Assembly (NCBI GenBank): GCA_034387635.1
Contig: JAOANU010000009.1
Location: forward strand, 857,198-921,197
DNA length: 64,000 bases
Source of the DNA: Rhodosporidiobolus odoratus
Taxonomy: Eukaryota; Basidiomycota; Microbotryomycetes; Sporidiobolales; Sporidiobolaceae
Direction: 5' to 3'
The stretch's first letter is position 1. Each line of letters opens with the position of its first letter. The notes under the pieces are model-generated. The model worked only from the letters and a program-made list of their open reading frames with translations, did no database searches and was not told the DNA's origin. Shown piece by piece: positions 1 through 64,000 of the stretch. Position numbers and translations under genes: made by a program.

Positions 1-526
1 CCTTTTGCCCTACCGATATCAGCAAGGATTGTCCCGCTGCTCGTTTGTCTTTCTCCTCTCCTTTACTCACAACCTCATTGATAGCCCGGTGCTTGCGCCC
101 CCAGTATCCGTGAGCAACTCAAACGGCGACGTAGTAGGTTGCCTTACCTCATGCGGCGCTAACCTCGACGGCAACCAGGCCGACAGTGGGAACTGCTGCT
201 CTGGTTTGCGTGACACGCCCGAGACTTGCCCCAAGAATAAGATCGAATAATATGACACTTTCGAGACGGCTTGCCCAGATGCTTATGCCTATGCTTGTAC
301 GCGGTTACTTTCCTTTCTTTGGAGCAGCGCAAAGGCGAGAGAAGGCTCACCGTGAACCGGGTTTTTTCCCCGCCAGAGCAGACGACGATTCTGCCGGTTC
401 CGCCCTCTGGACTTGCACTCAATCCAAGGGAGCTGACTACACTCTCACTTTCTGTAAGCACTCCCTATATACAGACGCGCTGAAGCCCCGACGCGGTTGA
501 CTCGTTTTCCTCTCGCAGGCCCTTGA
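1..526 (+). pseudogene. thaumatin-like protein, 3' part, with in-frame stop
   Basis: This is the C-terminal part of a thaumatin-fold (PR5-like) secreted protein; the 5' end lies outside the window. After splicing (introns about 43-104, 297-381 and 454-518) it reads CPTDISKDCPAA, then NGDVVGCLTSCGANLDGN, NCCSG, TCP, ACPDAYAYAYDD, SALWTC and finally ADYTLTFCP followed by stop at 524-526. The cysteine pattern and the terminal TFCP are typical of fungal thaumatin-like proteins. The family reads ...YYDTF at the point where this copy reads TAA TAT GAC, so codon 248-250 is a stop inside the conserved domain. No GT..AG pair can remove it. Either the gene is dead or the base is a sequencing or allelic variant. 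Family call is firm; pseudogene status is moderate. Confidence 0.72.
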
Positions 527-893
527 ACAATGACTAGCAAATCACAGTAGGGCACGGACAGTTCGCAGCAGACGGATGTGCAATACTCAATTCCTTGACA
601 AACAAGATTGATACTATTGCCATACCGAAAGTGAGCCCTAATTCTCGACAGTTGACCTTCCCAAAACCACTTTTCCCTACGCTTTCTCACCACCCTCTTC
701 CCGCCTTCCACCTTTGCGACGGAGTCCCATACCTCCTCGCTGTTCGAGCGCTGCTCCGAGCCAGAGAATGCATCGTATGTCCCGTATGTCTCGGACAAGG
801 GGGATCAGTCCCGACATGACACTGACCGGGGGGGCTGAACACCATCGGAGCCGGCACGAAAGAAGACTGGGGCACGTATATCGGTTGTTGCTG

Positions 894-1951
894 TTATTGT
901 TGTGGCGGGTCTGGATTATAGTCGTGCACAAACTCCGGGTAGAAGGGATCCAAGTTTTCAGGTACTCGGGAGGAGTCAAAGTCGTCCCCCCCAAGGTTGT
1001 GGAATCACGTCGATGAAAGAAGGATTGGGAGCGGGATAGGACGGAGGATGCGACTGGGAGTGGTAAGGGTTCGTGCTGATCGGCGGTGAATGCGGAGGTA
1101 ACGGGAGAGAATCGGCTGGTGCCTCAGGTTCTACCTTTGGTGGCAATGCGCAATCCGGTGAGCTCGAGTTCACAATCGTCGAGTGCGCAAGACCGACCTC
1201 GGGTATCAAGCGAGAGAGATTCTGCACAGGGTGTAGAGTATGTAACGTCAACGGAGACAACGAAAAGAAAATGAAGCGAGAAGGAAAGGCTAACCATTTG
1301 TGTGAGGATTTCGCTGATGGGAAGCTTTACGAAAGACGATGAACAGTGAACTGAGCGGTAGTACACGGGTGGAGCAGCTCGAGAGGTTCTGAGAAACCTG
1401 TGACCTACCGGAATCTCGCTCATCCGCCTCGTCCTCCACCACCCAGATCACACGCAACGCCTCCATTGGGTTCAACGGATCCCATACGGCGAATAGCAGC
1501 ACACGAAGTCGGTACACGGTTTGTGTTTGGTCAAGCTTGTCCAGGCGGGCGTTCAGATTCGCGCTTGTACGCTGAGGTTGGGATTGCGTCGGCATGACGA
1601 GGTCGGGGAGCTTGTGTTTCTTGATCTAGCGGTACAACAATGTAGCATAAGAGGTAGGGACTTGGGTACAAAGGAGGCGGTCAGACTGACGACCCGTGAA
1701 GTACCGCAAGCCAGTGTCCAGTGTCGTACGGGCGGGACGAGTCGAGGATGTAGACTGTCGATGACAGGCCGGAGGAGGGCATGCGACTTTGAAGTGGGAC
1801 GCCGGAGTATAGTGCTCAATTCGTGGTCGTCTGTGAGAGGGGTGGAGTACAGTATGAGCCAGATTAGACAGCCAGAAGTGAGCGGGAGGAGAAGGGGAAC
1901 AGAGAAGTCGGGATCTGCTTCAACCCGATGAAGTGAATTAATTTCGGACAT
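894..1951 (-). CDS. hypothetical protein with Pro-rich C-terminus
   Basis: I do not recognise the family. The ATG is at 1951-1949 and the first in-frame stop, a TAA, is at 896-894. Good coding stretches are a middle exon rich in charged residues (RLRVLLFAVWDPLNPMEALR, then VVEDEADERDS), an exon ending LPISEILTQM, and a long tail with PPHSPPISTNPYHSQSHPP and DPFYPEFVHDYNPDPPQQ. Introns are clear at about 1343-1400 (GTAGGT..CAG) and 1218-1285; those near the N-terminus are uncertain. The terminal TAA sits inside a run of CAA/CAG codons, and the same frame stays open after it (QQQPIYVPQSSFVPAPMVF), so the protein may once have been longer. It is divergent from DPM2 with about 215 bp between the two starts. 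Confidence 0.45.
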
Positions 1952-2167
1952 CGTCGACCTCACTCAAGGCCTATATTGGACACCTGTAGTCCACCAAATA
2001 CCCCCAATTAGCACACTGATCAGCACTCGCGCTGTTGGAGCACAACATCGACAAGATCGCTTCGACATTTTCGGAGCAGGTATACTGAATATTCTGAATC
2101 GGCGTCGAATGCCCGGCGGTACTGGGGTCACCGAGCGCTTAGGTACGCCCAAAGCTCGATCTGAAGC

Positions 2168-2686
2168 ATGGAGGACCGAACACTTGGCGGTACGCCCTTT
2201 TTCCCCCTCTCGCATTCTCCCTCTTCAACCTGACTTCCGTTTTCTCACAGGCCTCCTCTTGAGCCTTAACATCTGCTTCTTCACCTACTATACCCTATGG
2301 ACCCTAGTCACCGTGCGCGAGTCTCCTCGCCATCTGCCCACCTGCCAATGAAGCGTTCGTCGCCTTGTCTTGCCATGTGCACTCTCGCTAATTCCGTCTG
2401 GCCTTCTTTTGCTCCCTTCCCATTTGCCGCGTATCCCCCGGAATATTTCTGTACCGTCCTTTGAACCAAAATCGTCATCTCCGCCTCACAGCCTCTCCTC
2501 CCCGCCACCTCCCCACTTCTCATCCTCTTCCCCTTTTCGCGAGAATGGGCAGTCCGACTCCCCTGCCTCATCCTCCTCATCGGCCTCTGCTTCGTCGGTA
2601 TGCTCACTGGCCTTGTCATTGTTGAAGCAGCCCAGAGTCAAAGGCGGACGAGCGAGGACGCAAGGCCGGAGAAGAGGAAGGAGTAG
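2168..2686 (+). CDS. DPM2: dolichol-phosphate mannosyltransferase subunit 2
   Basis: DPM2 is the small ER-membrane regulatory subunit of dolichol-phosphate-mannose synthase, which makes the mannose donor for N-glycans, O-mannosylation and GPI anchors; it stabilises DPM1 and DPM3. Three exons, 2168-2189, 2251-2312 and 2492-2686, join in frame to about 92 residues. The N-terminal helix reads FFTYYTLWTLVTP, matching the family's FTYYTxWxxxxPF. It is followed by a loop ending SREWAVRLP and a second helix (LILLIGLCFVGMLTGLVIV) before a charged tail. Two transmembrane segments and the length are normal for the family. The second intron (179 bp) is longer than most here. The ATG gives the only sensible N-terminus. 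Confidence 0.9.
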
Positions 2687-2963
2687 GCTGGACGAGCCTG
2701 TGGCGAGCAGCCACACGCTGACCTCGGTAGGGGTGAGTCGGAGACGCTTGTAAGAGGGAGAATGATGCCCTCATCCAGTAGCTGCTGGAGCAAAGCAGGG
2801 TTCCCGAAGCCTCGCGACAACCACGCAAAAACGCTTATGCAACTCGAGAGAAGCGTTCATAACGAGGCTTACTTGCAGAATCTAAGGATAATGCCAACAA
2901 CAGAAGACGACAAAGAAGAAAACTAAGTCCTGATATCCTGATCGACCTGTACAATCCGAAAAT

Positions 2964-5900
2964 CTAGAGGTAAACGACACGAAGGCGCAACGCTCCAAAC
3001 GCAGCAAGTCGCCACAAGACGACAAGGGCCAGTAGGATACCGAGAAATTTGCCTGCGTAGGGAAGGATCGAATCAGTTCCGTTCTGCACGTTGAGAAAGG
3101 TCACGGCGAGGTAGCGTACCAGTATCACCATGAGGTAAGCCGAAAGTGTCTAGCACTTCTTCGCCCGTTGAGTACGGGCAAGCCCCAGAGGCGACGTCCG
3201 CCTCGGAGCAGTCGAAGCGTAAGCCTGGATACAGAGTAGACCCAAGAAGTGGACAGAAGGGAATCCGAGGACGATCAGCACCTGAGAGGGAAGCATAAGA
3301 CTCTTCGCGGACTGAGGCGTACCTCGCATCTCGTTAATGATGGTGACGTAGCTCTGAGGCTTCATTGGGCTGATCTGCAAAGGGGCAAGCGGAATTAGCG
3401 CATGCGACGGAGGGCGAACCCAAGCGAACCAATTGAGGGAGAAGCTTACCCAGCCGATAACTTCCAAATAGAAATCGAGCGACACGCTGATGATGCCGTT
3501 GAGTTGGGCGAGCATAGTGAGACCGGCGGAGACGAGCGAGATAGCCAGTCCGCCGCTGTTGGTGAAGCTCGAAAAGACGATCTGCGAGTGCGCGAGCGCA
3601 GCACAAGGTGGTCAGGCAAGGTCGTTCCGACACGACATCTAGTGGGACACGCTTACTCCGATACTCTCACCGCAAGAGATGAGCGCGAAGGATGAGATCC
3701 AGAACTCTATAAAGATGCGAGCCGAGTGTTGCAGATTCATTCCGAAAGTGAAGATGAGCGACCAGAGCTGTACAACAAGGTCTCATATCAGCTGAGCACG
3801 ATCTAGCTGGCTCGAAGGAAAGACGCACAAGAGACGAGACCAGAGAGACCGCTGTCTCTTGCAGCGTATAGGCGAGGATGAAGGTGGCAGCTGAATGGCG
3901 AGCGCTAGTTCTCCACTCATGGAAAAAGAGATTCTTTTCAAAGAAGAAGATGGAGATGCAGCCGAGCATGCCCTGCACGAGATTGCCATGTTAGTCTGAA
4001 GCCAGCCGACGTGGATTGACGGCGTGGATTGGGAGCGTACGACGAAGGGGAGAGCTGAAGGACATGCGGAGGAAGATTAGCGCTATGCAGGGCGAAGACA
4101 CCACGAGGGAAGGGAGACAGGTGGCAAAACCTGGAAGAAAGCGCACCAGTAGTTTCCTGAATAAGACCTACCCGATCCTGAGCAGTCGACGGTCCATACC
4201 CAAGTCGAAGGAAGAAAAGCCAGAAAAGTAGGGCAAGGAAAGGAGGATTGAGGAGACGAGCGAAGAAAATGTCGGGCTGTCGACGCAGGTTGCGGAAAGA
4301 GCGTCCGAGGACAGTCGGAAGGGCTTGGAGAAAGGGCGCCGGGCGCTTGCTTTCGGGGACATCGATGGCAGGGAGATTAGTTTGAGCTGTTTTTGGCGCC
4401 GAGGGGACTCGTTGCGCCTCGACGACCTTCGAGATCCGCTCATAGCTGCGTTCCTCAGCTGCAGGCGAGCTGTAGTCAACGGAAACTGTGTCGAGCACGA
4501 AGTCGGCGGGGCTAGCGTGAGACGAAGAGGTCAGTCCAACAATCGCCTCGAGTAAGCCGGAGTAGAGCCAGGAGGACAGGCAGCCGACTTACTTGAAGTT
4601 CTTTGGGCACGTTTCCCCAACCGCCTCGAAAGCTCCCAGAATCCCCGGAGTTGGACCGCTGTAAGCGCACCGACCGCCCTTGACGAGAAGGTGCACATTG
4701 TTAAACATGCTCCAAAGCTCACTTCGCGGCTGATGAATCGACAAGATGACGGTCCTGCCTGTTGCTGCGAGGTTATTGAGTTCTTGCATCACCGATTGGG
4801 CGGTGAAGGCGTCGAGGCCTGTTCGGCAGAAGCGTCAGTACATACACACGAGCAGGAAGAGGGTCGAGTGACGTACCAGAAAGCGGCTCATCAAGCAAGA
4901 GTACGGGCGGGTCGGACAGGAGCTCCACAGCGAGCGACAACCGCCTCTTTTCGCCACCGCTGATACCCTTGACAAGCTGCATGTCATATGAAATCGACGG
5001 ACCGCGTCACTTTCAGCTACCCAGCAGTGAGGCGCACCGCAGAGCAGCGAAGGCTGTGGGCAGGCAGAGCCAAAGAAGAAGTAGAGAAGACGCACCTCGC
5101 CCCCGACAAGGTTATCAGCGCAAACCCTCAGCCCCAACATCCTCAACACCTCCTCCGCCCTCGCATCACATTCAGCCGAACTCCGACCCCTCAGCCTTAA
5201 TCTCGCGGCATACTGCAAAGTCTCCCGAACAGTAAGGGCAGGAAGGTGGTACGCGTCCTCCTGTTCGACAAAAGCTACAGTAGAGGCGGCGGCTTGGGGA
5301 TCGAGCGGAGAGTCGTTGAGCAAAATGGCGCCACTGGACTTGAAGGCTGAGAAGGCGCCGGACTTGATCCGCCCGCCGAGGAGCTGGAGGAGGGAAGATT
5401 TGCCGGACTGTCGAGCGCAGAACGTTAGCGAGGGGTAAGGCAGGCCGGAAGATAAGACGACGTACACCTGAAGGTCCCATAATAGCGCTGACCTCCCCCG
5501 CAGGAAACCGAGCGTCCATTCCCTCCAGAATGATTTTCTCCTGCGCGCTACTCTTCCAGGGCGACTTCTTTCGCACAGTTAAGTGCAAATCCTGAACGAC
5601 CAGATCCACCCTAGTCGGGTTGCGCTTCTCCTTCTCCATGACGACCACCTCAGGCCTAGCTCGTTCCGCTGCCTCGAGTGCAGTGGCGTGCTTAACGCCT
5701 CCTGGGTGAGAGAAGGCGAGAAGTAAAGTAGCGAGAGTGTAGGTGACGATTCCGAAAGCGAGTAGGCCGATGGGGAAAACCCAGAGCGGAGTCGACAGGT
5801 GAAGCTTGAGGCCGACGAGAACTTGCTGGCCATCGCACTGGTTCAGGGCGGAGCCGGTGACGCCTGTACAGGCGAAAGTGCTGCGACACGAGCATCAGCG

Positions 5901-8468
5901 CGGCTTTATGAAGAACGGACACAGGCATACTGGCAGGAACCGGTGGTAAGGAAGAGGTAAACTACGACTTACCGGTCGGCGAACTGCAAACGGGAGATCC
6001 AGTTAAAGCCTATGCAGAGTTGGACAGAGCGTCAGTGTGAGGGTCATGTCGAATTGGATCCTGAGCTAGCGGTACGATGGGGGCGTACCATAGAAGTACG
6101 GGCTCAAGTAGCGGATCCAGGCAATGTAGCCTGGAAGGGAGGTGATGAGGTAACCAGCGCTGAGGTAGAACGGGATCGAGAAGCCTGAGCGTGGCGAAAG
6201 GCGAGGTAAGCCCCGACAGCACATTGTGATCTGCGGAAGAAGCACGTGCCGTTCGCGAGTAGCGACGCCTGCGCAAAGCTGCGGTTGATGCTTGCGGCAA
6301 AGAGTGCATAGCCCCAGCTGGCTTGTTGCTGCATGATACACTGCACGAGGTAGGACATCAGCAGATGCGCCCTCGACAGGCAGAAGGATCACGACCCACC
6401 TGGGCGATGAAGCTCAGGAGGTTCTTCGCTACAGAGTCGCGACGGAAGCCGGTCATGAAGTAGGAGATGATAGCGTAGAGGGTCTGTCCAGGAAAGATGG
6501 CAAAAGTTGACAGTCATTTCGACCGAAAAACGCAGATGGGGCGCGGGCGTCATTATGGAAGAAAAGGAGATGCAGGGAATGAGAGGGAAACGCACCGGAA
6601 AAATCACGTTAGCCGGTAGATACGCAGTGAATAGCGCCAGTACCCACGGTACAGTCGAGTAAAGCTGATCTTCACGCTCGCGGTCGAAGATGACCAATTC
6701 CGTTTCGCAAAGAATGAAGACGGCGACAATGATGGAAAGGTAGAACATGGCTGGTCCACTTCCAAAGTAGATGACTGTCTTCAAGCTTTGGATGCCGGAG
6801 GGTGTTTCGGGTGGGTTGAGGAAGACAAGACCTTGGACGACGCCGATGCTGCAGATCAAGAAGCAAGGGTCAACCCCCAGTTCAGGTTGAAGCGTGAGGC
6901 TGAACGTACATGACAGCCTGAAGGAAGAATCCCATGAGCTGCGCGCGGTTGCGCATGACGTTGATCGAGCCCCGGCGCGACAGCAAAAGGGTCTGCTGCA
7001 AAAAGGTCGCTCGTTTCGTCGCACCGTCCTCTTCCTGCTCTACTTCCGCCCTCTTTGTCGGCGCCGCCGATAGACCTTGTTCAACATCGTGATCTGCCGG
7101 TGAAGGTGTCCTTTGATCTCCAGCAGACGGTGAAGGCGTCCTTTGATCTCTAGCAGACGTTGCTTCTCTGGAGCCTTTCTCTTCCTCCACCGGCGACGCT
7201 CTCGTCTCGCCCGCCTTCTCCCTCGACGCCTCCCCAGCTGCCCTCGCGTTGCCACCAGTCTTCTCTGGTTGTCCCTTCCAAGCAGCGATAAGTTTACCGA
7301 CCCGACGAGCCGTCTCCGCCTCCGCCTCATCACTCCGACTATCAACCGACGAAATGTCGATTGCAAAATCGAGAGGATTCGTATGCTGAGGTGAGTCGTA
7401 GCCGAGTTTCGAAAAATGAGGGAGCATCCCAGCTCGGGTACCAGAGTAGACGACGTCCCCTCGGGAGAGTAGACAGACAGAGTTGAAGACGGGGAAGAGG
7501 TCGGAGCGAGGTTGGTGGATGCTGAGGATGATGGTTCGGCCGCGTTGAGCGAGGCGTTTGAGGGTGCGGAGGAGTTGAAACGAGGTGAAGGCGTCTAGAC
7601 CAGTTGTTGGCTCGTCGAGGAGCAAAACCGAGGGAAGGGTAACGAGGACGCAGCCGATTGAGAGTCGCCGTCGCTCGCCGCCTGAGATTCCCTTTTTTGC
7701 TAGTCCCCCTCCGATCGTGACCTCCGCGACATCGCGCAAACCCAACTCTTCGAGAGTTTGCTCGACGATGGCATTCCGTGTCGAAGTAGAGACGGTTCGA
7801 GGCAGACGAAGGGCGGCGGCGAAGGTGAGAGTTTCTCGCACTGTAAGGTGAGGAAGGAGGTCGTCGGTCTGTCGAACGAAGCCTAGTGTCTTCCTGGCCT
7901 GTCGAGGTGAGAGAGACGGGGAAGAGTAGTTGATCGAGCCGGAGGAAAGCTCGAGGTCTGCCGCTCGTCCGGCGATGGCGTTGAGCAGAGTCGCTACAGG
8001 ATAGAACGAGTCAACGCAATCAGCCTGTGAGCGCCGAAGGAGGTGGAACGGGCGAAGAAAACTGCATAAAGAAAGATCAGAGAAAAGCAAGAGAAAAGCG
8101 ACGACCTACTCTTGCCGCTACCAGATCCGCCAATGCTGTAAGACAAGCGATCAGCACAACGCTTCGAGACCAGGGTAGACTTGGCCATACATAGCCAATA
8201 CCTCTCCCGGCTGCGCCCTCAAGCCCACACCTCTCACCAATTCCTTCGGCACCCCCTCTGACCTTCGCTGGAGACGCCGTTGAACCCAGCGAGGTACTCT
8301 GATCGGTAAAGCTAAGGGGATGACCCATTGCGGTACTGGGGCTTGGATCGACAGGTGGTAGACTTGAACGGCGATCGGCGGCGGAGGAGGCAGTTGAGAG
8401 AGAAGGGACGAGTCGCCGCGGTCTTGAGGGGAGGGTGTAGCATCAGCCGGGTCTATCGACTCTTCCAT
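2964..8468 (-). CDS. full-size ABCG-type ABC transporter
   Basis: This is an integral membrane ATP-driven exporter with the order NBD1-TMD1-NBD2-TMD2. NBD1: Walker A GGSGSGKT (split by an intron), signature [12 protein letters not shown], Walker [16 protein letters not shown]-loop [12 protein letters not shown]2: Walker A GPSGSGKSS, Q-loop EQED, signature [12 protein letters not shown], Walker [16 protein letters not shown]-loop [10 protein letters not shown]. Both catalytic sites look intact. Each TMD has about six hydrophobic segments, and the C-terminus shows the white/ABCG pattern [12 protein letters not shown] before a last helix. The open frame between TMD1 and NBD2 (about 5170-5830) shows it is one polypeptide. 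There are many small introns, including a 14-nt exon at 4041-4054. The NBD1-TMD1 linker carries a doubled DQRTPSP decapeptide. An upstream ATG at 8594 is also open. The substrate cannot be told from sequence. Confidence 0.88.
4041..4054 (-). other. 14-nt micro-exon of the ABC transporter
   Basis: Fourteen bases lie between a consensus acceptor (TTCAG) and donor (GTACGC). With one base carried over from the previous exon they encode ALPFV, which joins RVGLIQETT to [17 protein letters not shown]. This gives the expected start of TMD2 in frame (1+14=15 nt). Skipping the exon would shift the frame. Confidence 0.6.
7099..7158. repeat. two tandem 30-bp units in the ABC transporter linker
   Basis: The blocks 7099-7128 and 7129-7158 are nearly identical (two differences seen) and in frame. 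They encode two copies of a DQRTPSP-containing decapeptide in the cytoplasmic linker after NBD1. The serine/threonine-proline content suggests a phosphorylatable, length-variable spacer. Confidence 0.8.
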
Positions 8469-8743
8469 GGCGGTAGACAAGATATATGATGAGCAATGAG
8501 CCGGGCGATTCTTGTGATGACACCGGATCCGGCCATCTTCCGCGGCTCGAATAAATGCGAAGTAAGCCAGAGCATCTGCAGCCAAGCAGCGCATCGACTC
8601 GTACTAGCGCCGCTCGCAAACAGGCTCGAGGAAGACCGCAAAAAACCCAATTGCAATATATATACATACCCCAAGAAAAGTGCAAATCCACCCTGTCTCG
8701 ATCCCCTTGAACCCTTTCATTCACTCGCCGTCTTGTAGCAGCT

Positions 8744-11700
8744 CTACTGCTCGACCTTCTTCCCCCTAACCGCATTGAACCCCCTCTTGATCCATCCCCC
8801 ACCCGCCGCCTTCTTAGCCTCCACCTCCCTCTGCACTTCTTCCTCGAGTTCATCGGCATCGAGTTGACCACCGACGGCGTACTGCATTCCCGGAACCCAA
8901 GGCGAGTCAGCAGCTGTTGCAGCCCGCGGGGGACATGGGAATGTGAGGGAAGGGAATTTTTGGTTGAGAAGGTCCGACTCGTTTTGACTGAGTGTAAGAG
9001 GGAGAGAAGAGGGAACGCACCCAGACGACGGTGAGCATGCCAATTAGGGCGGTGAGAACGCAACCTGCCAGTACGCCCTTGGCTTTCGGAGTCCATCCGG
9101 TGATGTGAGCCTGAAGGCGAGGCGGGCGAAGTGAAGTGACAGTTGCAGTCGAGGGATGGTCGGTTCAACAGGGGCAGAAAGGGAAAAAGAGAACACCCAC
9201 GGTCAGCATCAGTCCAAGACGCGACAGTAGGAAAGAGCAGCAGCTCCCACTCACCTGATCCCTCGGCCCACTCGCCGCTCCGCTCAAATCCGTCGTCGAC
9301 ATCTTACCCGCCGCATTCCCCGTGTAGGAAATCCCCAGATCACTGCATTGATCCTTGATCGACTGGGGGAGGGTGAGCGATTGTTGGGCCTGTGAAGTGA
9401 GAGAAGACGGGAACGGGCTCACAAGGTCAGTAAGGAAAGCGTGAAGGCGGGTGGGGCGAAAGGAGACGAGATGACGCACCCCGAGCGGATCCTCCATAAA
9501 CACAACCGCCAACCCCGCTTCCATGTGCCACTGAATATGACAGTGGAAAATCCACGCTCCGGGGTTGTCGGCTCGCCAGGCAAGGTTGACGGCTCCACCA
9601 GCGGGGACGACGATCGTATCCCTCCTCATTGGGTTGGTGGCGCCGAGGGTGTGAGGAGGGTTGAGAGTGGGGTCGGACGAGGTCACGTCGGTCGCGTCTG
9701 TCAATGCCAGAGAGATGAAAACGGCGCATCGGCGAGAACGCGGGAGTCAGCATTTGTTGACGGTAGAGTGGACAGGACACGCACAACGAGTGATCTGGAA
9801 AGTGTGTCTGTGAGCGGATGAACCTGATTAGTCTCGGCAATCAGATAATTCGAGTTTCGCAAGGGCAAGAAAGAAAAAAGGACGCACCCATGCAAATGAA
9901 ACGGATGAGCGTTGGCATCAAAGTTGATCACCATAAGATCCATGACATCCCCCTTACTAAGCACCTGACCGGCGGTTTGTTTCCCATAAACTTGGGTATT
10001 GAGCGAGTCGTTGCCCATGGAGAGCATGGTCATGAGGGAGGGGGTTTCGGGCATTACGTAGGTGATGTTGTCTGCGCGCGCGGAATACTGGAGGAGGTCA
10101 GAATAGGCGAGATTGCGGAAGGCCGGAGAGGAACTCACCAAACATGGAAGCGCGGTTGACACCGTTGTCTGCACAAACAAGAATCGGAAGAAACAGGTCA
10201 GTCACCTCGTCCGTTTAGCACACATAATGGACAGAAGAGCCCGACGCACCGTACGCATCAAACCAAACGTCGAGCTCTAGCGACTGAGTCGGGGTGAATT
10301 GTTCAAGGGCTTCGACAGGAACCATGAGGTGGTCCTGCATCAAGCCGAGCTCGTTGCGGACATCTTCGGCAGCGACGGGGTTGCCTTGGCCGTACGAGAT
10401 GGTCGAGGTGTAGTCTAGACGAAAGAGACGAGGTCAGCATCGTCACCCCCATGCTGACGGTAGGCCAAACTGAGGAACGCGAAGAAAAAAGGAAGGGAAG
10501 GAAAGAAAGAAAGAAACGCACTAAGCTGCAAATCCTCGGGCACAGTATCAAACATACTCGAATCAAAGTTGGCATGAATCAAAAAGTTTTCGTTCGTGTC
10601 GTTCCGAGCCGTGACCAGCACTGAATAGCGTTGCGCGACCGACAGAGTGAGGTAGTCGACGGGGAACTCTTCGGTGCTGATCCCGTCTGCTTCGATGACG
10701 CGCATATCGTGGCCGTCGAGCCAGAAGTAGAGCATCGAGAAGATACCGGTGCTGCAAATAGTAAACGACGGAAATATAGAAAGGAAGGCGAAAGGAATCA
10801 GCAGCGGTTTCGAGGATCTTTGCTGCGGACAGGAGGAAGTACTCACTTGATGACGCGAATGCGGTACGTCTTTCCGGCCTCGAAAGGAAGCGAAAGATCG
10901 GTATTGAACTCGGGCGCGTCGTTCGAAGGAAGGTAAGACCCGTTCTGAGCAGCGTAGATGAGCAGCGCGTCAGGGATGGGCTCAGCACCGGTCGGGTTGA
11001 ACTTGTTCATGAACCTATAGCGCGAGATCAGGTCAAAAGGGGAAAAGCAAGGCGCGCATCGGGGAGAAGGAAGAAAAAGGCAGCGCACTGGTTGTTCAGC
11101 TTGGTCGCTCGTTCGTGGTACCAATCACTGACGATGATGGTAAACTCCTCGTCGTACTCATGAGCCTCCTCCGTGGCATGAATGATGAGCGGCGCCCGCA
11201 GACCATCCTGATCTGCACGAAGGAACAATGCAGATCTGCAAATCAGCTCGACTCGATCTGGGCGAGGGGGGCGAGGGGAGCAAGAACGAAGCGTACAGTG
11301 AGCTCCTGTATGCGAGTGCCACCAATACGTTCCATGCTGTTCATCCACCGGAACCTCGTACGTGAGAGACTGCGACTTGGGAATTCCACACTGCGTGACA
11401 CCGGGGGCGCCGTCGTAGTAGTTGCTGCCGTTGAAGTAGATACCTAGGAGCACGGGTACACAACGTCAGCAAGTAGACGGGCGGCGGGGGAGGGACGGAG
11501 AGACGAGGGAGGAAGCGTACCGTGGTGATGTATGGACGAGGGTCCGTCCAAGCTGTTCAAGGCGTGAATCCGTACGGTATCTCCCTGCTTGACGTCGAGA
11601 ATCGGTGGCCTGAGGAAAGGGAACGAGCCCAAGATAAGATCAGCTTACGCTCTCCCCGTGCACTCGTTCCTGGAAGAAGGGGAGCTCACGGCCATGTCCC

Positions 11701-11944
11701 ATTGACACCCACCACGTAACCCTTCTTGAACCCATCCGGTGAAGCTGTAGTGTAGGTGAGGTTGTACCTATAGCGCCAGGAAACGCGAAGATGAGAAAAA
11801 TCAGCTCAAAAGGTGTAATCTGATCGGAAACCCCCCGGCGCGCTAAAAAAAAAAAGGATGGGAAACGTACCACTTCTCGACCAGGTCTGCGGTCACGCAC
11901 CCAGCAAGAGCCACAGCGGCGAGAACTGCTGTCGAAATGCGCAT
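8744..11944 (-). CDS. FET3: plasma-membrane multicopper ferroxidase, Fet3-like
   Basis: Fet3-type proteins oxidise Fe(II) to Fe(III) at the cell surface so that the Ftr1 permease can import it. The ATG at 11944 begins a signal peptide (MRISTAVLAAVALAGCVTA). The three cupredoxin domains carry the copper motifs IHHHG, WWHSHTG, HPFHLHGHTF and HCHIQWHMEAGL. Ferroxidase-specific features are present: SDWYHERATKL (counterpart of yeast Fet3 E185) and HDMRVIEADGI (counterpart of D278). NPTGAEPIPD matches yeast Fet3 closely. A C-terminal transmembrane helix follows (WTPKAKGVLAGCVLTALIGM) and then a short charged tail. About a dozen small introns interrupt it. No FTR1 homologue lies beside it, unlike the common divergent FET3-FTR1 pair. 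A secreted laccase is less likely because of the TM anchor. Confidence 0.88.
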
Positions 11945-12592
11945 CGTGCGTGTAGCGGGGCGAGAGGAAGGGGAAAGAAGGGAGAGAGAGCAAATCAGAT
12001 CGGGGAAGCGCGGGAAAAGATTTTGACCAGATCTTGTCAGCGTGATCGAAGACATGCTCGGAGATCTATTTTAGGGTCAAGTGTTTCATCACCCTGATCA
12101 GCGGTGGAAGCCGCCAAGAGAGCGACTGTCGGGGCAGGGAGCGTCACAGTGGTGTACTGCCTACGGTGGAGCAGCGCACAAGATTGCGGATTGGGCGAAT
12201 GCGCACAGTGAAGAGACCATCGCCGCCGGTACTGCTCTATGGGAAGGACTGCGAGAAGAGCAGACGCACAACAACCTCTACAGTGCCTAGGTGTACACCC
12301 GTACCCAGTGTCTATGTAACCGTCTGTCGCGCCAACGTCCTCGCCCAATTTGCAGTGTCCGGGTCTCCTTTTCTTCCCCTTCCCGTACACGCCTCGGAGT
12401 ATACAACGGCTTGGTTCGCAGGTTTTCAACGTCCGTACCCGCTTCTTGGAGGGGTCTAGCTCAGTGGTACTGCCCCTTGAGTCTGACTTTTCCGTCTGCA
12501 CCGACAGAGGTGATGACGGGCGAAGCAGCGGGGCGATAGCGGTGCTTGGCGTCGTATCTGCGGGAGAGCGAGCGTGAGAAGGCGACTATGGT
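11945..12592. other. intergenic, ferroxidase promoter side
   Basis: No supported gene. The segment is the upstream region of the minus-strand ferroxidase gene and lies downstream of a small minus-strand ORF. I looked for clear GATA-type iron-regulator sites (WGATAA) near the ferroxidase start and saw none that stand out. A tRNA-like A box near 12454 has no matching B box or acceptor stem. Confidence 0.4.
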
Positions 12593-12898
12593 TCACAGGT
12601 GCGAGAGGGACGCGGGCAGGCAGTCGTGTAAGGAGGAAAGGTCAGGGAGGAAGGGAGGGGAAAAAGCGGACCTCTCTGCGCCCCTCAACGCGGGTCTCTG
12701 CAGTTCGACCTTGGTCAACCCGCTATGAGACCAGCTCTCAATCCAGTTGCTCGGGGGGAGGTTCCACCTGATAGCGGCGATGGCGTAGAGCGCGGCAGTA
12801 AAGCAGATGAGAAAGACGCGGAGAGGGGACAAGTGGTGCTGCTCGCGAGGTGGGGGTCGAGGGCGAGGTGAGGGGGGTTGGCGGAGGTCGGTGGGCAT
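12593..12898 (-). CDS. small hypothetical membrane protein
   Basis: A 101-residue ORF starting MPTDLRQPPSP with an ATG at 12898. After a proline/arginine-rich head comes one clear hydrophobic segment (LRVFLICFTAALYAIAAIRW). I do not recognise it. The hydrophobic segment followed by a GT..TAG pair suggests the 3' half might be spliced differently. It is divergent from MSH2; a GTACGT..CAG intron just upstream (about 12929-12980) would fit a spliced 5' leader. Confidence is low because there is no family support. Confidence 0.3.
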   Translation of the reverse strand: MPTDLRQPPSPRPRPPPREQHHLSPLRVFLICFTAALYAIAAIRWNLPPSNWIESWSHSGLTKVELQRPALRGAERSAFSPPFLPDLSSLHDCLPASLSHL

Positions 12899-13289
12899 GG
12901 AGACGTAATCAAGTGGGGTCCTGCCTGGGCTTGATGGTCAGCTTTGCGAGTGTGGAGCCGAGGAGAACAGGAGGTACGTACCGGCGGATGTCGCCGTACG
13001 GATTCAGTGAACCTCCGATCTCGACCTCGAGTCTTGATGTGTGTCGAGTGTGACTGAGGTGGTTTAAGCTGTGTCCGACTTGGATCAGCGCGTTCAAGTA
13101 GACTCAGGCGAGAGACGAAGACTCGGAGTAATTTGGATCGGCTTGCAATTGGCACCCAAAACTGTCGTCGCTGACTTTGAACGAGATTCAATCACACCAG
13201 AACGACTCAGTAGACACTCAACCAACTCACCCGTACCTCCGACACCTTGCGCCGGGCCACCCTTCGCTCGCCTCAACCGTTCCTCTGCT

Positions 13290-16200
13290 ATGCCGCCTCT
13301 TCAATACAGCAAAGCCAAAGACACACAGTCTGACAAGGACAAGCAGGATGAGGACAAGTTCTGCAACGCTGTCCGCAAGTACCCTCCAGTGCGTCCAGTC
13401 TCCAAGTCATCCTCTCACCTCGCCTCATCTCGACGTCAAGTTGCCGCGTAGCGACGCGATCTCTGCCATTCTAGCTGCTTGCGAGGCGCCGACGGGCTAC
13501 TTCAAGGGCAGCATAGACGACTGAACTCGCGTCGCTGACTCTCTACACCCCACAGACACCTTCCGGCACCGTCCGCCTCTTCGACCGTTCCGACTTTTAC
13601 GCCGCCTACGGGCCCGACGCCCTTTTCGTCGCCCGCACCCACTACAAGACCGAGTCCGTCCTCAAGTCACTGGGCAGCATCTCGGAAGACCACCCCAATG
13701 GCCTACAATCCGTCACCCTCTCGCATGCCGTCGCTCAGGCATTCCTGAGGGAAGCGCTCACAACCCAGCAGTTACGAATCGAGATTTGGGTGGCAGAGAA
13801 TGGAGCTGGTGGAGGTAAAGGGGCGACAAAGTGGAAGCTAGGAAAGGCGGCGAGTCCGGGAAATCTAGGCGCGGTCGAGGATCTGCTGTTCACGCATACG
13901 GATTTGCTCGCCGCCCCGGTTATCCTTGCGCTCAAGCTGAGCGTCAAGGACAACGTCAAGACCATCGGAGTCGCCTTTGCCGACACGAGCTTGCAGGAAA
14001 TGGGTGTCAGCGAGTATGTCGATACCGACCTGTTCTCCAATACCGAGGTGCGTTCCTCTCCGATCTTTTTGCCCCCTCTTGTACTAGACCACGTCTGCTC
14101 GTGTAGCTCTGCGTACTTACAGCTCATCTGTCCCGCTCCGCAGTCCCTCCTGATTCAGCTCGGCGTCAAGGAGGTCCTGATTACCGCGGAAGACAAGCCA
14201 CACGAATACGACCTCAACAAGCTCAAGACGCTCATTGAACGGTGCAACATTGTCATCACGGAGAGGAAGAAGAGTGCGTCGTGTTTCCTACGTCTTGCTC
14301 CTCAACTAGCTCTACCGCTTGACGCGCGAGGGAGACCTTCTCAGCCTGCCTGCCTGCGCTGCAGTTCTCGTCCCTACTCATTCGATCTCGAGCGAGTCTG
14401 TGCGGCAACCAAGATGAAGGCTGACACGGACTCACTGTCCCCGCAGGCGAGTTCACCAACAAGGATGTCGAGCAAGACCTAAACCGTCTCCTTCGCGGTT
14501 CAGTCCAAGCTGCTGCCCGTCGTGCGTGCTTCTCCCCCTCCCTACTCTCGCATCAATCGAGCAACTAACTTCCTCCCTTCCCCGGTGCCTCTATCTTCAT
14601 CTCCACGTCCCCCTTTGCGCCCCCTTCAGCCGAATTCGACCACCCCACCTCGCTCTGCGCCGTTTCCGCCCTAATCACCTACCTCGGTCTCCTGCAAGAT
14701 CCGAGCAATTTTGGAGCTTACGCGCTCAAGACGCATGATTTGAGTCAGTTTGTAAGGTTGGATGCTAGTGCTTTGAGGGCGTTGAACCGTGAGTGCTACT
14801 CTACCCATGGACCTTGGTCCCATTCTTCCTTCCGTATAGGTGGGCCCTTCGGCGGTCGAGCTCTGAGCTCCCACAACCGCTGGATGAGATCGGCCTTTGA
14901 GCCATGCAGCACGAGCGCACAGCCACTAACGAAGGATCTACCCTCGCAGTCATGCCCGACCCAACCGGCCTCGGCGGGAACGCCAAGACTATGTCTGTTT
15001 TTGGTCTCTTGAACCGCTGCAAGACCGCACAGGGAACCAGGATGCTCGCTATGTGGTTGAAACAGCCGCTCGTCAACTTGCATACTATTCGTGAGTACCG
15101 CCCTTCGATATCTAGTCTGCTACTGCTGCGCTCGTCGACTGTGCTCCTGGCTGACTCTGATGCGGGAATGGCGATGGACAGAACAACGTCAGGATCTGGT
15201 TGAATGCTTTACGGAAAAGCAGGAATTCAGGAGTGCCGTGGCCGTGCGTTTTTCTCCCTTCGTTTCCTACTTTCCAAACCACCCAACCCCCGTCCTAGTA
15301 CTGTACTAATGCTCCGACTCTCCACCTTGCGTGGCGCAGGACGACTTTCTCAAATCCATGCCCGACTTTCACCGCATCAGCAAGCGATTCCAAAAATCGG
15401 CGGCGTCGCTCGAGGACGTCGTTCGGGTCTATCAGGCTGTGTTATTGCTTCCCGGGCTTGTTACTGTTCTGGAGAGTGGGACAAAGGGAGAGGGAGAGGG
15501 GGAGGGGGAGGGGATGGAGGTTGATGGAGAAGAGGAGGATGAGGCGGAAGGGAGGGAGAAGAGGTGGACTGAGTTGGTTGAGGAGAATTGGTTGGCGGGA
15601 CTCAGAGTGCGTTGATTGTTCCAGCGTTCCTCGTTACTTGCATTGGAAAGAACGCGCTGATGCTTTATTTTGGTGGCGGGCGCAGGAGTACTCGGCTTCG
15701 CTCCTCCCTTATCAGGAGATGGTGGAAACAACGATCGACCTCTCCGAGCTAGATCGGCACAACTTCGTCAGTACGTCCCACTTCGTCTTCACTTCTCGCT
15801 CTCACGCGGTCAAGCTCTGACGCTCTCACTCGCTCACTGGTCCCTATGACGCGCCCCTCGCAGTCAAACCCGACTTCGACGACGACCTCCAAGACCTGAT
15901 GGAAAAACTGAGTCAAGTACGCGATTCGCTTGACGAGGAACACATGGAGGTCGCGAGGGATCTCAATATGGACCCAGAGGGCAAGGTGTTGCATTTTGAG
16001 CAGCATAGTGTGTATGGGTACTGCTTTAGGTTGACTAAGAAGGTGCGTCCTTTCTTTTCGGCATTGCGGGAATGTAGGAGGATGAGGCTACTGATCATGC
16101 CTCTTGATGCGTACAGGAAGCTTCGGCTATCAAGAACAAGAAGGGCTACATCGAACGTGCGCCTCTTCTGGTTCTCCTCGCTCTTCGCCCGAGACGCAAG

Positions 16201-17922
16201 CGGAACTAACTTTCGCTTCGGGCCATGCAGTCAAGAACATGACCAGCGGCGTCCACTTTACGACCAAGACTCTCAAGAGCCTCAACGAGGACTACCGCTC
16301 GATCACGAAGGATTACGAGAAGAAGCAGAGTTCGCTCGTCAAGGAGGTGATTCAGATCGCCGGTATGTTCAGACTCAGGTTTCTCGTTCCCTGCCAGTTG
16401 CGAAGCTGACACGACACACTGCCGCGACTATCAGCTTCGTACTGCGAGGTCCTGGAGAACCTCAACGGCGTAATCGCGCACGTTGATGTACTGCAAAGGT
16501 CCGTCTTGCTCTCCTTCCATCCGACTTTGCTGCTTGGCTTCCTGCCAGATTGCAGATGCTCATCCTCTGCGCCGTACAGTCTCGCCGCTTCTGCCCTCGC
16601 AGCTCCGATTCCGTACATCAAGCCTACCATCTTTGAGCGAGGGACAGGCAGCCTGCGCCTCGAAGAAGCTCGTCACCCTTGCCTTGAAGTGCAAGAAGGC
16701 ATCAACTTCATCGCGAACGATGTGCACCTCGAGAGGGGTACGTCCTACTTCCTCTTATACCCATGCATCAGCATACACAGAACTTAAACCTGGGGTCGCT
16801 CCGTCCGCAGACGTAAGCGAGTTTTGCATCATCACTGGACCCAACGCCGGCGGAAAATCCGTCTTCATCCGTCAAACCGCCCTGGTCGCCCTCCTCGCCC
16901 AAATCGGTTCCTTCGTCCCCGCCGCTGTCGCCGAAGTACCCATCTTTGACTCGGTTCTGTGCCGTGTCGGAGCGGGCGACTCGCAGCTCAAGGGGGTGTC
17001 GACATTCATGGCTGAAATGTTGGAGACTAGTGCGATTCTCCGGCAGGCTACGAAGGATAGTTTGGTGGTAATTGATGAGTTGGGAAGGGGGACGAGTACT
17101 TACGATGGATTCGGTCTCGCTTGGGCTATTTCCGAGTGCGTACTGCATTCTCCTTCTCTTCCTTACATGATGAGGCATTTTCTGACCATTTGATGATGTA
17201 CAGGCACCTCTCGACCGTCACCCGCGCCTCCGTCCTCTTCGCCACCCACTTCCACGAACTCACCTCCCTCTCGCAAGAAGTCCCTCATGTCAAGAACTTG
17301 CACGTCGTAGCTCACGTCGAAGAGAACCCCAACACGCTGACAGGGAAGGACATCACGCTGTTGTACAAGGTTATGGAGGGGATTTGTGATCAGTCTTTTG
17401 GTATCCATGTCGCTGAGTTGGCAAATTTCCCGGAGGAAGTGGTCAAGGTGCGACATGCTCATTTTAGTCGCATCCACGTGACAGGATGACATCGCTGACC
17501 TCGTGCCCTTCCTCTGCAGCTCGCCAAGCGCAAGGCGGACGACCTCGAGGATTTCAGCGAACCTCGTACGTTTCTTTCGGTTCCTCTTCCAGCCAATCAT
17601 ACTGCGTCCTCACGACATCTGACTTGTCATGCTCGCAGTTGAACCAACAGAAGATGCCACGAACGACTCTACCAACCCCGCCGCCTCCCTCTCCCCTTCC
17701 ACCATCGCCGAAGGTACCGCCCTCGTCGAATCCTTCCTGGAAGCCTGGGCCGCTCGCTCTGCCGAACTGCCCGTGCCATCCGGCTCTCGACCACAACCTG
17801 AAGATGGGGACGAGACGAGGGAAGAGGTGGAACTGCGTCATTTGGTGGCTTGTTACGAGGAGTATAAGGAAAGGTTTGAGAAGAATGAGTGGGCGGGGAA
17901 GGTGTTGCAGAAGACTTATTGA
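13290..17922 (+). CDS. MSH2: DNA mismatch repair protein Msh2
   Basis: Msh2 is the common subunit of MutS-alpha (with Msh6) and MutS-beta (with Msh3), which recognise mismatches and loops in the nucleus. The full set of MutS domains is present across about 15 exons. The N-terminal region reads [20 protein letters not shown], followed by connector and lever regions, clamp, and ATPase domain. The ATPase motifs are [14 protein letters not shown] (Walker A), [19 protein letters not shown] (Walker B) and FATHFHEL, followed by [13 protein letters not shown]. The C-terminal helix-turn-helix part ends [21 protein letters not shown]. Two oddities: Walker A is usually GPNMGGKST in this family, and the lever contains an acidic GEGEGEG run around 15486-15560. 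The first intron (about 13391-13557) is long. Start chosen at MPPLQYSK. Confidence 0.93.
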
Positions 17923-18272
17923 GGTGCGGCGGTGGGGATGGGAGAGTGTGGGAGTGATACCCTTGACGAGGAGATGGACTGATGGGATACCCTGGTCTGT
18001 AGCATAGTTCGCATACGCTTGTTCGATTTTCAGCCGTTTCTCTCTCGGCGCGGCTGACAGACGTCGGGGCGTTCGCCTCTCGGTCCTTGATCAAGCGCGG
18101 GTGCGATGCGATGGACCGGTCGCTGAACATGCACCCCGCCTTGGGACGTGCTGCAGGTCAATGCGCGCCATGTCCGGCGGCCTTTTTCTTCCCTTTTTCT
18201 TCCCTTTTTCTTGACGACGGTTTCTTCAATTCACTCACTTTTATCACGAGTGGTCGGTCCGCTCCAGACAAC

Positions 18273-19423
18273 ATGTTCAACCTCACCCTCCCTCGCACTC
18301 GCACCGCCAAGCTCTCCTTGACGTGGCTCGTTCTCTCTTTCCTCTTCGCTTCATCTGGTATCGTCCTCATCGTCACTGCCCAAATCTGGAAGATACAAAG
18401 TCAGCAAGGGATGGGAAAGCATACTCTCAGGTCGCTCGTCATCAGCGGAAGGGATCTCGCCGGTCCGCCATTTTCTTCTCTGCACCTCCTTGTGAAACAC
18501 TAAAAATCGTTACTGAGGTGCGTTTTGACGGTGTGCAGCCGCTACAGCCTTGGGTATCGCCACTCTCTCGGCTCTCGTCGTCGGGATGCTGGGATATATA
18601 CAAGGATATAAGCCAGGTAGCTTGCAAAGGAGGGAAGCGAAAGGGTTGATCCTTTTTTGCTGGATGTTGGTGGGCGTCAGTATGTGCTCAGTATTCCTGT
18701 TCCATTCACCTCGTATAGCCGTACTGATAGTTCATTGGCTCTAGTCGTCGCTACTGTGGTCATCGCCAGCGTCATGTGGTTCTTCACCTTGACGGAAAGG
18801 GCCGACTTCCGCAAGATGTGGCTGGAACAGGATGGTACGATGCAAGTGTTCCTGCAGGACAGGGTACGCAGAGCTCTCCCTCAGTGTATCAAGTGTGAGG
18901 GGTGAAGCTCTCCGGCGCTCACGCCATCCTGACGTTTTCTTCTCACCCTCCCAGCTCCATTGTTGCGGGTACTGGAACGCTTCGACTCCCGGCCTTCTCA
19001 CCCAGACAACTGGATTCTGCGCTCCCTTCTCTCAGGCTGGGACCAATGCGACAAGCGTTCAAGGCTGCGTTGGCCCAATCGTAAACTTCGCTGAGTGGGC
19101 CTCCTCCTCCTCTTCCTCCTCCTACCAGCTCGTTCGCTGACCAACGTATGGCTTTCTCGGGCATCGATGTCACTTTGCGTAGCTTCTTCCTCAACAACGT
19201 CTTCACCACGGTCCGTGTCCGGGTCTTCCTCACTCGTCACCTGTCTGACCTCCCGGGCTCCTTCTTGACTGAACTTGCGATCGCACAGATTTACGGCTTC
19301 ACCGCCATCCAATTATCCCTCTTCCTGATCACCTGCTGCCTCATCATCAGCAGGAGAGACGACGAGCGTGTGAGGTTCGTCTGGGCAAAGATGGAAGCTG
19401 GGGTCGGGGTGTTTGGGCGTTGA
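18273..19423 (+). CDS. tetraspanin
   Basis: A four-helix membrane protein. Hydrophobic segments are TWLVLSFLFASSGIVLIVTA, ALGIATLSALVVGMLGYIQG, VVATVVIASVMWFFTL, and the last one AIQLSLFLITCCLII. Between TM3 and TM4 is a large extracellular loop with the diagnostic CCG motif (LHCCGYWN) and two more cysteines (GFCAP, QGCVGP). Fungal tetraspanins organise plasma-membrane microdomains and, in some pathogens, appressorial polarity; the role here is unknown. There are five or six short introns, and the exons near 19180-19210 and 19290 onward are joined by consensus splice sites. The start is in strong context (ACAACATGT). Confidence 0.75.
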
Positions 19424-19723
19424 CTGGGAATCGCCTAGTCGATGAACTGGCTGGTCCAGTCCTTGCTTTCGCTTACGATGACTGCTGCATGAGGTCGAGT
19501 CAGTTGATTGACTAGGTTGCGGTGAAGAGAAACGACGGAAAATAGAGAGTTGAGAAGGCCAAACATGCATAAACGTGCTGCTATCATTTTGCCCTGCTAC
19601 CTGTAAGCCTACCTGCCGCATCAACGACCATGTAAAGTATGTACAGAAGTCCGCGAACTGTGGCTACCAGCCTTTGAGTCGGAAAAATCTTGCTGCGTCT
19701 ATTCCGATCACTCTCACCGACTC

Positions 19724-22271
19724 CTACTGGCCTATCCGCTGCCTGACTACCCCATCCACCCTTTCCAGCATGTCCTGCACCAACTCCAATCGAAACCGCA
19801 CCTCGGTGTCTCCTCCAGGCGATAGAGATGCTGCGAGCCATTCGTGCAGCGAAGAACGGAGAGGCGAGAGGAAAGTCGATTCGTAGATGGTGAGGGCAGA
19901 GGGAGTCGCTAGACCGGTCTGTTAGTGAGAGGTGCGCGTGGTGATCAGTACGCTGCAATCAGGGAACAAGCCATAACGATTCGAGGTCCAGAAAAGGGTA
20001 ACTGGGAGAATCGAAACGCACCTGATCCCGCCGATCCCGCAACAACACAAAGTAGTACAACTTCAAACGCTCTATCACTACCGAGAAGCGTTGCTCGACG
20101 AATTCGATGGGATCGAGTTTAGCTATTGTGGTGGAAGAGTCGGGACCCGGTTCGGTTTCGCTTGCTGTGGTTGTTGGCGGGTCGAGGCAGAAGAGTGAAG
20201 GGCCGAGTTCGGAGAGGAAGAGGGGGGTGAGGAAAAGTGAGAGGGACGAAGACGGAGGCGGAGGCGAGGTCTACGAAAGTGGCGGGACAGAATGCGAGGA
20301 AAGGAGGAGACACAGGACGAAGCGGCGGGTCAGTTCAATGACGACAAGGCCACAAGCCTGGGTCAATGCGTAATCAGTCTGATGACGACAAGACTGACCT
20401 CTCCAAACTCCTTGAACTTCTCATCCAAAACCTCCTTGACCAACCCGACCGCGGCAACCCTTAGAGGCGGGAACGGGGTCTCGGTCAACAAGCTCTTGAC
20501 CAGCACAAGTTGGGTCGACTCGTCCGTGCCCTTGCCGTCGCCTGCGCTGCCGACGCATTTGAGCACGACGCGCGAAACGAGGCGGAAGGCAAGGAAGCGC
20601 GTCTGAGAGGATGGGGAGAGGGAGGCGAGGGTGGAAAGGATCTGCGTCGGCGGCGCAAAGGTGAGGGTCAGAGATCAGCCGAGGAGGATTCTTGGGTCCA
20701 CTCAAGAGAGAGAGAGAGAGAGAGAGAGAGCAGGACTACCACATACTTCGATGAGAGGAAACAATACGTCCTCCTCAAACCCTCCCATCCCGCTTTCAAT
20801 CTGCTTTTCAACGCACCACCACATCCAGAGCAGCATCTCATCCTCTCCCACCTTTACCGGCCCAATCTCGAACCTCGTCTTCAGCACGCTAAAGCTTCTT
20901 CGAAGCAATTCGCCTGGGTCTGCGACGACGAGGGCGTCTGAAGGTGGGAGAGATGGGTCGGCGGCGATGTGGTGGGCGAGTAGGATGAAGTTGCCAATGC
21001 GGGGAAAGGGAGAGCCGACGTGAGAGGAGGAAAGGCGGAACAGATCACTCGGGGTCGCGTCAAGGAGGTGAAGGGTGCACTGCGCAAAGGAGATAACGTT
21101 TGTCATCGCGAATGCGCGCAGTATGCTAGAACTGCTCACCAAGATGGAAGCCCAGGCTGCCTTGCTCTCGGCAGAAGCTTCAACTTGTCGCCCGAGTGGT
21201 TGGCGGTACGCCGGGAAACGACCATAGAAGAACTCGCTTGCGAGGCTCGCAGGAAAGTAAGGATGGAGGCAGCCGATCACTTCCTGCAAGAGTGTGCCGC
21301 ATAGCGCTACTCCCTGCGCAGCAAGACGGAGAGGTAGCAGCGCAGTGTGAGCAATGATAGGCTGTCCGCAAGAACTGGGATAAACTCACCACAGTCCGGT
21401 ACTCCTCCCCCTCCTTATCCAGCCAATCTCCGGCTAACACACCCTTGACAAGCTCTCCAACCCCCTGCGCCAGCCCCAGCGCAACCAGTTCAACGCCCTC
21501 CTTTTCTTCGCTCTCTCCCGGCAGAGGTATTCGATCTGGAGAAGGTTCCCAAAAGGCATTTTCGAGGAAAAGCTGCCCGACGGCGGTGGTGAGTGGCTCG
21601 ACAATGGGAGTGAGGAACTTGAGTGGACGGAGAGTTCTGATCCTCGGAAGGGCTAGTCCAAGGACGCATCGTAAGCAAGCGAAACCGCGTCAACCGAATG
21701 GCAGCCAGAGCGGAAGAAGCGAAAACGCACCAAGCGTATACATCTGCACCAACGCCTCCAACCTGACCGCCTCATCTCTCGGACTCCTCCCACTCGCTCC
21801 TTCCCGTCCATCTTGATCTTGATCCTCGTCTTCCTCTTGATCCTCATCAAAGTCATCCTCATCATCCTGCCAAGATGGTAAATTCAACTCGTCGACCTTC
21901 TCCCCCACAGCCAAGACGATCTCCTTTGCGCTCGCATGGGTGGCGAGAAGTAATAGAGAGGATCTCGCGATGGCGGACGCGGTACTGCGCGAGGACTGGG
22001 AGGAAAGGACGGGAAGGAGGTGAGAGAGGAGGGTGAACGGGTCGTTGTAGAGCGTTTCCTGCGATATGGGGGGTTGAGTGCGTGGCTAGTGTATGTCGTG
22101 AATAGTCCTGCAACGTACCTCGACGTCCGATTCGCCCAGTTCTACTTGTTTACCATCTTGAACCAGATGCTGATGGAGCTCCTCGAGCAACTCGAGGGGA
22201 ATGTACAGCGGCCTTCTGCGGTTGCTGCCTTGTTGTAGGCGACCTACAAGAGGAGCCGAGCCAGGTGCCAT
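19724..22271 (-). CDS. YAP-binding/ALF4/glomulin-like protein
   Basis: An all-helical protein of roughly 600-650 residues. It reads from MAPGSAPLVGRLQ through YIPLELLEELHQHLVQ, an acidic stretch (QDDEDDFDEDQEEDEDQDQD), LEALVQMYTLG, ETPFPPLRVAAVGLVKEVL and a C-terminal RFRLELVQDMLERVDGVV. The HEAT-like helices and the PFPPLRVAAVGLVK element resemble the fungal family that groups Ybp1/2, plant ALF4 and human glomulin, which bind cullin-RING ligases or kinetochore/Yap1 complexes. That assignment is by pattern only. Around 10 small introns. A (GA)n tract at 20705-20730 lies in an intron region. Confidence 0.5.
20705..20730. repeat. (AG)n microsatellite
   Basis: About 13 AG dinucleotide units in a non-coding part of the glomulin-like gene. 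Confidence 0.9.
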
Positions 22272-23360
22272 CGGTCACGATGCAGCAGGTGGCCGACGAG
22301 GCATCCGAAGCCACTTTCTGCTAGCCCACCCGACCTCTCGTGCAGACTCAAGCGCCGAATTGTAGAGAAGCACGTGTCCATTCGCAAAACGCAGCGGTCC
22401 ATTCGAGACGAGACGAGAAAGAAAGGGAGAGAGGAGAGGATAAGCGGAACAAGAACAAAGGAGGGAAAGAAAGGGAGAGTACTACAATGGCAAAGTAAGA
22501 CGGCGAGAAGCGAGACGGGGAGAGGGAAAGATGACGCCAGGATCCCTCAACGGAACGAGGGGAAACAGGGCAAAGGTAAGACAAGATAAGGGGAAAAGGA
22601 AAGGAACGGGGGGAATGGGGTAGCTCTGTCCAAAAGTGCAATCAAATGCACGTACGCGGTGAAAAAACTCGACCCTCGCTTATAAAAGTGAAACCCCAGT
22701 ACCCTCTATGAGATCTCTCTTCTGCACGAGAAGAAAGAACCAAAGAAAGGGTGGTGTGCGGGGTTTCCCTTCTTCCCTTCTCCTTCTCCTTGTGGAAACC
22801 AGGAGGAGTAAGAGAGAAGATAAAATGCGACGTCGAGCACGGCGCCCCGAGCGAAACTTGTGAGTGGTGGTTGGTTTGCCTGATTGATTATACCGAATCC
22901 GGAGGTGGATAGTCGCCATCGTCTGCCGGTCGGTGTCGTCCAGAAAAAGATGGCGACAAAGGAGACGGCGGAGACGAATGACCGGAACGGTAGAATGGCG
23001 AAACACCAAGTTTGCTTTAAAGGGGGTTGGAAAGCCTGGCCTGATCAGCTCATGCGGATGGGATAGGGTAGGGGGAGGGAATCGTCGACGAGATGGCAGT
23101 GGGGAGGCGGAGAGAAAGAGGGAGAGTCGACGAAGATGAGCGATACTATAGGCCGGCCGGATGAGCGGTATGGGGTTGTTTGTTGTATGTGTGAGAGGTT
23201 GAGCGAAGAGAGGAGTACAGGCGGATCGTGCTGAGACGAAGGCCTACAGTTACGGAAGAACGATCACATCAGCAAGTGACGATGACGGCAACGAGGAACG
23301 AGTAGACGACGCACCCTCCCTCTCCCGCGAGTTTAGCAAGTCGTTTGTATCGGACCCTCT
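22272..23360. other. 1.1-kb intergenic region
   Basis: No gene seen. Both flanking genes are on the minus strand, so this holds the 3' region of the zinc-finger gene and the promoter and leader of the glomulin-like gene. The half near 22380-22620 is purine-rich on the plus strand (pyrimidine-rich on the transcribed sense), as in other leaders here. A TATAAAAG lies at about 22681 on the plus strand, with no ORF to serve. Confidence 0.5.
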
Positions 23361-25119
23361 CTAGCAAATGCCAGAAGAGGAGCCAACCGAAGACCGAAGC
23401 TGGTCAAGTGAAGTGTCGAGATCGACTTCGTCGTGCTCGTCGTGCTCAAGAACGAGATCGTGCGACGAAGACGGCGAGGCAGTGGCGGAGCCGGCGGCGG
23501 AGGCGGAACCGAGGATGTTGCCGTCGCGGTCGACGTGCGAGTCGTGTACGGCGGAGCAGTGACGAGCGCGGTCGTGACGACGAGAGAACTTCTTCGGGCA
23601 ATGTGAGCAGTTGACTGCAGTGTAACGATCCATCAGCAGAGAAGAGAGAAGGGACGGAAGAGACGAAGAACGCACACTCGCGAACACCGAGGTGACTCTT
23701 ATAATGCGACTGCATATTGAAATTCCTCGCAAAGCCACGTCCGCACCCACTGAACGGGCAGACGAAGCGCTTGACCTGATCCTTCTTCGGTTGACGTTTC
23801 GTGCTGCCGCGCTTGCCTTGACCGACTGGAAGGCGGATCTTCTGATCCGAGTCGACCGGAGTGGCCTCGACGTGCGGTGCCGCCGGAGACTTTACGACGC
23901 TCTGCAGGGCGGGCTGGGGCACCGGGGCAGGCCTCGAGAAAGGCAAGAAACCAGGGATAGAAGCGGCGACAGGAGCAGGAAGACCGGACGACAGGACGAA
24001 CGACTCGCTGGCGACCGAACTAGACATGTCGGGTTGCTGGACTTGCGGTTGAGGCTAAAAAGGGAAGAAATGAGGTCAGTCGGCGAGATCGCGGCGAGAA
24101 GGGAGTTCCGGACGAACCTGAGCATTCGGGACGAAATAGTAAGTGCCGTGCGGCGTCTCGATAGCGGCGGGAGCCGGAGCGGCGACAGGCATTGCAACGG
24201 CATAGGTCATTCCGTTGATATTGACGAGCTGAGCGGAAGGTTGAACCGGAGCTGGAGCCGGCGCATATTGAAGCGAAACGGCCGGCTGAGGCTGTTGATA
24301 GACTTGCTGGGCTTGCTGCTCTGAGCCGAGATACACGCTGTTGGACTGGGCGTAGTAAGAGTGCTGGGGTTCTGCTACTTGCGGTTGCTGAAGGTAGATA
24401 GCCGAGTTACCGAACGAGGCCGGTGAAGGCGCGGGCGAGGGTAGTTGACTGTACAGGTGTCCGGGCTGAGTCGACGTCGTCTGTGCATGATGTTGGTACA
24501 TGTCGCCGTCGCTTGGAAGCGCGAGGGAGGACAAAGAGTCGAGATCCAAAGTGCTGCGAGGGAAGTCCATTTGTTCCTGAACACGGGAAAAGAGGAACAG
24601 GCGGGATCGACAGGAAAAGAGGGCAGGGACACAAAGAGTGGAACGTCAGCGATGCATACCTACGTCTGCCCTTGACCAACGAGGCAGAGAAGAGGAGGAA
24701 CAGCGCACCTTGAACGCGTGCGCAGCAGTCGCCTCCTCACTTCCAAAGTTGATCGATCCGTTGTCGAATTGAGCATGGTCTCCCTCATGAAGGACGAGAG
24801 GCTTGATATCCATGACGAGCGGGGACGCGGTGGGAGTCAAGTGTATGCTCGAAGCGGGAGAGACGGCGCGATCGGAGCCGCTTGTCGTGACGGAAGGAGA
24901 GGACCCTGAAGTGAGGGAAGGGACGGAGTTGGCGGGGGAGGGAGGGTCGTACGCGTAGTCGTATGAAGTAGGGATGTCGTAGTCAAACGCGGTACTTGTA
25001 TAGTCGGTAGAGAGGGAGGAGTAACTCGAGCCCAGTCCAAATGTCGAGGGGGAGGGGAGGACGGAGAAACAGTTCTTGTGGAGAGGGAAGTTGGTCGTGT
25101 CGAGTTGCAGTGGGTCCAT
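23361..25119 (-). CDS. C2H2 zinc-finger transcription factor
   Basis: A nuclear DNA-binding regulator. Exon 1 begins MDPLQLDTTNFPLHKN and is rich in Ser, Thr, Pro and Tyr. The middle is Gln/Pro/Ala-rich (for example QQAQQVYQQPQPAVSLQYAP) and looks like an activation region. Near the C-terminus, after a basic stretch (GKRGSTKRQPKKDQVKR), are two fingers. Finger 1 is CPFSGCGRGFARNFNMQSHYKSH (C-x4-C-x12-H-x3-H) and finger 2 is CSHCPKKFSRRHDRARHCSAVH (C-x2-C-x12-H-x4-H). The FxRxFNxxSHxKSH and FSRRHDxxRH signatures are those of Swi5/Ace2- and Crz1-like fungal factors; orthology is not settled. An acidic tail follows. The start is placed at the ATG after the pyrimidine-rich leader. Confidence 0.75.
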
Positions 25120-25847
25120 CTTGAGCAGCTGGAGAACTCCGATGGTGTAGAAGCGCGAAGGAGGAAAGAGAGAAGAAGGAAAGGCAAGAGGAGTTTGAGG
25201 GTTTCTGCCAAGCGCGGCACGCCCGACATTTCTCGGCAGAAACGCTTCCGCCTGCACCGCCTCTCGACGCTTCGCGGCAACAAACGGCCGACATTCTGCC
25301 AGCTCGCCGGCCTCGTACAGTATGTGCGCCGAGCAGAGCAGTACACCGCCAAGCAAGATCTTGCGTGAACGCTCTCTCCTGAGCCGTTGTCCGCAAAGAA
25401 CCACGCAAATTATACACGAAAAAAGGAAAACCGGAAAACGAGACGACAGATAGAAGGGCGGCGGTAAGGCCAGGGGAGAGGGAAGGAGCAGAAGCTCACA
25501 AGGTTGATTGTAGTGTCCGATCGAAAGGGTGAGAGGAAGAAGAAGAGGGAGAGGAGCGCTGAGGAAAGCGCGGGGGGTAGGAAAGTGCACGGCTCGAACA
25601 CAGCCGTAAGATGGGAAGGGAGGAGGAGGAAGGAGGCGGAAGGGAAGGGAACTGAAAGGCGTAAAGGTGGACTACAACCAAGTGGGTACAAAAAGAAAAG
25701 GGGGATCAGGAGGTAGTTGAGGAGGAACCGGTAGGAGGATTGATGATCCTGCGAGCGCAAGAAGGTCAGTTCCTCCAGAGGATAGTAAGCCAAGCGATCT
25801 GCTCACCCAATCGGCTGATTGTCGTTGTTCGAGTCGTGCGCCTTATC
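25120..25847. other. 730-bp leader/promoter of the zinc-finger gene
   Basis: No supported gene. On the minus strand it is strongly pyrimidine-rich from about 25430 to 25700. A long ATG-free-looking ORF reads into exon 1 of the zinc-finger gene, but its composition (Leu/Pro/Ser from CT runs) argues for an untranslated leader. Confidence 0.4.
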
Positions 25848-26850
25848 CTATTTCTTGACGACGATAGGGACTGTAGACGAGGCAACAGACACGTCAGCAG
25901 GAGGGATCATAAGGCGCAGCTGGCTGTAAGTACGCACCGACGATGATGACGACAAGAACGGCGATGCCGACCGCGATCAGGATGCGCATCTTCATGTCCT
26001 TCCTATATTTCGGAACAAGGACCAAAACCAAGATCAGAAAGTAGCTCAAACGTAGGCTTTACGCCTTTCAAGGCCGCATCGAGATAGTCGGATACCTGGA
26101 CTCACCACCACTGCGGAGTAAGAGCCGCGTCAGTGCGATCTCAAAAGAGATAGAAGAGGGGAAGAAAAGCAAGCTACGCACCATCTTCTTCCTCACGCGG
26201 TTGGCGCCCCTCCTGAACCCTTGCGCACTCTGAGCAAGGTTGTCTGCCGAAGAGATCGGAGTCATCAGGGCCACTACCTTTTGTAGGGATTGACCAGGAC
26301 CGCCGGCTCGGCGGGGTGGTCACGAAAGTGAACGACGTACCGGTCTTGTCCTGTAGCGCATCAAGCCTTTCTCCCCTCTCGGCCACCTGTAAGCGAAGAC
26401 AATGCCCATCAGCGTCGCTGGCTGGGGCTTAGCAAGATGATGCAGTCGGAGAAAAAGGTGGGAAAGGGGGTGGAAACCCGTCGGAACCGGTACACGGAGC
26501 CAAGACGAACCTTTGTAAGGTTGTCTTTCATGATCCCGACCGTATCATCAATTTGCTGCTGAATCTGAGCCGTCTTGGTATTGCCGCCTCCGCCAGCAAC
26601 CTTGGCGCCTTCGGCAGGTCCGGGACCACCTCCGGGCTGGTTGGGGTTGGAGCCGGGGATATAGGGGTCGTAGGGTTCAGACCTGGCATGGCGATACGAT
26701 ACGAGGAATTTGCGGGCGAGAGGACCGAGGTGGGAAAGGAGAGGAGAGGAGGCAGGTCAGCGATGAGAGGAGGGGAATGAGGTCAAGGTGCTCAGGGAGG
26801 TGCGCCGATCCACTGCAATGCTCTGACGGTATTTCCTCTCCCGTATACAT
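25848..26850 (-). CDS. SNC1: synaptobrevin/VAMP-type v-SNARE
   Basis: An R-SNARE for fusion of secretory and endocytic vesicles with the plasma membrane. The spliced product reads [20 protein letters not shown]..., a Gly-rich head, then the SNARE motif from [20 protein letters not shown] through [19 protein letters not shown] (zero-layer arginine in AERGERL) to [21 protein letters not shown] single C-terminal anchor ([21 protein letters not shown]) ends KK. Length and WWKDMK junction are typical. The only frame compatible with the conserved [10 protein letters not shown] needs exon 1 to end in AT (26850-26849) and exon 2 to begin with G (26682), so the initiator codon is split by a 166-nt intron. 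Introns also separate the four downstream coding blocks. The downstream ATG at 26689 is in the wrong frame. Confidence 0.85.
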
Positions 26851-27076
26851 CTTCAGCTAGGCTATCCAGGGTGTAGTTGAAGAGTGATTGTGGAGCTTCG
26901 CGTTGTCGACCTCCGCTAGAGAGTGATGAAATGGGCAGGGGACAAGAGGAGCAGGGAAGGCAATGTACATGTCGTTAAAGTCGGTAGTAGAAGGGTAGTC
27001 GCTGTCTCTGTAGCTCATTCGCCAACGATGAGCGAAAGTGTAGCAGTCGGGAAGGCGAGAGCCACGAAACCAACAA

Positions 27077-27120
<44 letters not shown>
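27077..27120. repeat. 44-nt homopolymer G tract
   Basis: An uninterrupted run of G on the plus strand, between the divergent synaptobrevin gene and the gene at 27333. The true length is uncertain because such runs are hard to sequence. Confidence 0.9.
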
Positions 27121-27127
<7 letters not shown>

Positions 27128-27332
27128 CCCACCTTCGTTCAACGACCAGTCACTCGGCTGACTAGCTCGACTCTACGCACTACGTCTCAGCACCCGACCA
27201 GGCGTGCTCCCTGCTACTGGTCGTCGGCCGCACGAGTCCGCTCTCGTCGAGTCGTTCACTTCCGAGGAGGGACTGGTGTCATCGCACGAAGCCCTTCTGC
27301 GTTCTCTCGTAGGGCTAGCAGCAACGGTTGAT

Positions 27333-28208
27333 ATGAACTGTATGTCCCCGCTGCCGTGCCCCTCCTTCTCGCGAGCTGACCTTTCCCCTTCCTTTTCCAG
27401 CCGACAACAGCTTCCCCACTCCCGGTCAACTCGTCGACAAGGTCCCCTTGATACGCAACCCTGGCTTCTGGGTACCCAAACCCGTGCGTCCCTTTCGCAT
27501 CGAACCAGATGCTCGCCTATGTGCTGACGAGGTGTGATTGTGAAACTTCCTTTTGAGCAGGTCGAACTTCCGCCAGACATTCAACCTTTGCCAGAGGATG
27601 TCCATGCCTACGTGAGCGCGCTCCCACGCACCTTGGAACATATTTGGAGCTCACCCTTCTCTACCGCGCAGTTCGTCTACGACCACTCGCTTGAATCCCA
27701 CGTCCTCTCCACCCTGCCTTCTGCTCTGCAAAACCTCCAACAGACCCACTCTCAACGGCTTCACCTCCTCGCCTCCTACGCCGATTCGAAAGAAAGAGCT
27801 CGGAAAGCTCGGCTGAACCAGGTAGCGCCGGGGTATGCGGAAGGAGGTGCGGCGCTGGAACCGACACGGAGAAGGGAGACGGCCATGCCTGCCTCTGCTT
27901 CGGGGTTAACACCGGCGATCAAGCAGAGGAGCGCAGAGGAGAGCTTGCTAGGTGAGTCAGACGAGGAAGGGAGCGAAGGGAAAGCGCCCTCAACACCAAC
28001 CGCACCTCAGGCTGCAAATCAGGCGCAAGGGAGTTTCTTGGGTGGACCCGAGTTTGGGTCACCGAAAGAGGCGGGAGAGGCGACGTTGGATAAGATGCAG
28101 CGGGATCAGATGCTGGACTTTTTTGAAGGGTTGGAACAGTTGGACAATCCTTCGTTTGGAGGAGGAGGGGGAGGAGGAAGTGGGGGTGAAGTGGACGATT
28201 TGATTTAG
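27333..28208 (+). CDS. conserved hypothetical fungal protein
   Basis: The start is ATGAACT at 27333, followed by a GTATGT..CCAG intron; the protein then reads SDNSFPTPGQLVDKVPLIRN, GFWVPKP, ELPPDIQPLPEDVHAYFVYD (across an intron at about 27611-27671) and HVLSTLPSALQNL. The pattern of PLPEDVxAYFVYxxxLExHVL is one I associate with small uncharacterised fungal proteins. The middle is a basic helix (SKERARKARLNQVAPGY). The tail is acidic and ends in a Gly-rich run and EVDDLI. No catalytic motif, signal peptide or TM segment. It is divergent from the synaptobrevin gene across the poly-G tract. Confidence 0.6.
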
Positions 28209-28291
28209 CTTCCTGTCTGTGTAGGTATGTGTGCTTGTTATCCTACGCAACGGAGTGCCCATTGAGCCCTTTCATTGGCGCGAGTCGCGAG

Positions 28292-31200
28292 ATGCTTGCC
28301 GCCGGACTTCGCAAGCGGCGAACTAGTTTTCTTTCTTTCCTCGTACGGTCGTTCCGCTCTGTTTCATCCGCCACCGCCATGACAGAACCGGCACCCCCAC
28401 CATATCCCGCTCCACGACCAGCAACGCCCGGCGTCGGTCCTTCACCCGAAATTACTCGACTGGCGGCACTTCGAAGGTCGCGAGCGGGCAGATTCACAGC
28501 GGGAGCTTGGCGATGGAAGGGCTTGATCGCGGCAGGAGTTGCTGGAGCTTACGTATGGACAGTGTGAGTCCCTCGAGCTGGACGAACGCGAGGTGGAGCT
28601 GGAATGGGCTAACCACATCGGAATCGGCGGTGGTGGTCGAGCAGCTGGGAGGGGGAGAAACGCAAGGCGTTCAAGCGGGATACGATTCACGACAATGTGA
28701 GTGGCCGCCGGCGTCCTTTCCGCTTGGCGTCGGCTTCGAGGAGAAAGACGTCTTTCCTCCTTTCCGCAACTCATACATTTCTTTCTGGCGGTTGTCCTGT
28801 CCCTTCCTTTGCAGACTTACCTCTACTGGAAGATCTATGACGGGTAAGATGACGAGAGGCGTCGCATTCGAACAGGGACAGGCTGATGGGGAACTTCCTT
28901 CGCCTTCGCAGCGGGATCGTTGAGGCAATATCGGCTGGATCAAGGTGCATTCTGCTCCAGCTTCCCACTCTCTGCATTCTATCTGAACTACCTCCAGATG
29001 TCCATGCTGACGGTTCCTACCTGCCCCTTTCCTGCCATTGCATATCGTTCCCTGTCGCTTTGATCATGTCATCGTTCTTTTCCCTTTCTCCATCGACAGC
29101 TTGAACTACCTTCTGAGCTCATCGCAGGGCGGATCACCTGAAGAGCCGCCACGAGTCATGACGGTGCGTACCCTTGCCACACCCCCGGCCGATTGCCAGC
29201 TAATCTGCTCGAGTATCGCAGCTCTTCGACGTTGTTCGGACACTAAAGTTCATTGAGGCGGATGACCGTATCGTGCGTGTTCCATACACCTCACTTGTCT
29301 GAGCCAGGTCTGATATGGCCTGCGTTACAGCGTGGCATCGTTGCCGACTTCTCCTCAACCTCGGTACCTTCCGTCCCATCTTACAACTTGGGCCTAGCAC
29401 AAGTGGAAGAAATCCAAGACGCCCTCCTCGAGCTCCGAAGAGTCAAGCAGGAAAAGTTTGGAACTGAAGAGCCGGATGGATGGAGAACGGTTGCGTGGAC
29501 GGATAGCTTTTACAGTCAGGGACAATATTTACTCGCAAGCGGTGCGTTTTCCTCCTTCTACCCAATCTGGAAGCTCAGACTCTCATCGTCAACGCCAAAC
29601 AGCCTTCGACGAGATCTACTGCCAACCGACTGGCGAGGTTCCGCTCGTTGGCATGGGTGAGTTTGACCCTCTCCAAACACCTATTTCTACTCTCGGATTT
29701 CTCTCTGAATCATGTTGCCATGCTGACTCTTCGAGCTTGCCACGATAGGTTCGACAACACCCTTTTTCGGTCGTCTCGCCAAGTGGCTAGGTATCGAAGT
29801 ACATGCCGAGGCTCGCAATGAGTACAAGGCATTTGTGCAACCCGTGCGTAGCTCTTCCTCTTCTTTCCCTATGTTCTAACGCTGCGACTTGGTCACGCTC
29901 ATGACTTCTCCTCTGCACAGTACATCGACGAACAACTCACCCCACCCCAGCGAGAAAATCACCTTCAACTCCTAGCCGACCTGAACGATAACTTGATGAC
30001 TTACATTGGCCGCAACCGTTTCTCCTCCCCCACCAAAAGTGGTCGAGAATCCCTAGAACATGTCAAGAGCCTCTCCAAGGTCGGCCCATTCACGGCGGCT
30101 CGAGCTTTAGAGGTGGGGTTGATCGATGGGGTTTGTTATCGTCAGGATGTGCTGGATTCGGTGATGAATGAGGAGCAGGAACATGTCCGTGCTTTACCCC
30201 TCAGCGGGGTAGGGAGTGTGTTGAAGCCGGTGTTGGATATAGCGGGTGCAGAGGCGGCTGCCCCGAGCTCTCCAACGCTGGAGTTGGAGAAGGAGAAGAA
30301 GTGGGCGGAAGAGGGAAAGAAGGAAAGGAACCTCATGGGCTTCTATCACTTCCATAAGGTGGTCGAACGGGCAGCGGAGAAGTTCTTGAAGGACACTATC
30401 GAGGTTGGAGTGGTTTATTTGCTAGGAGGTATTGGAGACCCCGGAGAGTACGCCTTTCCCCCTTTCTCTTCCTTCGCTGTCTCCCCTGCTCACGCTGCTC
30501 TCGGCATTCTCCTGCTCTCCCACAGGTTCGGTACCGCATCCGTAGTACGAGGCCTAAAGGAAGCAGGCGAGGACGAAACCATCGGCGCCGTCGTTCTCCG
30601 CATTGACTCTGGGGGCGGAGCTGTAGTAGCCAGCGATACCATCTGGGCGGCGGTGCGAGATTTGAGGAATAAGGGCAAGACGGTCGTGGCGAGCTTTGGG
30701 AACTCGTGCGCGAGTGGGGGGTACTGGGTTAGCACGCATGCTGATGCGATTTTGGCTGCTCGTGCGTTTCTTTGTCGTGCTTTGTGATTCTGGAAATGCT
30801 GACTTTCGCTGACGCTCTCGTTCCTCCTCTAGCTTCGACTGTCACCGGCAGGTAAGGCTGCCGTCTCGTCAGGTATCGATCGCCGTAACTGCACTGACAC
30901 CCCTCCTCTTGTCGCTCCGTAGCATCGGCGTCGCAGCTCTGCGACCAACCTTCCTCCAGCGCTTCTTCGACCGCTTCCACATCACTCTTGAAAACCTATC
31001 CGTCGGCTCCCGAGCCATGGACGTCACTCACTCTCTGACCCCGGAAGAAATCGAGCGACACAAGCAAGGCGTCGACGCCATGTACGCCGATTTCAAGCGA
31101 CGAGTTTGCGAAGGAAGGGGAATTGGTGAGCAGGTTATTGAGGGGATTGCGGGCGGGAGGGTCATGACGGGCTTGCGAGCGTTCGAGCTCAATGCACCGA

Positions 31201-32412
31201 AGGAGCTGATTGATCAGATTAAGGGATTTGAGGCGCAGGGGAAAGCAGAGGAAGCGGTCGTGATCGCCGATTCGACAGTCCAGGCGAAGCAGCAAGATAC
31301 GACTGTTGCTGAACTCGGCGAAGGACAAGAAACATCCCCCTTTGCCGTCCCCGAAGTCATTGCTTCTCCCGACGCGGCTTCTCCTTCTTCTCCTTCTTCC
31401 TCCGACTCGGACGCAACCCCGCTTGCTTCACCCAACACCCCCGCTTCTTCCCCTAACGCCGACGTATCGTCGACCGACCCTCCCGGCGAGCCTGCAGACT
31501 CACTTGTCCCCGCCAAACCCGCATCGACCGGCGCGGTCAACGGCGCCGCCGGCTTGTACGAGTACGAGGAGGGACCGTACGGACGAGGACTGATCGACGG
31601 CCTCGGTGGCTTACGAGACGCTGCGATCTATGCTTGCCAGGTCTTTGTGCGTTCCCATGTTTCTACCGTACCTCGCGCGTGTAACCTCGACTGACCTGCT
31701 CATTTCCCCCCAACCTTTTACGCCGCCTCGGACCCCACCCTTGTACTTGTCACACGAACGTGTCAGATTGCCAATGGAGTAACTGGCTACAAAATGGAGA
31801 ACCCGGATGTTTCGGACGACGAAGCTATCAAGACTTTGTTGCCTGAAGCGAAATTTGTTGAGGCGGAGGATGGACAGATGGCGTTGCAGGTTGATGGTGC
31901 GTTGCTTCCTCTGCAGACAGGATACAGGAGAACAGAGGTGCTCATGCGGTTCTTCTCGCGTGTTTCAGTCCGCCTGAAACGCTTCCCAGTTCACAAGTCG
32001 TTCTGGCAACAACTCGCCGTACGTTGCTTTCATTCAAGCTTTCCCTCAAGGGTCCTTACAACCTGCCCTGGGTCCGCTGACTCCGAGATTGCTGTACGGA
32101 TCACTCATCATGCATTGCACCTAGCAGGAAGCCTCCCGACGCGGCGACTCAATGGCCGACCAACTCTCCCTCTCCCTCCTCCCCTCCTTCCAGTTCCTCA
32201 AATCCAATTTCGCCCACTACTTCCTCTCCTCCTTGGCTGACAGTGTCCTCTCCTCCGCCTCCGACCTGGATGGATTGTCTACGTCCGGCTCGAATGGTGT
32301 ACGAGGAACAGCGACGCCTGGGTTGGGGCTCGGGACGGCCGCGAGTTGGGCGAGGTCGGGCGGTCGGGGGGCAAGGGCTGAATGGACGAGTGCGGGTGGG
32401 CGGTGGGTGTGA
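28292..32412 (+). CDS. SppA-like S49 family serine protease
   Basis: A tandem-domain S49 peptidase of the long SppA (protease IV) type. The first repeat has the catalytic lysine context EYKAFVQPYIDEQLT, equivalent to E. coli SppA GTYKSAVEPF. The second has the nucleophile context SFGNSCASGGYWVSTHADAI, equivalent to SMG..AASGGYW. TIGAVVLRIDSGGG and STVTGSIGVAALRPTF are further S49 hallmarks. Bacterial members degrade signal peptides; plant and cyanobacterial ones act in thylakoids; the fungal role is not established. The N-terminus (MLAAGLRKRRTSFLSFLVRS) is arginine-rich and could be a mitochondrial presequence, followed by a possible membrane segment (GLIAAGVAGAYVW). A second ATG in stronger context is at 28379. 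A C-terminal Ser/Pro-rich extension and helical tail follow the protease. About 15 introns; exons around 28580-29160 are uncertain. Confidence 0.72.
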
Positions 32413-32531
32413 GCGGAGAGTTGGTCTATAGAAAGCGGCTACGGCGTGACGATGACGGACAGTCGGATGATTTTCTTTCTCTCTCCTTCACCTCGATTCC
32501 CCTCAGCATGCAGAATAGTATGACTCGCAAC

Positions 32532-33140
32532 TTATGACTCCTCGCACGATCGCAACCCATAGCACTCAGCAGCGTGACGAGCAGCTTTGGCCCGCGTGAT
32601 CTGCCCGGTACCGTCTTTTCCGCTTCTTGCCTTCCTCTCTTCGGGCGGACCCATTTCTCCCCTCGCTCCCCGTTTCCGCATCCGCCCACGCATCATCTCC
32701 GCTTCTCTCGCGATCCACTGAACGTCGGAGTCTGACGTCTCGTCGATGAACTGCCATCTCGAGCAAGTCTCGCTCGGTCGCGGGCACCGTCTCATCTTCC
32801 TCCCTCTCCTGTCGGCTCGACGTCAGGCAGAAAGAGGGGGGCAATCTGTCGCTCTGCTGAAGAACGACAGCCTACTGGGCTGCTAGCAGCCACAACGAGC
32901 CGGATTGCCGCGGCATAGATTTGAGGACTTTTTCTTCAAGCGCCTTCGCAAGCTCGCAAGCGGGTTCTCCTCAACCTTCAAGCTAAGTCAGCTGCTGGAA
33001 ACTGGCTCATCCTGCACTGCGAACACGTAAGGTGCAATGTAGCGGGCGCGAGCCGACGCTGGCGAGATGACGGGTTCGAGATCATTGAGAAAATCGGGCA
33101 GAAGAGCGAGAAAAGAAAAGTTTCCGAGGTGGTGACGGGA
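32532..33140 (-). other. coding-like fragments on the minus strand, gene unresolved
   Basis: Several pieces look like protein but I could not join them into one frame: FLALLPDFLNDLEPVIS...ARYIAPY at about 33030-33130, ACELAKALEEKVLKSMP...LWLLAAQ at about 32880-32970 ending at a GTAGGC donor, and EREEDETVPATERDLLEM / RWQFIDETSDSDVQWIARE with a basic tail to a stop at 32532. Together they suggest a small minus-strand gene with three or more exons, or a decayed one. The rest of 32413-34034 shows only pyrimidine-rich leader sequence for the next plus-strand gene. Confidence 0.25.
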
Positions 33141-34034
33141 GCGAAATTGATGTGGGCGACGGCGGCAGTACGCGGAAGCAAGCAGGCATGGAGCAGCACA
33201 GCGAGTGTAGGAGGAGACGGACGCGACCCGTGCACCGCTTGCCAGTGGCGTGGCTTGGCGAACAGGAGTTGAGGGGAACTAGAGCAAATGTGAACTAGAT
33301 TAGAAAATTCGAAATTGCTGATTGCAATTGACTATGTTTTGTTCGAGGGGGGGACAAGTTTCAAGATTGGGGAATTCTCTCTCTCTGCACCGACACATCC
33401 CCCTTAGTACGACTGGAGAAGGCTTTCCAGAGGCCAGCTTGCACTCGCGCACCCCGTTACCACTCTCAGGCTGCGCTCTAGCGTACGCCCCCCCTTTAAA
33501 CCACCTTCAGGTCCAATCACCACTTCTCCTTCGTCTGGCGCCCTTCCTCCGCTTTGAACGAGCAGTTGAACCAGTGCAGTCTAGTCAGTTGACACGTATA
33601 TACTTGATCACCGTGCGTTCCCTCCCTTTCCCACCGACGTCGAGGTGTACTTTGACGGCACTCTCCGATTCGCTGCTGTGACCGATTCAATAGCTGACTG
33701 CTCATTCGGTTGACTGAAACGATTGACAGAGCCGAAATATAGTAGCACTACATTCACCTCACTCGTCAACCTCACCCGTTCTATCATGTCCGACTGCCAA
33801 TAGACCGCCGTCCGCTTAGGACCCTTTCCTTTTATCCCAACTTCAGTTGACCATAGTCAACATCAACTTCCTCTCCCCTCCCACCCGAGGATCAATAACT
33901 ATCCAGTACTGCAATCACACCACTGGGTCTCGCTTTGATCCCCTCCTTTCCGACACCTTCCCCCTCCCTCCTCGGACATCACTCTTCTCAGCTCCCCGCC
34001 CACCGTTTCTCCTAAACGGCCTCAACTCCTCACC

Positions 34035-35215
34035 ATGTCGACCTGCGCCTTTGCATCCTACCTCTCTATGCGTCAAAGTCGACCATCCTCGTCAGGCGGT
34101 GCGGCCGCTTCCACTTCAGTTGCGACTGTCGCCGCCTTCGCCTCTTCCTCCATCTCTCCTTTCGATGCCCACGACACCGGCTCTCCCCACAAGCGACAGC
34201 GGAATACGTCTCCCGACTACTCTGCTGCCCTCCGCCTCGGCGGCGCGGAAATCCCGTCTTACTTCGCTTGGCCCGCTCCGCCCATCGCTGCGCCGACTCC
34301 GACCCATTCCAGCTCGTCGACGCACTGCGTTCCACGCTCTATCCTCTGCACTCCGTCTTCCCCGTCAAGGTATGCTCGGCGCTCGCGGTGCCTCTTTTCG
34401 GAGGCAGCTGATTGATTTGCATTTTGCCTGCCCGCAGCACGAGTCCGTCATCTCCCTACACATCGCCTCCGTGCTCCCGTCCCCTCTCTCGTCGCTCTTC
34501 CACGTCGAAGAGCGTCCGCTTCGCACGCTGCACCAATGCTTCCGTCTTCCCTACCCATTCCACCTACGAGTACGACCGTTCGCCCATCATCCCGACAGGC
34601 GAATCCGAGTCGCTCGAAATCAAGCGGAACAACGACGACGACGAAGGAGGCTGGGTGCAGTGTCACGTTCGCGAGAAGAAGGAGGGAGAGCAGGCTCGGT
34701 GTTCACCGCAGCTGCCGAAGCACTCGCCGGCCATGGAGAACCCGGTCGAGGGTGTGCACGGGTTGATCGAAGGTGGCTTCTTTGTCGGTGACAGCGCAGA
34801 GCGAGACGGCGCGCACCCGGCGCTCGAGGCGGCGGACGCGATTCCGGAGGACAATGAACCGCTGGAGTTTGAGGATGAGGGAATGGTGGTCGATGATTCA
34901 ACCGAGTCTGCGTCCGACGAAGCACACATGGCGCCCGTTCCCAGCCTCATTCGGACCGGTTCCCCGAGCGAAGAAGACGAGTCGGCGTCGTCTGCAGCGG
35001 AGGACATTCCACCGTCGTCGTCGCCGGACTTGTCAGAGTACGACGCACATGCGCCTCGGATACGCCGCGGCAGTGCCAGTAGCGATGGGGATGAGCCGAT
35101 GGAGGAGAAGGAGCGGAAACGGGCAGAGTGTAGGAAGAAGTTTGGGTTGTGCGCGATGGGCAAGTGGTCGAGGAGCGATTTGTTCCAGAGCCATGACTCG
35201 CTGGGTGGGTTCTAA
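34035..35215 (+). CDS. Ser-rich protein with PP1-docking-like motif
   Basis: Exon 1 starts ATGTCGACCTGCGCC after a CT-rich leader and ends at a GTATGC donor; exon 2 starts about 34438, giving an in-frame join ...SPSSTSPSSPYTSPP. The conserved core is SKSVRFARCTNASVFPTHST followed by YEYDRSPI. KSVRF fits the RVxF docking consensus for protein phosphatase 1 (K/R-x-V/I-x-F), and the VRFA..VF.T.S.YEYDR arrangement recurs in uncharacterised fungal regulators. The remainder is acidic, with many SS/SD/EE clusters, and ends with a basic RKKFGLCAMGKWSR. I infer a PP1-targeting or kinase-regulated protein; function unproven. Confidence 0.6.
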
Positions 35216-36120
35216 GGGTGGGGCGGCGGTGGTGTGTAGCTGGGGGTTTGAGGCGCGCGTCGTCGCGTGGTGGGGCTCGGTGTGATGCGGTCGGAGCGGT
35301 TTTTGTCGGAAGATGGACATTGGTTAGGCGTGGCGTCGAGCGGGCCAAGGAGCGGGTTACTTCCCTTGACCTCACGCCATCTCTTCTTTTCGCATTTCCT
35401 CCTCCTCCCTACTCTATTATTCCAGCAGCTTTCCTCGTTACCTCGTACTTTCGGCCAGCCAGTCAGCCGGCCCGTTGGACACGCTCGACTCGCCGATCTA
35501 CATTGATACCTCAGTCTCGCTGTTCGCACCCGCACACCTCTTTTCCACCTCATTGTTTCCCCTCGCAATCCCGCATACATTCCTCTTTCCCGGCTCATCG
35601 GTGTTGTCGTTCTCTCGAGTTCCCTTTTATCCATCCCTCCCTCCCTCCCGCCCTCCCTGAGCCTCTTTGGTTTCGTTTTCGCTTTCGCTGTGTAGAGCTG
35701 TGCTTTATTCCCCCGTTTTGAATGCTACTCTGCGTTCACTTTCTTTGTTGCTTGCTTGCGTTACGAGCTCAGAGGAAGGACTGTCCAGTCCAGTAAGAGC
35801 AGCATTTCATGCATTTTGGGGCCCGTCTCGCCCGGGCCTGACACAGCCAAAACAGAACCAACTACAACAACCTGCATCCACGCTGCACCTCCTCTCCATG
35901 CCGGCTGTTCCTGCCCTTTGGCAAGCGCCGACGTCCCCAACGCAAACATCAGGGCGAAGATTCGGTGTTGACCAGCGCTGGTCGTCGGATCGAGTTTACC
36001 ATGGAGGATATTGGAGAAAGCGAGAGAAAGGAGACAAGGGAAGGGGGACGTTGAGAAGGTGAAACACTGGAGCAGAGCTGCGGCAGAAGCATCAAAGTCA
36101 GTTTGTGGGAGACCGAGAGA
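35216..36120. other. 0.9-kb region without a supported gene
   Basis: It contains the 3' region of the preceding plus-strand gene and the 3' region of a small minus-strand gene. There is a strong pyrimidine block at about 35380-35660 (including CCCTCCCTCCCTCCCGCCCT) that resembles a leader, but no ATG-initiated ORF follows it convincingly. Confidence 0.4.
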
Positions 36121-36402
36121 CTAGGGCAGAACAGCGTACGAGGCAAAGGTGAGCCACTCCGGATCCTTCTGCGGGGAGCATGTGGAGGCGGATGGAGGGC
36201 TTGACTGCAGGCAGCAAAGCAGATCAGCCAAGCAGTCACATGCAGGGTAGAGTACGAGTAACGCACTTTGAGCCTGAGCGTTCCTTCTCCATCTCCCTGC
36301 CTGCCATCCTCCCAACCCTTCGCGACATCTGTCAGATCAAGACGATCAGCCTACACGAGGTGAGGGAGAAAAGAAGGAAAGAGCACGCACGTTCGTCCCC
36401 AT
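36121..36402 (-). CDS. very small hypothetical protein
   Basis: Three exons joined by consensus splice sites give about 59 residues: MGTN, then ADRLDLTDVAKGWEDGRQGD and LRLK, then ...QKDPEWLTFASYAVLP and stop. Donors are GTGCGT at both introns and the acceptors are GTGTAG and CTGCAG. No hydrophobic segment and no family recognised. The clean splicing is the only support. Confidence 0.35.
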
Positions 36403-36957
36403 AAAGAATGAAGGTGATTAGGGTGGCAGACTACGGTTCAAGCGAAGTACTCAGTTGGTGAATGTAGGAAGAAAAGCGGAAGAGAAAGAGAAAATCAGCT
36501 TTTCATGTGCGTGAACTTGCTTGGCAGTGCTGCGCACAGGCACGCTCTGTCAGCTGCGCGTATATCCGCTGCGGGTCGCGCGTAAATCCGAGGGCGACTG
36601 CAATGCACCTCCTATCCCCTTCTCCCATCATCAACCCAGTCCATTCCGTAACTTGTCCAGCTTCCCTCGCGCAACCTCACTTCAGTACCCATTGACCTCT
36701 ACCACGACCCGAGAAGGTCCCACCAACGTGTGTGATCCCTCCTCCTACTTCCCCTCCCCCGCCGAGCCTGATCTCCCGCGTACTTTCCCTTCCTTACCAT
36801 TTTGATTGCTCCTCCACTGCAGACCACACAGCCCAAATCCTCAGCTCGACCATACTCCAGTTCCCTCTCAGGTCTGTCGTCCCTCCGTTCCACCCTTACC
36901 TCTCTCTCTCATTCCCCATTTCTCACTCTCTTGCCTCACCTTTTCACTCCAAGCGAC

Positions 36958-37446
36958 ATGTCTCAGCCCACAACTCCATCCCTCGCTCAGCGCATTCCTT
37001 CAACGGCTGTAGAGCCCTCAGCCATGCAGCCTGCAACGCCTCAGCATAGGCCACACTCCCCCTCGCCTTCTGTTTCTCCTACTCCTCCCGCTATTCCCCT
37101 TCACCAGGACCCGCTGTTCACGCCCATTCCCATGAACAAGCAGCAGCTTATTGCGTCCCTTAGTGACCTCCTTACGCACAACAACCCCCAGACCAGCCGC
37201 GTCCTGGGTGCGGTTCAACGCCTTGTGCAACAGCATGAACACCTGTCGCGCCAAGTCTCGGGTCTCAACGCCGATCTCACAGAGCAGGCAGAGCAGATTG
37301 AAAGTATTGAAGAACTCTTTGAGTCGGAGATCGATGAGATAGACAGGGAGAGTTTGCCCGAGGACATGCACGAAGCCTTTTCCACATTCCTTCGCTTGCG
37401 CCCGCAGATCGAGGCGTTCGTACGTGAGCACGAAGCTCGCGATTGA
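36958..37446 (+). CDS. small coiled-coil protein, unidentified
   Basis: A single-exon ORF of 162 residues beginning MSQPTTPSLAQRIPST. The first 55 residues are Pro/Ser-rich; the rest is helical with heptad character: KQQLIASLSDLLTHNNPQT, VQRLVQQHEHLSRQVSGLNA, EQIESIEELFESEIDEIDRE and a last helix LRPQIEAFVREHEARD. A strongly pyrimidine-rich leader precedes the ATG, like other expressed genes here. No known domain recognised; size and architecture would suit a complex subunit. Confidence 0.55.
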   Translation: MSQPTTPSLAQRIPSTAVEPSAMQPATPQHRPHSPSPSVSPTPPAIPLHQDPLFTPIPMNKQQLIASLSDLLTHNNPQTSRVLGAVQRLVQQHEHLSRQVSGLNADLTEQAEQIESIEELFESEIDEIDRESLPEDMHEAFSTFLRLRPQIEAFVREHEARD

Positions 37447-37792
37447 CTTCCTCCTTCCTGCATTCCCTCCCTTTCAGCCGCCTCCGATCCTTGACAATTT
37501 TCTTCTCCTTGACTCATACCCTCAACCTTATACCTTTACTTCAACACCACGGGCTTTGTGTATGTGCACAGGGGGAATGGTGTACAGCTCAGTCGAAGGG
37601 TTCGGGAATGACAGGCAGTGTAGCAACTAGCATACGATGTGCAATCTCTCCTCTGCTTCTCCTCATATGGACCTGAGACCTCATTACACAAAGGAGTATG
37701 TAAGAAAAGCAAGAAAGCAAAAGCAGCGAGAGAGACGACACTAGAGAAAGGCAAGGATATGAACAAAATGAGGGGTATGAAGAGGGATACAA

Positions 37793-40700
37793 CTAAGGTG
37801 GCTTGGGCTTCTTCCCCTCCCGTCCCACGGGGTACCCCATTTCCGCCATCTCGGCAAAGCGCTGTCGAAGAAGGTGGTAGTCGAGTCCCAGGTGGATGTA
37901 GGTCCAGAAGACTGCCGTGATGTTCTTCGCACCAACAACATCCCGATCTTCAACCTCGCCGCAGCCTGGGCAACACTTCAAGCGCAGGTTTTCATCCTTG
38001 CCGAGGAAGAGCGAGCTAAGGCTGCAGTCATCCACGACCAAAAAGCTCAACTTGCTACCCTCGACCATGACGAGACGAGAGAGAGTAGTACGTACACATC
38101 GTCTCCATGCTCCTCGCGGCAATGAATGTCCGTACACATACTGCTTGTCCTGAACTCGTCCACAAACACGATCTCGACCTCGTTGATGTCGCTTCGAGCT
38201 CCTGCGGCCTTCTTGATCGCATTGACGAAGACACACTGCTTCGACCGAGCGTACCCTCGAGCATCCGAGCCACCGTCTTGACCAAACACGAAGATGAGAT
38301 CGTGCGATTTCGGTGAAGGCGGATAGATTCGGTTCAAGAATTCGGCGGCAGTCATGTCGAGCTTGCTTTGGTAAACCTGCTTCGTTTCGAAGTCGAATCG
38401 ATCCTCTGCAAGAAACTGTGTGAGCTAAACACTCTGAGTCGAGGTGATTGAGGCACTCACCTTCGTAACCTCGTATTGCTGGCCCTGACCCTTTCTCCTC
38501 CGGCATCCCAAACTTGGCTACCCTCTTACTCACCCTCTTCGACGCCGTATCGAGGGTTGCGCTCTTCACCAGGGCACAACGACCAGGCTCCTCTCCCACC
38601 ATGGGCTCGTAGTAACCCACCAGAGCCCGACGGAAGCCGCCATCTCCCCCCAAAACCGCCGCTGACTCCTCGCTAAGAGCTCCCTTCCCATCCTTTATGT
38701 CGATGCGGCCGTCTGGAATCGAGGGGAGAACCGAAGAGCGAGGGATTTCGCGAGGATGAAGAGTACGAGTGTCGGAGCCGTCTGGGATCAAGGCGTAGGT
38801 CGGATTGGCGGCGAGATGCTCGAACAGTTTTGGTGCTCGATCAATGGCGAGACTGAGGAATTCGTGAACGGTGTCTACCTTGTCGGCGGGAGAGCGGATT
38901 GTGTTGACGGTCGATTGCAGTGGGTGTTTCGTGTCGAGCACGAGGTAGTTCACTCTGAATGCATCGAGAGAGAAGGAGCCGTAGAGGAGGTTGGTCTTGT
39001 GGGCACCGGGGAGCAACCACTTCATGAGCAGGAGACGTTCCTGTCGAACCTTTGTTCCGAGGGTAGATCGCGGCGCTTCGTCGCCCAGTCCTACCAACTG
39101 CCGCACCTCTATCATGGCTTGATCAAACGCGGTTGCCAAGGCTTCTGGGGGTTTCGACCGGCGAAGGAGGATGTACGGATCCGGTTGACCTGGCGGTGGA
39201 TGTAGGAGGATTTCAGGAACAGAGGCAGGGAGGAGTGGCAGGGGAGCATGAGGTGTGTCGAGGTCTGCAAGGTAAGCGCGTATGGCGTTGATGATTGCAC
39301 CGGCGTTATCGGACCGACGAAGCGTATCGAGAACTTCGACGCTTTCAGGCTGGAAGTGATCGTGCGACGGGTTGTAGCGCTGTCGAGCTTGATTGCCCGT
39401 CAGCCCTCAGCCGGCACTTGCAAGATCGGAAGGGATACAGACTCACAATCGGCTGAACCCAGGGCAAATTTCCCCTTAACCAAGCAACATCGCTCTCGCT
39501 TACCTCGAACCCATCTCCCACCCTCTCATTCTCCGACTCCAGTCTGAACACGCGCTCCACATACCGCATCGTTGTCTGTACTGTACCCGCCCGCAAACGC
39601 CCCTTGCTCTTCCCTTCCACAATCGACCGCAACGAGTTCCCCTCCAGCTCAGCATCCTGGAGTGCCGTCTCCACCTCTTTCGTTCGCCAATCTGCGTTCC
39701 ATTCCCCCAACCCAACCCAGGTCTGCATACCCGCCCCAGCGTCAATCTGCTCTGCTTCGTCTGCTGCCGCTTCCAGATCCACTTCCTCCGCCTCCTTCCC
39801 TCTCCCCTTTCCCTTCCCCTTCCCCACTGTTACCTTCCTCGCCTTCTCATTCTCGAACGACCATTCCACCTGTCGACCATCCTCAATCCCAAACTCTGCC
39901 ATCACGCATACCCACACCCGATGACGAGGGTCGACTCGCTGAGAACCGGTGTTCCTGCCGGCCAGGCGTTCGAGGTGGTTGCTGTCGTAGTCGTTTGCGA
40001 CCTGTCAAGCGAGAGCGAGCTGGAGCAGACATGGAATCACACTGCTCAGCAAGGTGGCGATCTGTTCAGTGGCGGCGAGGTGTAGGTTGCTGGTCGTGGG
40101 CAGAACTGCCGCTATTCCTGCCTGCAAGTCAGTGTCGAGTCTCTGACGGTAGGGCGCAGGGACCGAGGTTGAGTTGAGAAGGCTCCAGGCGAAATCGGCA
40201 AAGTGCTTGACCGCCGGGTTCAGCCCGCGCTCGCTGCGGCTTAGTGCACGGTTCAGCACCGAGATCGCCTCGAGCGCGGCCGGCTCCAGAACAAAGGGCG
40301 GGGCAGGAAGGAGAGGCGAAGGAGTTTGATCGGTGCCGAGATCTTGCGAGCTACTACGGTGAAGCGTGGGAAAGATAGTGTCGTTCAGTCGTGCGACCGT
40401 TGCGGCGGGGGTGAGGAGGAGAGACCAGATGAGATTGTGCAGCGCTTGCTTGGTCGACTGTAGCTCGCTGACTTCCCAGTTGATCGTGATCTGCTGTATG
40501 AGCGGGTTGAGGTGGTGGCGCAATGGAGCACTCGCCGAGAGTGCTGCCATGGCTGCGGAGTAGATAGGGTGCGACGTATGACGTTCGATGGCGTCGATGA
40601 GCTGGATTGGGAGCTGCAATACCCAAGTCGTTGTCAGCTTCCTACTCTAATCTTGAGGAGGCGCAGGGAACGGCGACTGACTCCACGCTGCGTCAAGCCT

Positions 40701-41188
40701 TGAACATAGCTTGCCGGCTCTCGCTGACAGCCCTCCTGCATAATCGCCTCCACCTCCTGCCACTCCTCTGTCCCGGCCGCCACCCCTAACGACGCCCGCA
40801 ACACCTCTGCCATACTTTCACCTCGTAGCCGACCACTCGATTTCGTCGTCATGACGTTACAAACACGCTTGAGAAAGTCGTGTGCTTGACCATCGCCCAT
40901 CAGGAGAAGATGGGAGTGCAGCGGGTTGACTTGGCGAAGGACCGAGATGGTGATGCTGATGATCCCATGAAGGAGAGGCGCGGCGAGCGGGGTCGTGAAT
41001 GCGTGGAGGAGGGCGAGGTAGGGTGCGACAGCCGGATGGACAACGTGGTTGATGCTGCCGGTCAAGGTCTTGCAGTCCAACGTCTTCATCAAGCGTTTCG
41101 GATCCTTCAACGCGGCCACCATCTCCACAGTACCCTTGCCGGCCTCCTGCTCTCCTTTGGGCACACCCGCTGCGAGCTTCTGCGCCAT
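37793..41188 (-). CDS. TnpB/Fanzor-like protein with RuvC and zinc-ribbon motifs
   Basis: The C-terminus shows the arrangement of OrfB/TnpB and its eukaryotic relatives, Fanzor. VDEFRTSSMCTDIHC (about 38135-38163) gives the RuvC-II acidic residue and the first ribbon half (TSxxCxxxxC here). CCPGCGEVEDRDVVGAKNI (about 37919-37978) gives the second CxxC and the RuvC-III DRDxxxAxNI. Fanzors are RNA-guided DNA nucleases carried by many eukaryotic transposons. Upstream is a long, mostly helical region. The first ATG is at 41188 (MAQKLAAGVPKGEQEAG), but coding-like sequence in the same orientation continues up to the TGA at 41654, then into the XPG-like gene, so the two may be one reading frame split by decay. 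The RuvC-I aspartate is not certain (DTKHP in VNYLVLDTKHP is one candidate). About five introns. No terminal repeats or guide RNA could be assigned. Confidence 0.5.
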
Positions 41189-41653
41189 TCTCGTCTGTTT
41201 GCGAGCGGCGTTGGGAGCGCGGGCCGGTCGCTTCTTCTTCTTCTGCTGCTCCTTGTCCTCTCCTTCCCCCTCCTCTCCCTGATGTCCTGCACCTCGGTCT
41301 TTGCTCCCGGAACCCCCGGGGGGCTGCTTCTGGTTGTTGAGGCCGTCCTTCGCGGCAAGGACCGAGCAGAGGAGGCTGTCGAGGTCTCGTAGCGGTGTCG
41401 ACTGAGCGTAACTGAGGCGAACGTTGTCGGCGGGGGGAGGTCTAGGTTGACGGTGCCGGCGAGAGGTATATGCGACGCTGGGGCGGCCCGGGTTTGGAAT
41501 GACAGGGCTTGCAGTCGGGGGAGGACGGGTACCAGGAAAATCAGGGCGTGGAGGTCGAGTGTGCCGCCTTCCCCCGGATGCGACCAGGTTCTGGCGGGCA
41601 GGTCGAGCCCGACCGCCTTCAAGCGTGAGGTTACGGGTGATGACCGGCTGAGT

Positions 41654-43388
41654 TCAAGTGGACGGGCCGGGACCCGGGGAGTTGGTCGTTGAGCCGGTAT
41701 TGCTCTTGACGACCGCCCAAGTCCTCACACTGCGCAGCTGCTTGAACACCTCACTCGCCAACTCATGCTTGCTGACCAACTCCTCCTTCCGTACCTCCCC
41801 GCCGGTAAAGGTCCTCAACCAAGCTCGAACTCGACCACGTCGCCCCGCAGCTGCAGTTGCCGTCCTCGAGAAGATCCCCCGCTCAACGCCTGACGCCACT
41901 CTTCCCAGACCTGCTCTGCGGCCTACGGATCCCGACCGTACACCTCGAGCCAGTCGTACTTGGCCAGTCCCGTAACTGCCTCGATAGCCTGCAATGCATG
42001 CGCCGTTCCAAATCCCACCAAGAACCCCCCCTGCCTGTAATCCTGCCCCGCGAGGAGAGCGATGACCGCGCCGGCTCTTGGTTGATCGAGGACCCCGAGC
42101 TCGGTCGCGAGCTTTGATCGGGAGAAGAGGCTGACCAGCTTCTTGTCCTGTCTCAACATGCCGGTCGTCGTCTGTGTGAAGTGTAGACCGTTGAAGATGT
42201 TGTCGCTGTCACCGCCGATGACTGCGATGTCCTCTTGATAGGCTGAGGCGCGCTCGAGACTCGCTTTCAAGTCGGCGAAGGGAGTGACGAGTGGAAGTTG
42301 TGTAGGGAGAGAGGCGGGAGTGGTGAGTGGAGGGGGACGACCTTGGACGAGAGCGGTGACAAGCTCGGCGGTAGCGGGATCGCCTTCATGGGTGGGCGTC
42401 GAGAACGTGCACATGCCATCGAGGGCGTGGAAGAGCTGTGGAAGATGGTGTCACAGAATGCTGATGAGAGAACATTGAGATGGGGCACACCTCCTTCTTG
42501 GAGCAGTCCTGCAGATCTTGCAGACCTGGCGCCGGCATGTAAAGGGAGGAATAGGCGGGAAGGGATTTGAGCGCTTGATGACCGTTGCCGCTGTGAAAGA
42601 GCAAGTCTCTCTCGTACTTCCCCAGCCGAGCATCTCCACTGCCCTTTCCTCTGACCTCCCGTACCCCTGCATCGAACAACGCAAACGCCTTGCCCATCAC
42701 TCCCGTTATCCTGCCTTTCTCGCATGCCTCCTTTGCCCGACTGCGTTCTTCCGCATCCGGCAGGATGATCAAGAGGCCCGTCGGCCAGACTGACCGGATT
42801 GCGACGACAAGGTCGTAGATCACCTCGAGCACTGCACAGGCGACGGTGTCGGGGTAGGAGTCGGAGCGCCAAAAGGGGTCATCTTTGCGGAGGTGGCCAG
42901 CACTGGTGTGGAAGGCGGAACCAGTCGAGCTGCCCATATCGACCAACACGACTGAAGCAATGCATAGTTGAGTATAGCGTGTACCCAAGCGAACTGAGGG
43001 ATGCGCTTACCATCTTTTGCACCGTTGTAAGGCCGGAAGCCTCACCCACAGTGACAGGGGGACGGAAGAAGTGAAGTTGGATGAAGGGAGCTTGGCACGG
43101 GCGAAGGCACTTGGTCCTTTCCTTACGCATTCGCTAACGGATCGAACCAGGTAGCTAGACTTCTTTGTAGCTCTTGCCTTACGCATTCGCTAACGGATCG
43201 AACCAGCAATACACCGCGGTTCTCCTTAGCTTTCGCCCAGTGTTGGCGGAGAGATTCGCCTTCCAACCGTCCTCCTCCAGAATCGCCCTCATCAACCTTG
43301 AGCCTTGACTACAATCCCGGTCATTGATCTGGAAGGAGAGCACCGCCTGGGCTTGGTGTGCGAGGTCGGCAAAGTCGGCAATGCCCAT
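41654..43388 (-). pseudogene. XPG/FEN1-like nuclease, disrupted
   Basis: The start MGIADFADL at 43388 resembles the MGI start of XPG/FEN nucleases. Conserved pieces follow: VVLVDMGSSTGS (N-domain aspartate), LLIILPDAEERSRAKE (the VFDG position), THEGDPATAELVTALVQ (I-domain acidic helix), IAVIGGDSDNIFNG (the DxD element) and VIALLAGQDYRQGGFLVGFG with HALQAIEAV (the LLxGxDY..GIGPxxA helix-hairpin-helix). Disruptions: an in-frame TAG at 41925-41923 inside ...EVYGRDP/AAEQVWEEWRQAL, a change of frame about 60 bp later, and a TGA at 41656-41654 after which the same frame stays coding-like. I infer a decayed or recently disabled copy. It lies immediately upstream of, and in the same orientation as, the TnpB/Fanzor-like gene. 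Confidence 0.5.
43121..43206. repeat. 30-bp direct repeat, two copies 26 bp apart
   Basis: The blocks 43121-43150 and 43177-43206 are identical (both begin CCTTACGCATTCGC and end GATCGAACCAG). They fall at the first intron of the XPG-like gene and duplicate a potential donor/acceptor GTTAG. Confidence 0.9.
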
Positions 43389-43696
43389 GATGAGCAGGAG
43401 TAGGGAGGAGGCGGTTCGGATTACAGGGGGAAAGAAGGAGGGAGAGAGATGGTGAGGAAGGAATGGCTTTGGCTGGTGATGGCAAGGCTTATAGGTAGAG
43501 TTGTGTGGTAACAGTCTGTGAGATAGCAACAGGGGAAACAAGCGGTATCATTTGAGGAAGAGAGGGATTATCAACTCGACTTCTCACTGTCACCTCTTGT
43601 TTGTCGCAAGACTATAGTATGACTATGGGAGGTGTGTCTCACTGGACTCGCCTGTACTACGGACGAGTAGAAGATTGAGCTGCAGCACTGAGCAGA

Positions 43697-44979
43697 CTAC
43701 GGCCACAAGTTCCCCCCAAAGTTGATCAACCCAACCTCCCCGTCTCCGAGCCAATCCTCGATCTCAATCCCTTTCCACTCTGCCCGAATGATCTTGCAGA
43801 GCATATTCTCGAGCAGGATCGGACACGAGAGGTCGATGTTGAGAGAGAGCCGCGTATCGTTCCCCTGCAAGCTGACAACGAACCGAGTCGCGTCACCACC
43901 ACCTCAACGCCCTCTCAGAAACTCCCAACGCGCTTCAATACTGGCGCGGGTCTCGGGATCGAGTGGGCCGTTGTCGCGTCGCAGGATGCCAAACGGTCTG
44001 ACGGAAGTCGCACCCGGCGCACGAGGACAGGGCAAGGGAGCCGGGATCAAGTCAGAGGAAACAGTATAGGGAGGACGTACCGCGCGTATACCGTTGGAGA
44101 TTCCCCCCTCTGCCTCACTCGCATTCATGGCGTCGAAGAACTGTTGGAAGGCCTCCTCAGTGGCAGCATCGACCTCCTTCCTCGTGCTGCTCGCCGATAC
44201 GCTCAGGAAACCGAGTCGAACTAGACCCTTGCGAGCACCTCGGCTGACATCGGCGACGATGCGGGCCATTTCATCTCGAGTCGGACGTTGGGCATAGCCA
44301 CTCAAGGCGAGGTCACCTGCATGAGCCACACAGAGCTGAGTCAGCAAAGAATGAAGACTGGGGAGCAAGGCGCTCGTGGCAGAGGCTGGGAAAGAAATGG
44401 TGGATGAGGCAAAGTTACATACCCGCTAGCAGCATCAAAGACACACTGTTCTTGGCGGCACAACCAGGGAGCTTGGCTTCCATGAGGAGGTCCCTGATCT
44501 CCGGAAAGGTCGGAAGGACACCGGTCGGGATGGACGTGATGAACTTGTCGAGTGTTCGGTCCAGCGCAGACTGACTCTTCTTCCAATGCAGATGGTGAGC
44601 CGATTGACCGTAACACGCCGTACTTCCCTAGCGTAGACCCTGGCTAGGCTTGAGGAACCTCGTGGCGAACTGTGTTGGCACTGTCTGGGTCGTCCAGGTC
44701 GGAATGTTGGTGCGGTTGATGCCGATGCTTGGAAAGGCGGCGTAAACGGCTTCTTCAGCGGCTATCAAGCCACCGACTTGAGTTCGACAGTGGTGCTCGA
44801 GCTGTAGGTTGCGGGGTACTGGAGCGCCTTGGGAGTCGAGGAAGGTGGGGAGCAGTCGGCGATGCGGATGACGCTCACGTAGGGGGAGAACCTGCGACAG
44901 AGGCGAGTCAGGAATGGCCAATGCACAGACCTTCCAAAGAGACTGAGCGTGTACGCACCAGGTAAGGCTTATCACGCAT
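43697..44979 (-). pseudogene. unidentified protein gene interrupted by TGA
   Basis: Exons read, in order: MRDKPYL (candidate ATG at 44979), VLPLRERHPHRRLLPTF...FATRFLKPSQ, SALDRTLDKFITSIPTGVLP...KNSVSLMLLA, DLALSGYAQRPTRDEMARIV...AFQQFFDAMNASEAEGG, then RPFGILRRDNGPLDPETRA..EARWEFLRGR. A TGA (43910-43908) follows, but the same frame continues with GGGDATRFVVSLQGNDTRLS...LINFGGNLWP and stops at 43699-43697. The sequence GCGTTGAGG is one transition from GCGTCGAGG, so the stop looks like Arg CGA to TGA. The 3' end lies in the left arm of the 226-bp inverted repeat. Family not recognised. An upstream part near 45000-45130 may add exons. Confidence 0.45.
43849..44074. repeat. inverted repeat, left arm (226 bp)
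   Basis: It matches the reverse complement of 49803-50028 with about six mismatches seen. It contains the last intron and the RPFGILRRD exon of the interrupted gene above, including its TGA. The arms are 5.7 kb apart and enclose the TET/JBP-like gene. Confidence 0.92.
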
Positions 44980-45053
44980 CAACTCGACAACACGCTGCTT
45001 CTTCGAAGTGGCTCGTCTTTGCCTTGTCGTTGTCGCGCTTGACACTTGACCTG

Positions 45054-45096
<43 letters not shown>

Positions 45097-46130
45097 CCGC
45101 TGGAGTTTGTCTGAGCCCCATTGCGGTGAACAAATGCGGTCAGCCTTGTTGAGCTTGGACAGCTCCAGGCCGCATGAGACGGCTCGTCTCTCTGCCTTTG
45201 CCTTTCTCTCCCTTCTCTGCCACTTTCTCGCAACTTTGCTCACTCCACGCGCATTGCTGAATCGTTCAAGAGTCCGACTTCGTCAATGAAACCGTACTGC
45301 ATACACGCCCTTCACCTCCGCGTCGCGGTGCAGCCCTGTCAGCGCATTGGACGCTTGTCTTCCCCGAGGCGAGCGTACGGCCATGTCAGCGGTGCAGTTT
45401 CGCGAGATCTGGACGCCGGTCACTCTAGAGGCCGGCGTACGCTCGCGTTGCTGCATCGGCACTGTTCTACACCGACATCTCGACCTGGAGCCATTTCAAT
45501 CTCGACCCGCCACCGCCTGCTCGAGGCTCCTGGGCATGCTACCGCTGGTTCGCGTGGGGCTGTTGGTGCTCACCCGCTCGATCACTTTGGAGCCTTTTGC
45601 TTGAAGCGTCTCTGAGAGGGGGGCGGCTCTCGCTGGTGATCGACGGTTCGTGCAAAGGTCAGAACCCGCCGGGTGTGTCGACTCATCTGTACTTGGTCTC
45701 CCCCGCTCGCCCTAGCTACTTCTGTTCGTCATGACGACAATTGGGGGAGTGAGCGTACCGGAGGCCAAAGTCGCTTTCACGCCTCACCTTGCCCCAGCCT
45801 GTTCCCGAGCGCACTTGTCGGTCTTATAGCGGTCGTGGCGTGCTTGAGGTCGGGTTCTGGAGGGTGGCGGCGCTGCTGTGTTTGCGAGGCTGTGGATCGG
45901 TGGTGGAACGAGTCATGATGAGGGGCGTTCTGTACTCCTCGAGACAAGGGAATTGTGGGTAGCTGTGCGCAGTCGTCAAGCAGTGGTGCAGGATTGTAAG
46001 TCGTAGCTGGTTCCGAGTTGGACGACGCGTCATTTCTGGTTCTGGACTGACGTCGTCCCCCCGCTCTTTCCCTCGTCTTTGCTTGTCTTTGTTCTCCCTC
46101 ACTGTCAGCACGTACGGCTAGTTGTACAGT
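44980..46130. other. 1.15-kb region with no firm gene
   Basis: It holds the 5' side of the minus-strand gene above and the promoter of the TET/JBP-like gene. An ATG-initiated 73-codon ORF on the plus strand (45383-45604, MSAVQFREIWTPVTLE...) and a Lys/Arg-rich open frame on the minus strand (44980-45243) are unsupported by family or splicing. Confidence 0.4.
45056..45094. repeat. (TC)n microsatellite
   Basis: About 19 TC dinucleotide units on the plus strand, upstream of the minus-strand interrupted gene. Confidence 0.9.
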
Positions 46131-48497
46131 ATGGCTTCGTGCAGTCAACACGTACCAGCCTCTCCGGATCTTGCACCTGTCAGTTCCGTCTCCCTTCATC
46201 CATTCCGTGTGGATTCGCTTTCTGAACCAGTTCGACTCCCTCTAGGTCCAACCAGGGCCCGGCCGCTACAAAGACAGCAGCGAGTTGGACACTGTTGACG
46301 GAGCGGGTGAGGTTCCGTTACCGTTACCCCGCCCTTGCACCTCGCTGACACTGTCTCCCTTCCTCTTGCTCAGACCCGACTGGACCTTTGGCTCCCGTCC
46401 CCGTCAAGACCAGCAAGCCCAACTCTCGTCAACGCGCGCGTGCGGCTTACCAGAGTCGTGGTGCGTGCGCAGTCGTTTTACGCTTTTTTGTGTCCGGACC
46501 GGGTGCTGACCGTCTGCGCCCTTTGCATCTGTCAGCCGACGCCGTCGTTGCGCAAGGCGGCGATCCCACCAGCGTCCCGCAGCCTGCCGGTTCGCTTGCA
46601 CTCTCGCGGTGTCTCTACCCGGATCTGATCTCTTCTCGTGCACAGCATCCCAGTCTGCTCGCCGGGGTCAGGCACGGCGCGCCCGTGAGCCTGTGCACCT
46701 TCAACGTGGCCTCGTCGCTTGCTGACCCTGTTGGAGTGCAGGGGAGAGGCGACGTCGCCTTCGGAGCGAAACTCGCCAGCTGATGCGTCAAGCGGCCCAT
46801 GCAGCGTTTGTCGAGGCCAAGGAGCAGCAGCTGGACGAGGCTGACCTGCAGGATCGCGTCGGCAACGCTTTCTTGACGGCCCGCATGCCCAACTCGTTCA
46901 ACTTTGATGCGTTGAAGAAACCGCGCTTCCTCTTGCTCGAGCGGGTCGCCGGCGATGCCCACGACGCCCTCTTCACCAAGCGGAAGGACCCTTCGTACAA
47001 GAGCAAGCACTCCCAGGCGTCCAGCCCCTCGTCGGACCCTCCTCGTCACCATCCTCGTGAGAGGACGTGGAAGGAAGAGGACCTCGAGCGCGCCGGTCTC
47101 ATCAAACACCGCGTCTCTCAAGGCTGGGTTGTCGGCATCGTTCTCGAGTGGGACGCTCAGTACTGGTCAGATCGCGACCGTGGGCACGCCGTCGAACGTG
47201 CGTCCTCGAGTTTGTGCCTGTGCCCTTTGCCGGCGTCTGATGCTGCCCGTTCCCTGTCGAGTCGCAGACCCTGACGAGCCCGCCGAGTTTGCTCCGCTTC
47301 CGTCTCAACCGTCGCGCCGTCCCCTGCTTGACGATCTCCTCCGCGGCGGGGTCAAATGCCGCATCGAGTTTACCGCCGTCTTTACTCCCTACGCCGAGAT
47401 AAACACGGTCGAGGCGGAGCAGGACAAGGTCATGAGGGACTTTTTCATCGCGCTCATGGTGGGGGGTGGTGCCGAGGTCAAGGACAACGGATCCCACAAG
47501 AAGGGGGGCAAGCGTGCGATGCCTTGCCGTCGCTCTCCCTGTCTCGTCCCTCGACACTGACCCGCTTGGCTCGCTTCGCAGAGGGTTCGATGAAGGCGTA
47601 CGGGTACCGCGCTGGCTACGACAAGGGCGTCAAGTTGGGCACGTACGCTGTACCGTCTGATCGCGCCCTCAAGGACCCCGAGGCGCAGACGCCGGTCGTC
47701 CAGGAGATCCGCGACTACTACGAATGGGACGCAGACATGGGGGAGACCCGGTTTGACGTGACGGGGAGACAGTTGTGGGAAGCGGCGAACCTTCGAGCTG
47801 GGCCCGTCTACGTCAGTCTGTTCTCCTCTCATCTCGCCCTTCTTGACGCTGACCTCGTCAACAGGCCCAGCAATACTTTTTGAACCTTTTCCGCTCGTCT
47901 TACCCCGGCGCCTGGCGCGAAAACGTCCACCTCTCTTTCGCGGATCACCTCGGTGGCTGGGGCGACGCAGAGGAACAAGGACCTCGAATTTAACGTCTTT
48001 GGCAGCGGGCTCACGTTCACCTGTCACGGCTTTGCCAACGTGCCCCACTACGACAACGACCATTCGGCGTTCACCACCTTTGGTCAGTGGTTTGACCTGT
48101 ACCGCAACGAGGTTTGTCGCGGCTTCTCTCTCAGTCTCGCCGAGTGCTCAGAGTGGCTCACCTCCTTCCCTTCCTCGCACAGCCCGTTCCCGCCGGCATG
48201 CACAATCCGATTCGTGGCGGCAACTTTGCCATTGTCGAGTACGGCGTCCTGATCGAGTTTGGCCCTTGCAACGGCACCGTCGCCCTGACCTGGAACGGGA
48301 CGACGACCGCGCACTGCACGACCGAGTGCGACCTTCCTCCAGGGTGGGACAGGGTCGGCACTTCCTCGCAGGTCAGCTCTCGACTCCATCGCAGGGCCAA
48401 GGAGGTTTTCGAGGCGGAGAACCGAGGCTCTCTGGTCCTCGACAACGCGGCGAGGCGGGACAAGCTCGCGCAGAAGGAAGCTCGGGGTACAAAATGA
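46131..48497 (+). CDS. TET/JBP-like Fe(II)/2-oxoglutarate dioxygenase
   Basis: Exons from ATG 46131 (MASCSQHVPASPDLAP) join in frame through a basic region (RARAAYQSR..., RRGQARRARERRRLRSETRQ). Next come a long helical part and DYYEWDADMGETRFDVTGRQ, then the catalytic core: TCHGFANVPHYDNDHSAFT (HxD iron ligands), FGQWFDLYRNE, GGNFAIVEYGVLIEFGPCNG, and ALTWNGTTTAHCTT (candidate distal His). This order (HxD, GxWF, GG.F...YGV.I.F, W.G...H.T) is that of fungal TET/JBP proteins, which oxidise 5-methyl-pyrimidines; fungal members are reported to be linked to KDZ transposons. The basic N-terminus would suit DNA binding. Between SFADHLGGWGDAEEQ and KDLEFNVFG (about 47950-47990) the frame changes with no normal-length intron, so this copy may be frameshifted or use an unusual splice. 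Confidence 0.55.
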
Positions 48498-48768
48498 GGG
48501 TGGGGGCGTCTGAAACAGAGACCGGTTGACCTTGTTCCCTTGAACCCGGAGAGTGCTCGCGTGTGTGTGGCCATGTTACCCTCGTGTCTCCTGCAGCGTA
48601 CCCACTCGTCTCGCTGGTTGATATCCGACTACAGATGACCGTGCGATTCCAGAGTGCAGGAAACTATCCAGGGCAGTTAAGGCTAAGAAAAGACAACCAC
48701 AAGACGTACCGTCTCTCTCCCTCCAAGCTAGTCAGTTTGTTCTCGTCTCTCTTGTCCCCCTAGCTGCC

Positions 48769-49224
48769 TCACCACAGCTTTGACGAGGACGCCATCAGCT
48801 TGAAACACGGCACGACAACATTCGCCTCGTACTTGACCCCCTTCGTGCGCTCTGGACCGTCCGCGTCGCCTTCCTTCTTGGTGTCTGGCACCCATACTTG
48901 TCCGCGCTCCTTGAACGTGTCGAGTGAGATGCGGTGTGGGCGGCAGGTGGACGACACGTGATTGCGGCGGATGAACTGACGGAGGAGTGAAAGAGACGGA
49001 CAGAGAATTTCGAGCCAGTTTGGGTCAACGTCTGCAATGGTGCCCGTCGGAACTGGCACGGGCGAGATCGAGCTGTCTGTGCACCGCAGCCCGACCCAGC
49101 GATCGGGTGATTGCTCGCTATGGGGGCAAGAGGTGAAACGCATCGGGGCGCGGGCAAGTTCGAGGTTGGTGGTGGCGGGGAGGGGACACAGCCTTCTCGA
49201 CTGCCTATCTCTTCCTGAACGCAT
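48769..49224 (-). CDS. hypothetical protein, single exon
   Basis: An open frame of about 151 codons from the ATG at 49224 (MRSGRDRQSRRLCPLP). It contains RWVGLRCTDSSISPVPVPTG, DVDPNWLEILCPSLSLLRQF, RISLDTFKERGQVWVPDTKK and an end FKLMASSSKLW. Amino-acid composition is protein-like and no domain is recognised. It is divergent from the short gene at 49368, with about 140 bp between starts. The true N-terminus may be upstream. Confidence 0.45.
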   Translation of the reverse strand: MRSGRDRQSRRLCPLPATTNLELARAPMRFTSCPHSEQSPDRWVGLRCTDSSISPVPVPTGTIADVDPNWLEILCPSLSLLRQFIRRNHVSSTCRPHRISLDTFKERGQVWVPDTKKEGDADGPERTKGVKYEANVVVPCFKLMASSSKLW

Positions 49225-49367
49225 CCATGCCCCGCATTGCACGCTCGCTCCCTCTCGTATTGTCTTGCGACGCGCTTACGACTTCCATCCGCAGACCGCC
49301 GTAACCCCTCGGCGCAGGATCCCCTCACCGTGCAACACGGTTGGCAGCGCAGTACAGCCTCTCCACC

Positions 49368-49973
49368 ATGAGCTCACCGGTCCTCATGTCGTGCGACTCA
49401 CCGGTTTCGTCGCCACCCCGTTCTCCTTCGCTTTCTTCCGTCGCCGACCCCCCTTCTTTGGCCGCTTCGAGCGCCGCCGCCCTCGCAGCCCTTGGTCAGC
49501 CCGCCCTCGACGTCCCTCGTCCGACTTCTGCCGACATGCGTCCCTTTGACCCGACCCGAGACGCGTTCTGGCAGGATCACCTTGGGTCGACCGATGTGGA
49601 CCTTCTCAATCGTCGGTCGTGCCCTCCCCCCGCTGCGACTTTCCCCACAGACTCTATCCCTTCCTCTCTCTCGATGCCTTTGAACGACTTTGACAAGGAC
49701 GACATCAGGGACACTTGCCAGCCTGCGGACGGGCGCACCAATCTCGCCGCGAGACCTGCCACTCCGCCTCGGTCTGCTACGACCTCCATTGTCCAGTCGA
49801 CCCCTCCCTATACTGTTTCCTCTGACTTGATCCCGGCTCCCTTGCCCTGTCCTCGTGCGCCGAGTGCGACTTCCGTCAGACCGTTCGGCATCCTGCGGCG
49901 CGACGACGGCCCACTCGATCCCGAGACCCGCACCAGTATGGAAGCGCGTTGGGAGTTTCTGAGAGGGCGTTGA
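49368..49973 (+). CDS. hypothetical protein with 3' end from the inverted repeat
   Basis: The frame opens at MSSPVLMSCDSPVSSPP and runs through a Ser/Pro/Ala-rich head, DMRPFDPTRDAFWQDHLGST and LNDFDKDDIRDTCQPADG. It then enters the right arm of the 226-bp inverted repeat at 49803, using the copy of RPFGILRRDDGPLDPETR..EARWEFLRGR and its TGA. In the other copy the first part of the arm is an intron (GT near 49800, CAG at about 49882), and the same splice is possible here. The protein upstream of the arm has no similarity to the other gene, so this is a chimera created by the duplication. Whether it is expressed is unknown. Confidence 0.4.
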   Translation: MSSPVLMSCDSPVSSPPRSPSLSSVADPPSLAASSAAALAALGQPALDVPRPTSADMRPFDPTRDAFWQDHLGSTDVDLLNRRSCPPPAATFPTDSIPSSLSMPLNDFDKDDIRDTCQPADGRTNLAARPATPPRSATTSIVQSTPPYTVSSDLIPAPLPCPRAPSATSVRPFGILRRDDGPLDPETRTSMEARWEFLRGR

Positions 49974-50028
49974 GGTGGTGGTGACGCGACTCGGTTCGTT
50001 GTCAGCTTGCAGGGGAACGATACGCGGC
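49803..50028. repeat. inverted repeat, right arm (226 bp)
   Basis: It is the inverted partner of 43849-44074. It supplies the C-terminal codons of two converging genes: the plus-strand chimera ending at 49973 and the last codons and stop (50004-50002) of the minus-strand JmjC gene. Confidence 0.92.
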
Positions 50029-52243
50029 GAGGTGAGGAGTCAACGTGTAGCTTTCTGGTTTGCAACCGTTCGTGTCGGTTCCTTGTTGCGGCAGGACTCT
50101 CGGTCTGGCATGGCATGAGGGTGAAAGCGCACGGGGCTGCTGCTGACACGCGGACGAGGAGAGGGAAACAGAGAGAACAGACGTTGCGCCGACCGTCCTT
50201 TGCACCGTCATGACTTGGCCTCCCGCATCTTTGCCCAAGTTTGCCATGACGCTGAAGACGCGCTCGGACACGCTGGCGAGGTCGACCATGCCGATTTCGT
50301 GCGAGTCCCGCCTGTCTTGGTCTGCGGTCTCTGCCGCTTGCGCGGCTCGTTTGCGGGGCAGGTAGTACTGGGCGCGAGCTTGTTCTTGCATCTTGACCGT
50401 CTTGAGCTCTTGCGGTGGCAGGAAATCGGCCGCGATCTTGAGGGAGGGCGTCAGGGAAATCACCTGTGGCGCTGGCTTTGGGGTCAGCACTGGCACGTTC
50501 CAGCCGGCTTTCTCGCCTCGACACGGAGGATGCTCACGGCGTGCATGATGCTGTAAACCGTTGCGCTCGTGTCAGAGTGTACGCTGACTCGGCGAGCCGA
50601 AAGGGATCACGACTCACCCGCCCGGAATCACGACGCAGTCTCCCACTTCTTGCACAAAGTACTGGAAGCGAATGCCGTGGGCTGCGCATTTGCGCACGAT
50701 CTCGCCGTTGAGAGGTACTTTCATCGAGTACCGGTCCGCGTCGCCGTCGATGTCGTCGCCGACAAGGTCGCTGGCCTGCGGGAGGTCTCCAGTGAGCTTG
50801 AACCTGACGCAATCTAGACGTCTCGCTCACCTTGGACCACTCCTCCCACTTCATGAACACCCAGATGGCCTTTCCATCTGGGCCAAACGCCGGCGTCATC
50901 GTGTTGGTCGCGCCGGAGACGTCCGCTGGTTCCCCTCCCCCCCCCCTTTCCTCGGGTCAGCGCCGGTAGGGTCAAGGCCGAGTGAGCGCCGACGCACCGT
51001 GGAAGCTGGTTATGCCACCTGGACCAGAGAGGTAGCAGTAGGGGCCGGTTGATTCGGCCGCGAAGATGTAAAACCTTTCGTGGAAGATGTTGCCGTGGCC
51101 GTCGAACGCTTGCAGGCTTGGCACTGGAGCTGTGGCGTTGTACTGTGAAGATCTCGTCCGTCTGTGTCAGCTTCTTGCCGTCGTTCGAAGCGACAAAGGG
51201 GTGTCGACTCGCGAGCGGTTGCAGCTTGCGGCCGAACGGGCCGACGACCTGCGCTTCACCCGGTAGCACTTCTTCCCAGTCGACGAGGTCCTGCGGGGTG
51301 CGGATCGTGTCAGGTTCGTCTTTACTCGTCGCCTGCTCGGGATCAACTCGCCGGCGCGCGCCACTTCTCGCCGCGCTGGATTCCGTCCATCGCCCCTGCG
51401 AAGAGCATTTCCTCCACCACTTGGCCACTCGCGATGGACACAACCGTCACCAAGACGTCCTCGAGGTCCCTGTACAAGGGTGGCAGGCCCTCCTTCGAGC
51501 TGCTTCGCCACGCAAACTGTCGCAGCGTTCTCGCGAGATGCCCTTTCTTGAGTTCCGCGGTTGCGGGTCTTGCCATGAGGGGGCACTGTGCCGACAGGGC
51601 CGCCTGCACTGTGTTTTCGTGACAGTCGGCGCGCCCCACGATGACGCCGGGGATGCCGTGGTCGAGAAGCGCAGCGGCGAGGTCTTCGGTGGCCGTCGCG
51701 GTCGCAGGCAAACACGCCGTGGCTGACTCTGTCGGGTTGGTCGGCATGGGAGGACTAGGAAACTGGAGAAACGACGTGTCGAACGGGGGAACAGCCAGGG
51801 CGGCCAGGAACGCAGCGTTAATCTTGATGTTGTCGTAGGCCTCTTTGCCGCGGCCAAAGTCGACTACAAAGTGGCTTGCGTCGGTATCGCCGCGGTGCCT
51901 GCGTGCGCGAGGTTGGTGCAGGGTTATCAGTCCCGTCTCGCATCGGGTACGCGACGACAGGCCCTCACGAGCAAGTCCTCGTGTGCTCTTGCTCTCCCGT
52001 GTCCAAGCAATCGAGGCAAGCCCGCGCGTCGCATTCCTTGCAGCCCGCGCCGGTCTCGTTTGTAGAGCGCTCGCAGCGGTCGCAACGACCCAAGAAGTCG
52101 AACGAAGGCGGGAAGTAAATCTCGTGACCCGTCTTGGCGACGACCCGCTCGAGGCGTTCCATCGTCTCGACCGCGAACGCCCCTGCAGGCTGCCAGAACG
52201 TCCAGTCTTGGTTCTGTGGCAGGCTGTAGACGGGTGGAGACAT
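50002..52243 (-). CDS. JmjC-domain protein with N-terminal cysteine-rich module
   Basis: A candidate Fe(II)/2-oxoglutarate-dependent demethylase or hydroxylase. Near the N-terminus is a zinc-binding pattern, CDRCERSTNETGAGCKECDA followed by CLDC. The JmjC core, after splicing, reads FHERFYIFAAESTGPYCYLS, TSFHADVSGATNTM (HxD iron ligands), GKAIWVFMKWEEWSK (AVWxIF-like), RFQYFVQEVGDCVVIPGG with IMHAV (distal His) and LTPSLKIAADFLPPQE. This order matches the JMJD1/JHDM2 type. DHGIPGVIVGRADC matches the entry to the domain. All ligands are present and the splice sites in the core are clean. A basic helical tail follows; the last codons and stop come from the inverted repeat. It shares a 350-bp upstream region with the divergent gene at 52594. 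Confidence 0.62.
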
Positions 52244-52593
52244 GACGTGGCTAAAGAGGCTGGCGTTGTGGGTGGGCGACGCGGGCGATTGCGAAAGCGA
52301 GTCTCGAGCGCGAGCGGTCTTGGGAACGCTATATGGACAGGTGCTAGCCTTTGTAGGTTACCCGCAAGGCTGCGAGAGCGCTGGCGGATGTCATTGGAGA
52401 GAAAGGAGCGGAACGGATCTTGGCGGTTCCGCCAAACCTTGCCGTTCGCCTTTCTCTTGCTCCTTGCCGCTGTAACCGCTGTCCTGTCTCTGCAGTGGTC
52501 TGCCCAACCCGCTTGACCTTTCATCCGTGTTCTTCTTTCGCTCGACACTTTCGGACCTCGCGCCCCTTCCCCACTCTCCAGGAACTTCCCGCG
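52244..52593. promoter_or_regulatory. bidirectional promoter region
   Basis: 350 bp separate the ATGs of the minus-strand JmjC gene and a plus-strand hypothetical gene. No ORF of its own. The segment just before the plus-strand ATG is pyrimidine-rich. No binding site is identified. Confidence 0.4.
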
Positions 52594-54718
52594 ATGGCTC
52601 AGTCAATGGCTGCGTCGGCTCAGCTCGAGCAGCTCTTCGAGTCTGCTGCCAACACAACGCTGTCCACGCCCCTGCAGCCCTTGTTCGCCGATCTCTTGCG
52701 TTCTCATGCCGATCACATTGTCGATGCCGCCTCCGACCTGCAGGCAGGCTACCGTTCACTTGGAACTCGGTACCGTCTCGTCAGCCTCCTCTACCGTGAA
52801 GCCGTGCACTGGGCCATACTCGAGTGGCAACGCCGCAAGCGTGCCGCTCGCGGACATCGCGCCGGCTCCCACGAGCATTCCGACAAGGCCGACTGGGACA
52901 AGCGGTTGCAGCAGGTCAGCGCGATGTACACGCTCCCGTGGGCTGGAGTGCAGCGAGTGGGTCAGAACCTCGCTCCGGTGGCCCTTGCGATGGGCCTCGA
53001 GACGCCCTACGAGATCGCGTGGGGCGGGAGGGCGGCGTGGACCCGGGACAACACCCAGTCCATTCGCTCCAAGGTCGAGCAGGTTGCCCTGACGGTTGCC
53101 GGTGAGCTCGGTCTGCTCGAGGCCTCGACTCGGGTGAAAGGCGTCGTCAAGTGGGTCGTTCTTCAAGCGATCGCCATTTGCGAAGGCAGCGCCGGCTTCC
53201 CTTACTCGTCCACGGGAGCACCGTCTACCCTGGACTGGCCGGTCAAGTCTTTTGTCCCAGCACTAGACTCGGCGCTCAAGGAGTGGCGCATGACGACGAG
53301 GCAGTCAGACCAGTTGCGCGAACTTCTTCCGCCCGTCAGTCGGTTCCTCGGGGAGCTGCTCGCGAGGATCGCACTGACACTCGGGTTTTTCTCTGCGTAG
53401 CCTCAACCCCTCTATTCCTCTGCGACTGCCTCATCCGCAGCTGGCCGGCCAGGATCTCCCCCGGCCTCGGGCCCTCGCTCGCCAGTTCCTCGACCTTGTC
53501 GTGACGGGTGTTCTCCCCTCTCTTCCACTTTGTCTTCATCTCAGCCCTCGTCCGGTCACGCCGTCGCCGGTGTGTCCGCGGCCGCGGCCGTCGTCTCCAA
53601 CGCTCGCCGCTCTCTGCGCCATCAGGCCTCCCCTCCTCCAGCGCACGACGGCACGTTTGGTGCTGCCGCGTCTCCCGCTGTCGCAGCGGGTCGCTCGGAT
53701 GACGTTGGTGTCAGGGCGGAGCCGTTCTTTGCTCCGGTCGCGTCGAACGGTCAGGGCAAGGACAAGGGAAAAGGAAAGGCCGTTGTTCGGTTCGTCCGCC
53801 CCGAGCCCGGTCATGGAGACAGCGACGAGGGCGAGGACGAGGACGAGGATGGGGGCGAGGATCAGGACGGAGACGAGGACGGGCACGAGGACGAGAACGC
53901 CCACGTGCAGTCCAAGAAGCCCGCGCCTCCAAAGCGGCGGCACGCTGTCGCAGACCCATCCGAGGCAGAGGTGGCCGTGTCTGGACGTGCCGATGTGCGC
54001 CCCCTGAAGAAGAAGCCCCGGCTTTCGACCCATGCAAAGCTCGAGGACCAGGTCGAATCGCAAGCCCACCGCATCGTACGCTCGAGTGTGTCCGCGCCCG
54101 CTTACTTTGACTCACCTGCTCGCACTCGGTCTCCTTGCAGGACACCCTTGTTGTCATTGCCGAGACTCTCATCGATGTCATCCGCCGCGTAGATCCGGAT
54201 CTTGTTCCGCCGGTCGACCGATACCTCCTGGCCCCGTCGCTTCCCGCCACCGCATCCAAACACTCGCATCGCCGGGAAGCGGATCATTTGATCCTCGAGG
54301 AGATCGCACGCGGACAGTCTTTGCCTCCCTGGTGCAATTCCGAGGTGCGTCTCGTCGGGTTGCTTTCCACTTCCGTCTGTTCCGTCGCTCACGATCCTTG
54401 TTCTGCGCAGGGGCACACGCCAAAGCCTACCCTGTTGGCGAGCTCCATCCTGGCTGGTCGAGCTCACTCTGTCGAGGACGAGGACGAGCAGGTGCCGTCT
54501 CTGTCCCCTCGTTTCGCATCCTTGTCCTTTGCTGTGACTCGTGTGAACGAGTAGGCTTCTCATCTTGTCGCTCCATTCACCAGGATCTCGAACCAGACAC
54601 AGAGGGTGGCGGCGGTACCGGTGCTGGAGGCGCGTGGCGCCGTGGGGAGGCGGACGAGGATGCGGCGGGCGAGGGTGCGGCGGGCGAAGCCTTGGTGTCC
54701 AGGCAGCGGCGAAGCTAG
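52594..54718 (+). CDS. unidentified acidic nuclear-type protein
   Basis: Exon 1 is long and open from MAQSMAASAQLEQLFESAAN: a helical domain with ADHIVDAASDLQAGYRSLGT, EAVHWAILEWQRRKRAARG, LPWAGVQRVGQNLAPVALAM and WDWPVKSFVPALD-like segments. A GTCAGT..GCGTAG intron (about 53338-53400) avoids the TAG at 53400. Later exons encode an Ala/Ser-rich part, a Glu/Asp run (DEGEDEDEDGGEDQDGDEDG), a basic patch (LKKKPRLSTHAK), a helix DTLVVIAETLIDVIRRVD, and an end EDEDEQ...ALVSRQRRS at the TAG 54716-54718. KKKPR-type patches and acidic runs suggest a nuclear protein. Junctions around 53400-53560 are uncertain. No family recognised. Confidence 0.45.
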
Positions 54719-54950
54719 GTCGGGTACGCCTTGCCCATTTCTCTCCCTCGCCGGCGTGACCCCTTCCGAACGGGCCTTGTTGAAGTCGAAACCCTTGCCG
54801 GGCTCAGATTCCCGCTCGACCGGTCGTGCCTCTTCCATCCGACTCGTTTGTCTATTTGTCCTGTCCTGTCGTAGCAGTCGTGCAGCGTTTGCAATGTTCT
54901 CTCGCTTTTCCTGTGTGTGCAGCCTCAGGGTCAATGTGTTGCTCAGCGCG

Positions 54951-55757
54951 TCAAATTGGCAGTTTGTAAGCTACGCCACAGCGCTCTCTCAAGTCCACGA
55001 GCTCGTCGCCCGTCAAGCCTTCCCAGTCTGCCCTGTGCAAGTGCAGTGACTGCAGCGTCTCCAGTGTGCCATCCGACCTGCGCAAGTACTGAAACCCCCT
55101 CTCTTCTGCCTTGTCGAGAGCCGGCGCGTACGAGGCTGTGAGGGACTTGGCAGGGACGTGGTTGACAGCGCTGATGCGTTCCGCGACGGCTCGGCGATCG
55201 GCAGCCCACACGGTGCTGCCTATGCCGCACATGAGGTGGACAGAGTGCTGCGAGGAAAGAAGAAATATGGGTTTGCCAGCCGCGACCGAGTGGACTCGAG
55301 TGACCGCAAGCGCACAAAGGTTCTGTGCGAGGGAGCACCGTCAGCTGACTCGACTACGGTGCAAGGGAAGAGCTCACGCGATGTGGTCCAACGCAGTCTT
55401 GTTCTCGATCACGCGAACGACGTCGACCGTTTTTCCAGCCTTTCCAAACCGATGCAAGACGTACGGCACCTGCTCGAGTTTCCCCTCGCGCTGCCACTTG
55501 TTTTGTCCGGACCTGTTCTCAACTGACTGGATCCACTCGTTCGATGCGAGCCAGGTTTGCAGGCGCGGGAAGAGTGAATCCGAGCATACCATGTCGACGT
55601 CGCGCGGGCACCAGGTCGCTTCAGGTGAGAGACAGGCTAGGGCAAAGCTTCCGGCAACAGTGATGTGATCTTGAGACGAGGCGAGTAGGTCCAACAAGGA
55701 GGTGTCGAGGAGATGGTGACGGAGGAGTTCGGAAAGGGGCGCCAGATTCACACGCAT
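54951..55757 (-). CDS. nucleotidyltransferase-fold protein, uncharacterised
   Basis: The ATG at 55757 starts MRVNLAPLSELLRHH. The key element is HITVAGSFALACL...WCPRDVDMVC, which fits the hG(S)..L...W...D(h)D(h) pattern of nucleotidyltransferase-like domains that recur as large uncharacterised families in fungi. VPYVLHRFGKAGKTVDVVRV supplies the strand of the third acidic position (TVDVV). After an intron of about 140 bp that ends CCTCGCAG or, more likely, two short introns, the frame resumes with HSVHLMCGIGSTVWAAD, SLTASYAPALDKAEERGFQY and ends CGVAYKLPI. The domain type is moderately supported; substrate unknown. Confidence 0.5.
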
Positions 55758-56697
55758 GCCTCTGTCAAGTGAGGGGTCGTCGCTGCTCTTGCAGTCGCGA
55801 TCGACGTGAGTACTTGGATCCGGAGGCCAGAGCGGAGGAGGAGGTCAAACTCACCTCGACGCCCACGTAGGGTGTTGGTACCGTCTCTGAGAGTGTGGTC
55901 GAATTGCTATCGCTGGGCTGTGCCAAGTTCAGGCGCCTGACTGGGTCAGAGGATGGACCAAGTTTGGTTGTCTCCCGTTCGTCCCGGATGACTCTCTCTC
56001 TCTCTCGGTCTCTCACCTTTGACTCTGCTGCACCGCGTCTTCGCCTCCAGTGCGAAGCCTGGGTTTCTGCGGTTCCTCTCTACGGCGGTCCGCTCGCTCG
56101 CCTAATCGAGGTCCTGACCGAGATCCGCAGCAGGTGGTGGTGGATGTCATGAAGAGGGATGGGCGCCCCCAGTGAGTTGCTTTGTATCTGGGCAATGTCC
56201 CGTGCCGGTACTGAACCAGCGCTCGGTCCCAAAGACATCGTCCTCGATGGTTTCCTTAGCCCTTCCCCTAACCTTTGCTGTGTCGTTCGCTTGGGGAGGG
56301 AAACATTGCCGCTTACAGGTCGTGACGATAGTCTCGCGATTCAGGTGGCTTGAAGGTTGGTGGGGATTTCAGCCGTGTGTTGTTATCGCGACCTGTCGAC
56401 TTTCTGTTGGTTACGGGGTTAGGTGCCGCAGCTTTCATGCGCGTCTGGTGCACACTGAGAGAGTCCAAGGACAGTCGGTTTCTGGTGTCGGCTGTCTTTT
56501 CCCGTGGAGATTGAGCGGGAATCACACCAGTTCATTTCCTTGTCTATCTTTCCTTGTCTCTCGCGAGCGTGCACCCGTGTGTGACTCGACTGTGCTGCTT
56601 CAGACACTCTACTCTGCCCTCGTACCTGTCGACTCGATTCTGGGCGACAAACTCCCACTTACTCACTTCGGCCCGACTTCTTTGCCTCGTTTCCAAC
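55758..56697. other. upstream region between divergent genes, cut by the retrotransposon
   Basis: No firm gene in 940 bp. It is the 5' flank of the minus-strand nucleotidyltransferase-like gene and, before the copia insertion, was continuous with the leader at 62141. Together they would have formed one divergent promoter of about 1 kb. Short ORFs on both strands lack family support. Confidence 0.4.
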
Positions 56698-56702
56698 TCT
56701 GT
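56698..56702. other. target-site duplication TCTGT, left copy
   Basis: TCTGT directly precedes the left LTR and recurs directly after the right LTR at 62136-62140. A 5-bp duplication is the normal footprint of Ty1/copia integrase. Confidence 0.88.
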
Positions 56703-57114
56703 TGTTGGTTGCGAGAGTAGTTCAGGGTGGGCGGAAGACTTGAGGAGGAGTTGATGTTTGGTTTGGGAAGGTCGAAGTCGGAGAGATGAATCTTTCTTCC
56801 CTCTTTCTCGCTTCGCTTCACCTCGGTTCTTGTTCTCCGTTACTTCTTTGGTTAGCCACTACCTTTCCCAAGTTGTTCCTATCCCTCCTTCGTCGGTGTT
56901 ACCTTTGTGCCTGGGAGAATTGTGAGACAGTCCGTCGTACTACCTACACTTCCCTATATAACCTCGTCTTCCTTTCTTTCCTTTCTCTTCTTCACCGTTC
57001 ACACTTCGTTCTCTCTCGCCTCTAGGTAAGTAGTCCTTTCTTAGTTAGCTGCTATACCATTCACCGTTCACACTTCGTTCTCTCTCGCCTCTAGCGAGGC
57101 ATCATATCGCTACA
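56703..57114 (+). repeat. 5' LTR (412 bp)
   Basis: It begins TGTTGGTTGCGAG and ends CATCATATCGCTACA. It contains a TATA box and, near its 3' end, a doubled block TCACCGTTCACACTTCGTTC (two copies about 70 bp apart). Confidence 0.92.
56955..56961 (+). promoter_or_regulatory. TATA box of the 5' LTR
   Basis: TATATAA within CTTCCCTATATAACCTCG, the likely promoter of the genomic transcript. The whole segment is missing from the 3' LTR. Confidence 0.55.
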
Positions 57115-57457
57115 GATTTGCAGTCAGAGCTCTCGCCGACTATAACGTCCGCGACACTCTAGGCTTACGCTGATCGTTTGAACGGTCACCACCATTTCCG
57201 GTTCAACCACTCCGGTCGCTACCTCACCAGATCAGTCGCCTACAGCGACAACTCCCCCCGTACTACCTTCCTCTTCCACTTGGACTACTTTTCCTTCGGC
57301 TCTCCTCGTTCCACCTGAATCCGTAGTCGTCAACTTACCCGGTGAATCACCCGGTAGTTACATCTTCTCCCGTCGGAACTCTCCAGCCCCCGCCTCTCCT
57401 CTACCCGGACCTTCTCAGTTCGCTTCTGCACTTTCTTCACCTCCTCTTCCTATCGTC

Positions 57458-60400
57458 ATGGCCGCTCAACGTCCTCTTCCTTCGGATTCTGGCGTCTATG
57501 CCTATCTCAAGAACGTCGACACGCTGAGCGAGACCGGGAAGGACTTTCAGGGATGGAAGCTTAGGATGGAGCGGGCGCTTAGGACGGGAGGAGTATGGGA
57601 TATGGTCCAGCAAATTCCACCTGCTCGACCTACGGTGGTGGACCCGGCGGCGCCTACGGCGGAAGAGCTTAGGGCGGTTGAGAGATGGGAATCCGGCGAG
57701 GATCGGGCGCTCAACATCATTTACGCCAAGGTCAGCAACACTCTCACCAATCAGCTTACCGGCTACAATTCGTCGGCAGCTTGGGAGTACCTTCGCAATC
57801 GATTCGAGCTCACCGACCAAGTTACCGTTCAAGGTATCATCGCCTCCCTCCTTTCCGCCAAGAGCCGCGCTGGCAACGATGTCGGCAAACTCCTCGATAT
57901 CCACGAGGAAATTCTTGCGTCGTCTCGGGCTATCAACTTTACCCTCTCTCGTGAAGTTCCCGATATCTCTTCCTCGACCGAGTCTATTCGTGCCGATCAA
58001 CGCCAGCTCAACCTCATCTACTCCGAGTTCATCTTCTCCGCCCTCCCTTCCTCCGCTCTCTGGCAGTCGTGGATTACCGTCTATCGCCAAGCCGAGCATT
58101 CGGAGTTCGATCCCCTCCATGTTATCGCCGCTGTCCGGAACGAGCATAATCGTCAACGTTCCGTCTCTACCTCTTCTTCCGACTCTCCTTCTTCCTTGAT
58201 CCCGGCAATTCCTCTTCTTCGTCTTCATCGGCCCTCGTTACCGCTTCGAAATCCTCCGCAAACTCTATCAGTGGTAGGAAGACGACTCGTCCGAAGTGCA
58301 AGCACTGCCAGAAGATCGCGCCGAACCATGATCCGGAGAAGTGTTGGTCGAACCCTTCCAACCCAAAGAATAAGTTAGGGTCTGGAGGGTCGGGTAATGG
58401 CAACGGTGGAGGGAAGAAGGGTAGAGGTGGAGGAGGGAAGAATGAAGGCTCGGGCGGAGGGTCGGGAGGGACGGAGAAGGTCGATTATTCTGCTGCCACC
58501 ATTGAAGTGGTAGACGACGACTATCAGGCGCCCACCTCGTTCTACTTGGACTCGTGTGCAAGCAGCCACGTCGTCGCCGATCGGTCGAGGTTTACCGAGT
58601 ATAAGCTCTCGCCGAGGTCCCTCATCACCGTCAACGGTTCTCAGCAACTCGTCGTCGGAGTCGGGAGCGTCCCTATCGTCTCGCTTACCCCTTCTGGGGC
58701 GAAGACGGTTCTTCTTAAGGACGCCTTACATGTTCCCTCGAGCACCTTTAACCTCATTTCCACCGGTTGTTTCCTCGACGCCGACTTCACTCTCGAAGCG
58801 TCGAAATCCGGCTATCGTATCCTCGCTCCCTCGTCTCGTTCCGTCGTCCTTTCTGCCGTTACGGGCGCTCAGCGCATTCCTCAGGTCATTCTCGAAGATC
58901 CCGTCGCCGCCATTATCTCTTCTTCCGTCGACAGTCGCGTTGAAGCCGTCTCTATCGCTCACCTTCGCTTCGGTCACCCCGGAAAAGGAGCGATGCGCGA
59001 CTTACTTCGCCTCGGCGCCGTAAAAGGATTTACCACGACCGACATCAACAAGTTCTTCAAAAAATCCTGTCCCGCCTGTCGCCTCGGCAAGACCACCCGT
59101 CTTCCTTTCCCCATCTCCGAGAAGCACGCTTCGAAACCATTCGAGCGTCTCCATTCCGACCTCGCTGGCCCCTTCCGCTTTAAGTCGTGGGGGGACGCCA
59201 AATACTTCGTCATCTTCGTCGACGAGGCTAGCGGTTGGGTTGATGGGGAGCCTCTTAAGGACAAGACGGAGGTTCTTTCCGCTTCTCGCAAGATCATCGC
59301 TCGACTTCGCGAAAGGTTCAAGGACTCCCGGGTTCCCGTTTCCTCGATATACCTCTAAAGCCTTCGAGTCGATGCTCGCCGACGAAAACATCACCCATTC
59401 CTACTCCGTTCCCTATACCCCGCAGCAGAACGGTCGTTCCGAACGCTTCGTGCGCACCATTAAGGATTGCGTTACCGTTCTCCTTGCTTCGGCCAACCTT
59501 AGCCAGAAGTATTGGGCGGAGGTCTTCTTCTTCGCACTCTTCCTTACCCAGAACCTTCCCTATTCTCCTAACCGAGGAGAAACCCCTCATCATTTTCTCT
59601 TCGGCCGGCATTCTCCTTTCTTCTCTCTCTCCGCGCCTCTCGTCCTCGGCCAAGACGTCTGGATCCACGATCCCGACGCGCCTACCTTTGGCAATAAGGC
59701 TGTACAGGGCATCTTCCTTGGCGTTGGAGAAGGTCGCGGCCGTAAGGCGTATCGCGTCCAGGAGAAGGGTGCCCCAGGGACGAATCTTCGTTGGGCAAAG
59801 GATGTTTCAGTCGCGAAGAGGGATTCGGAGGATTTAGGTTCTTGGGATGTTGAAGACGATGACTACTTTTGGGATGATGAGGACCTCGCCGAGGAGAAGC
59901 AAGCTTCCGAGCTGCTCTCCAAGAAGGAGAGGAGCGGGACTTATTCGTCGTCGCCGATTTATTTGCCGGGCGCTATTTTCCCCTTCGGCGGTTGGAGAAC
60001 GGCTACCTCCCCCGCAGCTCCTACTTCTTTCTCTCCCTCCTCCACTCCCGTTCTCACTCGCATTGGGGACGAGGAGGAGCCCTATCCACATCTCTCCGAA
60101 CGCTCTCGCGCCGAGCGTCTCGGTTCGCTATCTCCCTCTTTCGATACTTCCGATTCGGACGTCGTAGGGGTCGTCCTGATTTCCGTTGCCTTCGAGCCGG
60201 ATGAAGGCGATCACTATGCCCTGTTCTATTTACCTGGCTTCGCTTCCTCTGACACGGCTCTTGCCAACGTCAAGAAGACCTTCTCAATTGGAGACCGTCC
60301 CCCTCCCAGTACTCCGAGGAATCCGAAAGAGGCTTTGTCCTCGATCTACTCGGACGAATGGAGGGCCGGCTTCATTGAGGAGTGGGATGGGTTCAAGAAA

Positions 60401-61890
60401 CAGGGCGCCGTCTCGTCCGAACTTTATAAACCATTCCCTGGAATGAAAGTTCTAGGTACGAGATGGCACCTCGATGCCCGTCTTTCTCCTTCAAAGAAGG
60501 AGGCAGAGCTCAAGTCGAGGTTAGTCGTTCAAGGTTGTAAAACCATTCCCTTTCTCTCGACCTTCGGCCCAACCTTCACCCCTCTCCCGAAATGGGACCT
60601 CGTTTCTCTCTTTCTTATCCTCGCATCTTGTTACCGTCTTCCCGTCTGGCTTACCGACTTCGCCAAGGCCTACCTCGGCGCGAATGTTCAGACAAGCGGT
60701 GAGCCGGTCTTCATCAAACAGCCACCGCAGCTCGAGGTCGAGGGGCATGAGAACGAGGTTTACCGTCTCCTTCGGGCCGCCTACGGGCTTCCTCAATCCG
60801 GGCGGGCCTTTCACCTTCATACGAAGGAGAAGTTCGAGGAGTTTGGGTTGGTCGCAGTCTCGGACGAGGCCACTCTCTATCTCGGCCGCATAGGTGCCAA
60901 TTTCGTCCTCTACCTCGTCTACGTCGTCGACGGTATGATCGCTGGTAAGGAGTCCGTCGTCTCTAACGTCCTTTCTCAGGTCGACGAAGAGTTCGACCCC
61001 TCAATGGCCAGACGTTTCTCGGTCGCGAGATCGAATACGACCACCTTTCCGGCAAAGTCGTCGTCCGCGTCGAGAACCACATTAAGAAGGCCCTCAAGCT
61101 TCACAACTTCGAGGACGTCAAGCCACTTCATCTTCCTATCCAGCCTGACGTTAAATACGTCGCTCATGAAGGACAACCAGTTCGTACGAGCGAGTACCTT
61201 TCCGCCGTCGGTTCCCTCCTTTTCATCGCGACGACTCGGCCCGATATCCAATTCGCGGTCGGCGTCGCCTCCAGGTTTTCCTCTAACCCGGGCCCTCATC
61301 ATTGGAACCTCGTCAAGCGCATTTTCGCCTATCTTTCCGTTACTTCCTCTGTCGGCCTTTCTCTCGGTCTCGACATGAAGAAGGGAGAAGGTTTAGTCGC
61401 ATTCGTCGATTCCGATTTCGCCGGCGACCTCTCTTCGAGGAAGTCAACTTCCGGCATCATTCTTACCCTCGATGGTTCTCCTCTTTCCACCATCTCCCGT
61501 CTTCAATCGTCCGTCACTCGCTCCACCTTTCAGGCTGAGCTGTCGGCGATGTCGACCGGGTTGGTCGAGCTCGAGTGGTATTCCTCCCTTCTCTCCTCTC
61601 TTCCCATCGGTAACGACACCCCTCTCACCATCCGCTCCGACAATCTCTCCGGCGTTAATTCTCTTCGTTCCCCCGACTACGTTGAACATCAGAAGCACCA
61701 CGACGTCAAGCTTCGCTACATTCGCGAGCAAATCGAACGTGGCTTCGTCAACGTCGAATGGGTTTCCGGCGTCGAGAATCCTGCCGACCTTCTAACGAAG
61801 GCTCTTCCCGCTAAGCGGGCTAAGGAATTAGGGAGTATGATCGGATTGGTTGGTTGGCCAGAGGCCGCTGGTGGTTGGGGATCTCGTTAA
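57458..61890 (+). pseudogene. copia gag-pol polyprotein, frameshifted
   Basis: Gag starts MAAQRPLPSDSGVYAYL at 57458. A zinc knuckle CKHCQKIAPNHDPEKC follows near 58300, but in another frame: a one-base shift occurs near 58190-58210. Protease: YLDSCASSH. Integrase: HLRFGHPGKG...SCPACRLGK, then FERLHSDLAGPF, and after a second shift at about 59320-59345 SVPYTPQQNGRSERF. The central catalytic Asp-Gly strand expected near the shift is missing. RT: DFAKAYLGANV, LRAAYGLPQSGRAF and YVVDGM where YVDD is expected. A third shift near 61010 precedes RRFLGREIEY. RNase H: VAFVDSDFAGDLSSRKSTSG through QAELSAMSTG and ADLLTKALP. Stop at 61888-61890. Confidence 0.88.
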
Positions 61891-61897
61891 GGAGGAG

Positions 61898-62135
61898 TGT
61901 TGGTTGCGAGAGTAGTTCAGGGTGGGCGGAAGACTTGAGGAGGAGTTGATGTTTGGTTTGGGAAGGTCGAAGTAGGAGAGATGAATCTTTCTTCCCTCTT
62001 TCTCGCTTCGCTTCACCGTTCACACTTCGTTCTCTCTCGCCTCTAGGTAAGTAGTCCTTTCTTAGTTAGCTGCTATACCATTCACCGTTCACACTTCGTT
62101 CTCTCTCGCCTCTAGCGAGGCATCATATCGCTACA
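61898..62135 (+). repeat. 3' LTR with internal deletion (238 bp)
   Basis: Nearly identical to the 5' LTR over its whole length, except that about 174 bp containing the TATA box are absent. The deletion ends fall at two CTTCAC copies present in the 5' LTR, which points to loss between short direct repeats. Confidence 0.9.
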
Positions 62136-62140
62136 TCTGT
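62136..62140. other. target-site duplication TCTGT, right copy
   Basis: Right copy of the 5-bp duplication, 50 bp upstream of the next gene's ATG at 62191. Confidence 0.88.
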
Positions 62141-62190
62141 CCACTCCAACTTCAACTTGATACGCCAACCACCTCGGGTGTGACAGCAAC

Positions 62191-63699
62191 ATGGCTCGTA
62201 CGTGCTCCGGAATCTCTCTCGTCTGCGTTCTCGCTGACTCGGTCTCGCGTCTCAGCCCTCGGCCGTTACTACAGTGCGTTCTGGCTCTTCGACTCTGGCT
62301 TCCTCTGTTGTGCTGACGACGGCTCGGTCATGGTGCACAGAAATGCCTGACCACCTTCACTACTTTGCTGACCTCGTCGTTGGCACTGGCAAGTGCAACG
62401 GCAACGAGTTCGACACGGCCATTGGTTACGCGGACGCTGCCAAATTCGTACGTCGGCTTGTGCTCTCGGCCGAATGCAAGCTGACCGTGCAGTTCTTCCG
62501 TGCGTAGAAGCGATCCGTCAAGGTCTATGTCCGCAAGAAGAACGGGAGTTTCGTGTGGATCGACTTGCAGAATTTCGTGCGGTGCGCCGGCCCTCGTCCT
62601 CTCCGTTTCTCGGTCTCTGCGACGGCACCAAGATGTACCAACTTCGATCCCCTGCTGCAGCCTGGTCAAGCCCAACGAGCGCAACTACAGGTATTATTGG
62701 CGCTCCGATCCTCGCCTTCGTGCCGTCGCCCGCGGCGAGGGTCAGGCTAGGCGCTTCAGGGTCTCGCTCGGCACCGTCGCGGATTGGCACAACGACATCT
62801 ATCAGGACGTACGCTCTACCGCTTGTTTTGTCGTCTAGAGTGTCTGCTCCGTCAACCGAGACAGCGCCTTGACAATTTCACGCGCGTTGCAGAATTTTCA
62901 GGCTGAGCCTTGCAACAGCGACGACGAAGCCACTCTCTCCGAAGATGATGAAGACGAAGACCTCGCCTCCGACGCCGACGAGGGGGTCGAATACTTTGCG
63001 TCCGAGGACGAGGATGAAAACACGGCGCCTGTCTTTGACGAAATCTCTGAGGATGACCGCGCCTCTGACAATGACCTCGCCTTGGACGACGACGACGATG
63101 ACGGCGACGGCAAGGACAAGGACGACGACGACAACGAGGAGGATGAACACCTCGCGTCTGAGGACGACGACGAGAACGCGGCGCCCGTCTCCGACGTCGA
63201 TTCCAACCGCTCCTCTCTGACTCCGCGCGCCAATCTCGAGAGTCCCTCGATTGCGTCCTCTCGCACGTCTGTCGACTTGGAGGGGCTGGGTCGTGCCGTC
63301 AAGAGCCATCAAGGTTCGGTCGCATCCGTTCCGCCTGACGTCGAAGACGTTGTGGCGGCTTTGTCAACGACGGTCGTGCAGACCGCCGACAACGAAGGTT
63401 GGCGTGGCGAAGTCAAGGCAGAGGCGGACGACGCGGGGTGGAACGAGGAGGAGGTCGAGGGAGTTCAAGTCAAGGCGGACGAGGACGCAGAGGTCATGTC
63501 CCAGGGCGAGGCGGAAAACGAGATGAGGGTCGACGACGGCGTTGGCAATGGTGGGATCGAGAGGAACGACGGTGAGGACGTCAAGCCCAAGGTGGAGGTG
63601 CAAGACGACGGGGAGGGCGGGATCGATGTCGAGATGGAAGTGGTGGCTGCTGAAGACGGAAACGCAGACGTCAAGCCAAAGGTGGAGTCGGGTGAGTGA
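62191..63699 (+). CDS. acidic protein with conserved-looking N-terminal domain, unidentified
   Basis: Exon 1 is ATGGCTC before a GTACGT donor. The spliced N-terminus reads MAPLGRYYKMPDHLHYFADL, VVGTGKCNGNEFDTAIGYAD, KRSVKVYVRKKNGSFVWIDL and VKPNERNYRYYWRSDPRLRA, ending VADWHNDIYQD: a compact mixed alpha/beta domain of about 130 residues. The rest (from about 62890) is extremely acidic with tracts such as DDDDDDGDGKDKDDDDNEED and two KPKVE repeats, like histone chaperones or chromatin proteins. The listed stop is TGA 63697-63699, but GTGAGT just before it could be a donor leading to an acceptor CCACAG at about 63978, so the gene may run off the window. The copia element sits in its 5' flank. 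No family recognised. Confidence 0.5.
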
Positions 63700-64000
63700 A
63701 GGGACGGTGGAGCGACACCTGCAAAGGAGGAAGCGCTTGTTGGGGAAGGCAGGGCAAGGCAACGACCGCTTGGAGGAAAGGGCAGAGGTCAAACCGTACT
63801 GGCAGGAATTAACGCTTTCTCCTCCCTCGGCAGCGTCCTTGCGAGGCTTGCCTCTCACGCCTCGTTGTTCTTCCCCTCGTAACTGCTCTCGATTGGCGCG
63901 CTGACGTTGGCGAGCCTCGAAGAGGGCTGGCCTTCTCACTGACCATTAACTCTCCATCCCCGTCGACTTGCGCCACAGGTTGTGATTTCGACGTGTATCG

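Follow-up and report, generated by a model that had tools for sequence, protein, structure and literature searches.

We found that the 64,000-nucleotide window (the whole stretch of DNA analysed) carries a decayed gene that is best explained as a divergent XPG/FEN1-superfamily domain fused to a Fanzor1-like part, most likely belonging to a mobile-element family, and we regard this explanation, with the mechanism proposed below, as probable. The predicted gene comprises roughly 1,650 codons: an XPG-like N-terminal region of about 355 aa, a long and partly basic middle, and a RuvC/zinc-ribbon C-terminal region of about 500 aa. All motifs quoted in the initial annotation were found on the minus strand where it had placed them, with GGDSDN and LLAGQDYRQGGFLVGFG in the frame 41923-42450, and VDEFRTSSMC and CCPGCGEVEDRDVVGAKNI at 37.9–38.2 kb. 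The annotation had the XPG-type frame running in the same orientation into the ribbon frame. The minus-strand order holds, but the frame 41923-42450 and the one that runs into 41654 are different frames, set apart by a stop codon and a frameshift (Table 1). The sequence beyond the TGA at 41654 had been called coding-like, in agreement with a frame that is open on both sides of that stop.

Table 1. Features of the duplicated unit and of the window copy of the fused gene, exons in order of translation
Feature	Position	Strand	Remarks
Duplicated unit carrying the fused gene	35802..45016		Corresponds to C5:608560-622828; pieces 88–96% identical, inserts aside
11-bp motif GCATTTCATGC	35802..35812	+	Left edge of the duplicated unit
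Exon 1, first part	43266..43388	-	Starts MGIADFADLAHQAQAV, XPG_N-like; MGIADFADL at 43388
Solo LTR inside exon 1	43026..43265	-	TG...CA, 240 bp
Exon 1, remainder	43011..43025	-	Past the LTR to donor GTAAGC
Exon 2	42491..42951	-	VLVDMGSS (first acidic motif) through ILPDAEERSRAKEA
Exon 3, XPG_I/H3TH-like part	41926..42435	-	HEGDPATAEL, DIAVIGGDSDNIFNGL, LLAGQDYRQGGFLVGFGTAHAL
In-frame TAG	41923..41925	-	C5 open at the same place
Linker	41654..41922	-	Frameshift at ~41820 and TGA 41654-41656 in the window copy; C5 open
Exon 3, rest	40682..41653	-	Basic linker plus Fanzor N-terminal half
Exon 4	39447..40613	-	Central portion of the Fanzor N half; TGA 40005-40007 in frame
Exon 5	38461..39379	-	RuvC-I region, conserved D-x-G (VLGGDGGFRR)
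Exon 6	38096..38405	-	IVFVDEFRTSSMCTDIHC, shifted RuvC-II Glu, first half of the zinc ribbon
Exon 7	37793..38021	-	KCCPGCGEVEDRDVVGAKNI, second half of the ribbon, RuvC-III Asp, then stop

The window gene is a pseudogene and can no longer make a protein. Its first exon is interrupted by a solo LTR flanked by 5-bp direct repeats (ACGGT; 43266-43270 and 43021-43025). This stretch accounts for 40 of the 45 genome matches among the matches listed, with seven pairs spaced 4.9–5.1 kb. The related copy on contig C5 has no LTR at the corresponding place; its counterpart of the exon 1 start is MGISDFADLAHQ, from which it reads on by splicing. Within exon 5 (38704/38705) the window is 75 bp shorter than C5, and the intron 38095-38022 splits the zinc ribbon. 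An intron at 40040-40002 that would skip the TGA at 40005 was considered and dropped; the C5 copy is open through the stretch. CpG sites hold 106 of the 209 transitions between the window copy (C9) and the C5 copy but make up 726 of 2,580 C/G sites, an excess that suggests RIP-like decay.

The C-terminal half is supported as Fanzor-type by profile and motif evidence. Its ribbon frame had been attributed to TnpB/Fanzor, an assignment strengthened by splicing: the spliced window copy matched PF07282 at 34.5 bits (E = 2.3e-8), above the cut-off of 26.3, and the unspliced sequence gave 24.1 and 20.7 bits, both below it. Within the alignment of the Fanzor part (A2), three of four rows matched this family at E ≤ 10, the fourth being a 65-aa fragment without the ribbon. 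All three rows that cover the whole stretch (C9, C16a and C3) have the RuvC-I D-x-G, the E-x6-C with the shifted RuvC-II Glu, and the RuvC-III RD, with D-to-E gaps of 143, 152 and 142, respectively. In these points spacing and residues agree with the published Fanzor-type pattern, for which the available portion of PMC10711439 gives a D-to-E range of 120–160. The strict published pattern calls for C-x2-C in each ribbon knuckle and did not match, as the first knuckle is C-x4-C in 3/3 rows. A loss of the RuvC-I Asp in C9 and C16 was considered and rejected, since the D-x-G sits at an invariant alignment column. From the D-x-G and the length we infer that the protein is probably of the Fanzor1 rather than the Fanzor2 type. 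A PDB profile search with A2 returned LaTranC as its best match (E = 0.045, ribbon only). Protein-database searches returned 0 relatives at E ≤ 1 for the spliced window Fanzor core (7,991 candidates scored), 0 for A2 (7,996 candidates scored) and 0 for the XPG part of C5 (3,079 candidates), which we read as presumably reflecting thin fungal coverage rather than a lack of relatives.

We then considered whether the gene belongs to a mobile element. Nearly all of the window block recurs on C5 (largest piece 93% identical), and its left edge coincides with the 11-bp motif GCATTTCATGC, which has 32 sites, compared with 6 for a reversed control. This motif lies within 0.4–8.6 kb of each Fanzor locus found (8/8) and begins several other repeat families. 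The proximity of all eight Fanzor loci to GCATTTCATGC points to mobile elements, and the fused gene most likely belongs to a mobile-element family of this genome. An ordinary segmental duplication that carried a host gene and no transposable element would fit a block with just two close copies, the position of the motif in the window on the opposite side of the gene compared with the other Fanzor loci, and the finding by eye of neither terminal inverted repeats nor target-site duplications at 35802/45016. We consider such a duplication unlikely, though worth keeping in mind, given that the left edge of the block lies at a motif with these associations. One end of the unit is common to the Fanzor loci; the other end, like a target-site duplication, was not found by eye. 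The TAGGAGTC-family frame gave a best E of 0.73 against the Fanzor loci.

The putative XPG identity of the N-terminal half is weaker than the Fanzor identity of the C-terminal half, and draws on motif order and profile-profile comparison. The motifs follow the XPG order (MGI start, VDM, FDSD...RSRAKE in C3, APHEAEP in C3, GGDSDN, and L-x-G-QDY...FG-x-AHAL), and those present in both copies are kept between copies that are ~30% identical. By eye in alignments A1 and A4, six of seven catalytic acids are plausible in order, at positions we take to be those of FEN1; for the second, C3 has a plausible candidate (FDSD) and C9 and C5 have no clear one. Using hhalign, the XPG part scored above 60/60 column shuffles against same-genome XPG relatives in five of six set-ups, the sixth (C3 alone versus one XPG set-up) being above 58/60 and reached by 2/60. 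At the H3TH motif P was 0.002, with hhalign's own probability ≤14%. These relatives (set A3) were five genes taken from the seven other places in the genome that match PF00867, none at the fused loci; two places are pieces of one gene and L045 was left out. The XPG/FEN1-type call of the initial annotation draws on motif order and on a profile alignment mostly above shuffles, and lacks a Pfam match: of the profiles it had proposed for the spliced protein, PF07282 matched, and neither XPG_N, XPG_I nor any other Pfam or NCBIfam family matched the XPG part at E ≤ 10. That the N-terminal half is instead an unrelated domain with look-alike motifs on a long Fanzor would account for these null results, for a PDB profile search with A1 that gave chance matches only (best E = 0.31), and for an EGD/EAE-to-DSD spacing that is, by eye, ~38 residues longer than in XPG proteins. 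AlphaFold2 on the window XPG exon alone (170 aa) gave a mean pLDDT of 35, which fits that view and was no help on the fold. We judge an unrelated domain rather improbable, as it would have to reproduce the XPG motif order, keep the shared motifs at ~30% identity and align above shuffles in 5/6 set-ups.

Comparison of copies, made within this one genome, supports the reading of the putative XPG-like and Fanzor halves as one gene. When spliced, the C5 copy gives 1,173 aa from four exons with 0 stops, beginning at the XPG-like start and extending into the N-terminal half of the Fanzor part; the junction lies within one frame of 606 codons. The more distant C3 copy (26–41% identity, varying by part) keeps the XPG-to-Fanzor order in one frame except for a single TGA at the junction, and one local alignment with C5 spans the junction (561 aa at 25.8% identity, E = 1.7e-29, with one stop treated as X). 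These copies support the suggestion of a common polypeptide origin for the two halves, and homologues that always occur as two unrelated genes were not what we found, C5 and C3 (both from the same genome) having them joined. An alternative in which a mobile element carries an XPG-like gene and an adjacent Fanzor gene whose frames abut by chance, the C5 frame being a read-through accident, would suit the TAG and TGA between the halves in the window and the C3 TGA ~16 codons from the position of the window's TAG, but this is improbable given 606 stop-free codons in C5, a C3 frame that continues beyond its stop and can be aligned to C5 across the junction, and stops at different positions in the window and C3. 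Selection against amino-acid change acted on both halves of this fused gene: between C9 and C5, dN/dS was 0.24–0.45 across the five segments tested (XPG 0.29, Fanzor N 0.39, RuvC 0.31 and 0.45, ribbon 0.24). The fused gene is broken in all three copies (window, C5 and C3), and a working fused protein is therefore not known.

For an intact protein we propose the following mechanism. The Fanzor half would be guided by RNA made from the element and would cut a matching site, such as the empty site left by excision; the XPG-like half could then trim flaps or junctions at the break, after which host recombination would copy the element back. We tentatively propose, as a possibility short of an expectation, that in a yeast mobile-element lineage a single protein unites an RNA-guided DNA-cutting enzyme with a structure-specific 5′ nuclease of its own, coupling target cutting with flap or junction processing. 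If true, eukaryotes would have an RNA-guided system with break processing built in. The available text of PMC10432273 states that the biological roles of Fanzors are still unknown; a natural fusion to a flap or junction nuclease, kept over long divergence, would directly hint that cutting is coupled to break processing, and the fusion makes this coupling testable. The finding also places Fanzor lineages with and without the putative XPG part together in a single fungal-type genome, close to a terminal motif that they share.

Among the eight Fanzor loci found, five showed no XPG part in the sequence retrieved for them. The C16-type loci (C16, C6, C7 and C4) lie near the same 11-bp motif, and in exon 6 the window copy and C16 share 50% identity, but their N half has no detectable similarity to the fused gene (E > 0.1) and no XPG part was seen, the XPG profile giving no match at E ≤ 1 on their frames of at least 40 aa. 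With XPG, FEN1 and GEN1 the fused gene shares the MGI start, acidic motifs that plausibly follow the XPG order, and a GxDY...G...A H3TH-like motif; it differs in its divergence beyond the reach of Pfam, the ~38 extra residues, the unclear second acid in C9 and C5, and its joining to a Fanzor part. Academ DNA transposons carry an XPG-like nuclease and would give a precedent for such an enzyme in a mobile element; we know of no Fanzor part in Academ. The initial annotation knew of no described XPG-Fanzor fusion, and we likewise found no report of one in the openly licensed PMC literature; no paper there combined all five of the XPG and transposon terms used. As far as the available portions of PMC3627910, PMC10432273 and PMC10711439 describe Fanzor1, the likeness extends to the C-terminal RuvC, a D-x-G in which x is not P, the RuvC-II Glu shifted to six residues before the ribbon, the RD after the ribbon, a variable N half and an association with mobile elements. 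Unlike Fanzor1 as given there, the first ribbon knuckle here is C-x4-C, and in contrast to the 400–700 aa reported for Fanzor1 in the available part of PMC10432273, the predicted gene spans ~1,650 codons and places an XPG-like domain ahead of the Fanzor part.

Every motif quoted in the initial annotation was found in the window sequence, on the minus strand between 37793 and 43388. We compared this gene with the rest of its genome (24.8 Mb in 45 contigs, window G000:C9:857198-921197); genome size, base composition and the shortness of the introns suggest that the host is a basidiomycete-type yeast. Splice sites of the window copy were set by consensus, and those of exons 1-4 are also present in a sister copy on contig C5. 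No continuous reading is possible in the window copy, which carries a TAG at 41923, a frameshift near 41820 and TGAs at 41654 and 40005, and whose exon 1 is split by a solo LTR of 240 bp flanked by ACGGT duplications (43026-43265). This LTR stretch took 40 of the 45 genome matches listed in a DNA search with the block; among these matches were seven pairs spaced 4.9-5.1 kb apart, and it therefore belongs to a low-copy LTR retrotransposon family. An ordinary neighbour gene at 29852-30787 encodes a Peptidase family S49 domain (PF01343, E=1.4e-11).

Predicted exon structure of the decayed window copy
Feature	Window position	Strand	Remark
Exon 1	43388-43011	minus	LTR inside
Exon 2	42951-42491	minus	consensus splice sites
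Exon 3	42435-40682	minus	consensus splice sites
Exon 4	40613-39447	minus	consensus splice sites
Exon 5	39379-38461	minus	consensus splice sites
Exon 6	38405-38096	minus	consensus splice sites
Exon 7	38021-37793	minus	consensus splice sites

The comparison supports the suggestion of the initial annotation that both halves derive from one polypeptide, an XPG-Fanzor fusion. The C5 copy, which a genome-wide DNA search showed to be 93% identical over the largest piece, contains a 606-codon frame without stops (620612-618795) that crosses the junction and extends from an XPG_I-like region, past GGDSDN and LLAGQDYRQGG, into the N half of Fanzor; its spliced reading gives 1,173 aa from MGISDF, likewise without stops. 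Further downstream this copy is broken as well: its RuvC exon contains two TGAs, and there is an insert of ~5 kb with LTR-like repeats at its bounds. In a distant copy on contig C3, the XPG motifs and the Fanzor N half share one frame save for one TGA, and a single local alignment with C5 spans the junction (25.8% over 561 aa, E=1.7e-29). The C3 XPG part holds an insert of ~5.7 kb bounded by ~240 bp repeats, and a frameshift likely lies upstream of RuvC-I. The XPG part occurs in three of the eight Fanzor loci found, all three dead; a whole-genome protein search and a profile on fetched DNA found none in the two C16 loci or those on C6, C7 and C4. The C16 locus at 495 kb, open in all seven exons with splicing judged by eye, may be an intact XPG-less Fanzor of roughly 930 aa.

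The TnpB/Fanzor identity of the ribbon frame was upheld, since the spliced window copy scored 34.5 bits against PF07282 (cut-off 26.3) and D-x-G, E-x6-C and RD were present in all three rows covering the stretch, with D-to-E gaps of 143, 152 and 142; the predicted catalytic residues are thus in place. PMC10711439 selects enzymes with a rearranged RuvC-II glutamate by such a pattern, D-x-G (x any residue but P) with a gap of 120-160; the first ribbon knuckle is C-x4-C in all three of our rows, which places them outside the strict pattern. The XPG assignment of the other half stood in part: no Pfam or NCBIfam family matched at E<=10, nor was there a meaningful match among PDB profiles, but its motifs follow the XPG order, are kept between C9/C5 and C3 at ~30% identity, and aligned by profile with five same-genome XPG proteins (L-x-G-x-DY...G...A in register), which together point to a putative XPG-type nuclease. 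Of six set-ups, five gave an alignment score higher than every one of 60 shuffles, and the remaining one a score higher than 58 of them; the hhalign probability was low (14% in the first alignment, 1-12% in the shuffle set-ups). The second XPG acid is not clear in C9 and C5.

Between C9 and C5, dN/dS was 0.29 for XPG (323 codons), 0.39 for Fanzor N (713 codons), 0.31 for RuvC (223 codons), and 0.45 (102 codons) and 0.24 (76 codons) for two further segments, as point estimates omitting stop codons, exon 1, the frameshifted linker and a 193-bp piece beside the C5 insert. These values indicate past purifying selection; they are alike in both halves, as expected of one protein. CpG holds 106 of 209 C9-C5 transitions versus 726 of 2,580 C/G sites (window 38705-43020 versus C5:616862-621185), an enrichment compatible with RIP-like or methylation-driven repeat decay.

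Identity between C9 and C5 extends over window 35802-45016, and the left edge of this unit is GCATTTCATGC (GCAT-TTC-ATGC; 35802-35812). The motif has 32 genome sites versus 6 for a reversed control, and lies 0.4-8.6 kb from each of the eight Fanzor loci (gene limits approximate and hand-set; the count includes the C9/C5 pair and both C16 loci as duplicates). The copies are dispersed, probably as mobile elements. Among the 26 sites inspected, ten start with TAGGAGTCTACACG, six with TAAACA..CGGGTC (C16-type Fanzor), five with ATGATTCGGGATCGG (one the C3 fused copy) and two with ATTTTGGGGCCC (C9/C5), and three are singletons, one probably unrelated. In C16, C6, C7, C4 and C3, GCATTTCATGC lies on the 5' side of the gene, in C9/C5 on its 3' side. 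Opposite ends appear ragged, and no target duplication was found. The motif heads several repeat families, and a group of elements not yet described may use it as their recombination end. The TAGGAGTCTACACG family has a 382-codon open frame of unassigned kind ~0.7 kb inside the motif (L073:751-1896). A 226-bp repeat, present in the window copy and missing from the C5 block, occurs at 43849-44073 and ~49803-50028 on opposite strands (97% identical) and on C18 (92%). The window ends with contig C9 (position 921,197), ~21 kb from the gene; its last 401 bases (63600-64000) contain no telomere-like repeat.

In a coupled-nuclease reading, which we regard as possible but rather doubtful, the Fanzor half would make RNA-guided cuts, the XPG-like half would trim flaps or junctions, and host recombination would copy the element back; another possible use would be attack on rival elements. 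Passages located by term search in PMC10711439, PMC10432273, PMC3627910 and PMC11423790 mention no XPG-Fanzor-type fusion. A whole-word search of open-licence literature found no paper with Fanzor and XPG together. Academ transposons carry an XPG-like nuclease.
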